Below are positions 1 to 64,000 of a DNA stretch of 64,000 nucleotides, piece by piece (positions within the stretch are counted from its first letter, which is position 1; every line of letters begins with the position of its first letter). A program made the position numbers and the translations under genes. The notes beneath the pieces were generated by a model. It saw only the letters and a program-made list of their open reading frames with translations. It was not told where the DNA came from and ran no database searches. The stretch covers positions 1 to 64,000 of the forward strand of contig CAMXPV010000009.1 in assembly GCA_947245585.1 (NCBI GenBank), in the 5' to 3' direction. This DNA comes from an uncultured Lachnospiraceae bacterium (GTDB lineage Bacteria; Bacillota; Clostridia; Lachnospirales; Lachnospiraceae).

Positions 1-253
1 GTTCGGCTAAGTGTGGCGAAAATTCATCGTCACGTTTTCGAGAATCCGGGTTACAAAGTAATTTCATGTCTTTTACTTCCAATTTTTTCTTCAAATCAAT
101 CAATGCCTCAAAATAGTTTTCCCCTTCACCCCAAATGATACAATTTTCCCATTCAAATTTAACTCGATATTTTTCTTTCTCTTCATATAAATAAATTGTT
201 GTTTTATGCTCCTTGCCATTAATTGAACATAAAATCTCGTACCTATCTTCCAT
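1..253 (-). CDS. Partial CDS (3' end outside window): small orphan protein resembling polymorphic-toxin immunity proteins
   Basis: Minus-strand reading from ATG at 253: MEDRYEILCSINGKEHKTTIYLYEEKEKYRVKFEWENCIIWGEGENYFEALIDLKKKLEVKDMKLLCNPDSRKRDDEFSPHLAE..., open to the window edge; preceded by a TTGGAA-16-TATAAT promoter. Confidence 0.55.
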   Translation of the reverse strand, partial: MEDRYEILCSINGKEHKTTIYLYEEKEKYRVKFEWENCIIWGEGENYFEALIDLKKKLEVKDMKLLCNPDSRKRDDEFSPHLAE

Positions 254-302
254 TGTTGCCTCCATACTTAAGATTAGAAATCAACTCCCCACCAACCCAT
301 TT

Positions 303-350
303 TTTTCATTATAACAGAACCCCACAAGGTTCCAAAACATCAATATTTCT
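303..350. repeat. Degenerate half copy (C) of the promoter repeat
   Basis: cattataacagaaccccacaaggttccaaaacatcaatattt versus cattataacaaacccccgcaaagtttcaaaacggcaatattt. Confidence 0.65.
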
Positions 351-403
351 TCTGTCCCAGCTTGGAATCGTTAAGGAGAATATTGCAACATTTTATGTTT
401 TAA

Positions 404-808
404 TTATTTTTTACGATAATATTTCACTATTATTTTGTTCATTTCATCATCGCGAAATGATTCAATCATTTCTTTTAACGTCATATCACCTTCCATTTTA
501 TCTAAACTCAGTCCATGCTGCAGCATCAACTCAAGAATATCATTGTTTTTCTCATTCATTTTTCCTAACGCTTCTAAAACAGGAGAAACCCCTCTTTTAT
601 CATTTACATTAGGATTAGCACCTACCTCCAACAATACCTTTACCGCTTCCAAATAATGACTTTGACATGCCCTGTGAAGGTATGACATCCCTTTATCATC
701 TTGGAAATCCGGATCATCAACATTTCTAAGTTTTTGTAATAAATCATCAGATTTTTCAAAACCTAATCTACAAAAAATTTCATCTCTGCTATACATATTT
801 GGATACAT
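404..808 (-). CDS. Ankyrin-repeat protein (134 aa)
   Basis: ORF with ankyrin pattern (GMSYLHRACQSHYLEAVKVLLEVGANPNVNDKRGVSPVLEALG). Confidence 0.8.
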   Translation of the reverse strand: MYPNMYSRDEIFCRLGFEKSDDLLQKLRNVDDPDFQDDKGMSYLHRACQSHYLEAVKVLLEVGANPNVNDKRGVSPVLEALGKMNEKNNDILELMLQHGLSLDKMEGDMTLKEMIESFRDDEMNKIIVKYYRKK

Positions 809-908
809 TTTCTTACTCCTTTCTCTTCCAAGATAATACTACCATTTTTATCATGACGGAAAGCGGTAAGACTTCCCGCATGGATACATTCAATCGCCTG
901 TTTCTTCC

Positions 909-1000
909 ATTATAACAAACCCCCGCAAAGTTTCAAAACGGCAATATTTACGGGAAACGGTTATTTACCTTGAAATCCCCCTGTTTTATGTATAATGGTA
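909..1000. repeat. Divergent-promoter direct repeat, copy A
   Basis: Nearly identical to 1395-1487 (about 3 differences in ~92 bp); contains minus TTGAAA-16-TATAAT and plus TTGAAA-15-TATAAT. Confidence 0.85.
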
Positions 1001-1052
1001 GGAACAGCCATGCGTTAAAAGTGAACCGCTACTAAAAAATCTTTTACTAATA

Positions 1053-1158
1053 TTGCATTGACAATCTGCATATGCTATAATGCCGATAGGCAATTAAGAA
1101 GTCAGTGGATCTAAGTATTCACAAACGAAAACCCCGGAGCGGCTACTCCGGGGTTTTC
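1053..1158 (+). ncRNA. Candidate antitoxin RNA (par RNAII-like): promoter plus ~70-nt RNA
   Basis: TTGCAT(1053-1058)-17-TATAAT(1076-1081) with extended TGn; RNA ends at the 13-bp-stem terminator 1127-1158; 1098-1122 matches 1246-1270 (toxin start region) at 21/25. Confidence 0.65.
1127..1158. terminator. Shared bidirectional intrinsic terminator
   Basis: GAAAACCCCGGAG-CGGCTA-CTCCGGGGTTTTC, perfect 13-bp stem between convergent units. Confidence 0.85.
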
Positions 1159-1166
1159 ATTTTGGG

Positions 1167-1262
1167 CTAGTTGTCATAGTGATCGCCATCTAACCACTTG
1201 ATGATGTAGTGGCAAGCTACACCAGCCATGACGGCGATTAAAAACGAAGTCAGTGTCTCCAA
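1167..1262 (-). CDS. Candidate type I toxin peptide, Fst-like (31 aa)
   Basis: GGAGG-7-TTG start; METLTSFLIAVMAGVACHYIIKWLDGDHYDN*: hydrophobic helix followed by W-L-D and a charged tail; upstream extended -10 TGATATTAT (minus, 1308-1316). Confidence 0.7.
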   Translation of the reverse strand: METLTSFLIAVMAGVACHYIIKWLDGDHYDN

Positions 1263-1394
1263 ATATTCACCTCCTCCCCGTCGTCGGTTTGGGTTGACAA
1301 CATAGCCATAATATCACATATTCCAACACGATTCTACATTAAGGATCAAAAATCATACTAGACTATATTTTTTATTCTAAAATGCTTTTTCTGC

Positions 1395-1487
1395 CTTATA
1401 ACAAACCCCCACAAAGTTTCAAAACGGCAATATTTACGGGAAACGGTTATTTTCCTTGAAAATCCCCCTGTTTTATGTATAATGGTA
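1395..1487. repeat. Divergent-promoter direct repeat, copy B; plus promoter serves the ABC-F gene
   Basis: Copy of 909-1000; plus TTGAAA(1456-1461)-16-TATAAT(1478-1483) about 50 nt upstream of the ABC-F ATG. Confidence 0.85.
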
Positions 1488-1534
1488 TGAGTAACCAAAA
1501 TAAGCAGAAAGCATAGAAAAAATGAGGTTTCGAT

Positions 1535-3175
1535 ATGATACAGGCAAACAACGTAACATTACGCGTAGGAAAAAAGGCCCTCTTTGAGGACGTAAATATC
1601 AAATTCACCGAAGGCAACTGTTATGGGTTAATCGGCGCAAACGGCGCCGGAAAATCCACCTTCTTAAAAATTCTGTCAGGCGTTTTGGAGACCACAAACG
1701 GCGATGTGACAATCACCCCCGGCCAGCGTCTCTCCGTACTGGAGCAGGACCACTTCAAGTATGATGCCTACCCTGTGATGGATACGGTCATCATGGGCAA
1801 TGAGCGGCTTTACCAAATCATGAAGGAGAAGGATGCCATCTATGCCAAGGAGGATTTCTCCGACGAGGACGGCATCCGCGCAAGCGAACTGGAAGCGGAA
1901 TTTGCTGAAATGGACGGATGGGATGCGGAGACCAACGCCGCCATGCTCCTAAACGGCCTTGGCATTGAGACCGACATGCACTACAGTGAAATGTCCACCT
2001 TAAACGGTAACGAAAAAGTCAAGGTACTTCTCGCCAAAGCCCTGTTCGGCAATCCCGACATATTGCTTCTGGACGAGCCCACGAACCATCTGGATCTGGA
2101 TGCCATCGCATGGTTGGAGGAGTTTTTGATTAACTTTAACAACACGGTGATCGTGGTCTCCCATGACCGCTATTTCCTGAATAAGGTCTGCACCCATATC
2201 GCGGATATCGACTACGGAAAAATCCAGCTCTATGCGGGCAACTATGACTTCTGGTATGAGTCGAGCCAGTTGATCATCAAGCAGCGCAAGGAAGCGAACA
2301 AGAAAAAAGAGGAGCAGATCAAAGAACTGCAGGAGTTTATCTCCCGCTTTTCCGCCAACGCAAGTAAATCCAAGCAGGCGACTTCCAGAAAGCGCGCCCT
2401 GGAAAAAATCGAGTTGGACGACATCCGGCCCTCCAGCCGTAAATATCCTTACATCGACTTCCGGCCAGAGCGTGAAATCGGCAACGAGGTACTCACTGTG
2501 GAAGGTATCAGCAAGACCGTAAACGGCGAAAAGGTCCTCGACAATATTTCCTTCATCGTAGGCCATGACGACAAGATTGCCTTCGTGGGCGGCAACGAAC
2601 TGGCAAAAACCACCCTCTTCCAGATCCTGACCGGTGAGATCGAACCGGACGAGGGAACTTACAAGTGGGGCGTTACCACCTCTCAGGCCTATTTTCCGAA
2701 GGACAACACGGCGGAATTTGATAACGATTACACCATCACCGACTGGCTCATGGGTTACTCTCCCGTCAAGGACGTGACCTATGTGCGCGGTTTCCTCGGC
2801 CGTATGCTCTTTGCCGGCGAGGACGGCGTAAAAAAGGTGAAGGTACTCTCCGGCGGCGAGAAGGTACGGTGTCTTCTCTCCAAAATGATGATCAGCGGTG
2901 CCAACTGTCTGCTCTTTGACGAGCCCACAAACCATCTGGACATGGAAGCCATCACCGCCTTAAACGAAGGCATGAAGAAATTCAAGGGCGTGGAGCTTTT
3001 CTCCTGCCACGACCATCAGGTGGTACAGACCACAGCCAACCGCATTATGGAAATTCTGCCGGATGGCAGTCTGATTGATAAGATCACCACCTACGACGAG
3101 TATCTGGAAAATGACGAGATGGCGAGAAAGCGCACCGTCTACACCAGCACTGCAAACGAGGAAGAGGACGACTGA
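1535..3175 (+). CDS. ABC-F family ATP-binding protein (YbiT/EttA-like)
   Basis: Two ABC domains with GANGAGKST, LSGGEKVR and LLLDEPTNHLD motifs and ABC-F linker. Confidence 0.93.
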   Translation: MIQANNVTLRVGKKALFEDVNIKFTEGNCYGLIGANGAGKSTFLKILSGVLETTNGDVTITPGQRLSVLEQDHFKYDAYPVMDTVIMGNERLYQIMKEKDAIYAKEDFSDEDGIRASELEAEFAEMDGWDAETNAAMLLNGLGIETDMHYSEMSTLNGNEKVKVLLAKALFGNPDILLLDEPTNHLDLDAIAWLEEFLINFNNTVIVVSHDRYFLNKVCTHIADIDYGKIQLYAGNYDFWYESSQLIIKQRKEANKKKEEQIKELQEFISRFSANASKSKQATSRKRALEKIELDDIRPSSRKYPYIDFRPEREIGNEVLTVEGISKTVNGEKVLDNISFIVGHDDKIAFVGGNELAKTTLFQILTGEIEPDEGTYKWGVTTSQAYFPKDNTAEFDNDYTITDWLMGYSPVKDVTYVRGFLGRMLFAGEDGVKKVKVLSGGEKVRCLLSKMMISGANCLLFDEPTNHLDMEAITALNEGMKKFKGVELFSCHDHQVVQTTANRIMEILPDGSLIDKITTYDEYLENDEMARKRTVYTSTANEEEDD

Positions 3176-3177
3176 TC

Positions 3178-4062
3178 ATGCGGGCAATCGATCTGCACAC
3201 CCACACCGCCAAGTCGGACGGCAGCTATACTCCGGCAGCGTTGGTTGATTATGCCATTGAAAAAGATCTGGCGGCCGTAGCCATCACGGATCACGACAGC
3301 ATTGAGGGACTGGACGAAGCCCTCTCCCATGCGGCTGCCTTACGTAAAAAGGGGCTTCCCTCCGTGGAGGTGGTTCCGGGCATAGAATTTTCCACCAAAT
3401 ATGAAAAACAGGACGTGCACATCGTAGGCCTCTATATCGCCTACGACGGTGCTCTCTTTCAGCAGGCGCTTCAAAATTTTGTAGACTCCCGCGAAGGCCG
3501 AAACATCAAAATGTGCAAAAATCTACAGGAGGCAGGAATCGGCATTTCCTACGAAAAATTGCAGGAAATGTATCCGGGCGCGGTCATCACAAGGGCCCAT
3601 TATGCCTCTTTTCTCTGCGAGTACGGCTACGTCAAAAACCGCCAGGATGCCTTTGCCAAATATCTGGGCGATCACACGAAGTATTTCGTTCCGCGGGAGA
3701 AAGTGACGCCTGCCCAAGCCGTGGAGCTGATTCGGAAAGCAGACGGCGTTCCCATCCTGGCCCACCCGCCACTCTACCACATGGGAAACGAAAGGTTGGA
3801 TGCGCTTGTCTCCTCCCTGAAAGAAGACGGCCTTATGGGCATCGAAAGTTTCTACAGCACCTACACCAATCAGGATGTGCGGGATATGTTAAGACTCGCG
3901 GATAAGTATGATCTGCTCCTAAGCGGCGGCTCCGACTTCCACGGCGCCAACAAGCCCGGACTGGACTTAGGCTGCGGCTACGGCAAGTTGTTTGTCCCGG
4001 AGGATCTGCTTGTCAAAATCAAGGAGGCGCGTCGCCCGGCAAAGACCGGCGGCAGCGATTGA
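3178..4062 (+). CDS. PHP-domain metal-dependent phosphoesterase
   Basis: IDLHTHTAKSDGSYTPAALV, ITDHDS, GSDFHG motifs. Confidence 0.92.
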   Translation: MRAIDLHTHTAKSDGSYTPAALVDYAIEKDLAAVAITDHDSIEGLDEALSHAAALRKKGLPSVEVVPGIEFSTKYEKQDVHIVGLYIAYDGALFQQALQNFVDSREGRNIKMCKNLQEAGIGISYEKLQEMYPGAVITRAHYASFLCEYGYVKNRQDAFAKYLGDHTKYFVPREKVTPAQAVELIRKADGVPILAHPPLYHMGNERLDALVSSLKEDGLMGIESFYSTYTNQDVRDMLRLADKYDLLLSGGSDFHGANKPGLDLGCGYGKLFVPEDLLVKIKEARRPAKTGGSD

Positions 4063-4075
4063 CAGGGAGGATAGG

Positions 4076-4912
4076 ATGAAGTTATTATTCACGGATTTAG
4101 ACGATACGCTCTTAAACAATCAAAGTCTGGTTTCCCCTGAGTCGAAAGCCTTTCTGGACGAATTTCTTTCTGACGGCAACCGCCTGATTCTCTCCTCCGG
4201 CAGGCCGCTCGCAAGCGTTCTGGAAGTGAAAGAACAGGCCGGGCTGCACCACCCCGGTATCTTTGTCAGCAGCTCCAACGGCACACTGGTCTACGACTGC
4301 GACAACCGGCGTATCATCATGAAGAAATGTCTTCCCCTCTCCTACGTCTCCTATCTGCAGGAACAGGCAAATGCGCTCTCTCTGCACATCCACACCTACC
4401 GCGAGGAGACAGGCAAGAGCGATGCCATTATCTCCGCCACAGACAGCGCGGAAATCCAATATTACCGCCGAAGAGTGCACCTGCCTCTGATCATCAGTGA
4501 AAATCTGAGCGCTCCTCTCAAAGAAGGCCCTTGCAAACTATTGGCTATTAGTTTACATAACTCTGATAAATTGGAGACATTCCGCAGAAATATTGCAGAC
4601 TGGGCAGCAGACAAAATCCAAACCATCTATTCCAACAAACAATATCTGGAGCTCTTTGACAAAAGTGCGGGCAAAGGCAGTTCCCTGCTCTTTTTGTGCG
4701 ACTATCTGGGCGTTCCCGTCTCCGATGCCTATGCCGCCGGGGACGCGGACAACGACATCTCCATGCTGGAGGCTGCCGGCTGCGGCATCGCCATGAAAAA
4801 TGCCACAGACAAAGTGAAAGCCCACGCCGACGTTGTCACAGACCTAACCAACGACCAGAATGGGCTTGCGGACATCATGTACAAGCTGTTATCAAAGAAT
4901 ACAAAACATTGA
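4076..4912 (+). CDS. HAD superfamily (Cof-type) hydrolase
   Basis: MKLLFTDLDDTLLNN and GDADNDISMLEAAGCGIAMKNA; ATG at 4076 preceded by GGGAGG. Confidence 0.92.
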   Translation: MKLLFTDLDDTLLNNQSLVSPESKAFLDEFLSDGNRLILSSGRPLASVLEVKEQAGLHHPGIFVSSSNGTLVYDCDNRRIIMKKCLPLSYVSYLQEQANALSLHIHTYREETGKSDAIISATDSAEIQYYRRRVHLPLIISENLSAPLKEGPCKLLAISLHNSDKLETFRRNIADWAADKIQTIYSNKQYLELFDKSAGKGSSLLFLCDYLGVPVSDAYAAGDADNDISMLEAAGCGIAMKNATDKVKAHADVVTDLTNDQNGLADIMYKLLSKNTKH

Positions 4913-5170
4913 TCATCCCTCGACGATGAGGTATCTGCCGTCCCCCACGTCAAATACTTCATCTGCTTCTAAAATCTCCTCCTCGTCGGCACCCTCCATA
5001 TCGATGCCTTCCTCCTCAAAGAATTCCCACACCTCTTTCACGGAGTTCACTACCACCGCCATACATTCCTCCAGAAAATTCTCCGCCTCCTCGTAGGTTT
5101 CGGCTACCTTTTCCGGATAAAGCTGCAGTTGGTTCTCCAAAAAGCACTGCACAACCTTCTCGTCAAACAT
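4913..5170 (-). CDS. Hypothetical acidic protein (85 aa)
   Basis: Intact ORF in the gap between converging genes. Confidence 0.6.
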   Translation of the reverse strand: MFDEKVVQCFLENQLQLYPEKVAETYEEAENFLEECMAVVVNSVKEVWEFFEEEGIDMEGADEEEILEADEVFDVGDGRYLIVEG

Positions 5171-5235
5171 CGTTCGTCCCTCCCCGTTTTCATTATAGTT
5201 TACATAACTTAACTATCTTTTCAAAAAACAAATCG

Positions 5236-5823
5236 TTACACCAGTCCACGCTTCTTAAGCTCCTGGCAAAGCCGCCCCACCGGCAGTCCCACCACATTGT
5301 TATAATCTCCACAGATTCCCTGAATATGCGCCGCGCAGAGTCCCTGGATCGCATAGGCCCCCGCCTTATCCATGGGCTCGCCGCTGTCCACGTATCTTTG
5401 AATCTCCTCATCGGTCATGGCATACATGGTGACATCGGTGCACTCGGAAAAAGTGGCGTACATGGGCGGCATATCCTTATATTTCCACGCAAGGGTCACT
5501 CCCGTGTAGACCTGATGGCTGCCGCCCTGCAGTTCTTTTAACATCCGCTTCGCGTCTTCCTTGTCCGCAGGTTTTCCCAGGATCTTTCCCCAAGCGCTCA
5601 CCACCGTATCCGCCCCGATGACAACAAAGTCCTCTTTTCCTTCCGCCGCCAGTCGTCCGCAGACATCCACCGCCTTCTGATAAGATAACTCTTCCACCAC
5701 CCCGTCAGGCGCCTCTTTCGTGGTCTTCTCCTCCACCGTACTCGGCACAACCTTGAAGGAGAGGCCCACCTGTCTAAGCAGTTCCTTTCGTCTTGGCGAT
5801 GCCGAAGCCAGATATAGTTTCAT
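5236..5823 (-). CDS. maf: Maf family nucleotide pyrophosphatase
   Basis: MKLYLASASPRRKELLRQVGLSFKVVPS, VVIGADTVVS. Confidence 0.92.
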   Translation of the reverse strand: MKLYLASASPRRKELLRQVGLSFKVVPSTVEEKTTKEAPDGVVEELSYQKAVDVCGRLAAEGKEDFVVIGADTVVSAWGKILGKPADKEDAKRMLKELQGGSHQVYTGVTLAWKYKDMPPMYATFSECTDVTMYAMTDEEIQRYVDSGEPMDKAGAYAIQGLCAAHIQGICGDYNNVVGLPVGRLCQELKKRGLV

Positions 5824-5845
5824 TTGCAGGTCTCCTCTCTCCATT

Positions 5846-7972
5846 TTACGTGGGGTGTACCTTCGGGATAAAGACCCGCTTGTGGGCCGTCCCCGCCTTC
5901 TCTCTCGCCGCCGTCCGCGCCGCTTCGCAGAATGATAACTGGGCGTTAAACTTTTCCTTCCCCCGCCCATCCACTTTGGCATAACTGCCGTCCGGCTGCA
6001 AAATCTGCGCCTTTACCGTATCCCTAAGCTGACTGTCCAATATCATCTTCAACCGCTCCTGCAGCGCCGGTTTCTCAATCGGAAAGAGAATCTCCACTCT
6101 CCGCTCCAGATTTCTCGGCATCCAGTCCGCACTGGCACAGTAGTATTCCGGCTTGCCGTCGTTCTCGAAATAGAAGATTCTGGCATGTTCCAAAAAATTA
6201 CCCACGATGGAACGCACCGTAATATTTTCGCTGATGCCCGGAATCCCCACGCGCAGGCAGCAAATCCCCCGCACAATCAGATCGATCTTCACCCCGGCTG
6301 CACTGGCCGCATAGAGGGCCTCTATCACATCCTTGTCGCACAGCGCGTTCATCTTCGCAGTAATCCCGGCGGGCCTTCCCGCCAGCGCGTGCTCTTTCTC
6401 CCGCTCAATCAATCGAAGGAAACGGTCTTTGAGCCAATGAGGCGCAAGGGAAAGCCGGTTCCAACTTCTCGGCTCCGAATACCCCGACAACATATTAAAC
6501 ACTGCCGTGGCATCTTCCCCGATCATCTCGGAGCAGGTGAAATATCCCACATCGGTATAGAGCTTTGCCGTGGAATCATTATAATTGCCGGTGCCCAGAT
6601 GGACGTAACGCCGAATCCCGTTTTCCTCCCGTCTGACAACAAGCGTTATTTTACTGTGTGTCTTAAGCCCCACCAGTCCGTAAATGACATGGCAGCCCGC
6701 CTTCTCCAGTTTCTTTGCCCAGACGATATTGTTCTCCTCGTCAAACCGGGCCTTCAGCTCCACCAAAACGGAGACCTGTTTGCCGTTCTCCGCCGCCTGT
6801 TCCAGCGCCGCGATAATGGGCGAATTGCCGCTGACCCGGTAAAGGGTCTGCTTGATGGCGAGCACATCCGGATCTTTGGCCGCCTGTCTGACAAACCGCA
6901 CCACCGGCTCAAAACTCTGATAGGGATGGTGCATGAGAATATCCCCTTCCCGGATTCTCTCAAACACATTGGCATCCTCCGGCAGCTCCGGCACCGTCTG
7001 GGGCGGCAGATAGCGGTGTTCTTTCAGATGGTCAAATCCTTCCATACCGTAAAGTTTCATCAAAAAGGTCAGATCCAGCGGCCCCGCTATGGCAAAGACA
7101 TCCTCCTTTGGCACCTTCAATTCTTCCCTAATCAGTTTGAGAAGGCGATTGTCAATGCCTTCCTCCACCTCCAGACGGATCACCTGTCCCCACTGTCTCT
7201 TTTTTAACTGTTTCTCGATCTCCTGCAGAAGATCTTCCGCCTCCTCCTCCTCGATGGTCAGATCTGCATTTCGCATAACACGGAAAGGATGGGTGCAGAC
7301 AATGTCATAATTCAAAAAAAGTTTGTGTATGTTCCGCTCAATAATTTCCTCCAGAAGAATCAGTCTCCGCCCCTCGCCGGAAGGAAGTTCCACCAGACGG
7401 TCAAGGACACTTGGCACCTGCACCATGGCAAATTCCATCTCCCCGTCCCCGTTCTTCTTCGTCATCAGCGCTCCCAGATTCAGGGATTTATTCCGGATCA
7501 ACGGAAAAGGTCTGGAGGAATCCACCGCCATGGGCGTAAGCACCGGGTAGACATTTTCCGTAAAGAAATTGTCTGCAAAGGCACTCTCCTCCTTCGTCAT
7601 GTCCTCATGGTGGGTGACGATGCGAAGTCCGTTCGCCGACAGCTGCGGCAAAAGAGAGCGATTGTACGTGTTGTACTGTCTGTCCACCAACTGATGGGTT
7701 TTCTCATTCACCGCGGCAAGCTGCTCGGAAGCCGTCATGCCTGCGATATCCCGCTTTTTGTAACCCGCGGCCACCATGTCCATCAAATATGCCACTCTCA
7801 CCATAAAAAATTCATCCAAATTTGACGCAGTAATGCTTAAAAACTTCAACCGCTCAAACAACGGCATCTGCTTGTCTCTCGCCTCCGAAAGCACCCGCTC
7901 GTTGAAGAGCAGCCAACTCAGCTCCCGGTTCGTATAATACGCTTCATCGGAAAATGTACTCTCCTTTGCCAT
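5846..7972 (-). CDS. ppk1: Polyphosphate kinase 1
   Basis: NRELSWLLFNERVLSEA, LKARFDEENNIVWAKKLEKAGCHVIYG, THSKITLVVRRE. Confidence 0.95.
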   Translation of the reverse strand: MAKESTFSDEAYYTNRELSWLLFNERVLSEARDKQMPLFERLKFLSITASNLDEFFMVRVAYLMDMVAAGYKKRDIAGMTASEQLAAVNEKTHQLVDRQYNTYNRSLLPQLSANGLRIVTHHEDMTKEESAFADNFFTENVYPVLTPMAVDSSRPFPLIRNKSLNLGALMTKKNGDGEMEFAMVQVPSVLDRLVELPSGEGRRLILLEEIIERNIHKLFLNYDIVCTHPFRVMRNADLTIEEEEAEDLLQEIEKQLKKRQWGQVIRLEVEEGIDNRLLKLIREELKVPKEDVFAIAGPLDLTFLMKLYGMEGFDHLKEHRYLPPQTVPELPEDANVFERIREGDILMHHPYQSFEPVVRFVRQAAKDPDVLAIKQTLYRVSGNSPIIAALEQAAENGKQVSVLVELKARFDEENNIVWAKKLEKAGCHVIYGLVGLKTHSKITLVVRREENGIRRYVHLGTGNYNDSTAKLYTDVGYFTCSEMIGEDATAVFNMLSGYSEPRSWNRLSLAPHWLKDRFLRLIEREKEHALAGRPAGITAKMNALCDKDVIEALYAASAAGVKIDLIVRGICCLRVGIPGISENITVRSIVGNFLEHARIFYFENDGKPEYYCASADWMPRNLERRVEILFPIEKPALQERLKMILDSQLRDTVKAQILQPDGSYAKVDGRGKEKFNAQLSFCEAARTAAREKAGTAHKRVFIPKVHPT

Positions 7973-8009
7973 CCCCCTATGGCCTCCTTTTCAATCATTC
8001 CGGGCCGTG

Positions 8010-9539
8010 TCACACGAGCCCGCGCTGTCTGATCACCGGACGCACACTGTAAACCTCCTCAAAAAAGTCTGACCGTCTGGTGAAAAGCCCCTTTTCCAGT
8101 GTGATATCCACCGAATCATCCAATGTAATAATTAACTCCCGCTCCTTCAATATTGCCTTGACATCTTTAAATTTCTGCTTGTGGCTACGGTCCAACCCGT
8201 TGGCAACCTTTAAAATGGCAGTCAGCTTCGCGATCGTCAGGTAAGCGTCCCTGTCAATGCTGCCGCTGCCCGTCACTTCCCTGTAATTGAAATCCATATG
8301 ATTGTACTTCACCACGTTTGCCACAATCTCGCGCTCCCTATGGGAAAGGCCGATGATCTCCGTGGACATGATGATATTATAAGAACACTCTCCCAGATTT
8401 ACCAAGCTGATATATTTCCCACAGTCATGTAAGAGCGTAGCGATCCGCAACAGCAAACCTTCCCTTTTCCCCAGGCCATGTACCTTTTTCATGCTGTCAT
8501 AAATGGTCATGGCAATCTTTTCCAGAGTCTCTCCCCGGCGTTTACTGCCCATGTAACGTTTACTCATATTCTGCGCACAGGCAATGATATCCTGCTCAAA
8601 ATCATGCTCTTCCCTGATAATTTTATGCTTCTGCGCATACTCGTATGCCATGCCGTCGCACAGTGTCGCTCCCGGCGCCCATATCATTTTGGCATCCATC
8701 ATCTTGGCAATGCGGTTGATCAACACCCCTGAAATATACAAAAGCGGCACATTCTCCTCCGGTATGTCAAGCGCCTTTGCCGCCTGTTGGGAAGATTTTG
8801 CGTGAATCCGCTCCAGAAAACGCTCCACGGCGGCTGCCTCCACACTGCTGTCCTCAAGACCCGTCACGCCTTTCCCCACAATGGAGGAAATATAGTCATC
8901 CACAACGATAATGTTCTCAATCTGCCTGTCCTTCATATGGAGTTTTTTGAATACCATAATCTGGGAGCTTACCATCTCATCCAGAATCTCTCCGTAGTGT
9001 CTTTGGCTGATATTCAACCGCCCCAACTGATCCTGCAGCCGCAATACCCCCAGACGCAGATTCTGGGTCGTCACCAACGTATCCTTGTCAAACAGGGAAA
9101 TCTGAATACTGCCTCCGCCGATATCCACAATGGCGGTTCCCTTCTCCACAACCTTATTAAACCGGCCTCTGGAAGCAATTGCCTTATAATTTAAGAATCG
9201 CTGCTCCGAATTGCTCACCACCTCAATACGGATGCCTGTGCGTTGGGCAATCTGATCCAACACAATCGCGGTGTTTTCCGTCTCTCTGATGGCGCTTGTG
9301 CCGTAGGCAGTGTAATCGTCCACATGATAGCTTTTCATGATATCCCTGTATTCCCTGAGCACGCGGGACAGCTCATCCACACGTTCATAGCTGATCTTAC
9401 CTGTGGCAAAGGTGTCCGTGCCCAGATCAATCCGGTGTCTGATATGATCGATCTCCCTCAGACCACTCCCCTCGGATATCTCAAAGATTTTCATGGCAAG
9501 TTCATAAGAACCCACATCTATCGCCGCAAATGTCTTCAT
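8010..9539 (-). CDS. ppx: Ppx/GppA family exopolyphosphatase with HD domain
   Basis: AIDVGSYELAMKIFEI, AIVDIGGGSIQISLF, C-terminal HDCGKYISL. Confidence 0.9.
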   Translation of the reverse strand: MKTFAAIDVGSYELAMKIFEISEGSGLREIDHIRHRIDLGTDTFATGKISYERVDELSRVLREYRDIMKSYHVDDYTAYGTSAIRETENTAIVLDQIAQRTGIRIEVVSNSEQRFLNYKAIASRGRFNKVVEKGTAIVDIGGGSIQISLFDKDTLVTTQNLRLGVLRLQDQLGRLNISQRHYGEILDEMVSSQIMVFKKLHMKDRQIENIIVVDDYISSIVGKGVTGLEDSSVEAAAVERFLERIHAKSSQQAAKALDIPEENVPLLYISGVLINRIAKMMDAKMIWAPGATLCDGMAYEYAQKHKIIREEHDFEQDIIACAQNMSKRYMGSKRRGETLEKIAMTIYDSMKKVHGLGKREGLLLRIATLLHDCGKYISLVNLGECSYNIIMSTEIIGLSHREREIVANVVKYNHMDFNYREVTGSGSIDRDAYLTIAKLTAILKVANGLDRSHKQKFKDVKAILKERELIITLDDSVDITLEKGLFTRRSDFFEEVYSVRPVIRQRGLV

Positions 9540-9558
9540 ACTTCCTCCGTCATTAGAA

Positions 9559-10848
9559 CTACTTCTTGCTTTGGCCGAGCAGAAAATCGATAAACTGCTG
9601 TGCCGTCCTGCCGGACAGCCCTCCGTGGGACAGCTCCCACTTGTTTGCCAAAAGGAAGAGATCTTCCTCCGGCACCCGCAGTCCGTTTCTCTCCGCCAGT
9701 GTCTTTACAATCTGTTGGAACTGCTTCTTATCCGGTGATCCGAAAAAGATGGTTACACCGAAGCGGTAAACCAAAGACAGTTTCTCCTGCACCGTATCTC
9801 CCGCGTGCATGTCCTCGTCCCGTCTGTCCGCCTTGTCGCTGTAGTTCTCCCTGATCAGGTGCCGCCTGTTGGATGTGGCATAAATCAGCACATTCGCCGG
9901 TTTTTTCTCCAGGCCGCCCTCGATCAGCGCCTTTAAATATTTGTACTCAACCTCAAAATCCTCAAAACTTAGATCATCCATATAAATGATAAACTTATAG
10001 TTTCTGTTCTTGACCTGGGCGATCACAGCATTCAGATCCTGAAGCTGATGCTTGTACAGTTCAATAATACGCAGGCCCTTCTCGTAATATTCGTTGGCAA
10101 TCGCCTTCACACAGGAAGATTTCCCCGTCCCCGCATCCCCGAACAAAAGGCAGTTGTTGGCGCGTCTTCCTTCCACGAAAGCCTCCGTGTTGTCGCATAG
10201 CTTCTGTTTTGGAATCTCATAACCCACCAAATCGTCCAGATATACATGGGCAATATTCCTGATCGGGACAATGACCGCGCCGTTTTCCGTGTGCTCCACG
10301 CGAAAAGCCTTGTGCAGTCCCAGATCGCCAACCCCATACTCCCTGTAAAACTGAGTAAGCGTCGCTTTCATGGACGCAGCGTCCTCACACCTCACAAAAT
10401 GCTGCGCAAGCGTACAGATCCGGTCACGGATGCGTCTGTTGTAGACCTTGCTGTCCTCCGAAGGACCCTCATAGTTTAGTACCACGGAAAATTCCGGTGC
10501 CTTTAACACCTCCATCATCTCCGTGAAATCATAGTCAAAGAACTCTTTAAAAATGACGATGTCATGGAGCACCAACTCGTTGATGCTGCCCTCCACCTCA
10601 CCCCGCATCTCACAGGCACAGCTATAACTGTTCTCATTGTTCACAAGCAGATTGGTCAGATAACAGTGCCAGAGATTGCCATAGAATCCATGATCCGCCG
10701 CCTGCTGAGAGAGCTTGTGCATACATTTGTAAAACAGGGGCATCGCCCTGCCGTCCCCGGAACGGTAATGCTCCATCAGCCAGACCACATCCCGCAGAAT
10801 CTCCCCGTCTGCAAATTCCTTATATACGATCAGTTCCTCTTCTCTCAT
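9559..10848 (-). CDS. AAA family ATPase (DUF815-like)
   Basis: NNCLLFGDAGTGKSSCVKAIANEYY (Walker A), FIIYMDDLSFEDFE (Walker B). Confidence 0.88.
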   Translation of the reverse strand: MREEELIVYKEFADGEILRDVVWLMEHYRSGDGRAMPLFYKCMHKLSQQAADHGFYGNLWHCYLTNLLVNNENSYSCACEMRGEVEGSINELVLHDIVIFKEFFDYDFTEMMEVLKAPEFSVVLNYEGPSEDSKVYNRRIRDRICTLAQHFVRCEDAASMKATLTQFYREYGVGDLGLHKAFRVEHTENGAVIVPIRNIAHVYLDDLVGYEIPKQKLCDNTEAFVEGRRANNCLLFGDAGTGKSSCVKAIANEYYEKGLRIIELYKHQLQDLNAVIAQVKNRNYKFIIYMDDLSFEDFEVEYKYLKALIEGGLEKKPANVLIYATSNRRHLIRENYSDKADRRDEDMHAGDTVQEKLSLVYRFGVTIFFGSPDKKQFQQIVKTLAERNGLRVPEEDLFLLANKWELSHGGLSGRTAQQFIDFLLGQSKK

Positions 10849-10887
10849 GATATTCCACCCTCCATAGTACACAGTGCTTTTCGCAAG

Positions 10888-12015
10888 CTAGTAGTTTCCC
10901 AATATTTTCATGTTGCGGGCCTCGTCGCGCAGTCCTCTTAAAGCGTTTTTCACAGCGCCGTCCGCCAGGTTACCATCAAAATCAATAAAAAAGCGGTATT
11001 CCCAATTTCGGTCCTCAATGGGACGGCTCTCAATTTTGGTCATATTCAGATTGTTGTAGATAAAGTGGGACAGCATGTGATAGAGGGAACCGCTCTCGTG
11101 GGGCACCTCCAGGCAAATGCTGATTTTTTCCGCATCTTTTTGAAAGATCTTCTGGTTCGTGACAATGATAAACCGGGTGGAATTGCTTTCCGACTGATTG
11201 ACGCCCCGCTCAAGAATATCCAGGCCGTAAATTTTGGCCGCCTGCTCGCTGGCAATGGCCGCCTGCGTCCTGTCACCCTCCTCGCTCACCTTGCGGGCTG
11301 CAAAGGCATTGTTCTTTAAGCTGATCTGTTTCCAGTCCTCATGCTCGCCCAAATACCTGGCGCTCTGCATCAGCGACTGCGGATGGGAATAAACGGTCTT
11401 AATCTGTGAGAGTTCCGTCCCCGGCAGTCCCAACAGACAGTGCTCGATCTTTATAATCTGCTCTCCGACAATATAATTCTCAAACTCCACCAGAAGATCG
11501 TAGATCTCGCTCACCGTTCCCGCCGTGGAATTTTCGATGGGAAGCACTGCAAAATCTGCGCTCCCCTCCTCTATTGAAGTCATGGCCTCCCGAAACGTAT
11601 CCACATGAAAACTGTTAATCTGATCCCCAAAATACGTAAGCATTGCCATGTGGGAGTATGCACCCTCCGCCCCCTGAAAGACAACCCTTGCTCTCTGCGT
11701 CTCCAGACTGTCCACGCCGATAAAAGGAAGCCGCCCCATGGACCCGGCCTCCACCAGCTTTCCATACTGCATCTTTCTGCTCATGGACATAATCTGCTCA
11801 AAAAGCTCCTGCACACCATGGGCGTTAAAAGCGTTGTGCGTGAGGGAACGCACCGTCTTCAACTTCTCTTCCTCCCGCTCCCTGTCAAACACTTTCTTTC
11901 CCGTCTCTATCTTATAATCGGCTACTTTGGAACAAATTTCCATGCGCTCCTCGTAAAGCCTTACAATTTCTGCGTCAATTTTATCCAACTGTCCGCGCAA
12001 TTCCAATAAATCCAT
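10888..12015 (-). CDS. pheA: Bifunctional chorismate mutase/prephenate dehydratase
   Basis: N-terminal chorismate mutase helix; FQGAEGAYSHMAM, ENSTAGTV, C-terminal ACT-like ESRPIEDRNWEYRFFIDF. Confidence 0.93.
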   Translation of the reverse strand: MDLLELRGQLDKIDAEIVRLYEERMEICSKVADYKIETGKKVFDREREEEKLKTVRSLTHNAFNAHGVQELFEQIMSMSRKMQYGKLVEAGSMGRLPFIGVDSLETQRARVVFQGAEGAYSHMAMLTYFGDQINSFHVDTFREAMTSIEEGSADFAVLPIENSTAGTVSEIYDLLVEFENYIVGEQIIKIEHCLLGLPGTELSQIKTVYSHPQSLMQSARYLGEHEDWKQISLKNNAFAARKVSEEGDRTQAAIASEQAAKIYGLDILERGVNQSESNSTRFIIVTNQKIFQKDAEKISICLEVPHESGSLYHMLSHFIYNNLNMTKIESRPIEDRNWEYRFFIDFDGNLADGAVKNALRGLRDEARNMKILGNY

Positions 12016-12156
12016 TTTCTTCTGTCCTTTCGCTGTCTTGCCTCTTAAGTTTACCGCAATTTCTTCTTGATAGCAAGCAGGTTTAATGATATCATTGACG
12101 CAGACTCAAACAGTCTGCACAGCAAAAATTTAAGAGTTTTTTTGGAGGAAGATTCC

Positions 12157-13224
12157 ATGACAAGCAGTCGGAAAAACATCCTGATTCTTTTAGTGACAGG
12201 TGTTATATTAATAGCCGCATTCGTGGGCGCGCTCTTAAGCGGACGCATCCCCATGAACGATGAGTTCACCGTGGGCAACACGCCGGGAAATCTGAACAAC
12301 GGCGGATATTTCTGCGAGTCGGACGGAAAAGTGTATTTTGCAAACGCTTACGACAACTTCTCGCTCTACTCCATGAATCCCGACGAGTCTGAATTGCGTA
12401 AACTAAACGACGGCGCCGTCTCCTCCATCAATGCTGCCGGAAAATATCTTTACTATGCCCAGGTCAGCGGCGGCACCGGCGAGGAGAAGGGCATCGGCAG
12501 CGCTGTTCGCATGGCCGGCATCTACAGGAGCAATCTCAAGGGCAAGTCCGTTGTCGGACTGGACCGCTGCGACATTGTCAGTATGCAGTTATGCGGCAAC
12601 TACCTGTACTATGAAAAATACGACAAACAGATCGGCACCTCTCTCGATAAAGTAAGAATTGACAAGAAAGACAGACAGACCGTTGCGGAGGCAATCATCA
12701 ATCCCAACTGCTTCGTAAACGGCAAAATATACTACAACGGCGCGGCAGAAGATCATTATCTCTACGCTCTTGATATCCCTTCGGACATGGAAAGCGTGGT
12801 ATGGCGCGGCAACATCTGGAATCCCATCGTTCAGGACGGCTATGTCTACTATATGGATGTCCCGGAAAACTACCGCCTGTGCCGCTACAATCTCTCGACC
12901 AATGTGGTGGAAATTCTCACCAACGACCGGATTGATATGTTCAACGTCTATGACAATTACATCTATTATCAGGTGAGTTCCCCCGACTCTCCGGCCCTCA
13001 AACGTATGCTGATCGACGGAAGCTCACAGGAGATCGTCCGTGAGGGCGTATACCAGAACATCAACATTACCTCACAGTATGTGTACTTCAATGCGTTCAA
13101 CGAGAGCACTCCGGTCTACAAGACTTATACCTACGGCCCCATCAACGTGACCACCTTCGACGCGGCAAGAGAAGCCGCCCTCGCTAACACGGACAGGAAA
13201 GAATCTGACAATTCCGAAGAATAA
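12157..13224 (+). CDS. DUF5050-like membrane-anchored beta-propeller protein
   Basis: N-terminal TM helix, repeated 'G-Y-YY' blades (YVYYMDVPENYRLCRYNL); GGAGG before ATG 12157. Confidence 0.75.
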   Translation: MTSSRKNILILLVTGVILIAAFVGALLSGRIPMNDEFTVGNTPGNLNNGGYFCESDGKVYFANAYDNFSLYSMNPDESELRKLNDGAVSSINAAGKYLYYAQVSGGTGEEKGIGSAVRMAGIYRSNLKGKSVVGLDRCDIVSMQLCGNYLYYEKYDKQIGTSLDKVRIDKKDRQTVAEAIINPNCFVNGKIYYNGAAEDHYLYALDIPSDMESVVWRGNIWNPIVQDGYVYYMDVPENYRLCRYNLSTNVVEILTNDRIDMFNVYDNYIYYQVSSPDSPALKRMLIDGSSQEIVREGVYQNINITSQYVYFNAFNESTPVYKTYTYGPINVTTFDAAREAALANTDRKESDNSEE

Positions 13225-13272
13225 GGACATAAAAAAGGGACTGCTTTTGGCAGTCCCTTTTTTATGTCCTTA
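13222..13272. terminator. Bidirectional terminator, perfect 23-bp stem
   Basis: TAAGGACATAAAAAAGGGACTGC-TTTTG-GCAGTCCCTTTTTTATGTCCTTA. Confidence 0.95.
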
Positions 13273-14112
13273 TTCATATAACACATGTTTTTCTCCGCTG
13301 TTCCCCACTTCCTCAAGCAGTTCAATAACAGCCTTTCCCACTACCGGATGTCTCTCATAGGGAGCAATCTGGGCAAGCGGCACCAACACAAAATCCCGGT
13401 TACACATATCCCTGTGGGGAATCGTAAGACGCTTCGTATGCATCACACATCCCTCATAGAGAAGTATATCCAGATCGAGCGTTCTCGGCCCCCAACGTTC
13501 TTTCCGCTCCCTCGCCTCCGCTTTCTCAATCTCATGCAGTTTCTCCAGAAGCTCCTCCGGCGTGTAGAGCGTCTCCAGCGCAAAAACGCCGTTTAGATAA
13601 TCGGCCTGCTCCACACCGCCGTAGGGCGTTGACTCCATCCATTCCGAAGCCCGGAGCATCCTGCATTTTTTATCCGACGACAGAGCATCCTCCGCCGCCC
13701 GCAGATGCGCCTCCCTGTCTCCGATATTGGAACCGCAGGCGATATAGGCCCGCCGCCATCCCCGCACAATCTTTACGGAAACCGACCCAAAGGGAACGGT
13801 AATCGGCGCCTCAGGTTTTTTGATCTCAAGGGTGACCTGCCGTATCCGCGGAAACTGCAAAAGCAGCGCCTCCGCCGTCCTTTCCGCCGCCGTCTCAATC
13901 AGCTTATAGGTATGCTCTGTCAAAAAGGTGTGCAGGAAACGGCATACCACCCCGTAATTGGTCGACAGCGCCAAATCGTCCGCCATCCCCGCCGTTCTCG
14001 TATCCGTATCGAGAATCACGCTGACATAAAAGTTTTGCCCGTTTTCATTTTCCTGCTGATACACCCCATGATAGGCGTATACTTGCAGGTCCTCCACGAT
14101 AATCTGATCCAT
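13270..14112 (-). CDS. folK: Fused dihydroneopterin aldolase/HPPK
   Basis: FolB part (MDQIIVEDLQVYAYHGV) fused to FolK part (AYIACGSNIGDREAHLRAA, ERWGPRTLDLDILLYE). Confidence 0.93.
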   Translation of the reverse strand: MDQIIVEDLQVYAYHGVYQQENENGQNFYVSVILDTDTRTAGMADDLALSTNYGVVCRFLHTFLTEHTYKLIETAAERTAEALLLQFPRIRQVTLEIKKPEAPITVPFGSVSVKIVRGWRRAYIACGSNIGDREAHLRAAEDALSSDKKCRMLRASEWMESTPYGGVEQADYLNGVFALETLYTPEELLEKLHEIEKAEARERKERWGPRTLDLDILLYEGCVMHTKRLTIPHRDMCNRDFVLVPLAQIAPYERHPVVGKAVIELLEEVGNSGEKHVLYE

Positions 14113-14182
14113 ATCTGCGCCGCCCCCGTACAACCAATTAAGTATCTATTGTTATTTTATGTAACCGTCCATTTCCGTCCGC

Positions 14183-14998
14183 TTAATTTCTGTAGCCGTC
14201 GCGAATCGCCTCTGTCATTCTGATGGCGCGCACGTTCTCTTTCACATCATGCACACGCACAAACATAACACCCTGTTTTACGCCGTAAACGGTCGTCACC
14301 AACGTTCCCTCCATGCGCTCGTTGACGGGCAGATCCAACCCCATCCCGATCACCGATTTGCGGCTTGCACCGAGAAGCAGCGGATATCCCAGAGAATGGA
14401 ATTTCTGCAGATTATCAATGATCTCCAGATTGTTCTCGTAGGTCTTCCCAAAACCGATGCCCGGGTCAAGAATAATCTTATCGTAGGCAATGCCTTTCTG
14501 GTTCGCCAGTTCCAACGTCGATTCCATATCCCAGAGCATTTCCTCAATCAGATTGGAATATTTGTGTTCTTTCCGGTTATGCCCCAGACAGCAGGGAATC
14601 CCGGCCTCGGCAATCACGTTAACCATATTCTCATCGTATTTTAAACCCCAGATATCATTGATCATGTCGGCACCCGCCGCAATACCGGCTTTCGCCACCT
14701 CAGATCTGTAGGTATCCAGAGAAATCGGTACATTAAATCTGGATTTGATAGCTTCGATTACCGGAACCACCCTCTCCGTCTCCTCCTCTACGGAAACCTG
14801 GGTATAACCCGGACGTGTTGACTGCCCTCCCACGTCCACAATATCCATACCATCCGTTATCATTTGTTCCACATGGTATAATGCCTGATCCAACTGATTG
14901 TACTTTCCGCCGTCTGAAAAAGAATCGGGTGTTACGTTAAGCACTCCCATCACATAAGCATGTCCTTTTGTCCTAAAATCTCTCTGTCCTATTCTCAT
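14183..14998 (-). CDS. folP: Dihydropteroate synthase
   Basis: VMGVLNVTPDSFSDGGKY, DVGGQSTRPGY, DPGIGFGKT. Confidence 0.95.
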   Translation of the reverse strand: MRIGQRDFRTKGHAYVMGVLNVTPDSFSDGGKYNQLDQALYHVEQMITDGMDIVDVGGQSTRPGYTQVSVEEETERVVPVIEAIKSRFNVPISLDTYRSEVAKAGIAAGADMINDIWGLKYDENMVNVIAEAGIPCCLGHNRKEHKYSNLIEEMLWDMESTLELANQKGIAYDKIILDPGIGFGKTYENNLEIIDNLQKFHSLGYPLLLGASRKSVIGMGLDLPVNERMEGTLVTTVYGVKQGVMFVRVHDVKENVRAIRMTEAIRDGYRN

Positions 14999-15016
14999 TT
15001 TGCGCCCTCCGTATTT

Positions 15017-15634
15017 TTATTCTTGTAACAGCTTATCCACAGGATTCTTATATATTAAATCCTGATTATATACCATATCATTTCCCACCATGCGGAAAAA
15101 TAGTTCCTGCCACTTAGGGTCCTTTTGAAAACATCCTCTGGATGCCACCGTCACCGTTCTGCTTCCCGGCTTTTCCACACCCCTCATGGTCATGCACATG
15201 TGTTCCGCCTCCAACATAACCATCGCCCCCTGCGGGTTCAGATGTTCCATGACGGCCTCCACAATCTGTATCGTCATCTGTTCCTGAATCTGCGGTCTTC
15301 TGGCGTAAACCTCCACCGTCCTTGCAAGCTTGCTTAAGCCCACCACCTTCCCATCGGGAAGATAGGCGATATGCGCCTTCCCGTAGAATGGCATAAGATG
15401 ATGCTCGCAAGTAGAATAAAAGGTGATATTTTTTAGGAGAACAATCTCGTTGCTTGCCACCGAAAATGTTTTCGACAAATGCGCTCCCGCATCCTCGTCC
15501 ATCCCGGCATAAATTTCGCCGTACATACGGGCGATCCTATCCGGTGTCTCCCGCAGTCCCTCCCTGGTCACATCCTCGCCGATGCCTTCCAAAAGAAGCC
15601 GGACAGCCTCTTTAATTTTCGTCTGATCTACCAT
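15017..15634 (-). CDS. folE: GTP cyclohydrolase I
   Basis: [35 protein letters not shown]. Confidence 0.95.
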
Positions 15635-16943
15635 GGGTGTCTCTCCTGATCGTGTCTCTATGCACCACAATATCCATCAGCTCTCCCAGATAGGAGAGCG
15701 AGCCAAAGGCAATGATAACGGCCTCCTTGTCTTTTCCCGCAAGCAGATAAGCGATCTCCACCGCCTCCTGCACACAGTCCGCAGCCGTCACGGCGCTGTG
15801 GTACTCTCTTGCCGTCTGCGCCAGATCGAGAGCCGGCAATGCGCGGTCTCCTGCGGGCGGCGTTACAGTGATAATATGAGAAGCCAACTCGAACGTACTG
15901 CGAATCACCTTGTCAGTCTCTTTGTCCTGTAACATTCCCATTATATAAATAATTTTCCTATTTGTAAAATAAAACCGTATACTTTCCGCCAATTTTTTCG
16001 CAGCATCCTCGTTGTGAGCGCCGTCTGCGATGAAAAGAGGCCTCTTTGCGAGCACGTCAAACCGACCGGGCCATCTCGTCTCCACAAGCCCCCTGCGAAG
16101 CTTCTCTTCCGGAATCTTAAAACCGCAGCGCCCTAGCGCCATAATTGTCTCCACCGCCAACACTGCATTCTCTACCTGAAACTTTCCAGGCATGGAAATC
16201 TCCAGATTTTTATAGCGGTCATAGTCAAAACGCTGTTTCTCCACCCCGTATTTGACATGTTTTGCGCGGGACACATCCGCCGTCAAAAATTTCCCCTTCT
16301 TCAAGAGCGTTGACTGACGCAAAATTTTCATCACCTCAGGAGGCTGCTGTACAGATATAACATAACACTTGTTTTTTATAATACCTGCCTTTGCAGTGGC
16401 GATTTCCTCCAGACTATCTCCCAAAATATCCATATGATCCATGCTGATCGAGGAAAAAACTGCCGCCAGCGTCTGTTCCACCACGTTGGTGGCATCCAGG
16501 GAACCGCCCAGACCTGTCTCCAGGACAACCAGATCACATTCCCGATCCTGAAAGAACAGAAACGCCACCGCCGTTTCCACTTCAAAAAGCGTGGGATGGG
16601 GCATTCCCTCCGCCGCCATCGACGCTGCCGCCGCCTTTACCGGCTCCAAATATTTACAGAGTCCCGATTGGGTGATGATTCTGCCGTCCACCTGAAAGGA
16701 TTCCCTGTACTCCCTCACCGCCGGAGAAAGATACCTTCCGACCCGATATCCCGCCTCCTGCATCACCGTGGAAACATAGGCAAGTACGGAACCCTTGCCG
16801 TTTGTCCCGGCGATATGCACAAATTTCAACTGTTCCTGAGGATTCCCCAGCTTTTCGCACAGCCGGCGCATACTCTCCAGCCCCATGACCCTGCCAAGGG
16901 GCCTCAATTCATCGATATACTGCATGGCTTCCCGATAATTCAT
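15612..16943 (-). CDS. folC: Folylpolyglutamate/dihydrofolate synthase
   Basis: [38 protein letters not shown]; overlaps folE start by 23 bp. Confidence 0.93.
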
Positions 16944-17029
16944 GGCCTGTCCACACTCCGTTTCGTTCCCTGCAGATCTGATTCTCATATCCCTGTATAA
17001 GCATAACCCGAACGGTCTATACTAGGGAT

Positions 17030-17443
17030 ATGAAAAAATTATTGCACAATTTTATTCACTGCGGCCTGTTGGGGTGGTTTCTGGAAATCACCTTCACAGC
17101 CTTTCATTCTTTTCGCAAAAGGGACTTTAAACTGCCCGGCGCCACCTCCGTTTGGATGTTTCCCATCTACGGTCTGGCAGCCCTGCTCGCCCCTGTCTGC
17201 CGCCTGCTTAAAAACCGCTCCCTGCTATTTCGCGGGCTCGCTTACACCGGCCTGATTTTCACCGGCGAATTTATCACCGGCATGTGGCTGAACCGCCGGG
17301 AACTCTGTCCCTGGAATTACGAGCGCTCCCGTTGGAATCTGGGAAAGGTAGTCCGGCTTGACTACGCTCCTTTTTGGTTCATCACAGGCCTTCTCTTTGA
17401 GCGTCTTCTCAGGGAAAACGATCCTTCCCTTCGCCCGGACTAA
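17030..17443 (+). CDS. Putative ABC-transporter type IV-like membrane protein
   Basis: Polytopic; FHSFRKRDFKLPGATSVWMFPIYG ... CPWNYERSRWNLGKVVRLDYAPFWF. Confidence 0.75.
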   Translation: MKKLLHNFIHCGLLGWFLEITFTAFHSFRKRDFKLPGATSVWMFPIYGLAALLAPVCRLLKNRSLLFRGLAYTGLIFTGEFITGMWLNRRELCPWNYERSRWNLGKVVRLDYAPFWFITGLLFERLLRENDPSLRPD

Positions 17444-17451
17444 GCGGCCTG

Positions 17452-17853
17452 TCAATCCATATCAATGTCGTCCGCATCAATATTCAGGGTATTCAATGTC
17501 CGTCTCTTTCTTCTGGCCGCCTCAGAGGCATGCAGGATATAGTTTTTGATCTCCTTCGCATTTTTGACGTGCTCCAGATAAAGCTGCGGGTGCGTATTGT
17601 CGCCTGTGTAACAAGCAACCGTACCCAATCCGAAAATGCGCTCCACGAAACTGGTCTGCAGTTCCACATCCTGAACCTTATATAAATAACAGTCGTTTTC
17701 TGTAGTGTTGAGCAGACCCGCGTTGATGGTGATCACCTGATCGTTTACCGTATATTTTGTGAAAGTGAAGGGCAGACCAAAAAACAGCCAGCGTTTGCGC
17801 TCCACATACTGCTTCGCCCGCTCTTCCTCCTCATTGCCTCCCTCTTGTAACAT
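17452..17853 (-). CDS. PH-domain (YdbT-like) protein
   Basis: FTFTKYTVNDQVITINAGLLNTTENDCYLYKVQDVELQTSFVERIFGLGTV; start codon uncertain. Confidence 0.7.
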   Translation of the reverse strand: MLQEGGNEEEERAKQYVERKRWLFFGLPFTFTKYTVNDQVITINAGLLNTTENDCYLYKVQDVELQTSFVERIFGLGTVACYTGDNTHPQLYLEHVKNAKEIKNYILHASEAARRKRRTLNTLNIDADDIDMD

Positions 17854-18217
17854 TTCCTCTCTGTTCTCTTCCAAATTATGATTTCCTCCGCTTCTTTTCG
17901 CAGTGCAGCTCAGTAACCTGCGGTTCCTTCGCTGACGGGCATTCGCCCTATGCATCCGCAATCTGAAAAAATTGTCAGCAAGCTGCCATTTTTTCATCTT
18001 ACGTCTGCGCACTGCTCATTGCTACATCATTTTATCACATATAGCCTCGATTCACAAGATAACCGATCGTATCAATATCCGCCTTTTGTCCCACTTGCGC
18101 ACCCCCCTCCTTTGTGCTATGATATGTGTAATTATTCGGAGCCTTCAACTTGGAAGATACGGTTTTGCGAATTGGCTCTGCATAATGAACTCACAACGAT
18201 AATAAGGAGGACACCAC

Positions 18218-18760
18218 ATGACCGCTAAAGATTGTATTCTGGGCCGCAGAAGCATCCGCAAGTTTAAGGCTGACGCTGTTTCCCACGATCTGATATCCCA
18301 GATTGTTGAGACCGCTTCCTACTCCCCGAGTTGGAAGCACACACAGATCACCCGCTATATTGCCGTAGAGGGTGCTTTGAAAGACAAGATCGCAAGAGAG
18401 TGCACTACCATGTATCCCCCCAATGGCGATATCATTGCGGCGGCACCCGTTCTGATGGCCGTTACCATTATCAAAAACCGTAGCGGATACGAGCGCGACG
18501 GCTCATTCAGCACTCCCAAAGGGGATGGCTGGCAGATGTATGATGCCGGAATTTCCTCCCAAAGCCTCTGCCTTGCGGCATATGAACAGGGGCTTGGTTC
18601 CGTGATTCTCGGTCTCTTTGACCAGAGCGCAGCGGAGTCTCTGTTGCAGATTCCCGAAGATCGTGAACTTGTGGCGCTTATTCCTATTGGCTATCCCGAC
18701 GAGACACCTGCTGCTCCCAGAAGAAAGCCTGTGGAGGAATTATTATCCTATCAATCATAA
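18218..18760 (+). CDS. Nitroreductase family protein
   Basis: ILGRRSIRKFKADAVSHDLISQIVETASYSPSWKHTQ. Confidence 0.9.
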   Translation: MTAKDCILGRRSIRKFKADAVSHDLISQIVETASYSPSWKHTQITRYIAVEGALKDKIARECTTMYPPNGDIIAAAPVLMAVTIIKNRSGYERDGSFSTPKGDGWQMYDAGISSQSLCLAAYEQGLGSVILGLFDQSAAESLLQIPEDRELVALIPIGYPDETPAAPRRKPVEELLSYQS

Positions 18761-18766
18761 ATGTTT

Positions 18767-18799
18767 AAAATAGAAGAGAATTGTCTCTTCTATTTTTTT
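18767..18799 (+). terminator. Intrinsic terminator after nitroreductase gene
   Basis: AAAATAGAAGAGA-ATTG-TCTCTTCTATTTT followed by T-run. Confidence 0.85.
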
Positions 18800-18830
18800 C
18801 GACTATCTTGCAAAGGAGTATATCATTTCT

Positions 18831-19742
18831 ATGAGACATTTAATGAACCCACTGGATTTTTCCGTCGAAGAACTGGAAAAGCTCTTCGACCTGGCTAACA
18901 AAATCGAGGCCGATCCCGACAAATACGCACATGCCTGCGAGGGGAAAAAATTGGCCACCTGTTTCTATGAGCCAAGCACGCGCACGCGTCTGAGCTTTGA
19001 GGCCGCCATGTTGAATCTGGGCGGACAGGTCCTCGGCTTTTCGGATGCCGCTTCCTCTTCCGCTGCCAAGGGGGAAAGCGTATCCGACACCATCCGCATC
19101 ATTTCCTGTTATGCAGATATCTGTGCCATGCGTCATCCCAAAGAGGGCGCACCCATGGTAGCTGCCTCCCGCTCCGGCATCCCCGTAATCAATGCCGGGG
19201 ACGGCGGACACCAACATCCCACACAGACCCTTACCGATCTGCTTACCATCCGCTCCCTGAAGGGAAAACTGGGCGGATTTACCATCGGGCTGTGCGGCGA
19301 CTTAAAGTTCGGCCGCACCGTTCACTCTCTCATCAACGCGCTGATCCGTTACCGCGACATCCGATTCATCTTTATCTCCCCCAAGGAGTTAAAGGTTCCG
19401 GACTATATCACGGACATGCTCACCGAAAAAGGCATCTCCTACGAGGAGGTCATCCGCCTGGAAGATTGTATGCCTCAGCTTGATCTCCTCTACATGACGA
19501 GAGTACAGAAAGAACGTTTCTTCAACGAAGAGGATTATGTAAGGCTGAAAGATTTTTATATCCTGGACAAGGAAAAACTCTCTGCCGCAAAAGAAGATAT
19601 GCTGATCCTTCATCCCCTCCCCAGAGTCAACGAAATCTCGGTGGAGGTCGATGACGACCCCCGCGCCGTCTACTTCAAACAGGCGCAGTACGGTGTCTAT
19701 GTGCGGATGGCACTGATACTGACGCTGCTCGAGTTGGCGTAA
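18831..19742 (+). CDS. pyrB: Aspartate carbamoyltransferase catalytic subunit
   Basis: [45 protein letters not shown]. Confidence 0.96.
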
Positions 19743-19768
19743 AAACGCCCAAGAAAAGGAGGACTGTA

Positions 19769-20206
19769 ATGTTAAATGTAGGAAAAATTGAGGAAGGCTT
19801 CGTGCTCGACCATATTGAGGCCGGCAAAAGCCTTGATATCTATCACCATTTAAAGCTAGATAAACTGGACTGCACGGTGGCAATCATCAAGAATGCCCGC
19901 AGCAACAAGATGGGAAAAAAGGACATTCTGAAAGTGGAGTGTGACATCAACACACTGAACCTGGATATTCTCGCCTTTATCGACCACAACATCACCGTCA
20001 ACGTAATCAAAGACGGAGAGATCGTGGATAAAAAGGAACTGGTTCTCCCCCGTGAAATTCACAATGTCATCAAATGTAAAAATCCCCGCTGTATCACCTC
20101 GATTGAACAGGAACTTCCGCATATTTTCGTCCTCGCAGACGAAGAAAAAGAAATCTACCGCTGTAAATACTGCGAAGAAAAAGCAGGAACCTCCTCTACA
20201 TGGTAG
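19769..20206 (+). CDS. pyrI: Aspartate carbamoyltransferase regulatory subunit
   Basis: MLNVGKIEEGFVLDHIEAGKSLDIYHHL; C-terminal zinc motif C-N-P-R-C ... CKYCEE. Confidence 0.95.
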   Translation: MLNVGKIEEGFVLDHIEAGKSLDIYHHLKLDKLDCTVAIIKNARSNKMGKKDILKVECDINTLNLDILAFIDHNITVNVIKDGEIVDKKELVLPREIHNVIKCKNPRCITSIEQELPHIFVLADEEKEIYRCKYCEEKAGTSSTW

Positions 20207-20963
20207 AGGCAGATTCCTGCCGGTTTTGCACTGCCCTCTTTTCAAACTCCCCTGCGGCCTTTTCTAAGCATGAAAGAAGTTTCGGGGAAAACTGTCCGCA
20301 TTCTCCCTTCATAATCATTTCATAGGCCCGCGCGGGCGTGTAGGCGCTCTTATAACAGCGTTCACTGACCAGAGCGTCATAGACGTCCGCCACTGAAACA
20401 ATCTGCGCGGCGATGGGGATATCCTCCCCCGCCAGTCCGTCGGGGTAACCCTTCCCGTCATACCGCTCGTGGTGATGCCGGCAGATCTCATAGCTTGCCC
20501 TGCCGTACTCGCCCTCCTGAATGTCCCCAAGCATCTCTATAATCTCGCACCCCTTTACGGTGTGTGTCTTCATAACCGAAAACTCTTCCTCGGTAAGCCT
20601 GCCCGGTTTCAGAAGAATGGCATCCGAAATTGCGATCTTTCCCACATCATGCAGGGCCGCCGCCGCGGCAATCACATCCACATCCTCTTTGCTAAGATGA
20701 TATTCCGGGTAAAGTGCGGCCACATATCCTGCAAGAATCCTGGTAAAATCTTTCACCCGCCTGACATGGTCGCCCGATTCCAGATTCCGGAACTCCACCA
20801 CGCTGCTCATGGTCTCTATGATACGTTCGTTCATGCGCCGCAGTTCCTGCGCCTGTTTTTGCAGTACACTGGTCTGCAGCGCGACAAGCTCCTCTAAATG
20901 ACGTTTTGAATAACACCTGTCATCCTTATCATTCGTGCGTGATCCTACGCCCGAATTTTTCAT
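20196..20963 (-). CDS. HD-GYP-like phosphohydrolase
   Basis: LHDVGKIAISDAILLKPGRLTEEEFSVMKTHTVKG, HHHERYDGKGYPDGLAGEDIP. Confidence 0.92.
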   Translation of the reverse strand: MKNSGVGSRTNDKDDRCYSKRHLEELVALQTSVLQKQAQELRRMNERIIETMSSVVEFRNLESGDHVRRVKDFTRILAGYVAALYPEYHLSKEDVDVIAAAAALHDVGKIAISDAILLKPGRLTEEEFSVMKTHTVKGCEIIEMLGDIQEGEYGRASYEICRHHHERYDGKGYPDGLAGEDIPIAAQIVSVADVYDALVSERCYKSAYTPARAYEMIMKGECGQFSPKLLSCLEKAAGEFEKRAVQNRQESASTM

Positions 20964-20976
20964 ACAACCTCACTTT

Positions 20977-23067
20977 TTATATCTGTGCCACATCCTTCAT
21001 GGAGAAGCTGATTCTGCCCATCTTGTCCTTGCCAAGGCACACTACCGTCACCTTGTCGCCGAGGGTAAGCACATCCTCCACGCGGTTGATTCTCTCCTTG
21101 GCGATCTTGGAAATGTGAACCATACCTTCCTTGCCGGGTGCAAACTCAATGAAAGCGCCAAACTCCTTGATGCTCACCACCGTACCCTGGAAGATCTGTC
21201 CCTCCTCAAAGTCCGTGGTAATCATCTTGATCATATCCACAGCCTTGTCCATCATCTCGTGATCGGTGCCGCAGACGGAAACTTGTCCCTCGTCGTTGAT
21301 ATCGATCTTCACACCCGTACGGGCAATGATCTCGTTGATGGTCTTGCCGCGCTGGCCGACCACATCACCGATCTTATCAGGATCAATCTGAATCGAAATG
21401 ATCTTGGGCGCGTAAGGGCCAACCTCCTTGCGGGGCTCTGCAATCGCAGGCTTCATGCAGTTTGCCATAATATACTCTCTCGCCTCGCGGCATCTGCCGA
21501 TGGCTCCCTCCACGATGGCCTTCGTCAAACCGTGGATCTTAATGTCCATCTGAATCGCCGTGATGCCGTCATGGGTACCTGTCACCTTGAAGTCCATATC
21601 CCCGAAGAAATCCTCAAGACCCTGAATATCCGTCAACAGCACGAAATCGTCGTCCGTGTCGCCGGTTACAAGGCCGCAGGAAATACCCGCCACCATCTTC
21701 TTGATCGGCACGCCTGCCGCCATCAGAGACATACAGGACGCACAGGTGGAAGCCATGGAAGTGGAACCGTTGGACTCAAAGGTCTCGGACACCGTCCGGA
21801 TCGCATAGGGGAACTCTTCCTCAGAGGGAAGCACAGGGAGCAAAGCTCTCTCCGCCAATGCGCCGTGGCCGATCTCTCTTCTGCCGGGGCCTCTGCTCAC
21901 CTTTGTCTCACCTACGGAGTAGGACGGGAAATTATAGTGGTGCATATATCTCTTGGATGTGATATTCTCATCCAAACCGTCCACCTTCTGCATCTCAGAA
22001 AGAGGTGCCAGTGTACAAACGTTACAGATCTGTGTCTGTCCTCTGGTGAACATAGCGGAGCCATGCACTCTCGGAATAATATCAACTTCCGCCGCAAGCG
22101 GTCTGATCTGGTCAAGCGCTCTGCCGTCGGGACGCTTGTGGTCCTTCAGGATCATCTTGCGCACGGTCTTTTTCTGGTACTGGTAAACCGCTTCGCCGAG
22201 CACTGCAAGGTAATCTTCCTTATCTGCAAACGCCTCTTCCAACTTCGCGGTGATATTTCTGATATTCTCCTCGCGCACCTGCTTCTCGTCGGTAAAGACT
22301 GCCTTCTCCATCTCCTCCGGCGTTACGATCCGCTTCATCTCTTCAAACAGCTCCTCGGGAACCGCACAGCTCTCATAAGAATGCTTCGGCTTGCCAACCT
22401 CAGCCACAATCTGATTGATAAATGCGATCAGGGACTGATTGATTTCATGCGCCTTAAAAATTGCCTCCAACACCTTTGCCTCGGGCACTTCATTGGCACC
22501 GGCCTCTATCATCATCACCTTTTCGGCGGTGGAAGCAACCGTCATCTTCAGATCACCCTTGTCCCACTGTTCCTGAGACGGGTTGACAATCAGCTCTCCG
22601 TCCACCAAACCCATCTGGGTCATCGCGCAGGGGCCTGCAAAGGGAATATCGGAAATGCAGGTCGCAATCGCTGTACCGATCATCGCCACCAACTCCGGAC
22701 GACACGCCGGGTCCACGCTCATAACCAGATTGTTTAACGTCACATCGTTGCGGTAATCCTTGGGAAACAGCGGTCTCATAGGCCGGTCGATGACACGGCT
22801 TGTGAGGATCGCATTCTCGGAAGGTTTTCCCTCCCTTTTATTAAATCCGCCCGGAATCTTTCCTACGGAATAAAACTTCTCCTCATACTCCACACTGCAG
22901 GGGAAGAAATCAATGCCCTCCCTCGGTTTATCGGAAGCCGTCGCAGTGGATAAGACGGTTGTCTCCCCATATTGCATAAAAGCACAGCCGTTTGCCTGCT
23001 TTCCGACTCTGTCGATGTCTACCCGAAGGGTACGCCCGGCAAGTTCCATGGTATAACTCTTGTACAT
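20977..23067 (-). CDS. pnp: Polyribonucleotide nucleotidyltransferase
   Basis: RNase PH duplicated domains, C-terminal KH and S1 domains (GDVVGQRGKTINEIIARTGVKIDI). Confidence 0.96.
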   Translation of the reverse strand: MYKSYTMELAGRTLRVDIDRVGKQANGCAFMQYGETTVLSTATASDKPREGIDFFPCSVEYEEKFYSVGKIPGGFNKREGKPSENAILTSRVIDRPMRPLFPKDYRNDVTLNNLVMSVDPACRPELVAMIGTAIATCISDIPFAGPCAMTQMGLVDGELIVNPSQEQWDKGDLKMTVASTAEKVMMIEAGANEVPEAKVLEAIFKAHEINQSLIAFINQIVAEVGKPKHSYESCAVPEELFEEMKRIVTPEEMEKAVFTDEKQVREENIRNITAKLEEAFADKEDYLAVLGEAVYQYQKKTVRKMILKDHKRPDGRALDQIRPLAAEVDIIPRVHGSAMFTRGQTQICNVCTLAPLSEMQKVDGLDENITSKRYMHHYNFPSYSVGETKVSRGPGRREIGHGALAERALLPVLPSEEEFPYAIRTVSETFESNGSTSMASTCASCMSLMAAGVPIKKMVAGISCGLVTGDTDDDFVLLTDIQGLEDFFGDMDFKVTGTHDGITAIQMDIKIHGLTKAIVEGAIGRCREAREYIMANCMKPAIAEPRKEVGPYAPKIISIQIDPDKIGDVVGQRGKTINEIIARTGVKIDINDEGQVSVCGTDHEMMDKAVDMIKMITTDFEEGQIFQGTVVSIKEFGAFIEFAPGKEGMVHISKIAKERINRVEDVLTLGDKVTVVCLGKDKMGRISFSMKDVAQI

Positions 23068-23159
23068 AGTCTTCTCTCCTTCTTCTTCTCTTCTTTATAA
23101 ATGAGTAAAGCGGATTTAGGGTCGGACCTGCCAACCCTATCTCCGCTCATCAGCCTTAC

Positions 23160-23426
23160 CTATTTACGAAGTCCAAGTTTCTCGATCAGTGTACGATATC
23201 TCTCAATATCCTTCTCTTTCAGATAACCGAGCAGCCCACGTCTCTGACCAACCATCTTCAAAAGTCCCCTTCTGGAATGATGATCCTTCGGATGCTCTTT
23301 CAAATGCTCTGTAAGCTCCTGAATCCTCTCTGTCAGAACCGCAATCTGTACCTCCGGTGAACCGGTGTCACCCTCAGATCTGGCATACTCTTTGATAATT
23401 GCTGTCTTCTTTTCCTTAGAAATCAT
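23160..23426 (-). CDS. rpsO: 30S ribosomal protein S15
   Basis: [52 protein letters not shown]. Confidence 0.97.
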
Positions 23427-23528
23427 AATGTCTCCTTTCCCTCAGGGATTTCCCTGAATAACCGCCCGGCACCAAGAAGGGGTCGGAGTGTCCCGCCTCT
23501 GCGTGTCGGCTAAATTTCATACCTTGAT

Positions 23529-23557
23529 ATCTTATCACATTGCTTACGTATTGTAAA
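23529..23557 (-). promoter_or_regulatory. rpsO promoter
   Basis: Minus strand TTTACA-17-TAAGAT with extended TGn. Confidence 0.75.
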
Positions 23558-23564
23558 GTAAATT

Positions 23565-24647
23565 TTAATCCTGTAAGATCCTGACCGCCTTAAAGGGGGA
23601 ACGGTAGGATACGCTAGAAATACGGATGCCCGTTCTGGGATTGCTGGCATGGATCACCTGCCCGTTTCCGATATAGATCGCCACATGATTGATGGTCTTG
23701 CCCTTTGCGTAGAAGATCAGATCCCCCGGCTTCGCCTCGGACACCTTGATGGTAGTGCCGCAGTTCGCCTGCGCTCTGGAGTTTCTGGGAAGTTTCACGC
23801 CGTACTTTTTAAAGATGCTCATCACAAAACCGGAGCAGTCCGTCCCCTTGGTCAGGCTAGTGCCGCCCCACACATAAGGATTTCCCAAAAATTCCTTCGC
23901 ATACTGACAGATATCCACCCGCACATCGGAGATTCCCTGTCCGTAAAGCAGCTCCGACATGGTGATCGCCGTACCCAGCTCCGCACTGACTTCCACATAT
24001 TCTCCGGAGACATACACCTCGTCGTCATCCAGAAAGACCTTGACCCAGTCGCCCTCCACGGCCGACACCTCAAGCTCCTCTCCCATAGGCACCAACGTAA
24101 TGACCTCCGAGTCCGTGTTTGCCTCCGCCCTGACTTTCAAACTATCCGTGGTAACTGTCGCCACGGTTACCGCCAGTTCCTCCGCCCTGAGCTTCGCAGG
24201 AATACCGGTCAGAAGATAGTCCCTGCTCACATAACCGTCCACACTGCCGGACTGGATGTGCGCCCACGTATCATCCATTTCGATCACCTCGCAGGCTGCG
24301 TCTTTCGGCAGCTTTCCCACAAGTCTGCCATCCTCCGCGGCAATCGCCCGGATATTCAAATTATCACTCACGTCGGCAATTCCCAGGTTGGTGTACCCCC
24401 AGTTTGCCTCCTTTGCCCGCTCATAGGCAAGGGCATAATCTTCCGCCGTCTTATCTGCAATCAGAACCACACCGGAACCGATGGCATCCTCCTGCAGAAC
24501 ATCCTGGGCCGTCTCCGCGGCTTCCTTGTCCAGATCCAACTGTCCGAACGGAAGCAGATTCGGTACAGGCATGGTGGCCTGTACCGGCAATGATGAACCT
24601 ATAATCATAACACACGTTACGATAAATAAACTCTTTCGTCTCCTCAT
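23565..24647 (-). CDS. Secreted NlpC/P60 endopeptidase with SH3-like domains
   Basis: Signal peptide; YVWGGTSLTKGTDCSGFVMSIFKKYGVKLPR, HVAIYIGNGQVIHAS. Confidence 0.92.
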   Translation of the reverse strand: MRRRKSLFIVTCVMIIGSSLPVQATMPVPNLLPFGQLDLDKEAAETAQDVLQEDAIGSGVVLIADKTAEDYALAYERAKEANWGYTNLGIADVSDNLNIRAIAAEDGRLVGKLPKDAACEVIEMDDTWAHIQSGSVDGYVSRDYLLTGIPAKLRAEELAVTVATVTTDSLKVRAEANTDSEVITLVPMGEELEVSAVEGDWVKVFLDDDEVYVSGEYVEVSAELGTAITMSELLYGQGISDVRVDICQYAKEFLGNPYVWGGTSLTKGTDCSGFVMSIFKKYGVKLPRNSRAQANCGTTIKVSEAKPGDLIFYAKGKTINHVAIYIGNGQVIHASNPRTGIRISSVSYRSPFKAVRILQD

Positions 24648-24686
24648 GCAGAACCAATTCCTCTCCCTGTCATCCGGCATGTCCCA

Positions 24687-26321
24687 CTAGTTTGGCTCAT
24701 AATAACTGTTGGCAAACGCGATGTTCGTCGCGTGATCCGCCACTCTCTCCAACCCCGAAACAATGTCTGAAAACAGAGCGCCGGCCTCCGGCGTACACTC
24801 GTTATTGGAAAGCCGCTCGATATGCTTTTGCTGCAATTCCTTTTCCTTCTCGTCAATGGCCTCCTCCAGATTTCGGATATCCTCCACGTGCTCCTCCGTG
24901 CTCTTGACAAACATCTCAAAAGAGAAGCGCAGAATCGTGTTGACCATATCCATCATCTCCCCAAGCTCCCGTTGGGCTGCCTTGGAAAATCCCACGCCCG
25001 TTTCCTGTCTATGTACTGCTGAATCCGCAATGTTTTCGGCATGGTCGCCGATCCGCTCTATATCGTTGACCACATGGAACAGCGCGCCGATACTCTTCAA
25101 GTCTTCAATGGGCAGGGTCGTCTGGTTGATTTTCACCAGATAATTGGTGATGGCATGGCTGAGGAAGTCAATATTCTTCTCCACCTCGTAAACTTCTTCG
25201 ATCTCCTCCTGGTCCAACGTAACCAGGGCATTCATCGCACGGTTCAGATTTTCATCCGCAAGAGAACCCATACGGTCCAACTCCTTGATCACCTCCACCA
25301 CAGCCGTAGCCGGATTTAAGACCACCTTTTCGCCGATATATTTCAGTTGGTAGCTGTCACGGTAACCGATCTTCTTGTCGTCACCGGGCACCAACAGATA
25401 AGTAAGCTTCACGATCTGTTTGATAAACGGCATCATAATGATAACCTGAAATACCTTAATCAAAATATGGGCAAAGGCAACCATACGGCCCGCGTCCCCG
25501 TGGGCCAGATAGGTGAGGCCCATGACAATCTCTTCCACCGCCAGTGAAAATATCCCATAGACAATAACCGTACCGATGATATTGAAGACCAGATGGATCG
25601 CCGCCGCCCGCTTGGCATCCTTCTTACCATTTAGAGAGGCCAGAAGCGCCGAGGTGCAGGCACCGATATTACAGCCCAGAATGATAAACATACCGATCTC
25701 CATGCTAAGCATCCCCTGATTGGCCAGAAGCACCATGATGCTGACCGTCACCGAGGAGCTCTGGATCACAGCCGTGAGGAATGTTCCCAACAACACGGCC
25801 AGAAACGGCGACTGCAGGGAGGCAAACAAATCCATAATCACCGGCGAATCTTTCATGCCTGACATGGCGCCCGACATCGTCCCCAGTCCCATAAAAAGAA
25901 CGCCGAATCCGATGATGACCTCACCCCACCTGGAAATTTTCTGTTTCTTGACAAACATCACTGTCAACACACCTGCAAGCAGGATCACCGGAGCCGCTTT
26001 TTCTAATTTAAAGGATACAAGGAGCGCCGTCACCGTCGTACCGATATTAGCGCCAAAGATCACGCCCGCCGCCTGGGTCAGCGTCATCAGACCGGAGTTT
26101 ACGAAGCTGACCACCATGACCGTACAGGCCGACGAAGACTGGATCACTGCCGTGAAGAAGACACCTACCAGAATAGCCGTAAAGCGGTTGGTCGTCAGCC
26201 GCTCCAAAATCCCTCTCAGCTTCGCGCCGGCAACCTTCTCGATGCTGTCGCTCATGATCCGCATACCATACAAAAACAGCCCAAGGCCGCCCGCCATGGA
26301 AAGAATGATCGATAGACTCAT
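24687..26321 (-). CDS. Na/Pi cotransporter family protein with PhoU-like domain
   Basis: QSSSACTVMVVSFVNSGLM / QSSSVTVSIMVLLANQG duplicated motifs plus C-terminal PhoU-like helices. Confidence 0.93.
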   Translation of the reverse strand: MSLSIILSMAGGLGLFLYGMRIMSDSIEKVAGAKLRGILERLTTNRFTAILVGVFFTAVIQSSSACTVMVVSFVNSGLMTLTQAAGVIFGANIGTTVTALLVSFKLEKAAPVILLAGVLTVMFVKKQKISRWGEVIIGFGVLFMGLGTMSGAMSGMKDSPVIMDLFASLQSPFLAVLLGTFLTAVIQSSSVTVSIMVLLANQGMLSMEIGMFIILGCNIGACTSALLASLNGKKDAKRAAAIHLVFNIIGTVIVYGIFSLAVEEIVMGLTYLAHGDAGRMVAFAHILIKVFQVIIMMPFIKQIVKLTYLLVPGDDKKIGYRDSYQLKYIGEKVVLNPATAVVEVIKELDRMGSLADENLNRAMNALVTLDQEEIEEVYEVEKNIDFLSHAITNYLVKINQTTLPIEDLKSIGALFHVVNDIERIGDHAENIADSAVHRQETGVGFSKAAQRELGEMMDMVNTILRFSFEMFVKSTEEHVEDIRNLEEAIDEKEKELQQKHIERLSNNECTPEAGALFSDIVSGLERVADHATNIAFANSYYEPN

Positions 26322-26415
26322 GTTAATTCAAACGTCCTTCCTTTGTTCTTTTCCTCATTGAAAAGCTACACTTCTCTATTGTATCTAAAAAAAAATCCTC
26401 TTACAAGCCCCTATG

Positions 26416-27330
26416 TCAAAAAAAAGCGTTTCTGCCCGCTTCCACATCCTCCTCAATCTGACGGCGCAGCGCCTCCACACTTTCAAAAGTCCGCTCGGGC
26501 CGCCGGAATGCCAGAAGTTCCACTGTCATATCCCTGTCGTAAATTTCCCCCTCAAAATCATAAAGATAGGTCTCCACACCCATAACCTGCTCGTCGGAAA
26601 CCGTCGGCTTACAGCCCACATTGGTAATTCCCCTGTAGGTCTTGCCATTCAGAACCGTTTTGGAATAGTAAACGCCGTTTGGCGGAAGGAGCTTGCTCCC
26701 GTCCGGTCTAAGATTCGCAGTAGGCATCCCCAACTGCCTCCCCAATGCCCTGCCATGCACTACCCTGCCGCTCACACTGTAAGGCGCTCCCAACATCAAA
26801 GCTGCATCCTGCATCCGCCCCGCGCGGACCGCCTCCCTCACTCTTGTCGAACTGACCTCCTCCCCTTTCACGCGGACTTTCTCAATCAGCTCCACCTGAT
26901 AGCCGAATTTTTGCGCATATTCGGCAAGCAGCGCGTAGTTTCCGGCACCCCCCTTTCCAAAAGAAAGATCCGGCCCGGCGCAGAGATAAGCCGTTCGCAT
27001 CTGCCCCGCCAGATAGCGGGACAAAAAATCCAGGGGCAGTGTGGCCGCCGTGTCCCGGTTGAGCGGAAATTCAATCAACACGTCGATCCCCAACCGGGAA
27101 AAAGCCGCCCGTTTTTCCTCCCTTGTGGACAGTTCCTTGTCATCGCCGCCAAAAAAGGTTGCCGCGGAAGTGTCAAAGGTGAATACCACCGCCTGAAGCC
27201 CCCGTTTTTTTTGTTCCAACACTTGCCCCAACAGTTTGCGGTGTCCCAGATGTACGCCGTCAAACTTGCCAAGAGCCACTGCGCTTGGCAGGTTCAGATG
27301 AAATTCCGTTGTATTTTCTATAATCTCCAT
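26416..27330 (-). CDS. ribF: Bifunctional riboflavin kinase/FAD synthetase
   Basis: VALGKFDGVHLGHRKLL, GRALGRQLGMPTANL. Confidence 0.94.
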   Translation of the reverse strand: MEIIENTTEFHLNLPSAVALGKFDGVHLGHRKLLGQVLEQKKRGLQAVVFTFDTSAATFFGGDDKELSTREEKRAAFSRLGIDVLIEFPLNRDTAATLPLDFLSRYLAGQMRTAYLCAGPDLSFGKGGAGNYALLAEYAQKFGYQVELIEKVRVKGEEVSSTRVREAVRAGRMQDAALMLGAPYSVSGRVVHGRALGRQLGMPTANLRPDGSKLLPPNGVYYSKTVLNGKTYRGITNVGCKPTVSDEQVMGVETYLYDFEGEIYDRDMTVELLAFRRPERTFESVEALRRQIEEDVEAGRNAFF

Positions 27331-27391
27331 GCCGCCCATCCCGTTTCCGTCATCCGGTCCCTCATCGAGAAACGTTTGATCACACCCGCTC

Positions 27392-28303
27392 CTACTCCTG
27401 CTGCAAAAACATCTTCACAGGCCTTGCTTCCCCCACCTCATACTGATACACGCCATAAAACCGACCGGTCTCATCGTACATACGAATCTGTTCCTCCTCC
27501 CGCAGACTTCCCGCATCGGAAAGCAGCTCTGCCGAAAGCCGGTTGCCGTTCTCCAAAAGCCGCTTTCCTTCGGCTGTTACGGCCACGGCCCGGCAAGACG
27601 CAAACACAGCGTCAGGCGGAATAATAACATCCGATATTCTATCTTCATCCCGGAGTTTTTCAATTTCCGAAAGCCGCAGCGCCTGATCAATCCCGAAGAT
27701 GCCGACCCTGCTTCGCGTCAGGGATGCCATCGCACCGCCACAGCCAAGCCGCTCCCCCACATCATGACAGAGTGTGCGGATATAGGTCCCCTTGGAGCAG
27801 ACCACACGAAACCGCACCGTTGGAAGCGCCGTCTCCAGGATCTCCAACTCACTGATCTCCACCCGTCTTGCCTTACGCTCCACTTCCTTTCCCGCCCTGG
27901 CCAGTTCGTACAGCTTTTTTCCATTCACCTTGAGGGCGGAGTACATGGGCGGTATCTGGTCATAGCCGCCGAGAAAATGCAGGATGGCCTCCCTCACACG
28001 CTCCTCGGTGACAGCCGCCAGCGCATCCTCGTCCGCTTTCCATAACACCTGTCCCGATAAATCCTGCGTGTCTGTGGCCACCCCGAGCCTTAACGTTGCA
28101 ATATACTCTTTATCCCAGTCCGTAAGCATATCGCACAGTTTCGTGCCCGAACCAAAACATACAGGAAGCACGCCGACCGCATCCGGATCGAGTGTCCCTG
28201 TATGCCCTATTTTTTTCTGTTTACAGATGCCCCGGAGCTTTGCCACAACATCGTGGGACGTAAAACCCGCCTCTTTATAAACATTCATGATTCCGTTATA
28301 CAT
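27392..28303 (-). CDS. truB: tRNA pseudouridine(55) synthase
   Basis: GIMNVYKEAGFTSHDVV, GHTGTLDPDAVGVLPVC. Confidence 0.95.
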   Translation of the reverse strand: MYNGIMNVYKEAGFTSHDVVAKLRGICKQKKIGHTGTLDPDAVGVLPVCFGSGTKLCDMLTDWDKEYIATLRLGVATDTQDLSGQVLWKADEDALAAVTEERVREAILHFLGGYDQIPPMYSALKVNGKKLYELARAGKEVERKARRVEISELEILETALPTVRFRVVCSKGTYIRTLCHDVGERLGCGGAMASLTRSRVGIFGIDQALRLSEIEKLRDEDRISDVIIPPDAVFASCRAVAVTAEGKRLLENGNRLSAELLSDAGSLREEEQIRMYDETGRFYGVYQYEVGEARPVKMFLQQE

Positions 28304-28310
28304 AGAACCC

Positions 28311-29276
28311 TCATTCCCCGGTCTTCTTCAACTGGGCTTCGATCTCTCGGGAAAGATTGTTGATATTGTCATGGTATGTACCGTTCATCGTGCAGCCTGC
28401 AGCCCGCACATGTCCGCCGCCGCCAAACTTGACAGCCACCTGCGACACATCCACAAGACCGTTGGACCGCATGCTGACCTTGTACTCCAGCGTACCGATC
28501 TCATACATGAAAATCGCGCAGTCCACGCCCTTTACGCCCTGCAGCTGATTCACGATGCCGTCCAAATCTTTCGGACTGACACAGTAAAATTCCATCATAC
28601 GCCGGCTCACCATGCTGACGATACACCTGCCGTCCATAAAGCGCACGCTCCCCAGAATCGCCCTTCCCATGATCTGCGTCTGAAAATAGGTCTTTTCATA
28701 AAAAGTCTCTTCTATCAACGCAGAAAAATCAAATCCAAATTTAAGTAGATCCGCAGCAATCTGCATCGTGTGGGGAGAGGTGTTGGAATAGCGGAACACA
28801 CCGGTGTCATGGGCAATGCCAATGTAGATCGCCTTGGCAATCTCCACGTCCACCAACTCCGGCTCCATCAGATCATAGAGCAGTTCCGCCGTGGAACTTC
28901 TCTCAGGTTCCACAATATTGATATCCCCGCTGCCCGTATTGCTGATGTGATGGTCAATGTTGATGCGCTTGCGCGCCCGCCTGAAAATCGGCAGCGCATC
29001 GCCCAACCGCTCGTCATTACAATCCACCGCAAAGAAAACATCATAAATTGTATCAGTGTTAAATTCTGATTTGATTTCTTCTATTCCTTCCAAAACCCGA
29101 AAAGGCGCCGGCGGTTCTTCCAGATACACATCGATCTGTGCCTGTGGCAGTTCCTTCTTCAGATAATGATACAGCGCCATGACGGAACAGACACAGTCCC
29201 CGTCCGGCCTCACATGCCCGCCGATCGCTATGGTCTTTGCCTCTTTTATTTCACTACTGATTCTCTTCATTTTCAA
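28311..29276 (-). CDS. DHH/DHHA1 phosphoesterase (NrnA-like)
   Basis: GGHVRPDGDCVCSVMALY, NIDHHISNTGSGDIN, FGGGGHVRAAG. Confidence 0.93.
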   Translation of the reverse strand: MKMKRISSEIKEAKTIAIGGHVRPDGDCVCSVMALYHYLKKELPQAQIDVYLEEPPAPFRVLEGIEEIKSEFNTDTIYDVFFAVDCNDERLGDALPIFRRARKRINIDHHISNTGSGDINIVEPERSSTAELLYDLMEPELVDVEIAKAIYIGIAHDTGVFRYSNTSPHTMQIAADLLKFGFDFSALIEETFYEKTYFQTQIMGRAILGSVRFMDGRCIVSMVSRRMMEFYCVSPKDLDGIVNQLQGVKGVDCAIFMYEIGTLEYKVSMRSNGLVDVSQVAVKFGGGGHVRAAGCTMNGTYHDNINNLSREIEAQLKKTGE

Positions 29277-29658
29277 TCCTCTTATTCGTCTCCGCTGCTT
29301 CCCGGTCCGATGCCACCACTTCCTCGATCCGCTTCGACATATTTACCCCGTAAGCGATCGACTGGTCCATAATAAACTGAATCTGCGGCGTATTTCTCAA
29401 ATTGATGGTGCGCGCCAACTGTCCCCGGATATATCCTTCCGCGCTCTCAAGCCCTGCAAGCGTATCCGCCTGCGCCTTCTCGTCGCCAAGTACGCTGATC
29501 CATGCCTTGCAGGTCTTTAAATCCGGCGCAACCTCCACCGCAACCACCGAGGTCATGGGCGCAATTCTGGGATCCTTGATCTCCCCGCGGATCATCTCCG
29601 CCAACGCCCGCTGCACCTCCCCGTTGATACGGGTATTTTTGACACTATTTTTACGCAT
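29254..29658 (-). CDS. rbfA: Ribosome-binding factor A
   Basis: RINGEVQRALAEMIRGEIKDPRIAPMTSVVAVEVAPDLKTCKAWIS. Confidence 0.94.
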   Translation of the reverse strand: MRKNSVKNTRINGEVQRALAEMIRGEIKDPRIAPMTSVVAVEVAPDLKTCKAWISVLGDEKAQADTLAGLESAEGYIRGQLARTINLRNTPQIQFIMDQSIAYGVNMSKRIEEVVASDREAAETNKRIENEENQ

Positions 29659-29695
29659 TGCTGTAAACCCTCTCCTCTGCGCTTTTTATTGTTTA

Positions 29696-32443
29696 TCAGC
29701 GCGGTACTTCCACCATGATGTAGGCCTCCACGATATCAAGCTCCTCCATCTTGTCAAAGCCCTCAAACACAAGACCGCACTCAAATCCGGCCTTCACTTC
29801 CTTCACATCGTCCTTGAAGCGCTTCAGGGAAGCAAGCTCGCCCTCGTAAATCTGCTCGTCGCCCCTGCGGATCCGAATCTTGCACCCTCTCTGGAACTCG
29901 CCGTCAAGCACATAGGAGCCCGCAATATTGCCGATGGCAGATGCCTTAAAGATCTGGCGCACCTCCGCGTGCCCGATGATCTTCTCCTCAAAGATCGGAT
30001 CTAACATACCCTTCATGGCCGCCTCAATATCCTCGATGGCCTGGTAAATTACCTTGTAGAGACGCACATCCACGCCCTCGCGCTCCGCAACCGTCTTTGC
30101 GGTAGCGTCCGGCCGCACATTAAAGCCGATAATAATCGCGGAGGATGCGGAAGCGAGAGACACGTCGGACTCGTTGATCGCGCCCACGCCGCCGTGAATG
30201 CACTTCACCACCACTTCCTCGTTGGAAAGCTTCATCAGGCTCTGCTTCACCGCCTCCACGCTGCCCTGTACATCCGCCTTGACAATCAAATTCAGTTCCT
30301 TCAAATTGCCTTCCTGAATCTGGTTGAACAGATCGTCAAGGGACATCTTTGTCTTAGTATCTGCAAGCATCTCCTCTTTATGCTGCGCCATGTAGGTCTC
30401 CGCATAGGATTTCGCGCTCTTGTCATTCTCGTGGACGATAAACACCTCTCCTGCACTGGGCACATCGGACAATCCAAGGATCTCCACCGGTGTGGAAGGC
30501 GTTGCATCCTTCACCCGTCTGCCCTTATCGTCAATCATGGCCCTTACCTTGCCGTGGCTTGCCCCTGCGGAAATAAAGTCTCCCACATGCAGCGTACCCT
30601 TCTGTACCAGTACGGTGGCCACCGGGCCTCTGCCCTTGTCGAGCTCCGCCTCGATGACAAGACCTCTGGCATTTCTGTCCAGGTTCGCCTTTAGTTCCAG
30701 AATTTCCGCCGTAAGCAGAATCGTTTCCAGAAGGTTTTCAATTCCCTCACCCGACTTTGCGGACACAGGAACAAACTCCGTAGACCCGCCCCAGTCTACC
30801 GGGATCAGTTCATACTCTGTCATCTCCTGCTTTACGCGATCAATGTTTGCATTCGGCTTATCGATCTTGTTGACCGCCACGATAATCTCAATCCCTGCCG
30901 CTTTGGCATGATTGATCGCCTCCACCGTCTGCGGCATAACGCCGTCATCGGCCGCCACAACCAATACCGCAATGTCCGTGGAGTTTGCGCCGCGCATACG
31001 CATAGCCGTAAACGCCTCGTGGCCGGGCGTATCCAAAAAGGTGATGCTCTGTCCCTTCACGCTTACCGTGTACGCGCCGATGGCCTGGGTGATGCCGCCG
31101 GCCTCCTTATCCGTCACATTCGTCTTCCGGATTGCGTCAAGCAGGGAGGTCTTACCGTGATCAACGTGACCCATCACGCAGATTACCGGCGGACGCGCCA
31201 CCATGGTGGAAGCGTCCTCCTCCTCCTCCCGAAGGAGCTCCTCTATGACATCTACCTTTACCTCTTTCTCACAGATAATCTCGTACTCAATCGCGATATT
31301 CTCCGCCTCTTCAAAACTGACATCTGAATTCAGCGTGACAATCTGTCCCTGTAAAAACAGTTTTTTAATGATCGCGGAAGGTTGGATTTTCATCTTATCC
31401 GCCAGTTCCCGGATCGTCAGGCTGTCGGGAATCGTAATCACCTTGATCTGCTCTTCCTTGGACTCCTCCGGCTTCTTCTCCGGCTTGATGAAGCGTCCCG
31501 CCTTATTGCGGTTCTTTACTGCTGCTTCATCCTCCTCATAGATATGATCCTTCTTGGACCGTTTATTCCTGTCCTGATTCGCCCTGCGCTTTTCATCCTC
31601 CCTATGGTTGGACGTATCCTTACCAGGCGCCTCGGCGACAAAGTCCTTCGGACCGTTATTTTTCTTAAATCGATTGTCCGGCCCGCCATTTCCTCTCTGA
31701 GGGCGTTCACCACCGCCGTTGTTCCTGCTATAAGTGTTGGAAGCGCCGCCGCCTTTGCGATCAGCCTGACCGCCGTTATAATTCGTTCTATTCTGATTTT
31801 CAGGTCTGCGATTTTCCCCTGCACTTCCTGTTCTCTCCTGTTCCTGTACCGGTCTGCCGCCGGCTGCCGCGTTCTTATTGTTTTCCCGCTTCTCCTGCTG
31901 CCGCTGCTCCAGCCTTCTCTCCTGCTGCTGCTTTTGTCTGACATCATAAGGTTCCGCCGTCACCGGGATTGGCTTCTGTGTGGGACGCACGATCTTGTGG
32001 GGCGTGTTCTGGGGCTGAACCGGACGAGCGCCGTTTGACGGCCGGTTATTTCCCCTGTTCTGCTGTCCGCCTCCCGCGTTTTGGCCCTGGGACGGACGGC
32101 CGGACATCTTAGAGTTGTGAGGGTTGCTCACGAAGATGATCCGTTTCTTTTTGGGCGTTTCCGCCTTCTCCTCTTTTTGGGCGGTTTCCGCCACAGGCGC
32201 TTCCTTTTTTTTCGGGGGCTCCTGCGTCTTTGCGGGCTTTTCCTCCGCCGCATTCTTTTCTGCCACAGGCCCTTTCTCCTGTTTTGAAACGCCAAATTCC
32301 TTTCTTACAAGCGCAATCGCCTCATCCTCAATGGAGCTTTGCGCCACCTTCACCTCATATCCTTTGGCCTGCAAAAAGTCTATCAGTTCCTTACTTTTCC
32401 TGTCTAACTCTTTTGCCAGCTCATGTACTTTCATCTTCGCCAT
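29696..32443 (-). CDS. infB: Translation initiation factor IF-2
   Basis: [19 protein letters not shown], long low-complexity N-terminus, IF-2 C-terminal domains. Confidence 0.96.
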
Positions 32444-32458
32444 ACTCACTACCTCCAC

Positions 32459-32782
32459 CTATTTCGAATCTCCTAAATGCTTCCGTATCGAATTTGCAAA
32501 TCCCTGGTCTGTCACCGCAAGAACGGATCTCTCTTCCTTACCCATGGAATGTCCAAGCACATCCTTCGTCCCATGGAGTACACAGGGAACCTTATAAAAA
32601 TCACACATGTTACTATACTTTTTTCTGGTATTACCCGACGCATCCTCGGCTATAATGACCAGACTTGCCTTACCGCTTTTGACAGCCTGTTCCGTCGCAA
32701 ATCCGCCACTGACAACATTTCTGGAGCGTTCGGCGAGTCCCAGCATTGATAATACCTTATCCTTCCCCGGTATCTGACTCAT
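32459..32782 (-). CDS. L7Ae/L30e-family ribosomal protein
   Basis: MLGLAERSRNVVSGGFATEQAVKSGKASLVIIAEDASGNTRKK; located between ylxR and infB. Confidence 0.9.
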   Translation of the reverse strand: MSQIPGKDKVLSMLGLAERSRNVVSGGFATEQAVKSGKASLVIIAEDASGNTRKKYSNMCDFYKVPCVLHGTKDVLGHSMGKEERSVLAVTDQGFANSIRKHLGDSK

Positions 32783-33047
32783 GCCTGCCCTCCTCAAACT
32801 CCTTTTCCAGATTCTCGTATATTTCATCCGGTATGCTCATCTTGAAAGAACGTTCCAGTCCCTTGTTTTTCCTCGCTTTCGACAGGCACGCCCCGCTCTT
32901 ACAAAGGTAAGCGCCCCTGCCGTTTTTTCTCCCGCTCATATCCAGAAGAATGGAACCTTCCGTGCTCCTTAACACGCGCATCATCTCTTTTTTATCTTTC
33001 ATCTCTCCGCAGCCAACGCACTGGCGCAGTGAAATCTTTTTTGCCAT
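32757..33047 (-). CDS. ylxR: YlxR family RNA-binding protein
   Basis: RQCVGCGEMKDKKEMMRVLR, GRGAYLCKSGACLSKARKNK. Confidence 0.93.
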   Translation of the reverse strand: MAKKISLRQCVGCGEMKDKKEMMRVLRSTEGSILLDMSGRKNGRGAYLCKSGACLSKARKNKGLERSFKMSIPDEIYENLEKEFEEGRHESDTGEG

Positions 33048-33060
33048 GCCATTCCTCGCT

Positions 33061-34242
33061 TTACGCTTCTTCGCCGCCTGCTTCTTCCTCTACGTACCCT
33101 TCCTCGGCATACGCTTCTTCCGTATCCCCGTCTTCCTCTGTGTACTCCTCTTCCTCTGCGTACTCCTCATCGTCGTAGAGATAATCTTCATAGCGGAAGC
33201 CGGGCGCATCCTTGGCCTGCGTCTCGCTCTTAATGTCGATCTTATATCCTGTCAGCCTGGCCGCCAGTCTGGCATTCTGCCCCTCTTTACCGATGGCAAG
33301 GGATAACTGGTAATCCGGCACCACAACCTTGGCCGTCTTCTCGTCGGGATCTGCAAACACGGCCACAATCTTTGCCGGGGAGAGGGCGTTCTGAATCAGA
33401 TTTCCCGGATTGTCATCCCAATTCACGATATCAATCTTCTCTCCGCAAAGTTCATCCACAATGGAGTTGACTCTGGAACCGTTGATTCCCACACAGGCGC
33501 CGACAGCATCCACATTGGGATTGTTGGAGCGCACCGCAATCTTGGTTCTGCTTCCCGCCTCTCTGGCAATGCTCATGATCTCCACCGTACCGTCTTTGAT
33601 CTCTGTCACTTCGGACTCAAAGAGGCGTTTCACCAACTCGGGGTGGGTTCTGCTGACTAAAATCCGGGGACCCTTCGGTGTATTTCTCACCTCCAGAATA
33701 TACACCTTGATTCTCTCCGTAGGCTTGAAATGTTCCGTGCGCACCTGCTCATTTTCATTCAAAATCGCGTCCGCCTTGCCCAGATTAATGGAAATGTTCT
33801 TTCCCATGTACCGTTGGACGATACCTGTCACCACGTCCTTCTCCTTCTCAAAGTACTGGTTGTAGATAACGCTTCTCTCCTCCTCACGGATCTTCTGTAA
33901 GATCACGCTCTTGGCATTCTGGGTTGCAATGCGGCCAAACTCCTTGGAGCGAATCTCCACGCGGACGATATCGCCCACCTTGGCCTTCGGATCAATCTCC
34001 TTCGCCTCCTCCGGCGAAATCTGCATGACGGGATCTTCCACTTCCTCCGCCACCTCTTTTTCCGCGTAGCAGTAGTAGTCGCAGGTTTCCCTGTCGATTT
34101 CCACCTTCACGTTATCCGCCTTGCCGTAATGATTTTTGTAAGCGGTAATCAGTGAGTTTTCAATCGCTTCAAAGAGAGTGTCCTTGCTGATCTCCTTCTC
34201 CCTCTCCAGAATATCCAGCGCCTCCATCAATTCCTTATTCAT
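33061..34242 (-). CDS. nusA: Transcription termination/antitermination protein NusA
   Basis: S1 and KH domains ([29 protein letters not shown]); acidic C-terminal tail. Confidence 0.95.
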
Positions 34243-34283
34243 TTTCCCTTGTCCTCCTATGTCTCCTTACTATGATAAACGCT

Positions 34284-34748
34284 TTAAAAATCCAGTGACA
34301 GTCTGACCGTTGCGATATCCGGTCTCTCAAATCTGTGTAAAACGCCGTCCTCCTCAATGGTGACGGACTCCGCGTCATATGCCCTTAAAATTCCCTCAAA
34401 TTCCTTCTTCTTGTCGATGGGCTTATAGGTTTTCAGCTCCACCGGCTCCCCCAGACTCTTCTCCAAATGTCTGTCCTTTTTTAAAACCCTGCCCAACCCC
34501 GGACTGCTCACCTCCAAAATATAGGCATCCGGGATGAAATCCTCCTCGTCGAGCACATCCGACAAAGCCCGGCTCACATTCTCACAATCCTGAATGTTCA
34601 CGCCCTCCGGCTTATCGATATAAACCCGCAGATAAAACTCCTTCCCCTCTTTTACATACTCCACATCGTAGATTTCCACGCCGCAGCGATCTACGATGGG
34701 AGCGAGGAGACTTTCCGTTTTTTCCTCATAGGTTTCTCTTTTTGACAT
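34284..34748 (-). CDS. rimP: Ribosome maturation factor RimP
   Basis: GVEIYDVEYVKEGKEFYLRVYIDKPEGVNIQDCENVSRALSDVLD. Confidence 0.94.
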   Translation of the reverse strand: MSKRETYEEKTESLLAPIVDRCGVEIYDVEYVKEGKEFYLRVYIDKPEGVNIQDCENVSRALSDVLDEEDFIPDAYILEVSSPGLGRVLKKDRHLEKSLGEPVELKTYKPIDKKKEFEGILRAYDAESVTIEEDGVLHRFERPDIATVRLSLDF

Positions 34749-34900
34749 AACGTCCCCCTGCACGGAAAAGAGCGGACTCGCAAGTCCACTCTTTATCTCA
34801 GTAATCATTATTGATTCTCATAGCATTATAGCACCCTTTTTCTTCCATTGCAAGTGTTTTTCCATTTTCGGGCGCTTTCGCTTTCCCGTAAAGGTTTCTG

Positions 34901-36925
34901 TTAAGCGTGATATTGAAACCTGTCAACCAATTCTTTCAGCAGATCAGCCTGTGCTGACAGCTCCTGAGAGGCTGCCGCGCTCTCCTCGGAAGTGGCGGAA
35001 TTGGACTCAACAACCTGCGCAATCTGATTGATGCCTTCCGTAATCTGTTCCGTGGCATCCGCCTGTTCTTCGGAAGCCAACGCGATCTCATCAATCGCCT
35101 CGCCCACTGTCTTCGAGTTCTCCACCACAAGCAGCAGTGACTCCGCCGTGTTATTTGCCAGTTTTGTTCCGTCTTCTACCGCCTGAATCGCATTCTGGAT
35201 CAGATGCTTGGTATTTTTCGCCGCCTCACTGCTCTGCTCGGAAAGCGTGCCCACCTGTGTGGCAACAACCGCAAAACCTTTTCCTGCCTCCCCCGCTCTT
35301 GCCGCCTCGATAGAAGCATTCAATGCGAGCAGGTTCGTCTGGGACGCAATTTCTTCAATGCTGCCAATGATCTCCGCAATCTTATCGGAAGCCTCCCTGA
35401 TTTTTTCCATCGCCTCCATGCTCTGTTTCATCTGGGCATTGCTCTCGCTCACCTGGTCGTTCATACCTGTCACGACTTCTCTTGCCTTCTCCGCATTCTC
35501 CGCATTGGTATGAATCTTTTCCGATATATCCGTCATGGTCGCCGTCAGTTCTTCAATCGCGCTCGCCTGATCCGTCGCGCCCTCTGCCAGAAGCTGGGAC
35601 GCACCTGCCAAATCCGTCGCGCCTTTCCTTACCCCCTCCGCATTGACATCAATTTCTCCGAGCGCCGTGCTGAGGGATGTGACAATATCCCGGAAGGAAT
35701 CACTGATCTGCGCAAAATCTCCCTTGTATGTCTCATCCACGCTGATCAGGAAGTTGCCGTCAGCCAATTGTGCCAAATCGCTGCTGATGCCCGTAATAAT
35801 CTGATTCAAATCCTGCATTGTCTCTGACATACAGTCTAGCAAAATTTTCGTTTCGTCATTTTCAACTGCCTCAGGCACCTCGGAATGAATGTCGCCCTCT
35901 GCCAGAAGCTTAAGCCTTTCCACCGCTCTGCTCAATGGAGCCGCAACCGCTTTGCCGAGCGTCACACCATTTTTAATGCCGATCACCGTAAAGACGGCCA
36001 CAAAAATGATCGTGAGTACCAACGAAATATAAAACATCTTTAAAAACTGATTTCTCACCGCCGCCACACCGATGCTCCAACCGTCCGTGCCGGGAACCGG
36101 GGAGTATGCGACCACCTTGGTCTTGCCGCCATAACTGTATGTACCCGTACCGTTTTCCCCGGCAATCATCTTTTTACAGATCGCGCTGTATTTCTTAAGC
36201 TTTGGATTTGTGTCGCCAAGGGCCACGCTGTCTTCCACGCCGACCAGCGAGGAATCCACATCCGCAATCGTAATGCCGTTCTTATCCAGCATAAAAGCGG
36301 TTCCGCCCTTCCCGACCTGGATGGAACGCATAATCTCATTCAAAAACTCGCCGTCCGGCACATAGGCGACCACGCCGACCGGAGTCGTCCCCGGAATACC
36401 GCCTTCCCACAACGGCGCCGCTACCACGTAAGACGCCTTGCCCGTCACCTCGCTGTACGTCGGTGTCGAAACACTCGTATTCCCCTTCATGCCTTCCTTA
36501 AAGTAATCCTGATCCGAAAAGTCCGTCCCCGTAATCATGTCGATGCCATTGCTGTCCAGCAGATAAGCGCCGTCCATATTGTGCGCCTCGACCTTCTGTT
36601 CCAGAATGGCTGCCTTTTCTTCTAAGGCTTTCTCCGGGTCCGCCAGACGCGCAATGCTGCCCGTCTCATAGGCAATGGCAACAAACTCCTTCAGCGAAGC
36701 GGAAACATAATCCGCCGCCACGTCAGACGTGTTATTAATTGTCTCAGACACTGCGCTGATTGAAGAAACATAACTCAAGATTGATGTAACTGCTCCTAAA
36801 ACAATACAACAAATCATGATGACCTGTCCGAAACGCTTTGAAATTTTTTCCCCAATACCAACAAAACAACCGTCATTTTTTCCGCGCGAAGCCTGCTCCG
36901 CACGTTCCCCCTTTTTTCTTTTCAT
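34901..36925 (-). CDS. Methyl-accepting chemotaxis protein with Cache sensor
   Basis: Periplasmic Cache-like region, HAMP, hairpin tip [31 protein letters not shown]. Confidence 0.95.
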
Positions 36926-37232
36926 GAAGATTTCCCCCGTTCACATGTTGGATTAATAAGATAGATAAACAGACCAAGATAGAACAAAACGAATAGATTG
37001 TCGTAATAAAGAGATTAGTATAAGAACGATTCGGCAATAAACCAGTGCATTCATCTAGGTTATTAACAAAAATAGTTACATTTATATTATAGCACAATAT
37101 TCTGCTTTTTAGGAATTTATTTAGATTTCATTTGAATTTTTCTTTTCAAGAATATTATGGGAGTTTGACAGGAAGGCAGATATCTATTACTCTATTTCTT
37201 ATAGCAGTTTACTATTTGGGGGAAAACAAGAC

Positions 37233-39116
37233 ATGACCAACAAACCGGACCGTATTTTACTGTCTCACTTATTCCAGAGCTTTGTCACCACCTGGGCCTT
37301 GATGAAGGCATCCCGCATGGAGCCGGGCAATATCCTGACCTTCGTCTTTTTCCTTCTGGTGTTCTTTTTCTACCGGCATGTAAACCGCCGCATGAACCTG
37401 CTGCAGCTTTCCAACCGTGTGGCTCTTGTCACAGCGGTTCTCTTTACGCTTCTGTATATGTTGGTTGATTATCCCCACTACATCGAACTGCTCACAAGCA
37501 GACTTTACCGCACCGGAATCCTTGCCATTATCTTTGTTGGCTTTGTCTGCCTGTTTTATTACCTGCTGCATTTTTTGTATTCGTACACCTGCGACAAAGA
37601 ACGGCTGTACCATGCACTGCTCACCCGCTATCAGGATATTCCCTATTCGCATAACAGTCGTTACTCAATGTTGTCCGCCTTTTTTTCGTCGGTGGTGAAT
37701 TTCATACGCAATCATACGGCCCTGTGCGCCTTTCTTGCCTGTATGGCCGGTTGGTTTCCCTATTATCTCTATCAATTTCCGGGGATCATGACCCCGGACA
37801 GCATCAACCAACTGGAACAAATTTTGGGGGCCGTACCCTATTCCAACCATCATCCATGGATCCATACGTTGGTATTCGGATTCTTTTACCGCATCGGCTT
37901 TGCGCTGACAAAAGATATGGTGATTGCCGTATCCTTCTATACATTTTTTCAAATGTGCCTGTTGGCGGGCAGTGTTGCCTTCTTCATCTCCACACTGCGC
38001 GCTCATAAGATCCGGCCTTTTGTCCTGATTCTGATCACAGCCTTCTATGCCCTGATCCCGTACCATGCCGTCTTTTCCGTCACCGTGTGGAAAGATATTC
38101 CCTTTGCGGCGGCGGTACTGCTGTTTGGCTGCTCCCTCCTGCGCCTGTCGGTACAGGAAAAAATCTGCCTGAAAAATCTTTCCGTATTTTTTATATCAGG
38201 TGTTATGATATGTCTTTTCCGTTCCAACGGATGGTATGCCTTTCTTCTTGCCGTCCCTTTCCTGCTTTTCGGTTTCCGGCACAAAGCAAGGTCTGTCTAT
38301 CCGCCGCTGTTCGCCATCCTTCTTCTGGCCGCAATCGTCAGATATCCAATCATGCGGGCCTGCCAGGTGGAACCGCCCGACTTTATTGAAACCGTCTGCA
38401 TCCCCATGCAGCAAATTACAGCCGTTATTTGTAATGACAGAGCTCTCACGGAAGAAGAATTGTCTCTGATCGAGCAGGTGGTGGACTTAACTTACATTCA
38501 CGAACTCTACAATCCCACCTTCGCAGACAACATCAAGGAACTTGTCCGGGCGGGAAATCAGGACTATCTGGTGGAACACAAGGCAGAATTTTTAAAGCTC
38601 TGGTTCGATCTGGGGCTTCGCTACCCCGGCGACTATCTGACTGCTTACGTAAAGCAGACCTACGGTTACTGGTATCCTGACTCCTTCTATCTGGTGGCGG
38701 AGGCCGAGGGTGTCAGCGCCACAGATCTTGGTGTCTCCCACACGCCGCTGATCGGCGGCCCCCTCGTCATAAAGGGTAAGGAGATCGCCATCAAACTGGG
38801 AAGCATGGTGCCCGTCTACGGTGTCCTTTGGAGTATGGGCGTGGCCTGTTGGATTATGATATTCGGAATCAGCGTGGTGATGATCCGAAAGGAATATCAC
38901 AAGCTCATCTGCTATCTGCCAAGCGTCGCCCTGCTGCTCACGGTACTGGCAGCCACCCCGGTAGCCACGGAATTCCGTTACGTTTATTTTATGGTGCTTA
39001 GTCTGCCCTTTTACCTGATTACGGCCATCCTGCCCTGCCAGGAACCTGCGGCAGAGAAGAATGGCCATATCGTATCAGCGTTTACACAAGAACCAACGAC
39101 AGCAGGAAAACAATAA
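37233..39116 (+). CDS. DUF6020-like polytopic membrane protein (putative glycosyltransferase-type)
   Basis: Many TM helices; WFPYYLYQFPGIMTPDSINQLEQILGAVPYSNHHPWIHTL. Confidence 0.75.
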   Translation: MTNKPDRILLSHLFQSFVTTWALMKASRMEPGNILTFVFFLLVFFFYRHVNRRMNLLQLSNRVALVTAVLFTLLYMLVDYPHYIELLTSRLYRTGILAIIFVGFVCLFYYLLHFLYSYTCDKERLYHALLTRYQDIPYSHNSRYSMLSAFFSSVVNFIRNHTALCAFLACMAGWFPYYLYQFPGIMTPDSINQLEQILGAVPYSNHHPWIHTLVFGFFYRIGFALTKDMVIAVSFYTFFQMCLLAGSVAFFISTLRAHKIRPFVLILITAFYALIPYHAVFSVTVWKDIPFAAAVLLFGCSLLRLSVQEKICLKNLSVFFISGVMICLFRSNGWYAFLLAVPFLLFGFRHKARSVYPPLFAILLLAAIVRYPIMRACQVEPPDFIETVCIPMQQITAVICNDRALTEEELSLIEQVVDLTYIHELYNPTFADNIKELVRAGNQDYLVEHKAEFLKLWFDLGLRYPGDYLTAYVKQTYGYWYPDSFYLVAEAEGVSATDLGVSHTPLIGGPLVIKGKEIAIKLGSMVPVYGVLWSMGVACWIMIFGISVVMIRKEYHKLICYLPSVALLLTVLAATPVATEFRYVYFMVLSLPFYLITAILPCQEPAAEKNGHIVSAFTQEPTTAGKQ

Positions 39117-40422
39117 CCAAAGTGGTAACGCCCATCACCGCCGTCACACCGGTCTGACACTTGTAAGCGGCTTTTGTGTCCATATCCGAGAACTGCGACA
39201 CCACCCAGAAATAGGAATCGTTTGCATGGGATACCGTCATGGAACCTGCGCCGATTGCCATGATAACCAGAACCTTCGCAATGGGGCTTGTAAATCCCAA
39301 CGCACCCATCATAGGAGCGATCATGGCCGACGTGGTGATCATAGCCACCGTAGAGGCACCCATGGCTGTCTTTAAAAGCGCGGCAATCACAAACGGAAGC
39401 ACAACACCAATGCCAAGTCCCAACATGGAGCCGCTCAGGGCATCCGCAATCGGGAGCTGTTGTAAAATGGCGCCAAAAGATCCGCCCGCGCCGGTAATCG
39501 CCAGAATCCCTGCCGAATTGGTCACCCCCTCCGTAATCCATTTCAGGGTATTTTCTTTCTCCGACTTCGGAATCAGCGTCATCGCCAAAAAGACACCCAG
39601 AATCAATGCAATCACAGGATTACCCACGAAAGAGACAATCATTTTAACCGTACCGCTGCCAAAAGGCGCACTGGGGAAGTCGCCAATCGACTTTAGGGCA
39701 ATCAGAATAATCGGCAGAAGAATCGGGGAAAAGCTGTGCAGCGTACCCGGAAGTTTTCCATATTTTTGCTGTAATTCTTCCACTGTGTACTCCGGGTTTG
39801 CCGGAATATCAATTTTTCCTGCCACCTTCTTTGCATAGAGGATGGCCACCAGTGTAACCGGAATGGAAATCAAAAGACCCACAAGGATCGTCAAACCCAG
39901 ATCCGCTTCCAATGTGCCTGCCATTGCGATCGGCCCCGGTGTAGGCGGAACCAGACAATGCGTTGCGTACAGACCTCCGGAGAGGGCTGTCGCCATCACT
40001 GCCAGAGATACGTTGCTCTGACTTGCCAACGCTCTGGAAATGGGACTCAGGATAACAAAACCGGAATCACAGAAAACGGGGATACCGGTTACATAGCCGG
40101 TAAGACCCATTGTGAGCACGCTCTTATCCTTGCCCACCACTTTGAGAATACTGTTGGCCATCGTGAGCGCCGCGCCCGTCTTTTCAAGAATCGTTCCGAT
40201 AATCGTACCCGCCAGAATCACGATACCGATGCTGGCCAGAATGTTGCCGAACCCATTCTTAACCGTCGTGATCACATCCTCCGTGGGAATGCCGCAGACA
40301 AGGCCGACAATCACTGCCACCAACACCAACACCAAAAACGGATGTTGGTTGAACTTTGAGATAGCGATCACCATGGCCACAACAGCTAACACAATAACCG
40401 CAAACATAAAAACAGCTGACAT
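39082..40422 (-). CDS. GntP family permease
   Basis: ILEKTGAALTMANSIL, GIPVFCDSGFVILSPISRALA, CLVPPTPGPIAMAGTL. Confidence 0.93.
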   Translation of the reverse strand: MSAVFMFAVIVLAVVAMVIAISKFNQHPFLVLVLVAVIVGLVCGIPTEDVITTVKNGFGNILASIGIVILAGTIIGTILEKTGAALTMANSILKVVGKDKSVLTMGLTGYVTGIPVFCDSGFVILSPISRALASQSNVSLAVMATALSGGLYATHCLVPPTPGPIAMAGTLEADLGLTILVGLLISIPVTLVAILYAKKVAGKIDIPANPEYTVEELQQKYGKLPGTLHSFSPILLPIILIALKSIGDFPSAPFGSGTVKMIVSFVGNPVIALILGVFLAMTLIPKSEKENTLKWITEGVTNSAGILAITGAGGSFGAILQQLPIADALSGSMLGLGIGVVLPFVIAALLKTAMGASTVAMITTSAMIAPMMGALGFTSPIAKVLVIMAIGAGSMTVSHANDSYFWVVSQFSDMDTKAAYKCQTGVTAVMGVTTLVIVFLLSLVLV

Positions 40423-40515
40423 ACTTTCTCCCTCCTTTTGATAACCTATGCCCTGTGGGCGCTTAATAGAATCTATCGGAAAAGGATATGCTCCTTCTCT
40501 TTCCCTCCGGAAACT

Positions 40516-41346
40516 TTACGGCAAAAAGATGCAGTCCCCCGCCTTCAAATGCATGTACTGCGTGCCCTCACCCGCCTGCGAAAGACGGCTCTGTGCTGCA
40601 TCGCCCGTACAATGGTTGAAGCCCGCAAGCGCAACCCCCATATCCTGAAACAATTTCATGGTCTGCGCAAGCCTGGCCTCATCTGCCTCCACCAGATGAG
40701 AGCCTCCGAAAACCGCATGGATCTGTCTGCCAAACCGTTCTTTAACCGTCTCAAGCATATTCAAGATACCGGGGTGGCTGCAGCCCACAATCACTACAAG
40801 CCCCTTGGTATCCTCAATCACCAGACAGACTTCGTCCGGAAAATCATCCTGCACCATTCCCTCCGTCGTCTGACGAACAAACCGGGACGGCGGTTTCTCG
40901 AACTCATATTTTTGCTCGAATCCGCTCACCGCATAACATCCCTCAAAGAGGGTAAGGCAGTCCGTACATACGCGGTGCTCTATCTGCTCGGCCTCAAAAA
41001 ACTCTCTGCCAAAGCCGCAGCCCAAATACACATACTTTCCGCCGTCCTGCGCGTATTTTTCCTCAAAAAACCGTGTTCCCGTGATAAGCGGCGCACGGAC
41101 GCCACTCCTCACCATATCGGGATAGCCTCCCGCATGATCGTAATGGCTGTGGCTCAGCACCACATAATCCACCCCGGTCAGAGATACGTTCATCTTCTCT
41201 GCATTCTTTCTGGCCGCGTTGCCCGCGCTGCAGTCAAACAGAATTTTCCCGTGCTGCGTCTCCACCATAAAGGACAGCCCATGCTCCGCAATAAGCGATC
41301 TGTTCTGGGAGAGCGTATTTTCCAACAGTGTGCGAAGAATCACCAT
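40516..41346 (-). CDS. MBL-fold metallohydrolase
   Basis: VVLSHSHYDHAGG, VIVGCSHPGILNML. Confidence 0.92.
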   Translation of the reverse strand: MVILRTLLENTLSQNRSLIAEHGLSFMVETQHGKILFDCSAGNAARKNAEKMNVSLTGVDYVVLSHSHYDHAGGYPDMVRSGVRAPLITGTRFFEEKYAQDGGKYVYLGCGFGREFFEAEQIEHRVCTDCLTLFEGCYAVSGFEQKYEFEKPPSRFVRQTTEGMVQDDFPDEVCLVIEDTKGLVVIVGCSHPGILNMLETVKERFGRQIHAVFGGSHLVEADEARLAQTMKLFQDMGVALAGFNHCTGDAAQSRLSQAGEGTQYMHLKAGDCIFLP

Positions 41347-41380
41347 ACTTCTTCCTTCCCTTCTTCCCTATTTTTGTATC

Positions 41381-42613
41381 TCACCGTCTGATCAGAAGCA
41401 CCGCCACATCGTTTACATTGGTGCCTGTCGCGCCCGTCACAATCAGGCCGTCTGTCTTCTCTAGCGCGTGGTAAGCATCGTTGTCCTGCAAAACGTCATA
41501 AATGGAAATCCCCTGCTCTGCAAGTCTCTCCTTCGTGAAAGCATCGCTATAACCGCCCGCCGCGTCCGTGGGGCCGTCGGTCCCGTCACTTCCCACGCTG
41601 AATACCGCCGTGCCGGAAAGCCCTGCAATGCCCTCCGCCGCCGCAAGCGCCAATTCCTGATTCCTGCCGCCCTTGCCCTTTCCCGTCAGATGTACCACCG
41701 TCTCCCCTCCTGCCAGGAAGGCCAGACTCTTTTTCGTATCCCGATGGGTCTTTGCCATAGCGGAAAGAAACCGGCCAGCCTCTCTGGCCTCGCAGGATAA
41801 CTGGTCTGTCAGAATCACCGGCTCATATCCCAACTCCTTACAGGCCGCAGCGGCGGCCCTGCATAGATCAGACACACTGCCCATGACCTGCGTCTCCACG
41901 CCCTCCAGCTGCTTCGGCGTCTCCCGATTCAAAAGCGCCCACGCCTCTCCTGACATCTGTAACCCATATTTTTCGGCAATGGCAAGGGCCTCCTCACAGG
42001 TGGAGGAATCCGGATAAGCCGGGCCCGATGCGATCATGTCAAGGGGATCGCCCAGAATATCGCTTTGCACAACACTGAACACATGCGCAGGCGCACAAGC
42101 CTTGGCAAACCGTCCGCCTTTCACAGCTGAAAGCCGCTTGCGTATGGTATTTATCTCCACGATGTCCGCCCCGCAGGCCAAAAGCTGTCCCGTGATATCC
42201 GCAAGCTCCTCCCCGCTCACAAGCGGTTTTTCAAACAGGGCCGAACCGCCGCCCGACAAAAGGAAAATCACTTCATCCTGCGCCGCAGCCCGCTCCACAA
42301 GCGCCAAAACCTCCCTTGTCGCCTGATAGGAATTTTCATCCGGCACCGGATGACCTGCTTCAAAACACCGGGTTCGGGGAATCTCCCCCTTCACATGACC
42401 GTACTTCGTCACCACCACGCCTGCTTCCAGTCTGTCTCCCAGAATACCGGCCGCCGCCTTTCCCATCTGCCAGCCCGCCTTGCCGACTGCCGCCATATAG
42501 ATTTTTCCCGGGCCAAAATTTCTGCCCTGCAGCGCTCTTTTCACGGCCTCGTCCGGCAGCACCGCCTGAATTGACTTTTGTATGATCTGATCTGCCTCTT
42601 CCCGTAATGTCAT
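41381..42613 (-). CDS. Glycerate 2-kinase, MOFRL family
   Basis: AAVGKAGWQMGKAAAGIL, LSGGGSALFEKP, GGRNQELALAAAEGI, DGTDGPTDAAGGYSD. Confidence 0.93.
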   Translation of the reverse strand: MTLREEADQIIQKSIQAVLPDEAVKRALQGRNFGPGKIYMAAVGKAGWQMGKAAAGILGDRLEAGVVVTKYGHVKGEIPRTRCFEAGHPVPDENSYQATREVLALVERAAAQDEVIFLLSGGGSALFEKPLVSGEELADITGQLLACGADIVEINTIRKRLSAVKGGRFAKACAPAHVFSVVQSDILGDPLDMIASGPAYPDSSTCEEALAIAEKYGLQMSGEAWALLNRETPKQLEGVETQVMGSVSDLCRAAAAACKELGYEPVILTDQLSCEAREAGRFLSAMAKTHRDTKKSLAFLAGGETVVHLTGKGKGGRNQELALAAAEGIAGLSGTAVFSVGSDGTDGPTDAAGGYSDAFTKERLAEQGISIYDVLQDNDAYHALEKTDGLIVTGATGTNVNDVAVLLIRR

Positions 42614-42676
42614 ATAAGCCCTCCCGTCAGATATCTCTTCGCCTCCATTTGTGTATTATTACTAATAAAATAATAA

Positions 42677-42706
42677 AAAAAGAAGATTTTTTAGTAATCT
42701 TCTTTT
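42677..42706 (-). terminator. Intrinsic terminator downstream of cdaR-like gene
   Basis: AAAAGAAGATT-TTTTAGT-AATCTTCTTTT. Confidence 0.75.
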
Positions 42707-42788
42707 AAAATACTACATATGATTCGCATTGTATATGTTATGGCATACATATATTTTGCTATATTTTTGTTCTGTAACACATTATCCC

Positions 42789-43955
42789 TTATCCGCCAAA
42801 GCTTCTCTGTCCCATTCCCGCCGCATGATTCAGCGTCCTGTAAAACTGCAGCGCCATATAGTACACCGCCGCTCCAACCGGTGTCCTGATATCCCGCCCG
42901 TTGAAAGTCTCCATTTTTTTCAGTTTATACTGTATGGTATTTTTATGCATATAGAGCCTGTCCGCCATTCTGGTAACGGAACCTTCCTCCTCAAAAAACA
43001 CCTCGATCAGCTTCATATAGGCATCCAATTCTTCTTCCAATATCCCCGGAAAAAGCCTGTCCAAATATTCTATCTGCGTCTCCGCCGTCACGTCGCGCAA
43101 AAAAAGCTCAACGTACAGATTTTTATAGAAAACAATATCAGCCAGACCGCCGGCTTCCGCCGCCCGCTCCGCTTCCTTGCAGATCTGATTGATTCGTATG
43201 CTGCCACCGTCCGCCGCATCAATACCGATTACCACCCGTTCGTCGTATTTATCCCGCAGCAGAGCCTGTATGCTTTCCGCCGTCCTTCTGATTTTTTCAT
43301 CGCTGCAGGCCTCCAGAAGACAAATCTGTCTCGGCGGTTCCCGCAGATAAAGAATCTCCTCACGCTCCGCATAATGCCGAACCGTTGACTCCATCTCCTC
43401 CAGACGCCTCTGTCCTTCCTGCGTGGCGGAAAGCTCTGAATAGCGCACAAAGCGAATCACCATGGCCCGGCGGGGTCTCATGATATCAATACCGATCTGT
43501 CCGCCGCGCTCCACAAATCCTCTGTCATAAAAGGCTCCTGATCTGCCTATCCACTCCTCTATAAAGCGATATCTAACACGCCTGTCATACCTTCTGTGAT
43601 CCTTTTGACGGCTGTCCGCCACCATAATTTCTGTCATCCGCCGCACAATATTCCCATAGCCCGCCACCCGCTCCTTTTCACCGGTAATCCCTACCACGCC
43701 GACGATCTCACCCCGAATCGTGATGGGCAGATTGATCCCCTTTTTCGTGGTAGCATTTTCCATCTCCTCCGTGATATAAAGCTCCGGAAGTTTCTCCACT
43801 ATGATGCGTCGCGCACCCGTATGGAGCGTGCCAAGCCGGGCCTTATCCGTGCTTGCCACGATATAGCCCTCCTGATCCATAAAATTAACGTGCTCATTGA
43901 TCTCCCGGCCGATTTCTTCCACTATGGACTGCGCTGCGGTTTTTGATATGTACAT
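42789..43955 (-). CDS. CdaR-type sugar diacid regulator
   Basis: N-terminal sugar-diacid recognition domain and C-terminal PucR-like HTH (RMADRLYMHKNTIQYKLKKME). Confidence 0.92.
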   Translation of the reverse strand: MYISKTAAQSIVEEIGREINEHVNFMDQEGYIVASTDKARLGTLHTGARRIIVEKLPELYITEEMENATTKKGINLPITIRGEIVGVVGITGEKERVAGYGNIVRRMTEIMVADSRQKDHRRYDRRVRYRFIEEWIGRSGAFYDRGFVERGGQIGIDIMRPRRAMVIRFVRYSELSATQEGQRRLEEMESTVRHYAEREEILYLREPPRQICLLEACSDEKIRRTAESIQALLRDKYDERVVIGIDAADGGSIRINQICKEAERAAEAGGLADIVFYKNLYVELFLRDVTAETQIEYLDRLFPGILEEELDAYMKLIEVFFEEEGSVTRMADRLYMHKNTIQYKLKKMETFNGRDIRTPVGAAVYYMALQFYRTLNHAAGMGQRSFGG

Positions 43956-44012
43956 AATTGCCCCCTTATGCCGCAATTATAGCATTTTTCCCCGCTCTCC
44001 ACAATCCGCCTT

Positions 44013-45356
44013 TTACTCTCCCCACTCTTTGACAGCGATCCCGTTTTCCAGTTCCTTATCACACTCCGTCACAATCTTCATATCGCCTGCAAGCAGTTCG
44101 TCCGCAATCGCCGCATAGTCCTCATTCTGGTCGAGAAGCCGCACCGTCAGGCTCCTTGCGCTGATCTGTGTGCCGAGAATCCCGTTCTTTTCCTCCAACA
44201 CATAAACGCATTTCCCACCCTCGTCTCGAAGCGCCTTCAACGGGACAACATACTCATAAATCTCCGAGGTGGAGGTGACCTCCATAACCCCTTCCGTCCT
44301 TCCCCTGCCGGTGCCCGCATCCAGATAAATCTTCACCGTATAAGCGCCGTTTTCCTGCACAATGGAATCCACCGTCTCCGACGCTTCCTCGGCGCTTCCC
44401 GGAAAACGCAGGCGCACACTGTCGCCCGTATGCAGCATGGATTTCTGTTCCTGGGTAATCACCGTGGAAAACAACAGGCCGCTCTCGTCATCGGCATAGC
44501 GGATCACCGCCTCCGATCCCATCCGCATACCGGACTGCACCATGACTTCCAAAACCGTGCCATCCTCTTTTGCCTTCACCCTGCCCTCCTCCTCGGAAAG
44601 TTCCGTCAAAAGTGCAATCCGCTCCTGCCTCTCCCGCACCTGGCTGATGCCGGAGACTCCCATGTCAAGGCCGCTCTCCGCCGCATTTTGGGCGCGTCTG
44701 GCATCCTCAATCTCTCTGTCCGCCTGCCGCAATATTTTTTCCTTCTCAAGCTGCACATTCTCGATCGTCCGCTTTTTCTCCGCAATCTCCCTGTCAAAGC
44801 GCTGCCGCTCGTCCGCCCATGCAATCCAGATTTCGTCCGAGGCGTCCTCCTCGGGAATCCGGAACATATGGGTGTCCAGATCCTCCATAAGCTCTTCCAG
44901 TTTCTTCGTCTCCTCCGCGATTTTTCTGTCCAGTTCCGTGACGCTCATATCGTAATCTTCCTGTGCCCGGGTAGTGTTTGTAGCCGCGTCCCGCCGTCTG
45001 GCCTGCTCCTGCTGCTGCCACGCCTGCTCCTGCGCAGTAAGCTCGGCAAGCTGCGCCTGCATGTCCTCCGTGTCCACCTCATAGAGCACGGTTCCTGCCT
45101 CCATCCGGTCTCCTGCCGTCACGCACACCTTTTTCACCAACAGACCCTCCAAGCCGGTAACCGCCTGCGAATTGACCGCCTCCACGGTTCCGTCCACCTC
45201 CAGTTTCTTTTAAATGGAAGATGCCACCGGATTGGCCCACCGAATCCGCGGCATCTGGCTGACATAGACCATCCGTGACACATAGGTCATAATCAGCATG
45301 GCCAACAGAAACAGGGCAAATCCCCTCCACAATTTTTTCTTCGATTCCATCTGCAT
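44013..45356 (-). pseudogene. HlyD/membrane-fusion-like periplasmic adaptor interrupted by in-frame TAA
   Basis: From ATG 45356: MQMESKKKLWRGFALFLLAMLIMTYVSRMVYVSQMPRIRWANPVASSI*KKLEVDGTVEAVNSQAVTGLEGLLVKKV...; TAA at 45210-45212, same frame open to 44013. Confidence 0.75.
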
Positions 45357-45377
45357 CCCACCTTCTCCGTTCCAACC

Positions 45378-46229
45378 TCACTGTTTGACTCCAATATAGG
45401 CAATTCCCTCCTCCAGTGCATCCTGCCCAAGCGCAAAGACAAACAGCGCGGGGATCAACACCATGACCGCCACCGCAAAAGCGAAACCCGCCTGGCTGAT
45501 ATCAATCTGCGGCAGATAAAGAGACAGCGGCCACATGGCCTGCTCTTCCAAAAAAGCCATGGGCTGCTCTACCAGATTCCAATACTCTAAAAAACTCAGG
45601 ACGATCGCCGCCTGTATTCCCATCTTTCCCAGAGGCAGTCCAATCTGTAAAAAAATCTGCCACTCCCCCGCGCCGTCCAATCTGGCCGCCTCCAAAATCT
45701 CCCCGTCTATCTGGGTAAATCCCCGGTACATGATAAACACCGGAAACGTGGAAAAGATGGCCGGAAGAACCACCGCCGCAGGATGATTGTACATCTGCAG
45801 CTTCTGTAATACGATGTACTGCGGCAGGAGCATCACCTGAAAGGGCAGAAGCATCAGCACCACATAGAGGCCAAACAGAAAATCCCTGCCCCGGAAACGG
45901 AACGTGGCAAAAGCCCATGCCGAGGGCAGTCCCACCACCAACTGGCCCAAAAGAATCGCCGCCGTCATTCCCACCGTGTTCCAGAACAGCCGATAAAACG
46001 CCGGTGACTCGATTAACAGCCTGTAAAAATGGCCTATCGTCGGATAAAGGGGAATCAGATGCCAGACTGCAAAGCCGCTCCCCTCCCCCAGAATCGGCGC
46101 AAGAATCCGCCGCATCTCCGCGCTGTCCATCAGAGAACCGCCCGGAATCATCAAAAGAGGCGCACAGATCAGAGCCGCCGCTGCCGCACAGATGGCCGTT
46201 GCAAACCATGCCCTTTTCTTTTTCCGCAT
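45378..46229 (-). CDS. Carbohydrate-type ABC permease (MalG-like)
   Basis: Six TM helices, EAA loop EILEAARLDGAGEWQIFLQIGLPLGK. Confidence 0.9.
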   Translation of the reverse strand: MRKKKRAWFATAICAAAAALICAPLLMIPGGSLMDSAEMRRILAPILGEGSGFAVWHLIPLYPTIGHFYRLLIESPAFYRLFWNTVGMTAAILLGQLVVGLPSAWAFATFRFRGRDFLFGLYVVLMLLPFQVMLLPQYIVLQKLQMYNHPAAVVLPAIFSTFPVFIMYRGFTQIDGEILEAARLDGAGEWQIFLQIGLPLGKMGIQAAIVLSFLEYWNLVEQPMAFLEEQAMWPLSLYLPQIDISQAGFAFAVAVMVLIPALFVFALGQDALEEGIAYIGVKQ

Positions 46230-47102
46230 CTACCCCGCCTCCAGTCTCTTCTGCAAAAGCAGGCACACACAAAGCAATACAAGCGACAGAATCACCGTCA
46301 AAGCCGCCATCCTGTCAAACTCCAGTTTCAGATACCAGTTTTGTAAAAGATGCTGCAAAAAATAAATATGTTCCTGCGGATAACTGCCCGCCACCATCCA
46401 GACTTCCCTGTAGCTTTTAAAAATCTGTAAGACGGACAGCATCCCTATGGTGAAAAAACTGCCGGAAAGCCCCGGCCGGATGATATAATGCCAACTCTGC
46501 CATCTGTTTGCGCCGTCCACCTGCGCCGCCTCCTCCACTTCTTTTGGCAGCGCCGAGAGTCCCGCAAGCCAGAGAATGACCATATACCCCGTGTTTTTCC
46601 ACAAAAAACTGCACACCACCACCGCCAGGGCCCACTCGGTATTGAGATAGTCGATCGCGGCAAAGGCAGGGAGCGCCGTAATCTGTTCCGATACTTTCGT
46701 CAACACGCCGTTGACCACGCCCTGTCTGTCAATCAGAATCTGCAGCGTCAAAACCATGACCGCCGCCGGCACCGCCATTGGCAGGAGCATTGCCGACACC
46801 AGTTTGCGCCGCAGCGCAAGGCCCCGCAATAACAGCGACAGCATCAGACTGATTCCCATCAAAAGCGGCACGCCCACCGCCATATACAGAAGCGTATTGC
46901 GCACGGCCAACAGGAAAGCGCTGTTTGTAAACACCGTGCGGTAATTGTCCGTCCCCACAAAGGCATTGTTGCCTGATTTTACAAACGAGCGCCGCACCAC
47001 CTCAAAAAAGGGAAACAGATAAAACAGCATGACACCCGTAAATCCCGGCAGCAAAAACAACAGCCGCCTACTCTTCCATCGCAATCGCCATCTTCCTCTC
47101 AA
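46230..47102 (-). CDS. Carbohydrate-type ABC permease (MalF-like)
   Basis: EAA loop KEVEEAAQVDGANRWQSWHYIIRPGL. Confidence 0.9.
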   Translation of the reverse strand: MRGRWRLRWKSRRLLFLLPGFTGVMLFYLFPFFEVVRRSFVKSGNNAFVGTDNYRTVFTNSAFLLAVRNTLLYMAVGVPLLMGISLMLSLLLRGLALRRKLVSAMLLPMAVPAAVMVLTLQILIDRQGVVNGVLTKVSEQITALPAFAAIDYLNTEWALAVVVCSFLWKNTGYMVILWLAGLSALPKEVEEAAQVDGANRWQSWHYIIRPGLSGSFFTIGMLSVLQIFKSYREVWMVAGSYPQEHIYFLQHLLQNWYLKLEFDRMAALTVILSLVLLCVCLLLQKRLEAG

Positions 47103-49443
47103 CCTCTCCCGCCCCTTCCTCCGGTGTCAATTCTCCGTTAAGCACCCGGATGCCGGTCTCCATCGCACATTCCTCCAACATTGTTCCTGGGCGGTAGCAG
47201 CAGTCCGCGTCCTCCATCATCTGATAGAGCCACTGCTTTTCTTCCTCTGTGGGCCAAAAATCCGGATAATTGATTCCGGTAGGGTCTTTGAATCCCATAA
47301 CCTGACCGAACTCTATGTTGTCGATATCCAAAATGTCGCCAAGGGAGTCTTTCCGTATCGTGAGCCCGCTCTGGTTCCGCGGTTTGTCAAGCCACCACTT
47401 CCGCATCATCTCATCGGAGAGAAGCAGCTTGAAAAATTCCTCCGCAAGCTCCGTCTCTTTTCCCTGCTCACACAGGCCCACGATCGTCTTTGCCCAGTAG
47501 ACATTGTCCGCCTGCCCTGCATATGTCCCATAAGTCACCACATCATCCAACTCTTTTGGCTGCCAGTCCGCCGCCATATTTGCCTTCTCCACATGAATGC
47601 CCGTCATGCCGACCTGCGGGGTCATCAGGAAACCGAGCTGCAGCCATGTCTCACCGAAATTCTGTTGGGCGTTGTACTGATAACAAAAGCTGATATCCGC
47701 CATATTCCTGTCCGTTGGCTCATAATATTCCATATTGTTTTTCTGCCACGCTTCCCGCCCCGCATCGTCAAATCCGGCGCAGTCTATCTCCCACATTCTG
47801 CTCACCGCCCGATAATACGCCGTCAACTTCTCCACATCCAGACTGCCGTCCTCCCCTGTCCATGCGGGCAGGCAGACCGGCATCGTCTGCTGCAGGACAT
47901 CCTTGGGATAGAGTGTGTAGAGAATCGGCCCCTCAGGGTGTTTCTGCCTGGCAAGCTCCATGCCCGCCACAATGGCATCAAGACTCTCCTCCCCATCCAG
48001 ATACATCTCCTCGCCAAGCCAGAGGGGAAGGTAAACCATCATCGGCACAGAGTATACTTTCTCCTTGTCTGTCATGCGCATCCCTTCCACGATATTCCGG
48101 TACAGAATGCCGTCGTCCAGATAGGGCTGTAAGATACCGTCCAATTCTTTCAGTACTCCCTTGTCGGCATACTGTTCGATGTCCATATTGTCCATGACGA
48201 TCACATCCGGCACATCCCCTGCAAGCAGGCGCGTGTTCAGGTTTTTCAGCGCATCCTCTTTACTGACCGCATTGTCGCCATCCATACCCGTCTCATACCG
48301 CACAAGCACATCCGGGTGCTCCTTCTGGAAAAGCTGCCCTGCATAACGAATCCATCCGATTTCCTCCAGACTGTACACCGTCAGCTCCCTGGAAGGTCTG
48401 GCGGGCAGCGTCTCATCGTAGTACATCTCCACCATAGTATTGCCGCTGAACATAACGCGGAACTCTCCGTTATCAAGCGCCTGCAGGGCAATGGGCTCTC
48501 TCTGGGTATCTCCGAGCGCCGTCATCTGCCCGTCCGCGATCTGCTCGATCACCGAACCGCCCCATATGTAGCGGTATACGCCTGTGCGGCATGCCATATA
48601 CAAAATCTGCGCATTCCCGGTATCGTCTGCTGAATCCGTATCCGATGTGTCGGCTGCCTCACCGTCCATAACTTTTCCCTGAATGTCCTTGTCCGACACC
48701 GCCATCACAAGACCGCCGGTACTGTGATTTTTGATAAACTCATCCAACGCACTGCTGCCGTCTGTCAATTTCCCCGCTGCCATGTCATAGAAATAGGCCT
48801 TCTCCCTGTCCGCCGCAAGCATTACACCGTCTGCGAAGACAATGGATTTCACCTGGCCGGACGTGGCAAAAAGGCTGTCGGTCTCACCGCTCTCCACATT
48901 GATCCGGTACACATGATTTTCGGACGCTGCATACAGGTCTCCTTCCGGTGAAAAAGCAAAAATGTTCAGATTCGTGCCTTTCTGATACCCCTCTCCATGG
49001 GGTTCCAGCGCATAATTTTTTCCGGCCTCATCCACATAACAGTATAAATAACAGGTGTCACCGGAAATCCATAAAGCCTCCATTTCCTTATCCACCCAGA
49101 ATTTAGGCGTATAAGAAAAAACAGCCGCCCCGCTGTCCGAACCCCCCACCTCATACTTGACGCGAATATTGGCGTTATTTTCCCAACTCCAGTTCTTTTC
49201 CCGACTTTCGCCCTGCGCGTCCACATAGGTCAGATTGGCATCCGCACCATACAGATAGTACCCGCCGTCAGGACACGAATGCATATAACTGAAAGTGCCT
49301 GGCGGCAGCTTCACCTCCCTGTCCGCATAACGTCCCATAGGGATTTCTTCCTCTTTACTGCCGCATCCGAAAAGGGCTGCGCACATAACAGCTGTTATAG
49401 CCGCCACGCACAACAACATTTTTCTTTTACGTCCCCGCATCAT
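47068..49443 (-). CDS. Lipoprotein with N-terminal propeller-like region and C-terminal solute-binding domain
   Basis: Lipobox AALFGC; residues ~60-340 repeat-rich; C-terminal half resembles family 1 extracellular solute-binding proteins. Confidence 0.8.
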   Translation of the reverse strand: MMRGRKRKMLLCVAAITAVMCAALFGCGSKEEEIPMGRYADREVKLPPGTFSYMHSCPDGGYYLYGADANLTYVDAQGESREKNWSWENNANIRVKYEVGGSDSGAAVFSYTPKFWVDKEMEALWISGDTCYLYCYVDEAGKNYALEPHGEGYQKGTNLNIFAFSPEGDLYAASENHVYRINVESGETDSLFATSGQVKSIVFADGVMLAADREKAYFYDMAAGKLTDGSSALDEFIKNHSTGGLVMAVSDKDIQGKVMDGEAADTSDTDSADDTGNAQILYMACRTGVYRYIWGGSVIEQIADGQMTALGDTQREPIALQALDNGEFRVMFSGNTMVEMYYDETLPARPSRELTVYSLEEIGWIRYAGQLFQKEHPDVLVRYETGMDGDNAVSKEDALKNLNTRLLAGDVPDVIVMDNMDIEQYADKGVLKELDGILQPYLDDGILYRNIVEGMRMTDKEKVYSVPMMVYLPLWLGEEMYLDGEESLDAIVAGMELARQKHPEGPILYTLYPKDVLQQTMPVCLPAWTGEDGSLDVEKLTAYYRAVSRMWEIDCAGFDDAGREAWQKNNMEYYEPTDRNMADISFCYQYNAQQNFGETWLQLGFLMTPQVGMTGIHVEKANMAADWQPKELDDVVTYGTYAGQADNVYWAKTIVGLCEQGKETELAEEFFKLLLSDEMMRKWWLDKPRNQSGLTIRKDSLGDILDIDNIEFGQVMGFKDPTGINYPDFWPTEEEKQWLYQMMEDADCCYRPGTMLEECAMETGIRVLNGELTPEEGAGEVERKMAIAMEE

Positions 49444-49503
49444 ATGCCTTCATCCTCCTTAGCACAACAGCCTTTTACGTTTTTTCTATTATAAACAATA
49501 ATC

Positions 49504-49547
49504 TTTCTAAATATCTTCTAAGAAGTTTCTAAGAAATCTCTAATTTG
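49504..49547. promoter_or_regulatory. Four 11-bp-phased CTAA boxes, candidate OmpR-type regulator site
   Basis: TTTCTAAATAT CTTCTAAGAAG TTTCTAAGAAA TCTCTAATTTG; CTAA at 49507, 49518, 49529, 49540. Confidence 0.65.
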
Positions 49548-49670
49548 AGTATTTTTCAACAGACTAAAATATTTGGGATTTATTTGAAGAAAAAATGTGG
49601 TAAAATGTTCACGAAAGCACAAAATCGCTTTGCGGATTCACAGCACAGATGGGGAATCGAGGAAACTATC

Positions 49671-50348
49671 ATGAAAATTTTGATCATCGAAGATGACAAA
49701 GACTTATGCCACGCCGTATCCTGGCAGTTACAGCAGGAGGGAAACCGGGTGGACTGCTGCCATGACGGCAGCGAAGCCCTGTTGTATATTCGTCAGGGCA
49801 TTTATGACCTGATCCTGTTGGACTGTATGCTGCCCGGCGAAGACGGTCTTCACATTCTGCGCGACATACGCGCCGAGGGAAATCTGACCCCAGTTATCAT
49901 CCTCTCCGCTCTCGGCGAAGTGGACGACCGGGTAACCGGACTCAACGCGGGCGCAGACGACTATCTGGTGAAGCCTTTTGCCTACTCGGAGCTCGCCGCC
50001 AGAATCACGTCCCTGTTTCGCCGCAAAAACGCCTTTGAAACCCCTGCCCTCTCCTACGGCGATCTGTTCCTAGACCGCGCGGAAAACAGCCTGATATGCG
50101 GAAATAAAAAATGCGCTCTCTCCCAGACGGAGAGCGAACTGATGCGCCTGCTTCTGCAATCCGGCAGCAAAATCACCGACCGCACCGTGCTGCTGCACAA
50201 AGTATGGGGACTGGACACTTCCGTGGAAAGCAGCAATCTGGATAACTATATCTATTTCCTGCGCAAACGCCTGAAAACACTAGACAGCCGCGTCCTCATC
50301 GTAAACCGGCGCGGTCTCGGCTACCATCTGGAATACAACGAAGAATAA
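49671..50348 (+). CDS. OmpR-family response regulator
   Basis: MKILIIEDDKDLCHAV, LLDCMLPGEDGL, winged-helix DNYIYFLRKRLKTL. Confidence 0.94.
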   Translation: MKILIIEDDKDLCHAVSWQLQQEGNRVDCCHDGSEALLYIRQGIYDLILLDCMLPGEDGLHILRDIRAEGNLTPVIILSALGEVDDRVTGLNAGADDYLVKPFAYSELAARITSLFRRKNAFETPALSYGDLFLDRAENSLICGNKKCALSQTESELMRLLLQSGSKITDRTVLLHKVWGLDTSVESSNLDNYIYFLRKRLKTLDSRVLIVNRRGLGYHLEYNEE

Positions 50349-50358
50349 AGGAGTGCCT

Positions 50359-51696
50359 ATGTATCAGGATGTACGGCTTCGGCTGACCAAACTTTTCACT
50401 GCTGTCCTCTCAATTCTGCTCACCATACTGCTCGGCGTCTGCTTTTATTTTTCCGTCAGACAGCAGTTTTCCCTGCAGGTATCCTCTTTTACAAGCCAGT
50501 CCTACACCGTGTTTGAATCTATCAGCGAGCAGACGGTTCTCACGTCCCAATGGCTGACAGCCCACGAAGAAAACGCGGGAATGCGCATTTATCTGTGGGA
50601 TAACGGCGTGGAGCTGTTCCACAACCAGGACCACGCCAACCAAATCCACCCTGAATATATCCACTATCTCTCCGAACCGGAAGACGGGCGCACCTTACAT
50701 CCGCAAAAAGGGGCTGTTGACGTATCGGTTGGCAGACACGGCCTTTTCCCCGAAGTGCTGTGTTACCAGAAGCAGTTTGTCAAAAATAACAGTCTGTTGC
50801 AAGTCTGCTTTTTACAATCGCTGAAACCGCTCTATGCCCGCATCAGAAGCAGTCTGTTTCTCTATCTCGCCCTGCTTTTTTCCTCTCTGTGCCTCCTTGC
50901 GCTCTTTTGTTGGTATTTCACAGGGCGGCTTCTAAAGCCTCTGCTTGCTTCCCATGAGAGTCAGAACCGTTTCATAGCAAGCGTCTCTCACGAACTGCGC
51001 ACACCGCTTGCCGTCATCCTCTCCAACGCTTCCGCCTGTGAAAAAGCGCCACCGGCAGAGCAAAAGACCTTTTTTCAAGTGATTGCAAGGGAAGGCGCGC
51101 AGATGTCCGTCATGTTGGAACAGCTTCTCACCCTCTCCCGCGCAGACAGCCACGGACTGACTCTCCAGATCGAAGAAACCGATTTACAGACACTTCTGCT
51201 TGAGACATTTGAAAACTTCCAACCGCTTGCCGCCGACAGCGGTCACCTCCTGTCTATCCGTCTGCCCGAAGCCGAACTGCCGCTCTGCTCCTGTGACGCG
51301 GCACGAGTACAACAGGTATGTCATATTCTTCTCCATAACGCTATGTCCTACACGCCCGCCGGAAGCACCGTGCTTCTCTTCATTGCCGAGGGGACCTATG
51401 AGAAAGAAATCACCATCGGCGTGCAGGATAACGGGCCCGGCATTCCCGACGAAGAAAAGGACAAAATCTTTAACCGCTTCTACCGCGTGAAATCCGATTC
51501 CTCCACGGCAAAGAACGAAAAAGGCCACCACGGCCTGGGACTGGCGGTAGCCAGGGAAATTGCTTCCGCCCACAAAGGCACGCTTACCGTCTCCGACGCG
51601 GAAGACGGCGGGACTGTCTTTTTATTGACACTGCCTGCCCTGCCATATTCTTTTCCGCTTAAGGCTTGCACCCCACTCCCTAAAGTGTTAGGATGA
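50359..51696 (+). CDS. Sensor histidine kinase
   Basis: FIASVSHELRTPLAVILSNASA, DNGPGIPDEEKDKIFNRFYRV, HHGLGLAVA. Confidence 0.94.
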   Translation: MYQDVRLRLTKLFTAVLSILLTILLGVCFYFSVRQQFSLQVSSFTSQSYTVFESISEQTVLTSQWLTAHEENAGMRIYLWDNGVELFHNQDHANQIHPEYIHYLSEPEDGRTLHPQKGAVDVSVGRHGLFPEVLCYQKQFVKNNSLLQVCFLQSLKPLYARIRSSLFLYLALLFSSLCLLALFCWYFTGRLLKPLLASHESQNRFIASVSHELRTPLAVILSNASACEKAPPAEQKTFFQVIAREGAQMSVMLEQLLTLSRADSHGLTLQIEETDLQTLLLETFENFQPLAADSGHLLSIRLPEAELPLCSCDAARVQQVCHILLHNAMSYTPAGSTVLLFIAEGTYEKEITIGVQDNGPGIPDEEKDKIFNRFYRVKSDSSTAKNEKGHHGLGLAVAREIASAHKGTLTVSDAEDGGTVFLLTLPALPYSFPLKACTPLPKVLG

Positions 51697-51738
51697 GCTT
51701 ACAACAGTTTCCATCCTGGGAAGGAGTGCAGACATCCT

Positions 51739-52137
51739 ATGAGTTACATTCAACACAAAGCCGAGGAATCCCTTGAGGATTACCTTGAAACCATACTGAT
51801 CCTGAGCAAACGTTTGTCTGCGGTGCGTTCCATCGATGTGGCAACAGAGCTGAACTTCTCTAAGCCAAGCGTGAGCGTTGCCGTAAAAAATATGAAAAAC
51901 AAGGGGTACATCACTGTCTCGGAAGACGGCCATCTCCACTTGACGGACGAGGGGAGAAGCATTGCGGAGAATGTCTACGAACGCCACACCCTGCTGACGG
52001 ATTGGCTGGTCCACCTGGGTGTCGATCCCAGAGTCGCGGCAAACGATGCCTGCAAGATGGAACATGACATCACCCCCCAAAGCTATGAGGCGATGAAAAA
52101 ATGTATCCTGTCCATTTTAGGGCGGGACAGCATGTAA
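51739..52137 (+). CDS. DtxR/MntR-family metal-dependent regulator
   Basis: AEESLEDYLETILILSKRLSAVRSIDVATELNFSKPSVSVAVKNMKNKGYI. Confidence 0.9.
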   Translation: MSYIQHKAEESLEDYLETILILSKRLSAVRSIDVATELNFSKPSVSVAVKNMKNKGYITVSEDGHLHLTDEGRSIAENVYERHTLLTDWLVHLGVDPRVAANDACKMEHDITPQSYEAMKKCILSILGRDSM

Positions 52138-52159
52138 ACTATAATTCCTTTCTGCCTGA

Positions 52160-52498
52160 TCACAAATACTTTTCAAGACACACCAACTGCAATCGGGAAT
52201 CCCGTTAAAGACGCACGGAATCACGCCCCGCTCTTCATATCCCGGTTTTTGGTACATAGCCCGCGCTCTTACATTCATCACGTTCGTGTCCATGCGCAGT
52301 TCCCTGCAGCCCTGCCGCCTTGCATATTCCTCATAAAAGGATACGAATGCCTTTCCGTAACCTTTATGCTTCTCTGATGGGATAAACATGCCGGATCCAT
52401 CCGGTTGTGGTCAGACCTTTTTCTTCCTCGGTGTGAATCTTTCCATATATCATTTCAATTCCATCCATATCTGATTCCTGTGCCCGTATGATCTCCAT
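52160..52498 (-). pseudogene. GNAT acetyltransferase remnant
   Basis: N-terminal MEIIRAQESDMDGIEMIYGKIHTEEEKGLTTTGWIRHVYP in one frame, then SEKHKGYGKAFVSFYEEYARRQGCRELRMDTNVMNVRARAMYQKPGYEERG in another; QLVCLEKYL* in a third frame at the end. Confidence 0.75.
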
Positions 52499-52600
52499 TG
52501 CAAACTGTTTCTCCCTCTACAATTCATCTGTAGCATACGTCCGGTGGAAATCGTGGTTCCGTTTTTTGTATAGAAGAAAATATTGGCGATAACTTCCATT

Positions 52601-53305
52601 CTATACAAAGGCCTTTCCCCCGTCACCCTTCCTGCACCGGAAAGCCGCCATACCCTCCACGGTCTTTACTTCCGCTTTTTGGTACATGTCTTTCAACCTT
52701 GTCTCCAGACTTTGTTTCGTTTCATAGGGCGGCGTAAAATACCCCTTTGATGTATATATTTTTTCAATCAGCCAGTCAGTTCTTTTGTTTTCACCTTTGA
52801 CATAAAAGCAACCGCAAAAGATTCCGCCCGGTTTTAAGACCCGGAAAACCTCGCAGTATGCCACTTCTTTGTCCGGAAAAGCATGAAAGCCGTTCAGCGA
52901 CAGCACGAGATCAAAACTTTCGTTTTCAAAGGGCAGTTTCCCCACATCCCCCTGCATAAAACGGACGTTTTCGATTCCCCGTTTCTGCGCCTGCCGTTTT
53001 GCCCTCTCCATCATATCCGGAGAATAATCCAGACAGGTAACATCCGCATCCGGCAGCGTTTCATACACCGGCATACTGAGTACGCCCGTTCCCACCGGAA
53101 CCTCCAGAATTTTCCCGGAAAAGTTTTCCGGGATGCCCGAAAGCGCAAGCCCCAGATAACGGTCGTTTTTCTTTTTGTTCATGTTCCACACCAACTTACA
53201 GACCGCCTTTCCGGGCAGGGTGGAGCAGGTGATCATCCCATCGTAGAACGTCGTTTCACCGCCAAGGTTTCTATATGCGTTTTTGATTTCCTCATGTCTG
53301 CTCAT
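52601..53305 (-). CDS. Class I SAM-dependent methyltransferase
   Basis: ILEVPVGTGVLSMPVYETLPDADVTCLDYSPDMMERAKRQA. Confidence 0.92.
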   Translation of the reverse strand: MSRHEEIKNAYRNLGGETTFYDGMITCSTLPGKAVCKLVWNMNKKKNDRYLGLALSGIPENFSGKILEVPVGTGVLSMPVYETLPDADVTCLDYSPDMMERAKRQAQKRGIENVRFMQGDVGKLPFENESFDLVLSLNGFHAFPDKEVAYCEVFRVLKPGGIFCGCFYVKGENKRTDWLIEKIYTSKGYFTPPYETKQSLETRLKDMYQKAEVKTVEGMAAFRCRKGDGGKAFV

Positions 53306-53389
53306 TCTCCACTCTTTCCTTTCATGTCAGTACAATCTAACCTCTGTTTTTCAAAAAGGCGGTACACCTGTCAGTGAACCGCCATAACA

Positions 53390-53581
53390 TTATTTTCGCA
53401 GAGTGTCCGGTTTTTCCGGATGGCAGACGCCGCTCATAGCGCAGCCTGCACATCCGCAGCCGCAGGATGATTTTCCCTTTCTCTTACCACGCACGATACT
53501 GGCAATGGCAGCCGCCACCATGAGAACCAGAACCGCGCTGATGATGATTGTCGCCATATTTTCCATAAGCCATGTCAACAT
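53390..53581 (-). CDS. FeoB-associated Cys-rich membrane protein
   Basis: One TM helix then KGKSSCGCGCAGCAMSGVCH; directly downstream of feoB. Confidence 0.9.
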   Translation of the reverse strand: MLTWLMENMATIIISAVLVLMVAAAIASIVRGKRKGKSSCGCGCAGCAMSGVCHPEKPDTLRK

Positions 53582-53607
53582 TGAAATCCTCCTGTCCTGT
53601 TTCCATA

Positions 53608-56007
53608 TTACATTTCCATTTTTACCTTTCTCGTCAGCTTCGTCGCCTCTTTATAGGGTCTAAACAGCATATAAATCATGCCGCCGAGGATTGCGATGGC
53701 TGCAAGCAGACCGATGGCATTCAAATTTCCCGTAAGCGCCGAGCCAATCTGGTAAACCGTCAACGCCACCGCGTAAGCCAACCCGCACTGATAACCGATG
53801 GCAAACCACGTCCATCTCGCGCTGTTCATCTCCCTCTTGATCGCGCCGATGGCCGCAAAGCAGGGCGCGCACAGGAGGTTAAATACAAGGAAAGAATAAC
53901 CCGCCACCTGACTGAAGTTTGCGCCGATCTCCGGCCATCCGCCGGGATAGAGGATACCCATGGTGCCGACAATATTTTCCTTTGCCACAAGCCCGGTGAT
54001 GGAAGCCACCGCCGCCTGCCAGTTACCCCACCCAAGGGGTGTAAAGATCCATGCAATCGCGCTGCCGACCGCCGCAAGGAGCGACTGGTCCATCTCCTCC
54101 TCGGCAAGCATCCGAAAGCCATCCGCGGTAAATCCAAAGTAAGTCGTAAACCAGATCACGATGGTGGAGAGCAGGATGATCGTGCCCGCCTTCTTGATGA
54201 AAGACCATCCCCGTTCCCACATGGAGCGCAGCACATTGCCCACCGTGGGCATATGATAGGCCGGAAGCTCCATAACGAAAGGAGCGGGATCGCCGGAAAA
54301 CATTTTCGTCTTTTTTAACATGATACCCGAAATAATAATCGCCGCCATGCCCACAAAGTATGCGCTCGTTGCCACCCATGCGGAACCGCCGAAGATCGCT
54401 CCCGCCACCATAGAGATAAACGGAACCTTCGCGCCGCAGGGGATAAATGTCGTCGTCATAATCGTCATTCTGCGGTCACGCTCGTTTTCAATGGTCCTGG
54501 ATGCCATAATGCCCGGAATGCCGCAGCCCGTACCGATTAACATCGGGATAAAGGACTTGCCGGACAGACCAAACTTACGGAAAATACGGTCAAGCACGAA
54601 GGCGATACGCGCCATATAGCCGCAGGCCTCCAGGAATGCGAGGAGCAGAAAGAGCACAAGCATCTGCGGCACAAAGCCGAGCACCGCGCCCACACCGGCC
54701 ACGATACCGTCGTTGATCAGCCCCGCGAGCCATTCCGCCGCGCCTGCTGCCTCCAACGCACCGCCGACCAGAACCGGAACGCCAGGTACCCATACGCCGT
54801 AAGCCGCAGGGTCTGGCTCTTCGCCATACCGTTCCACCACCGCAAACGCTTCTTCGTAATCCGCAAGGGAAGCCGTCTCTATCATCACTTCCAACGTTTC
54901 CTCGTCCTCTACTTCATAAGAGAAGTCGCCCACAGGCTCCACACCATTTTCTTCCACGTAAGCGTCGTAACCGTCCACAATCAGCGCCGCGTCGCCGTAT
55001 TCCTCAGCCGCCTCCCCGTAGTCTGAAGAACCGATGCCGAGCAGATGAAAGCCATCGCCAAACAGTCCGTCGTTTGCCCAATCCGTGGCGTTTGCTCCCA
55101 CCGTCACCATGGAAATATAATACACCAAAAACATAATAACTGCAAAGATCGGCAGTCCCAGAAAACGGTTTGTGACAACCCTGTCAATTTTATCGGAAGT
55201 GGTCAACTTTCCTGCGGACTTTTTCTTCAGGCAGCCCTTGATAATGCTTCCGATATAGATATAACGCTCGTTGGTGATGATGGACTCCGCGTCGTCGTCC
55301 ATTTCCTTTTCTGCCGCCTTAATGTCCTCCTCGATATGGTTCTGTACCGTCAGATCCAGGCTTAACTGCTCCAACACCTTGTCGTCCCGCTCAAACAGTT
55401 TGATGGCATACCAACGCTGCTGCTCCTCCGGCAGGCCGTGTACGGCCGCCTCCTCGATGTGGGCAAGGGCGTGCTCCACGGTTCCGGAAAAGGTGTGCAT
55501 GGGGACAGTCCTGCCATTCCTTGCCGCGTCGATCGCAGCCTCCGCAGCCTCCATGATGCCGGTTCCTTTCAGGGCGGAAATCTCCACCACTTTGCAGCCT
55601 AACTGCCTGGACAGCTCCGCCGTGTTGATCTGGTCGCCGTTTTTCTCCACCACGTCCATCATGTTGATGGCAACTACCACAGGGATGCCGAGCTCGATAA
55701 GCTGTGTTGTCAGATATAAATTTCTCTCTAAATTCGTGCCGTCAATCAGATTCAGGATCGCGTCGGGACGCTCGCTGATCAGATAATTTCTTGCCACCAC
55801 TTCCTCCAGCGTATAGGGAGAAAGGGAATAAATACCGGGAAGGTCGGTGATCGTCACACCGTCGTGCTTCTTTAATTTTCCTTCCTTCTTTTCCACCGTG
55901 ACACCCGGCCAGTTTCCGACAAACTGATTGGAACCGGTCAGCGCGTTGAACAGCGTCGTTTTTCCGCAGTTCGGGTTACCCGCAAGGGCAATTCGCATAC
56001 TCATCAT
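53608..56007 (-). CDS. feoB: Ferrous iron transport protein B
   Basis: ALAGNPNCGKTTLFNALTGSNQFVGNWPGVTVEKKEG, DLPGIYSLSPYTLEE, gate domains. Confidence 0.96.
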   Translation of the reverse strand: MMSMRIALAGNPNCGKTTLFNALTGSNQFVGNWPGVTVEKKEGKLKKHDGVTITDLPGIYSLSPYTLEEVVARNYLISERPDAILNLIDGTNLERNLYLTTQLIELGIPVVVAINMMDVVEKNGDQINTAELSRQLGCKVVEISALKGTGIMEAAEAAIDAARNGRTVPMHTFSGTVEHALAHIEEAAVHGLPEEQQRWYAIKLFERDDKVLEQLSLDLTVQNHIEEDIKAAEKEMDDDAESIITNERYIYIGSIIKGCLKKKSAGKLTTSDKIDRVVTNRFLGLPIFAVIMFLVYYISMVTVGANATDWANDGLFGDGFHLLGIGSSDYGEAAEEYGDAALIVDGYDAYVEENGVEPVGDFSYEVEDEETLEVMIETASLADYEEAFAVVERYGEEPDPAAYGVWVPGVPVLVGGALEAAGAAEWLAGLINDGIVAGVGAVLGFVPQMLVLFLLLAFLEACGYMARIAFVLDRIFRKFGLSGKSFIPMLIGTGCGIPGIMASRTIENERDRRMTIMTTTFIPCGAKVPFISMVAGAIFGGSAWVATSAYFVGMAAIIISGIMLKKTKMFSGDPAPFVMELPAYHMPTVGNVLRSMWERGWSFIKKAGTIILLSTIVIWFTTYFGFTADGFRMLAEEEMDQSLLAAVGSAIAWIFTPLGWGNWQAAVASITGLVAKENIVGTMGILYPGGWPEIGANFSQVAGYSFLVFNLLCAPCFAAIGAIKREMNSARWTWFAIGYQCGLAYAVALTVYQIGSALTGNLNAIGLLAAIAILGGMIYMLFRPYKEATKLTRKVKMEM

Positions 56008-56073
56008 TTTTCCACTCCTTCTTATTAGTTTTCCCTAACCATTAATCTGAAAATAAAGGGGATACCCCCCCTG

Positions 56074-56295
56074 TCAGTCAACCTCTATCATTTCCGCGTC
56101 TGCTTTTCGGATCGAAAGTTCATAGCCACGAACCCTCACTTCGATCGGATCGCCCAAGGGAGCCACCTTGCGAATCTGCACATCCACGCCTTTCGTCAGT
56201 CCCATGTCCATGATCCGGCGTTTGACTGCGCCCTCTCCGTGGAGTTTCACCACCCGGACGCTGTCGCCGACCTTTACTTCTTTCAGTGTTTTCAT
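56074..56295 (-). CDS. feoA: FeoA family protein
   Basis: VGDSVRVVKLHGEGAVKRRIMDMGLTKGVDVQIRKVAPLGDPIEVRVRGYELSIRK. Confidence 0.92.
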   Translation of the reverse strand: MKTLKEVKVGDSVRVVKLHGEGAVKRRIMDMGLTKGVDVQIRKVAPLGDPIEVRVRGYELSIRKADAEMIEVD

Positions 56296-56320
56296 TCCGT
56301 CTTCCTCCTCATTTCTCATT

Positions 56321-56533
56321 TTAGACCAAAATTTTTTGCGCCATCTCTTTGCTGACTGCAATGCGGGAATTCTTCACATTCACGATCACATTTCCACCAA
56401 TGGCGCTGACTACCGTGACCGCCCCTCCCACAACAAAACCGAGGTTTTCCAGATGTGCCTTGATTTCCTGCTTTCCTCCGATTTTTCTGATGATGTTTTC
56501 CTCGCCTGTTTCTGCTAATGTAAGCGGCATCAT
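56321..56533 (-). CDS. FeoA family protein (second copy)
   Basis: MPLTLAETGEENIIRKIGGKQEIKAHLENLGFVVGGAVTVVSAIGGNVIVNVKNSRIAVSKEMAQKI. Confidence 0.88.
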   Translation of the reverse strand: MMPLTLAETGEENIIRKIGGKQEIKAHLENLGFVVGGAVTVVSAIGGNVIVNVKNSRIAVSKEMAQKILV

Positions 56534-56571
56534 AAGTACCTCCATTCCCAAACATTTTGTGCAGCATATGT

Positions 56572-56719
56572 ATTAGTCTTCGCTAACCCCATGTGTGAAA
56601 TAAGAGTTAGCTATTGCTAACCATATATTATCATATGACTGCGTACAGCCTTTGTCAATGCTATTTTGACTGTCGGCCGCAGTTTCATCACACTAACCAA
56701 TGTGTTAGGGAATGCTAAC
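56572..56719. promoter_or_regulatory. Candidate metal-regulator operators upstream of feo
   Basis: ATTAGTCTTCGCTAAC 56572-56587, GTTAGCTATTGCTAAC 56606-56621, GTTAGGGAATGCTAAC 56704-56719. Confidence 0.7.
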
Positions 56720-56847
56720 TACCATTTTGTGCAAATTATCCATACTCATCCACCAGATTTTAACCTATCAAGTAAGGTTGCTTTTCACCTTACTCGCCGT
56801 GTGCCCCATGCGCTGCCATAGCAGCTTCCTCCTCTGCATGGGGCGTA

Positions 56848-56895
56848 CATAAAAAAAATACCGCAAACCGCATAAAATGAGGTTTCCGGCATCCT
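56848..56895 (-). terminator. Terminator after tRNA-Glu
   Basis: Minus strand GCCGGAAACC-loop-GGTTTGCGGTA followed by T8. Confidence 0.75.
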
Positions 56896-56924
56896 TTAGG
56901 GTTGGGCTGTTCTAAAACAGTCAA

Positions 56925-56996
56925 CAGCTCGTAGGGGAATCGAACCCCTGTTTCCGCCGTGAGAGGGCGGCGTCTTAACCGCTTGACCAACGAGCC
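56925..56996 (-). tRNA. tRNA-Glu (anticodon CTC)
   Basis: GGCTCGT...CCGCC-CTCTCAC-GGCGG...GGGGTTCGATTCCCC-ACGAGCT; full cloverleaf, CCA not encoded. Confidence 0.92.
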
Positions 56997-57124
56997 ATCT
57001 GATTGACACTTGCTTATTCTATTATATTTTCGTGAAGAATGCAAGTCTTTTTTACAATTTTTATGTGACAATCATAATTTTTCTTTTATAGGTTTACATA
57101 ATATAACCATTGCGATTTCCCGAC

Positions 57125-58870
57125 TCATGCGCTCCAATCTAACAGCCATACCTGATAATGCTCCGCGTCCTCCTGCGCAGGCTCTGCTTCCGCCTCTGTT
57201 ACAAAAATGTCGGCAACGCGCATGGGTATCTCTACGCTGCTTTCGTCCGCAAACGTATACCGTACTGTCACACGGTCTTCCGCGTCATCGGAGACGGCTT
57301 CTCCCCTGCCGCCCGTCAGATTCAACATCCACGCTGCCGCCGTAACCGGATCTCTGTAGACCGCGTTGCGGTCCTCCCCGCCGTTTTCCCTGTCATACTC
57401 GGTCTGCGCCTGGATACCATCTAAAAAGCCCCTCTCCTCATAATCCGTAAACTGATATGTCCCGCCGATCAGATATGCCTCGTCAAATTCCGCCTTGGTA
57501 GAAATGTTGTTCAGATCATGAAGCACGCTGCCTGTCACCCGATAGTCCCCTTCTCCTCCCGCCCCCTGCCTGGCAAATTGAATCTCCTCCTTCCAAACCA
57601 CCACATGAGGGTCGGAAGTCCATGCGTAATACCAGATTTCTGCGCTGCCCTCCTCTTTGGTCTCACCCTCATGCAGCGCAAAACGAAATTCATTGGGCCA
57701 CGGACTGGAGAAGCCGAAGGTGTACACGTCTCCCTCCTTCTCTAACAGGGGCAGACTCTCATAGGCAGTCTCCTCATCCGCGTACATCCCCACCAACTGA
57801 TTCCCGTACCGATCGCAGTATGCGTTGGCATAAACGCTGACAAAATCGTGCCTCAAAGCTTCCTCTGCCTCCTTCTCCTGCTGTTTTTCAGGGGCCCCCG
57901 GATTCAGCATTAGCCCCGCCGCCAGAGCGCACAATAGCACACCAAGCACAGCCGCCGTCACAATCCCGCTTTTCTTCCAACTGAGAATATTGCGGATACG
58001 GTTTTTTATCCCGCCCTCGCCAAAAGCCACCGGGCTTGCGTGAAAGCCCGATTTCTCACAGGAAAGCGACAAAAGCGCCCGCGAATACGCCTGCTTCACA
58101 TCCTCCCCAAGCTGTCCTAACACCCTCTCATCGCAGGACATTTCCATATCGCTCTCCATCAGCCGAAAAGAAAGCCACACGAGTGGATTAAACCAGTGCA
58201 GGCAGACTGCACCCCAACCGATCAGCTTGACCAGATAATCCCTTCTGGCAATGTGGGCCCGCTCATGAGCGAGCACATATTGGCCTTCTTCTGCCGACAA
58301 GTACGACGGCAGATAGATTCGCGGACGAAGAATACCAAACACAAAGGGCGTGGCCATCCCTTCCAACTCAAACACACACCTTCCCGCCATTCCATCGGCT
58401 CCCTCCTTTGCAGGCCGCGCCCCGGACAAAAACCGCCGCAATCTGACCGCCGTCCAAACACTGTAGCCAAGCAGAACGCACACGCCTGTCATCCAAACCC
58501 ACGCGCCCACAGCGAGAGCCTTTGTCCCCATCCCTGTCTCCTGCGCAGGAAACACACCTGCGGACACCATTGGCTTCGCCGCGCTTCCGTTCGTTTCGTC
58601 GGAAAAGTAACCCTTCCCCTGCCATACCTCCTGCTGCCCGTCGGAAAAAACTGCCTCGGACAGAATGGCCGTGTCCATTCGCAGCAGACTGAAACTACTG
58701 GTAAGAGAAATGGGGCACAACAGCCGAAACAGCACCACAGCCCAGAGCAGATAAGAAAATATCTTCGCCTGCCTGCGCAGCAAAAACCGCAATACAAGCA
58801 CCGCCCCGATACAATACCCTGCCGTCAAACTCATATTCAGTATCTTAAGAAAAATCGCTGTCATGTCCAT
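57125..58870 (-). CDS. M56 (BlaR1/MecR1-like) metallopeptidase with extra C-terminal domain
   Basis: YVLAHERAHIARRDYLVKLIGWGAVCLHWFNPLVWLSFRLMESDMEMSCDERVL. Confidence 0.9.
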   Translation of the reverse strand: MDMTAIFLKILNMSLTAGYCIGAVLVLRFLLRRQAKIFSYLLWAVVLFRLLCPISLTSSFSLLRMDTAILSEAVFSDGQQEVWQGKGYFSDETNGSAAKPMVSAGVFPAQETGMGTKALAVGAWVWMTGVCVLLGYSVWTAVRLRRFLSGARPAKEGADGMAGRCVFELEGMATPFVFGILRPRIYLPSYLSAEEGQYVLAHERAHIARRDYLVKLIGWGAVCLHWFNPLVWLSFRLMESDMEMSCDERVLGQLGEDVKQAYSRALLSLSCEKSGFHASPVAFGEGGIKNRIRNILSWKKSGIVTAAVLGVLLCALAAGLMLNPGAPEKQQEKEAEEALRHDFVSVYANAYCDRYGNQLVGMYADEETAYESLPLLEKEGDVYTFGFSSPWPNEFRFALHEGETKEEGSAEIWYYAWTSDPHVVVWKEEIQFARQGAGGEGDYRVTGSVLHDLNNISTKAEFDEAYLIGGTYQFTDYEERGFLDGIQAQTEYDRENGGEDRNAVYRDPVTAAAWMLNLTGGRGEAVSDDAEDRVTVRYTFADESSVEIPMRVADIFVTEAEAEPAQEDAEHYQVWLLDWSA

Positions 58871-58971
58871 GAATCCGCCCTGTTCCTTTCCTGTATTTCC
58901 GTCCGATTCTCCTCATCCGGCAATCCCGTATCCGGATCTGTCCCAGCGCCGCCAGACCCGTCTGTGCACCG

Positions 58972-59343
58972 TCAGTTCCCCGTGTGCTCGTCGATCAGCC
59001 GCTTGATTTCCTCCGCCTGCTTTTTCGTCAGCTTCCCGCCTCCCATAAAAGCAGTCAAAAACCGGGGAATGGAGCCGCCGAAAGAATCCTCCACAAACTT
59101 TCTGCTCTTGTAGCTGTAAAACTCTTCCTCAGAGATGAGAGAGGTCACTACCGCATTTTCATTCTGAAAAATTCCCCTGTCGCACAATTTCTTTAACACC
59201 GTGTAGGTGGTCGATTTCTTCCAGTCAAATTCCTTCTCGCAAAGCTTCACCAACTCCGGGGATGCAATCGGTTCCCTCTGCCAGATCAGCTTCGCAAACC
59301 GGGCCTCCCCTTCCGCAAGTCTGTATTCTTTCATAAACGCCAC
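58972..59343 (-). CDS. BlaI/MecI/CopY family repressor
   Basis: EARFAKLIWQREPIASPELVKLCEKEFDWKKSTTYTVLKKLCDRGIFQNE. Confidence 0.92.
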   Translation of the reverse strand: MAFMKEYRLAEGEARFAKLIWQREPIASPELVKLCEKEFDWKKSTTYTVLKKLCDRGIFQNENAVVTSLISEEEFYSYKSRKFVEDSFGGSIPRFLTAFMGGGKLTKKQAEEIKRLIDEHTGN

Positions 59344-59406
59344 TTCCCCATCCTGTCAAGACCAAGGGCAGCGATTGTAAACCGCTGCCCTGCATCCTTT
59401 TCTCTC

Positions 59407-60168
59407 TTATAATACCTTGCTCAAAAAATCAATCGTCCTGGGCTCCTTCGGATGGTCAAGCACCTCCTCCGGCGTTCCCTCCTCGATGATATAGCCGCCC
59501 TCCATAAAAATCACGCGGCTTGCCACTTCTCTGGCAAACCCAATCTCATGGGTGACCACAATCATGGTCATGCCGTCCCTCGCAAGCTCCTTCATCACCG
59601 CAAGCACCTCTCCCACCATCTCAGGGTCAAGAGCGCTGGTCGGCTCATCAAACAGCATGATATCAGGATTCATCTCCAATGCCCTTGCTATCGCCACACG
59701 CTGTTTTTGTCCGCCGGAAAGCTGACTGGGATAGGCCTGCGCCTTATCCGAAAGCCCTACCCGCTCCAAAAGCTGCATGGCTTTGTTCCCTGCATCCTCC
59801 TTGGAGAGGGTCTTTAAATGCACCGGCGCAAGGGTCATGTTCTTTAAGACATTCAAGTGGTTAAACAGATTGAAATGCTGAAACACCATGCCGATGTTTT
59901 CACGCACTTTATTGATATCCGTGTGCTTGTCGGTCACATCAAACCCGTCGATCACGATCTGGCCGGAGGTCGCCTTCTCCAACTGGTTCAGACACCGTAA
60001 CAGAGTGGACTTGCCGCTGCCGGAAGGACCGATCAGCACAACCACCTCTCCCTCCGTCACTTCCAGACTGATGTCCTTAAGCACTTCCAGAGAGCCGAAA
60101 TTCTTTTTTAGATTTTTAACGGAAATCTTTACGTCCGTATTACCTGCCACGGTTGATCCTCCTCTCAA
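59407..60168 (-). CDS. Amino-acid ABC transporter ATP-binding protein (GlnQ-like)
   Basis: [60 protein letters not shown]. Confidence 0.94.
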
Positions 60169-60808
60169 TCTGCTTGGAAATCTTACTCAATATGGTAATG
60201 ACAATCAGGTACATGATACCTACAACAGCCCATGCCTGCAGGTTCTTAAACGTATTGCCCATAATGGTCTTACCCACATTTGTAAGCTCCGGAAATCCGA
60301 TGACCGAAAGGATGGACGTATCCTTCAAGGTAATGATAAACTGGTTGATAATCGACGGGATCATGGTGCGCACCGCCTGCGGAATCACAATCAACGCCAT
60401 CCCTGCGGCGTAGGAAAGCCCGAGGCTTCTGCCCGCCTCCATCTGCCCTCTGTCCACGCTCTGGATCCCGGCCCGGATAATCTCCGCCATATATGCGCCA
60501 CAGTTCATGGAAAGGGCAATCGTACCGCCCTGCAGCGCACTCATTCTGAAATTTGTAAAGCCCAGACTCTGAATGCCGGACGGCACGCCAAAATAGATAA
60601 AATAAGCCAACACAATCAGGGGCACGCCGCGCACCGCATCCACATAGACCGTGCCGATAAAGTTAAGCACCCTGTTATGCCCCACATTCATCAGGCCGAA
60701 AATCATACCGATGACCGTGGCAAACACCAGTGAAAGCAGGCACAGCAAAAGCGTGTGCCCCATCGCCTTCAACAGCATTGTCCCGTATGTCTGTATTATC
60801 ATTACCAT
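60140..60808 (-). CDS. Amino-acid ABC transporter permease
   Basis: HisM/GlnP-type helices, [41 protein letters not shown]. Confidence 0.93.
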
Positions 60809-60826
60809 AAACGTTTTCCTCTTATC

Positions 60827-61702
60827 TTAGTTGCCTAAATATTTTTCGATAATCTCGTCGTACTTGCCGTTTGCCTTGATGTTCTTCAATCCTGCATTGA
60901 ACATATCCAAAAGCTCCTGATTCTCCGCATTCATGATCGCAAAACCGTAAGGCGCGCCCTCGCTCTCCATGCCCTCGGGAATGGTCAGCGCCAGATTACC
61001 CGTCTTGATGGAATCAGCCATGATCGGCGTATCTTCCACACATGCCGCAGAGTTGCCAAGGATCACATCCTGATACATGGTCGGTGAATCTTCAAACACG
61101 GTTGTGGTGAAGCCGTACTCATCCTTTAAGCTCTCGGCAAAATCCATGCCTGCGGTCCCGTTCTTCACCGCCACATTCTTGCCTTTCAAATCGGCAAAGC
61201 CCTTGATGTCGCTGCCCTCCGGAACGACGAAGGTCTGTGTCGCGTCATAATAGCCGTCAGAGAAAATCCAACCGGAGTCGATACGCTCCTGCTTGATGGT
61301 CGCGCCTGCGATCAGCGCATCCGCCTGTCCTGCCTGCACCGCGGCCACACCTGCATCCCAACCGAGGCTGTTCAGCTCATATTTGAAACCCTGATCCTCC
61401 GCAATCGCCGCCAACACATCCACGTCGATACCTACAAACTCACCCTTCTCGTTGGTGAACTCGAACGGGCGGAACACCGTATCTGTCGCAACCACCCAAA
61501 CTTTATCGCCTGAAGCCGCACTGTCCGCAGGCGCTTCCTGAGCCGCGTCCGCTGCCGGAGCCTCAGCCGCCCCTTCCGCTGCCGGAGCCTCAGCCGCCCC
61601 TTCCGCTGCCGGAGCTTCCTGTGCTGCGCCGCCGTCAGAACCGCACGCTGTCACGCCAAGAACCATGCAGCCTGTCAAAACCATTGCCAATAATTTTTTC
61701 AT
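60827..61702 (-). CDS. Amino-acid ABC transporter substrate-binding lipoprotein
   Basis: Lipobox VLGVTAC, Ala/Pro/Glu-rich linker, PBPb-type domain (RPFEFTNEKGEFVGIDVDVLAAI). Confidence 0.93.
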   Translation of the reverse strand: MKKLLAMVLTGCMVLGVTACGSDGGAAQEAPAAEGAAEAPAAEGAAEAPAADAAQEAPADSAASGDKVWVVATDTVFRPFEFTNEKGEFVGIDVDVLAAIAEDQGFKYELNSLGWDAGVAAVQAGQADALIAGATIKQERIDSGWIFSDGYYDATQTFVVPEGSDIKGFADLKGKNVAVKNGTAGMDFAESLKDEYGFTTTVFEDSPTMYQDVILGNSAACVEDTPIMADSIKTGNLALTIPEGMESEGAPYGFAIMNAENQELLDMFNAGLKNIKANGKYDEIIEKYLGN

Positions 61703-61793
61703 AATATCCTCTCCTTTTCTACCGCAAAATGCTTTTTAACGCGAAAGACGGTGTACTGTACTGGCACTGACACCGTCTTTTCCCGCTTTCTTA

Positions 61794-61822
61794 AGTATAT
61801 GGAGTTTTTGATCCCTTGTCAA
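61794..61822 (-). promoter_or_regulatory. Promoter of the amino-acid ABC operon
   Basis: Minus strand TTGACA-17-TATACT. Confidence 0.8.
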
Positions 61823-61847
61823 GAACTTTGTATACAAACATACAAGT

Positions 61848-62438
61848 CTACAAGTCCGCCGCTGCGGCAAGAATCATCTCCACAGCCTTGTCAATCCCCA
61901 ACTTTTCCGTGTTGATCGTCAGGTCAAAGTTTCTCGCATCGCCGTAGGTCTGCTTGGTATAATACTCGCAGTAGCGCTTTCTCGCCTTATCCACTGCGCG
62001 CACGTCACCCGCCACCTGATCCGCCGGCACCCGGTCCATGATCCCCGTCATACGCTTCACCCGCCAGTCAAAACCCGCATGGATAAACACATTCAGGCAA
62101 TGGTCGAACTCCCGCAGAATATAATCCCCGTTGCGGCCCACGATCACACAGCTTTCCTTATTCGCAAGCTCCCTGATGGCATCCAGTTGAGCCTGCCATA
62201 ACTCCTCCTCCAACGGCTTATTATAAAAGTCAAACAGACTCTGGGCAAAGCCAAAGTTTTTCGGCACCCGCTCATCCCATTTGCGCACCTGTTCAGGCGA
62301 CAGGCTCTTTCCGGAGACGGCGGTCTTTAAAATGATATCCTTGTCATAGTATTCGATTCCCAGTTCCTTTGCCACGCGCTTTCCGATCTCACCGCCGCCT
62401 GCGCCAAATTCCCTTCCGATGGTAACGATTTTTCTCAT
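61848..62438 (-). CDS. Cytidylate kinase-like family protein
   Basis: MRKIVTIGREFGAGGGEIGKRVAKELGIEYYDKDIILKTA. Confidence 0.9.
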   Translation of the reverse strand: MRKIVTIGREFGAGGGEIGKRVAKELGIEYYDKDIILKTAVSGKSLSPEQVRKWDERVPKNFGFAQSLFDFYNKPLEEELWQAQLDAIRELANKESCVIVGRNGDYILREFDHCLNVFIHAGFDWRVKRMTGIMDRVPADQVAGDVRAVDKARKRYCEYYTKQTYGDARNFDLTINTEKLGIDKAVEMILAAAADL

Positions 62439-62478
62439 ACTTTTCCCTCCATAGTTTAATTGAGCTTGGCTCAATCGG

Positions 62479-64000
62479 TTAGACTAAGTCAAACAGACTG
62501 ATCTGATTCGACTCCGGCAGATTCCCCAACAGTCCCAGGTGACTCATCAAATCCAGAACCGTCTTGGATACTTTCGTGCGCTGCCTGAAGTCATCCTTAC
62601 TCAGAAACGGCCCGTCCTTGGCCGCCTCCACAATAGCGTCCGCCGCCTTCTCCCCTAGACCGTCAATGCTGTTTAAAGACGGCATCAATTTTCCGTCCAC
62701 AATCTGAAACAATCTGGACTGCGCCGTGAAAATGTCGATGGGAACAAAGCCAAACCCTCTGGCGTACATCTCCTGTACGATCTTCATGTCTTTCTGGGTA
62801 TCCTGTTCCTTTTTGGACAGTTCGTCGCTCCTGCGTTTATAATCCGCCATCTCGCTCTCCAAATGGGCCTGTCCCTGACACATAATCTCATAGGAAAAAG
62901 CCGAGGCACGGATGCTGAAATAAGCCGCATAGTAAGCCAACGGATAGTTGATCTTACAGTAGGCAATGCGCCACGCCATCATGACATAGGCCGCCGCATG
63001 GGCCTTCGGGAACATGTACTTGATCTTCTTGCAGGAACCGATATACCAGTCCGGCACCCCCTGCTCCTTCATGGCCTCAATCCACTCATCCTTCAATCCC
63101 TTGCCCTTACGCACGCTCTCCATGATGGTGAAGGACAAAGACGGCTCCACCCCCTGCTGCATCAGATAGATCATAATATCGTCACGGCAGCAGATCGCCG
63201 TGGAAATGGTCGCCAGTCCCTCCTCAATCAATGTCTGCGCGTTGCCAAGCCACACGTCCGTGCCGTGGGACAGGCCTGAAATCCGCACCAGATCGGTAAA
63301 GCACTTGGGTTTGGCATCTATCACCATCTGGATGACGAACTCCGTACCAAACTCCGGGATGCCAAGGCACCCCAGCTTACAGCCGCCGATCTGCTCCGGC
63401 GTGATGCCAAGCGCCTCCGTAGACTGGAAGAGGGACATCACCCCCTTGTCGTCCAGCGGAATCGTGGTCGGGTCAAGGCCCGTTAAATCCTGTAACATAC
63501 GAATCATGGTAGGGTCATCATGCCCCAGGATGTCAAGTTTTAACAGGTTATGGTCGATCGAGTGATAGTCAAAATGGGTGGTGACAATATCCGTGGTCAT
63601 ATCGTTGGCCGGATGCTGCACCGGCGTAAAGGAATTGATGTCCTCCCCCACCGGCAATACCACGATGCCGCCGGGATGCTGTCCCGTACTCCTTCGCACG
63701 CCGGTACATCCCGTCACAATCCGGTTGATCTCGCAGGCCCGTTTATGCCTGCCCCTCTCCTCATAATAATTCTTGACATAGCCGTAGGCCGTCTTGTCCG
63801 CCAACGTGCCGATGGTGCCCGCCCGGTAGGTCTGGCCGTTCCCGAAAATCACCTCCGTATATTTGTGGGCCTTACTCTGGTATTCCCCGGAGAAATTCAG
63901 GTCGATATCCGGCTCCTTATCTCCCTTGAAACCAAGGAACGTCTCAAAGGGAATGTCGAACCCTTCCTTCCTGAGCGGCGTGCCGCAGACAGGGCAGTCC
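62479..64000 (-). CDS. polC: DNA polymerase III PolC-type alpha subunit, C-terminal part (start outside window)
   Basis: Frame stays open to window edge: DCPVCGTPLRKEGFDIPFETFLGFKGDKEPDIDLNFSGEYQSKAHKYTEVIFGNGQTYRAGTIGTLADKTAYGYVKNY. Confidence 0.95.
   Translation of the reverse strand, partial: DCPVCGTPLRKEGFDIPFETFLGFKGDKEPDIDLNFSGEYQSKAHKYTEVIFGNGQTYRAGTIGTLADKTAYGYVKNYYEERGRHKRACEINRIVTGCTGVRRSTGQHPGGIVVLPVGEDINSFTPVQHPANDMTTDIVTTHFDYHSIDHNLLKLDILGHDDPTMIRMLQDLTGLDPTTIPLDDKGVMSLFQSTEALGITPEQIGGCKLGCLGIPEFGTEFVIQMVIDAKPKCFTDLVRISGLSHGTDVWLGNAQTLIEEGLATISTAICCRDDIMIYLMQQGVEPSLSFTIMESVRKGKGLKDEWIEAMKEQGVPDWYIGSCKKIKYMFPKAHAAAYVMMAWRIAYCKINYPLAYYAAYFSIRASAFSYEIMCQGQAHLESEMADYKRRSDELSKKEQDTQKDMKIVQEMYARGFGFVPIDIFTAQSRLFQIVDGKLMPSLNSIDGLGEKAADAIVEAAKDGPFLSKDDFRQRTKVSKTVLDLMSHLGLLGNLPESNQISLFDLV

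Follow-up and report, generated by a model that had tools for sequence, protein, structure and literature searches.

The window analysed here, the first 64,000 nucleotides of contig CAMXPV010000009.1 from an uncultured Lachnospiraceae bacterium, contains a compact set of convergent elements, with an ankyrin-repeat gene (404-808) on one side and an ABC-F ATPase gene (1535-3175) on the other. An earlier note on this DNA had described a 31-residue minus-strand open reading frame (ORF, 1262-1167) with a TTG start and a Shine-Dalgarno (SD) sequence, an extended -10 element upstream of it, a convergent plus-strand promoter giving an RNA of about 70 nt without an ORF, and a perfect 13-bp bidirectional terminator shared by the two (1127-1158). 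We found each of these elements where it had been placed. The features of the locus are as follows.

898-1003, plus strand: left copy of a repeat of about 106 bp, a duplicate of the promoter region of the ABC-F gene
1053-1081, plus strand: putative antitoxin promoter, TTGCAT-17-TATAAT (TTGCAT 1053-1058, TATAAT 1076-1081)
1088-1162, plus strand: predicted antitoxin RNA of about 70-80 nt, needing no ORF
1098-1122, plus strand: DRb-like repeat copy in the antitoxin RNA, able to pair with the toxin start region
1127-1158, both strands: bidirectional intrinsic terminator, perfect 13-bp stem, 6-nt loop, T-rich tails on both strands
1167-1262, minus strand: toxin-like ORF with a TTG start, METLTSFLIAVMAGVACHYIIKWLDGDHYDN, 31-residue product, conserved in relatives
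1170-1176, minus strand: UGACAAC at the end of the coding sequence (CDS), encoding the last Asp-Asn; 3′ arm of a long-range helix
1246-1270, minus strand: DRa-like repeat copy over the toxin start codon
1269-1275 (read 1275-1269), minus strand: SD motif AGGAGGT
1295-1301, minus strand: GUUGUCA at the mRNA 5′ end; 5′ arm of the long-range helix (like the 5′ upstream helix, 5′-UH)
near 1301, minus strand: toxin mRNA 5′ end, predicted from the promoter motif
1308-1313 (read 1313-1308), minus strand: toxin -10 element TATTAT, extended by a TG one base upstream
1385-1490, plus strand: right copy of the repeat of about 106 bp, immediately upstream of the ABC-F gene and carrying its promoter

The 5′ ends of both RNAs are predictions from the promoter motifs. 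Both RNAs fold far below their shuffles, with z-scores of -5.2 and, for the antitoxin RNA, -5.6, and an Rfam search with the two gave no match. A generic scan of the region for sigma-70 promoters and terminators did not rise above shuffles and was excluded from the evidence.

The 31-residue product appears to be a membrane peptide silenced by a small antisense RNA. It consists of a transmembrane (TM) helix (best 19-residue hydropathy 1.84) followed by a conserved Trp and a charged C-terminus (KWLDGDHYDN), which is the signature of the Fst/Ldr toxins; the Trp between helix and tail is nearly invariant across the peptide family. The P/D/S/T-x-x-x-G motif of the TM segment is absent, the window peptide having A-V-M-A-G at this place, and in part of the family S replaces the G.

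Homologous loci and genomic setting

Conservation of the peptide in relatives, which the earlier note had named as something to look for, was borne out. A six-frame search hit 47 of 99 related genomes at E ≤ 1, with up to seven matches per genome, and 61 matches had E < 1e-4; class-wide the occurrence was patchy (15 of 292 genomes with a match at E ≤ 0.01). Because the changes between the ORF and its close homologues fall mainly at third positions and dN/dS is mostly 0.10-0.25, the reading frame is evidently constrained as a coding sequence. The module is single-copy in its own genome, where we discarded one further candidate homologue (C6:1653, E 0.69) because the KWLD signature is missing from its translation. 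A DNA pattern for HYIIKWLD was found on at least 120 stretches, mostly from Lachnospiraceae and also from Enterococcus and Anaerococcus.

We found this layout again at more than 100 homologous loci: about 60 from related genomes, and 51 collected independently. In these, an extended -10 element lies mostly 51-54 bases before the start codon, and downstream of the ORF there are a G+C-rich stem and a near-perfect TATAAT on the opposite strand, the latter matched at five or more of six positions in 57 of 62 loci and in 49 of 51 loci of the second set. The antisense RNAs predicted across these loci are mostly 70-87 nt long.

Among 46 neighbouring proteins scanned, the family stood beside Rep_trans replication genes in six cases, and also beside recombinases and integrases. 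The Rep_trans neighbourhood of these six loci suggests a recurrent mobile element, inovirus-like or rolling-circle. In all six (L015, L018, L019, L022, L027 and L029) the Rep_trans gene lies on the toxin strand, and its end is about 170 bases upstream of the toxin start. The family also occurs on small plasmids, and its signature was found on 19 stretches of viral contigs. Because of these neighbours and settings, including an inovirus genome, the original role of the module was most likely the maintenance of such elements.

In the inovirus genome, PQ006100.1 (L086), obtained from deer mouse faeces, a complete module is present (2040-2132), and it overlaps a convergent ORF that is annotated as coding for a DNA-binding protein. 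The family peptide was likewise present in 194 Enterococcus plasmid records, with no annotated gene among those listed; in the one record checked for layout, CP142861.1 (L085), the repeat is perfect over 16 nt, and a terminator and an antitoxin promoter with TATAAT are present.

The two copies of the approximately 106-bp repeat that flank the module are 93% identical, and the promoter of the left copy would read into the antitoxin RNA. A weaker, partial third copy lies at 300-348, beyond the ankyrin-repeat gene. We dropped the idea that the repeat is a dispersed mobile element, as the genome holds only two full copies. Because the segment occurs just once in each of the two closest relatives, where the module is missing, and 22 relatives showed no homology to 1004-1386 at the corresponding site, the insertion beside the ABC-F gene looks lineage-specific. 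The module was probably an addiction module of a mobile element that is now chromosomal, upstream of the ABC-F gene and between the duplicated promoter copies.

Cognate pairing and the long-range helix

The two repeat copies are identical at 21 of 25 positions and can pair at 23 of 25 if G:U is allowed, reproducing both counts of the earlier note; a direct repeat of at least this identity at comparable spacing arose in 1 of 3000 random placements in the window. The repeat had also been said to abut the SD sequence; it does adjoin it, and in fact overlaps it by two bases. The duplex between the antitoxin RNA and the toxin start has a predicted energy of -40.9 kcal/mol. The cognate antitoxin ranks second for the window toxin, because that of another locus is marginally better (-41.2 kcal/mol).

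The key test set each antisense RNA against its own toxin start and against those of other loci, with redundancy reduced by an 85% identity filter. In the first set of 47 non-redundant loci, the mean duplex energy was -34.0 kcal/mol for cognate compared to -16.0 kcal/mol for non-cognate pairs, the own antitoxin ranked first in 41 of 47, and every cognate duplex covered the start codon. The independently collected second set gave -33.7 and -16.8 kcal/mol, respectively, with rank one in 41 of 51. The repeats have diverged between loci and co-vary within each, so that the complementarity expected by the earlier note is kept in relatives as cognate-specific pairing, with own-locus repeats far above cross-locus pairs. 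The own antitoxin was not first in 6 of 47 and 10 of 51 loci; some of these have near-identical antitoxins in common, and some probably reflect wrong picks of start or promoter.

Paralogues within a genome are largely orthogonal in their predicted antitoxin pairing. Four genomes (G021, G010, G008 and G035) have several modules each, with largely non-overlapping predicted specificities; an exception is the locus on contig C10 of G008, whose antitoxin is indistinguishable in its energies from that of another locus and forms a poor duplex with the toxin it belongs to.

In the predicted minimum free energy (MFE) fold of the toxin mRNA, GUUGUCA at the 5′ end pairs with UGACAAC in the last codons of the ORF. 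Across loci, changes in one arm are matched in the other (GUUGUCC/GGACAAC, GUUGUCG/CGACAAU, GUUACCG/CGGUAAC, GCUGUC/GACAGC), so that fold and compensatory changes both reproduce the 5′ upstream helix of par(pAD1). This co-variation suggests that the common C-terminal Asp-Asn of the family reflects a constraint on the RNA. The 5′ stem-loop is less clear in the window copy, which has only the inner hairpin, with partial pairing of the SD sequence, and the 5′ UTR by itself hid the SD sequence to a degree no different from shuffles; at the family level, covariation of this hairpin exceeds shuffles. Sequence and covariation show the constraint on the ORF, the promoter motifs, the terminator, the cognate-specific pairing and the helix that joins the mRNA 5′ end to the last codons of the CDS.

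Relation to Fst and competing explanations

The earlier note had assigned the locus to the Fst superfamily of type I toxin-antitoxin systems and had likened its layout to par of pAD1. For comparison, we took the features of the par locus from the list in PMC7472228 and collected twelve plasmid loci found with Fst, at least seven of which carry the annotation of an Fst family toxin; the same scripts recovered the same parts in these loci. The par locus and the Fst loci of Enterococcus, Lactococcus and Lacticaseibacillus plasmids resemble the family in their convergent promoters and shared bidirectional terminator, in direct repeats that cover the toxin start from about -8 to +23, in the 5′-end helix and in a TM peptide of about 30 residues with WLD and a charged tail. 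The window toxin differs in lacking P-x-x-x-G and in being one residue shorter at that place. In most Fst reference loci the 3′ arm of the 5′ helix lies near or after the stop codon, whereas in the family it often lies inside the last CDS codons, and the spacer from stop codon to terminator is very short in the window copy. Reference loci, layout in relatives and profile comparison together uphold the earlier assignment, and we consider it very probable that this is a par(pAD1)-type type I toxin-antitoxin locus with a predicted toxin. Points that speak against this reading are the missing P/D/S/T-x-x-x-G motif, the weak sequestration of the SD sequence by the 5′ stem-loop in the window copy, and the loci of both sets in which the own antitoxin is not first.

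The first of these points could mean that the peptides lie outside the Fst/Ldr family, which we regard as unlikely. The window peptide had no match in Pfam (including PF13955, Fst_toxin), NCBIfam or PADLOC, so that no model in these libraries names it, and PF13955 gave only sub-threshold matches in relatives. The Clostridioides difficile type I toxin model NF047374 weakly matches some family members (E 2.7e-4), not the window peptide itself. The C. difficile toxins share with the family a short TM peptide and a convergent antisense antitoxin, and differ in their length of 30-56 residues, lysine-rich tails and overlapping toxin and antitoxin genes (PMC6563280). Against a place outside Fst/Ldr stands the hhalign comparison of the family with Fst, with a probability of 94.7% and WLD and the charged tail in register across a one-residue gap; none of 150 segment-wise shuffles scored as high, and the entire RNA architecture is common to Fst loci. 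The profile comparison supports a distant homology of the toxin to Fst. In Fst(pAD1), the proline and glycine of P-x-x-x-G are essential for toxicity, and the P/D/S/T-x-x-x-G motif, which most Fst toxins have, is common, not universal, among Fst/Ldr members (PMC7472228). SprA1/SprA1AS (PepA1) of Staphylococcus aureus, compared by description, is a member of the Fst/Ldr superfamily that likewise has a cysteine in the TM segment; its P-x-x-x-G-C motif is absent from the window peptide, and its host is another.

Clostridium bolteae and C. asparagiforme are now placed in Lachnospiraceae. Fst-like sequences in these two, likewise members of the Clostridia, came from a sequence survey known here from its citation in PMC6563280; as far as that citation goes, Fst-like toxins in Lachnospiraceae are not unprecedented.

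It is improbable that the window copy is a decayed remnant of a module once functional on a mobile element. Its repeats are imperfect, it is single-copy, and it sits between duplicated promoter copies near the contig end; however, similarly imperfect direct repeats occur in some Fst reference loci, and the ORF, the SD sequence, both promoters, the terminator, the strong repeat pairing and the 5′ helix are all intact. We give a comparably small chance to a non-toxic membrane protein under antisense control, for example a regulator of transport, an idea that draws on the altered transporter expression caused by Fst toxins (PMC4147584). The small plasmids, the plasmid- or phage-type Rep neighbours and the inovirus are instead settings in which an addiction module would be expected, and the module is built like a known toxin locus. 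Each motif taken singly is common and the generic promoter and terminator scan was null, but the idea that a short ORF, promoter-like sites and a terminator have come together by chance is refuted by the cross-locus tests, in which more than 100 loci show conservation and covariation, and deserves practically no credence.

Proposed mechanism and significance

On the preferred reading, a par-type toxin-antitoxin locus, the minus-strand mRNA (about 1301 to 1125) would encode the 31-residue single-pass membrane peptide, and the convergent plus-strand RNA (about 1088 to 1162) would use the same terminator. Because they share it, the two RNAs would be complementary at their 3′ stem-loops, and the repeat copies would add pairing over the SD sequence and the start codon. 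A contact between the terminator loops may come first, followed by repeat pairing that would block ribosome access, while the long-range helix, which ties the mRNA 5′ end to the last codons of the CDS, would keep the toxin mRNA stable or locked. If the presumably labile antitoxin were lost, through loss of the element or arrest of transcription, the peptide would be made and act on the membrane. Transcription of the module, kissing-loop initiation, differential RNA stability and toxicity are the inferred parts of this scheme.

Judged by its sequence, the module is a known kind of system with a distinct branch of toxins, present on chromosomes, small plasmids and an inovirus; our literature search found no paper describing the peptide family. 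We further propose, with not quite even confidence, that the peptides form a separate and very large toxin branch of gut Clostridia that has kept the par RNA switch and lost P-x-x-x-G, in which the C-terminal Asp-Asn is set by the RNA helix in the CDS and not by toxin function, and in which the diverging repeats have given rise to many antisense specificities that are orthogonal to each other, several of them in one genome.

Standard annotation libraries are blind to this family, although it was matched in about half of roughly 100 sampled relatives, often in multiple copies, and it is also carried by plasmids of gut bacteria and enterococci. The family provides natural antisense pairs, each co-varying and specific to its locus, in which the diversification of type I antitoxin specificity can be studied, and it offers a test of whether P-x-x-x-G is really needed for Fst-type toxicity.
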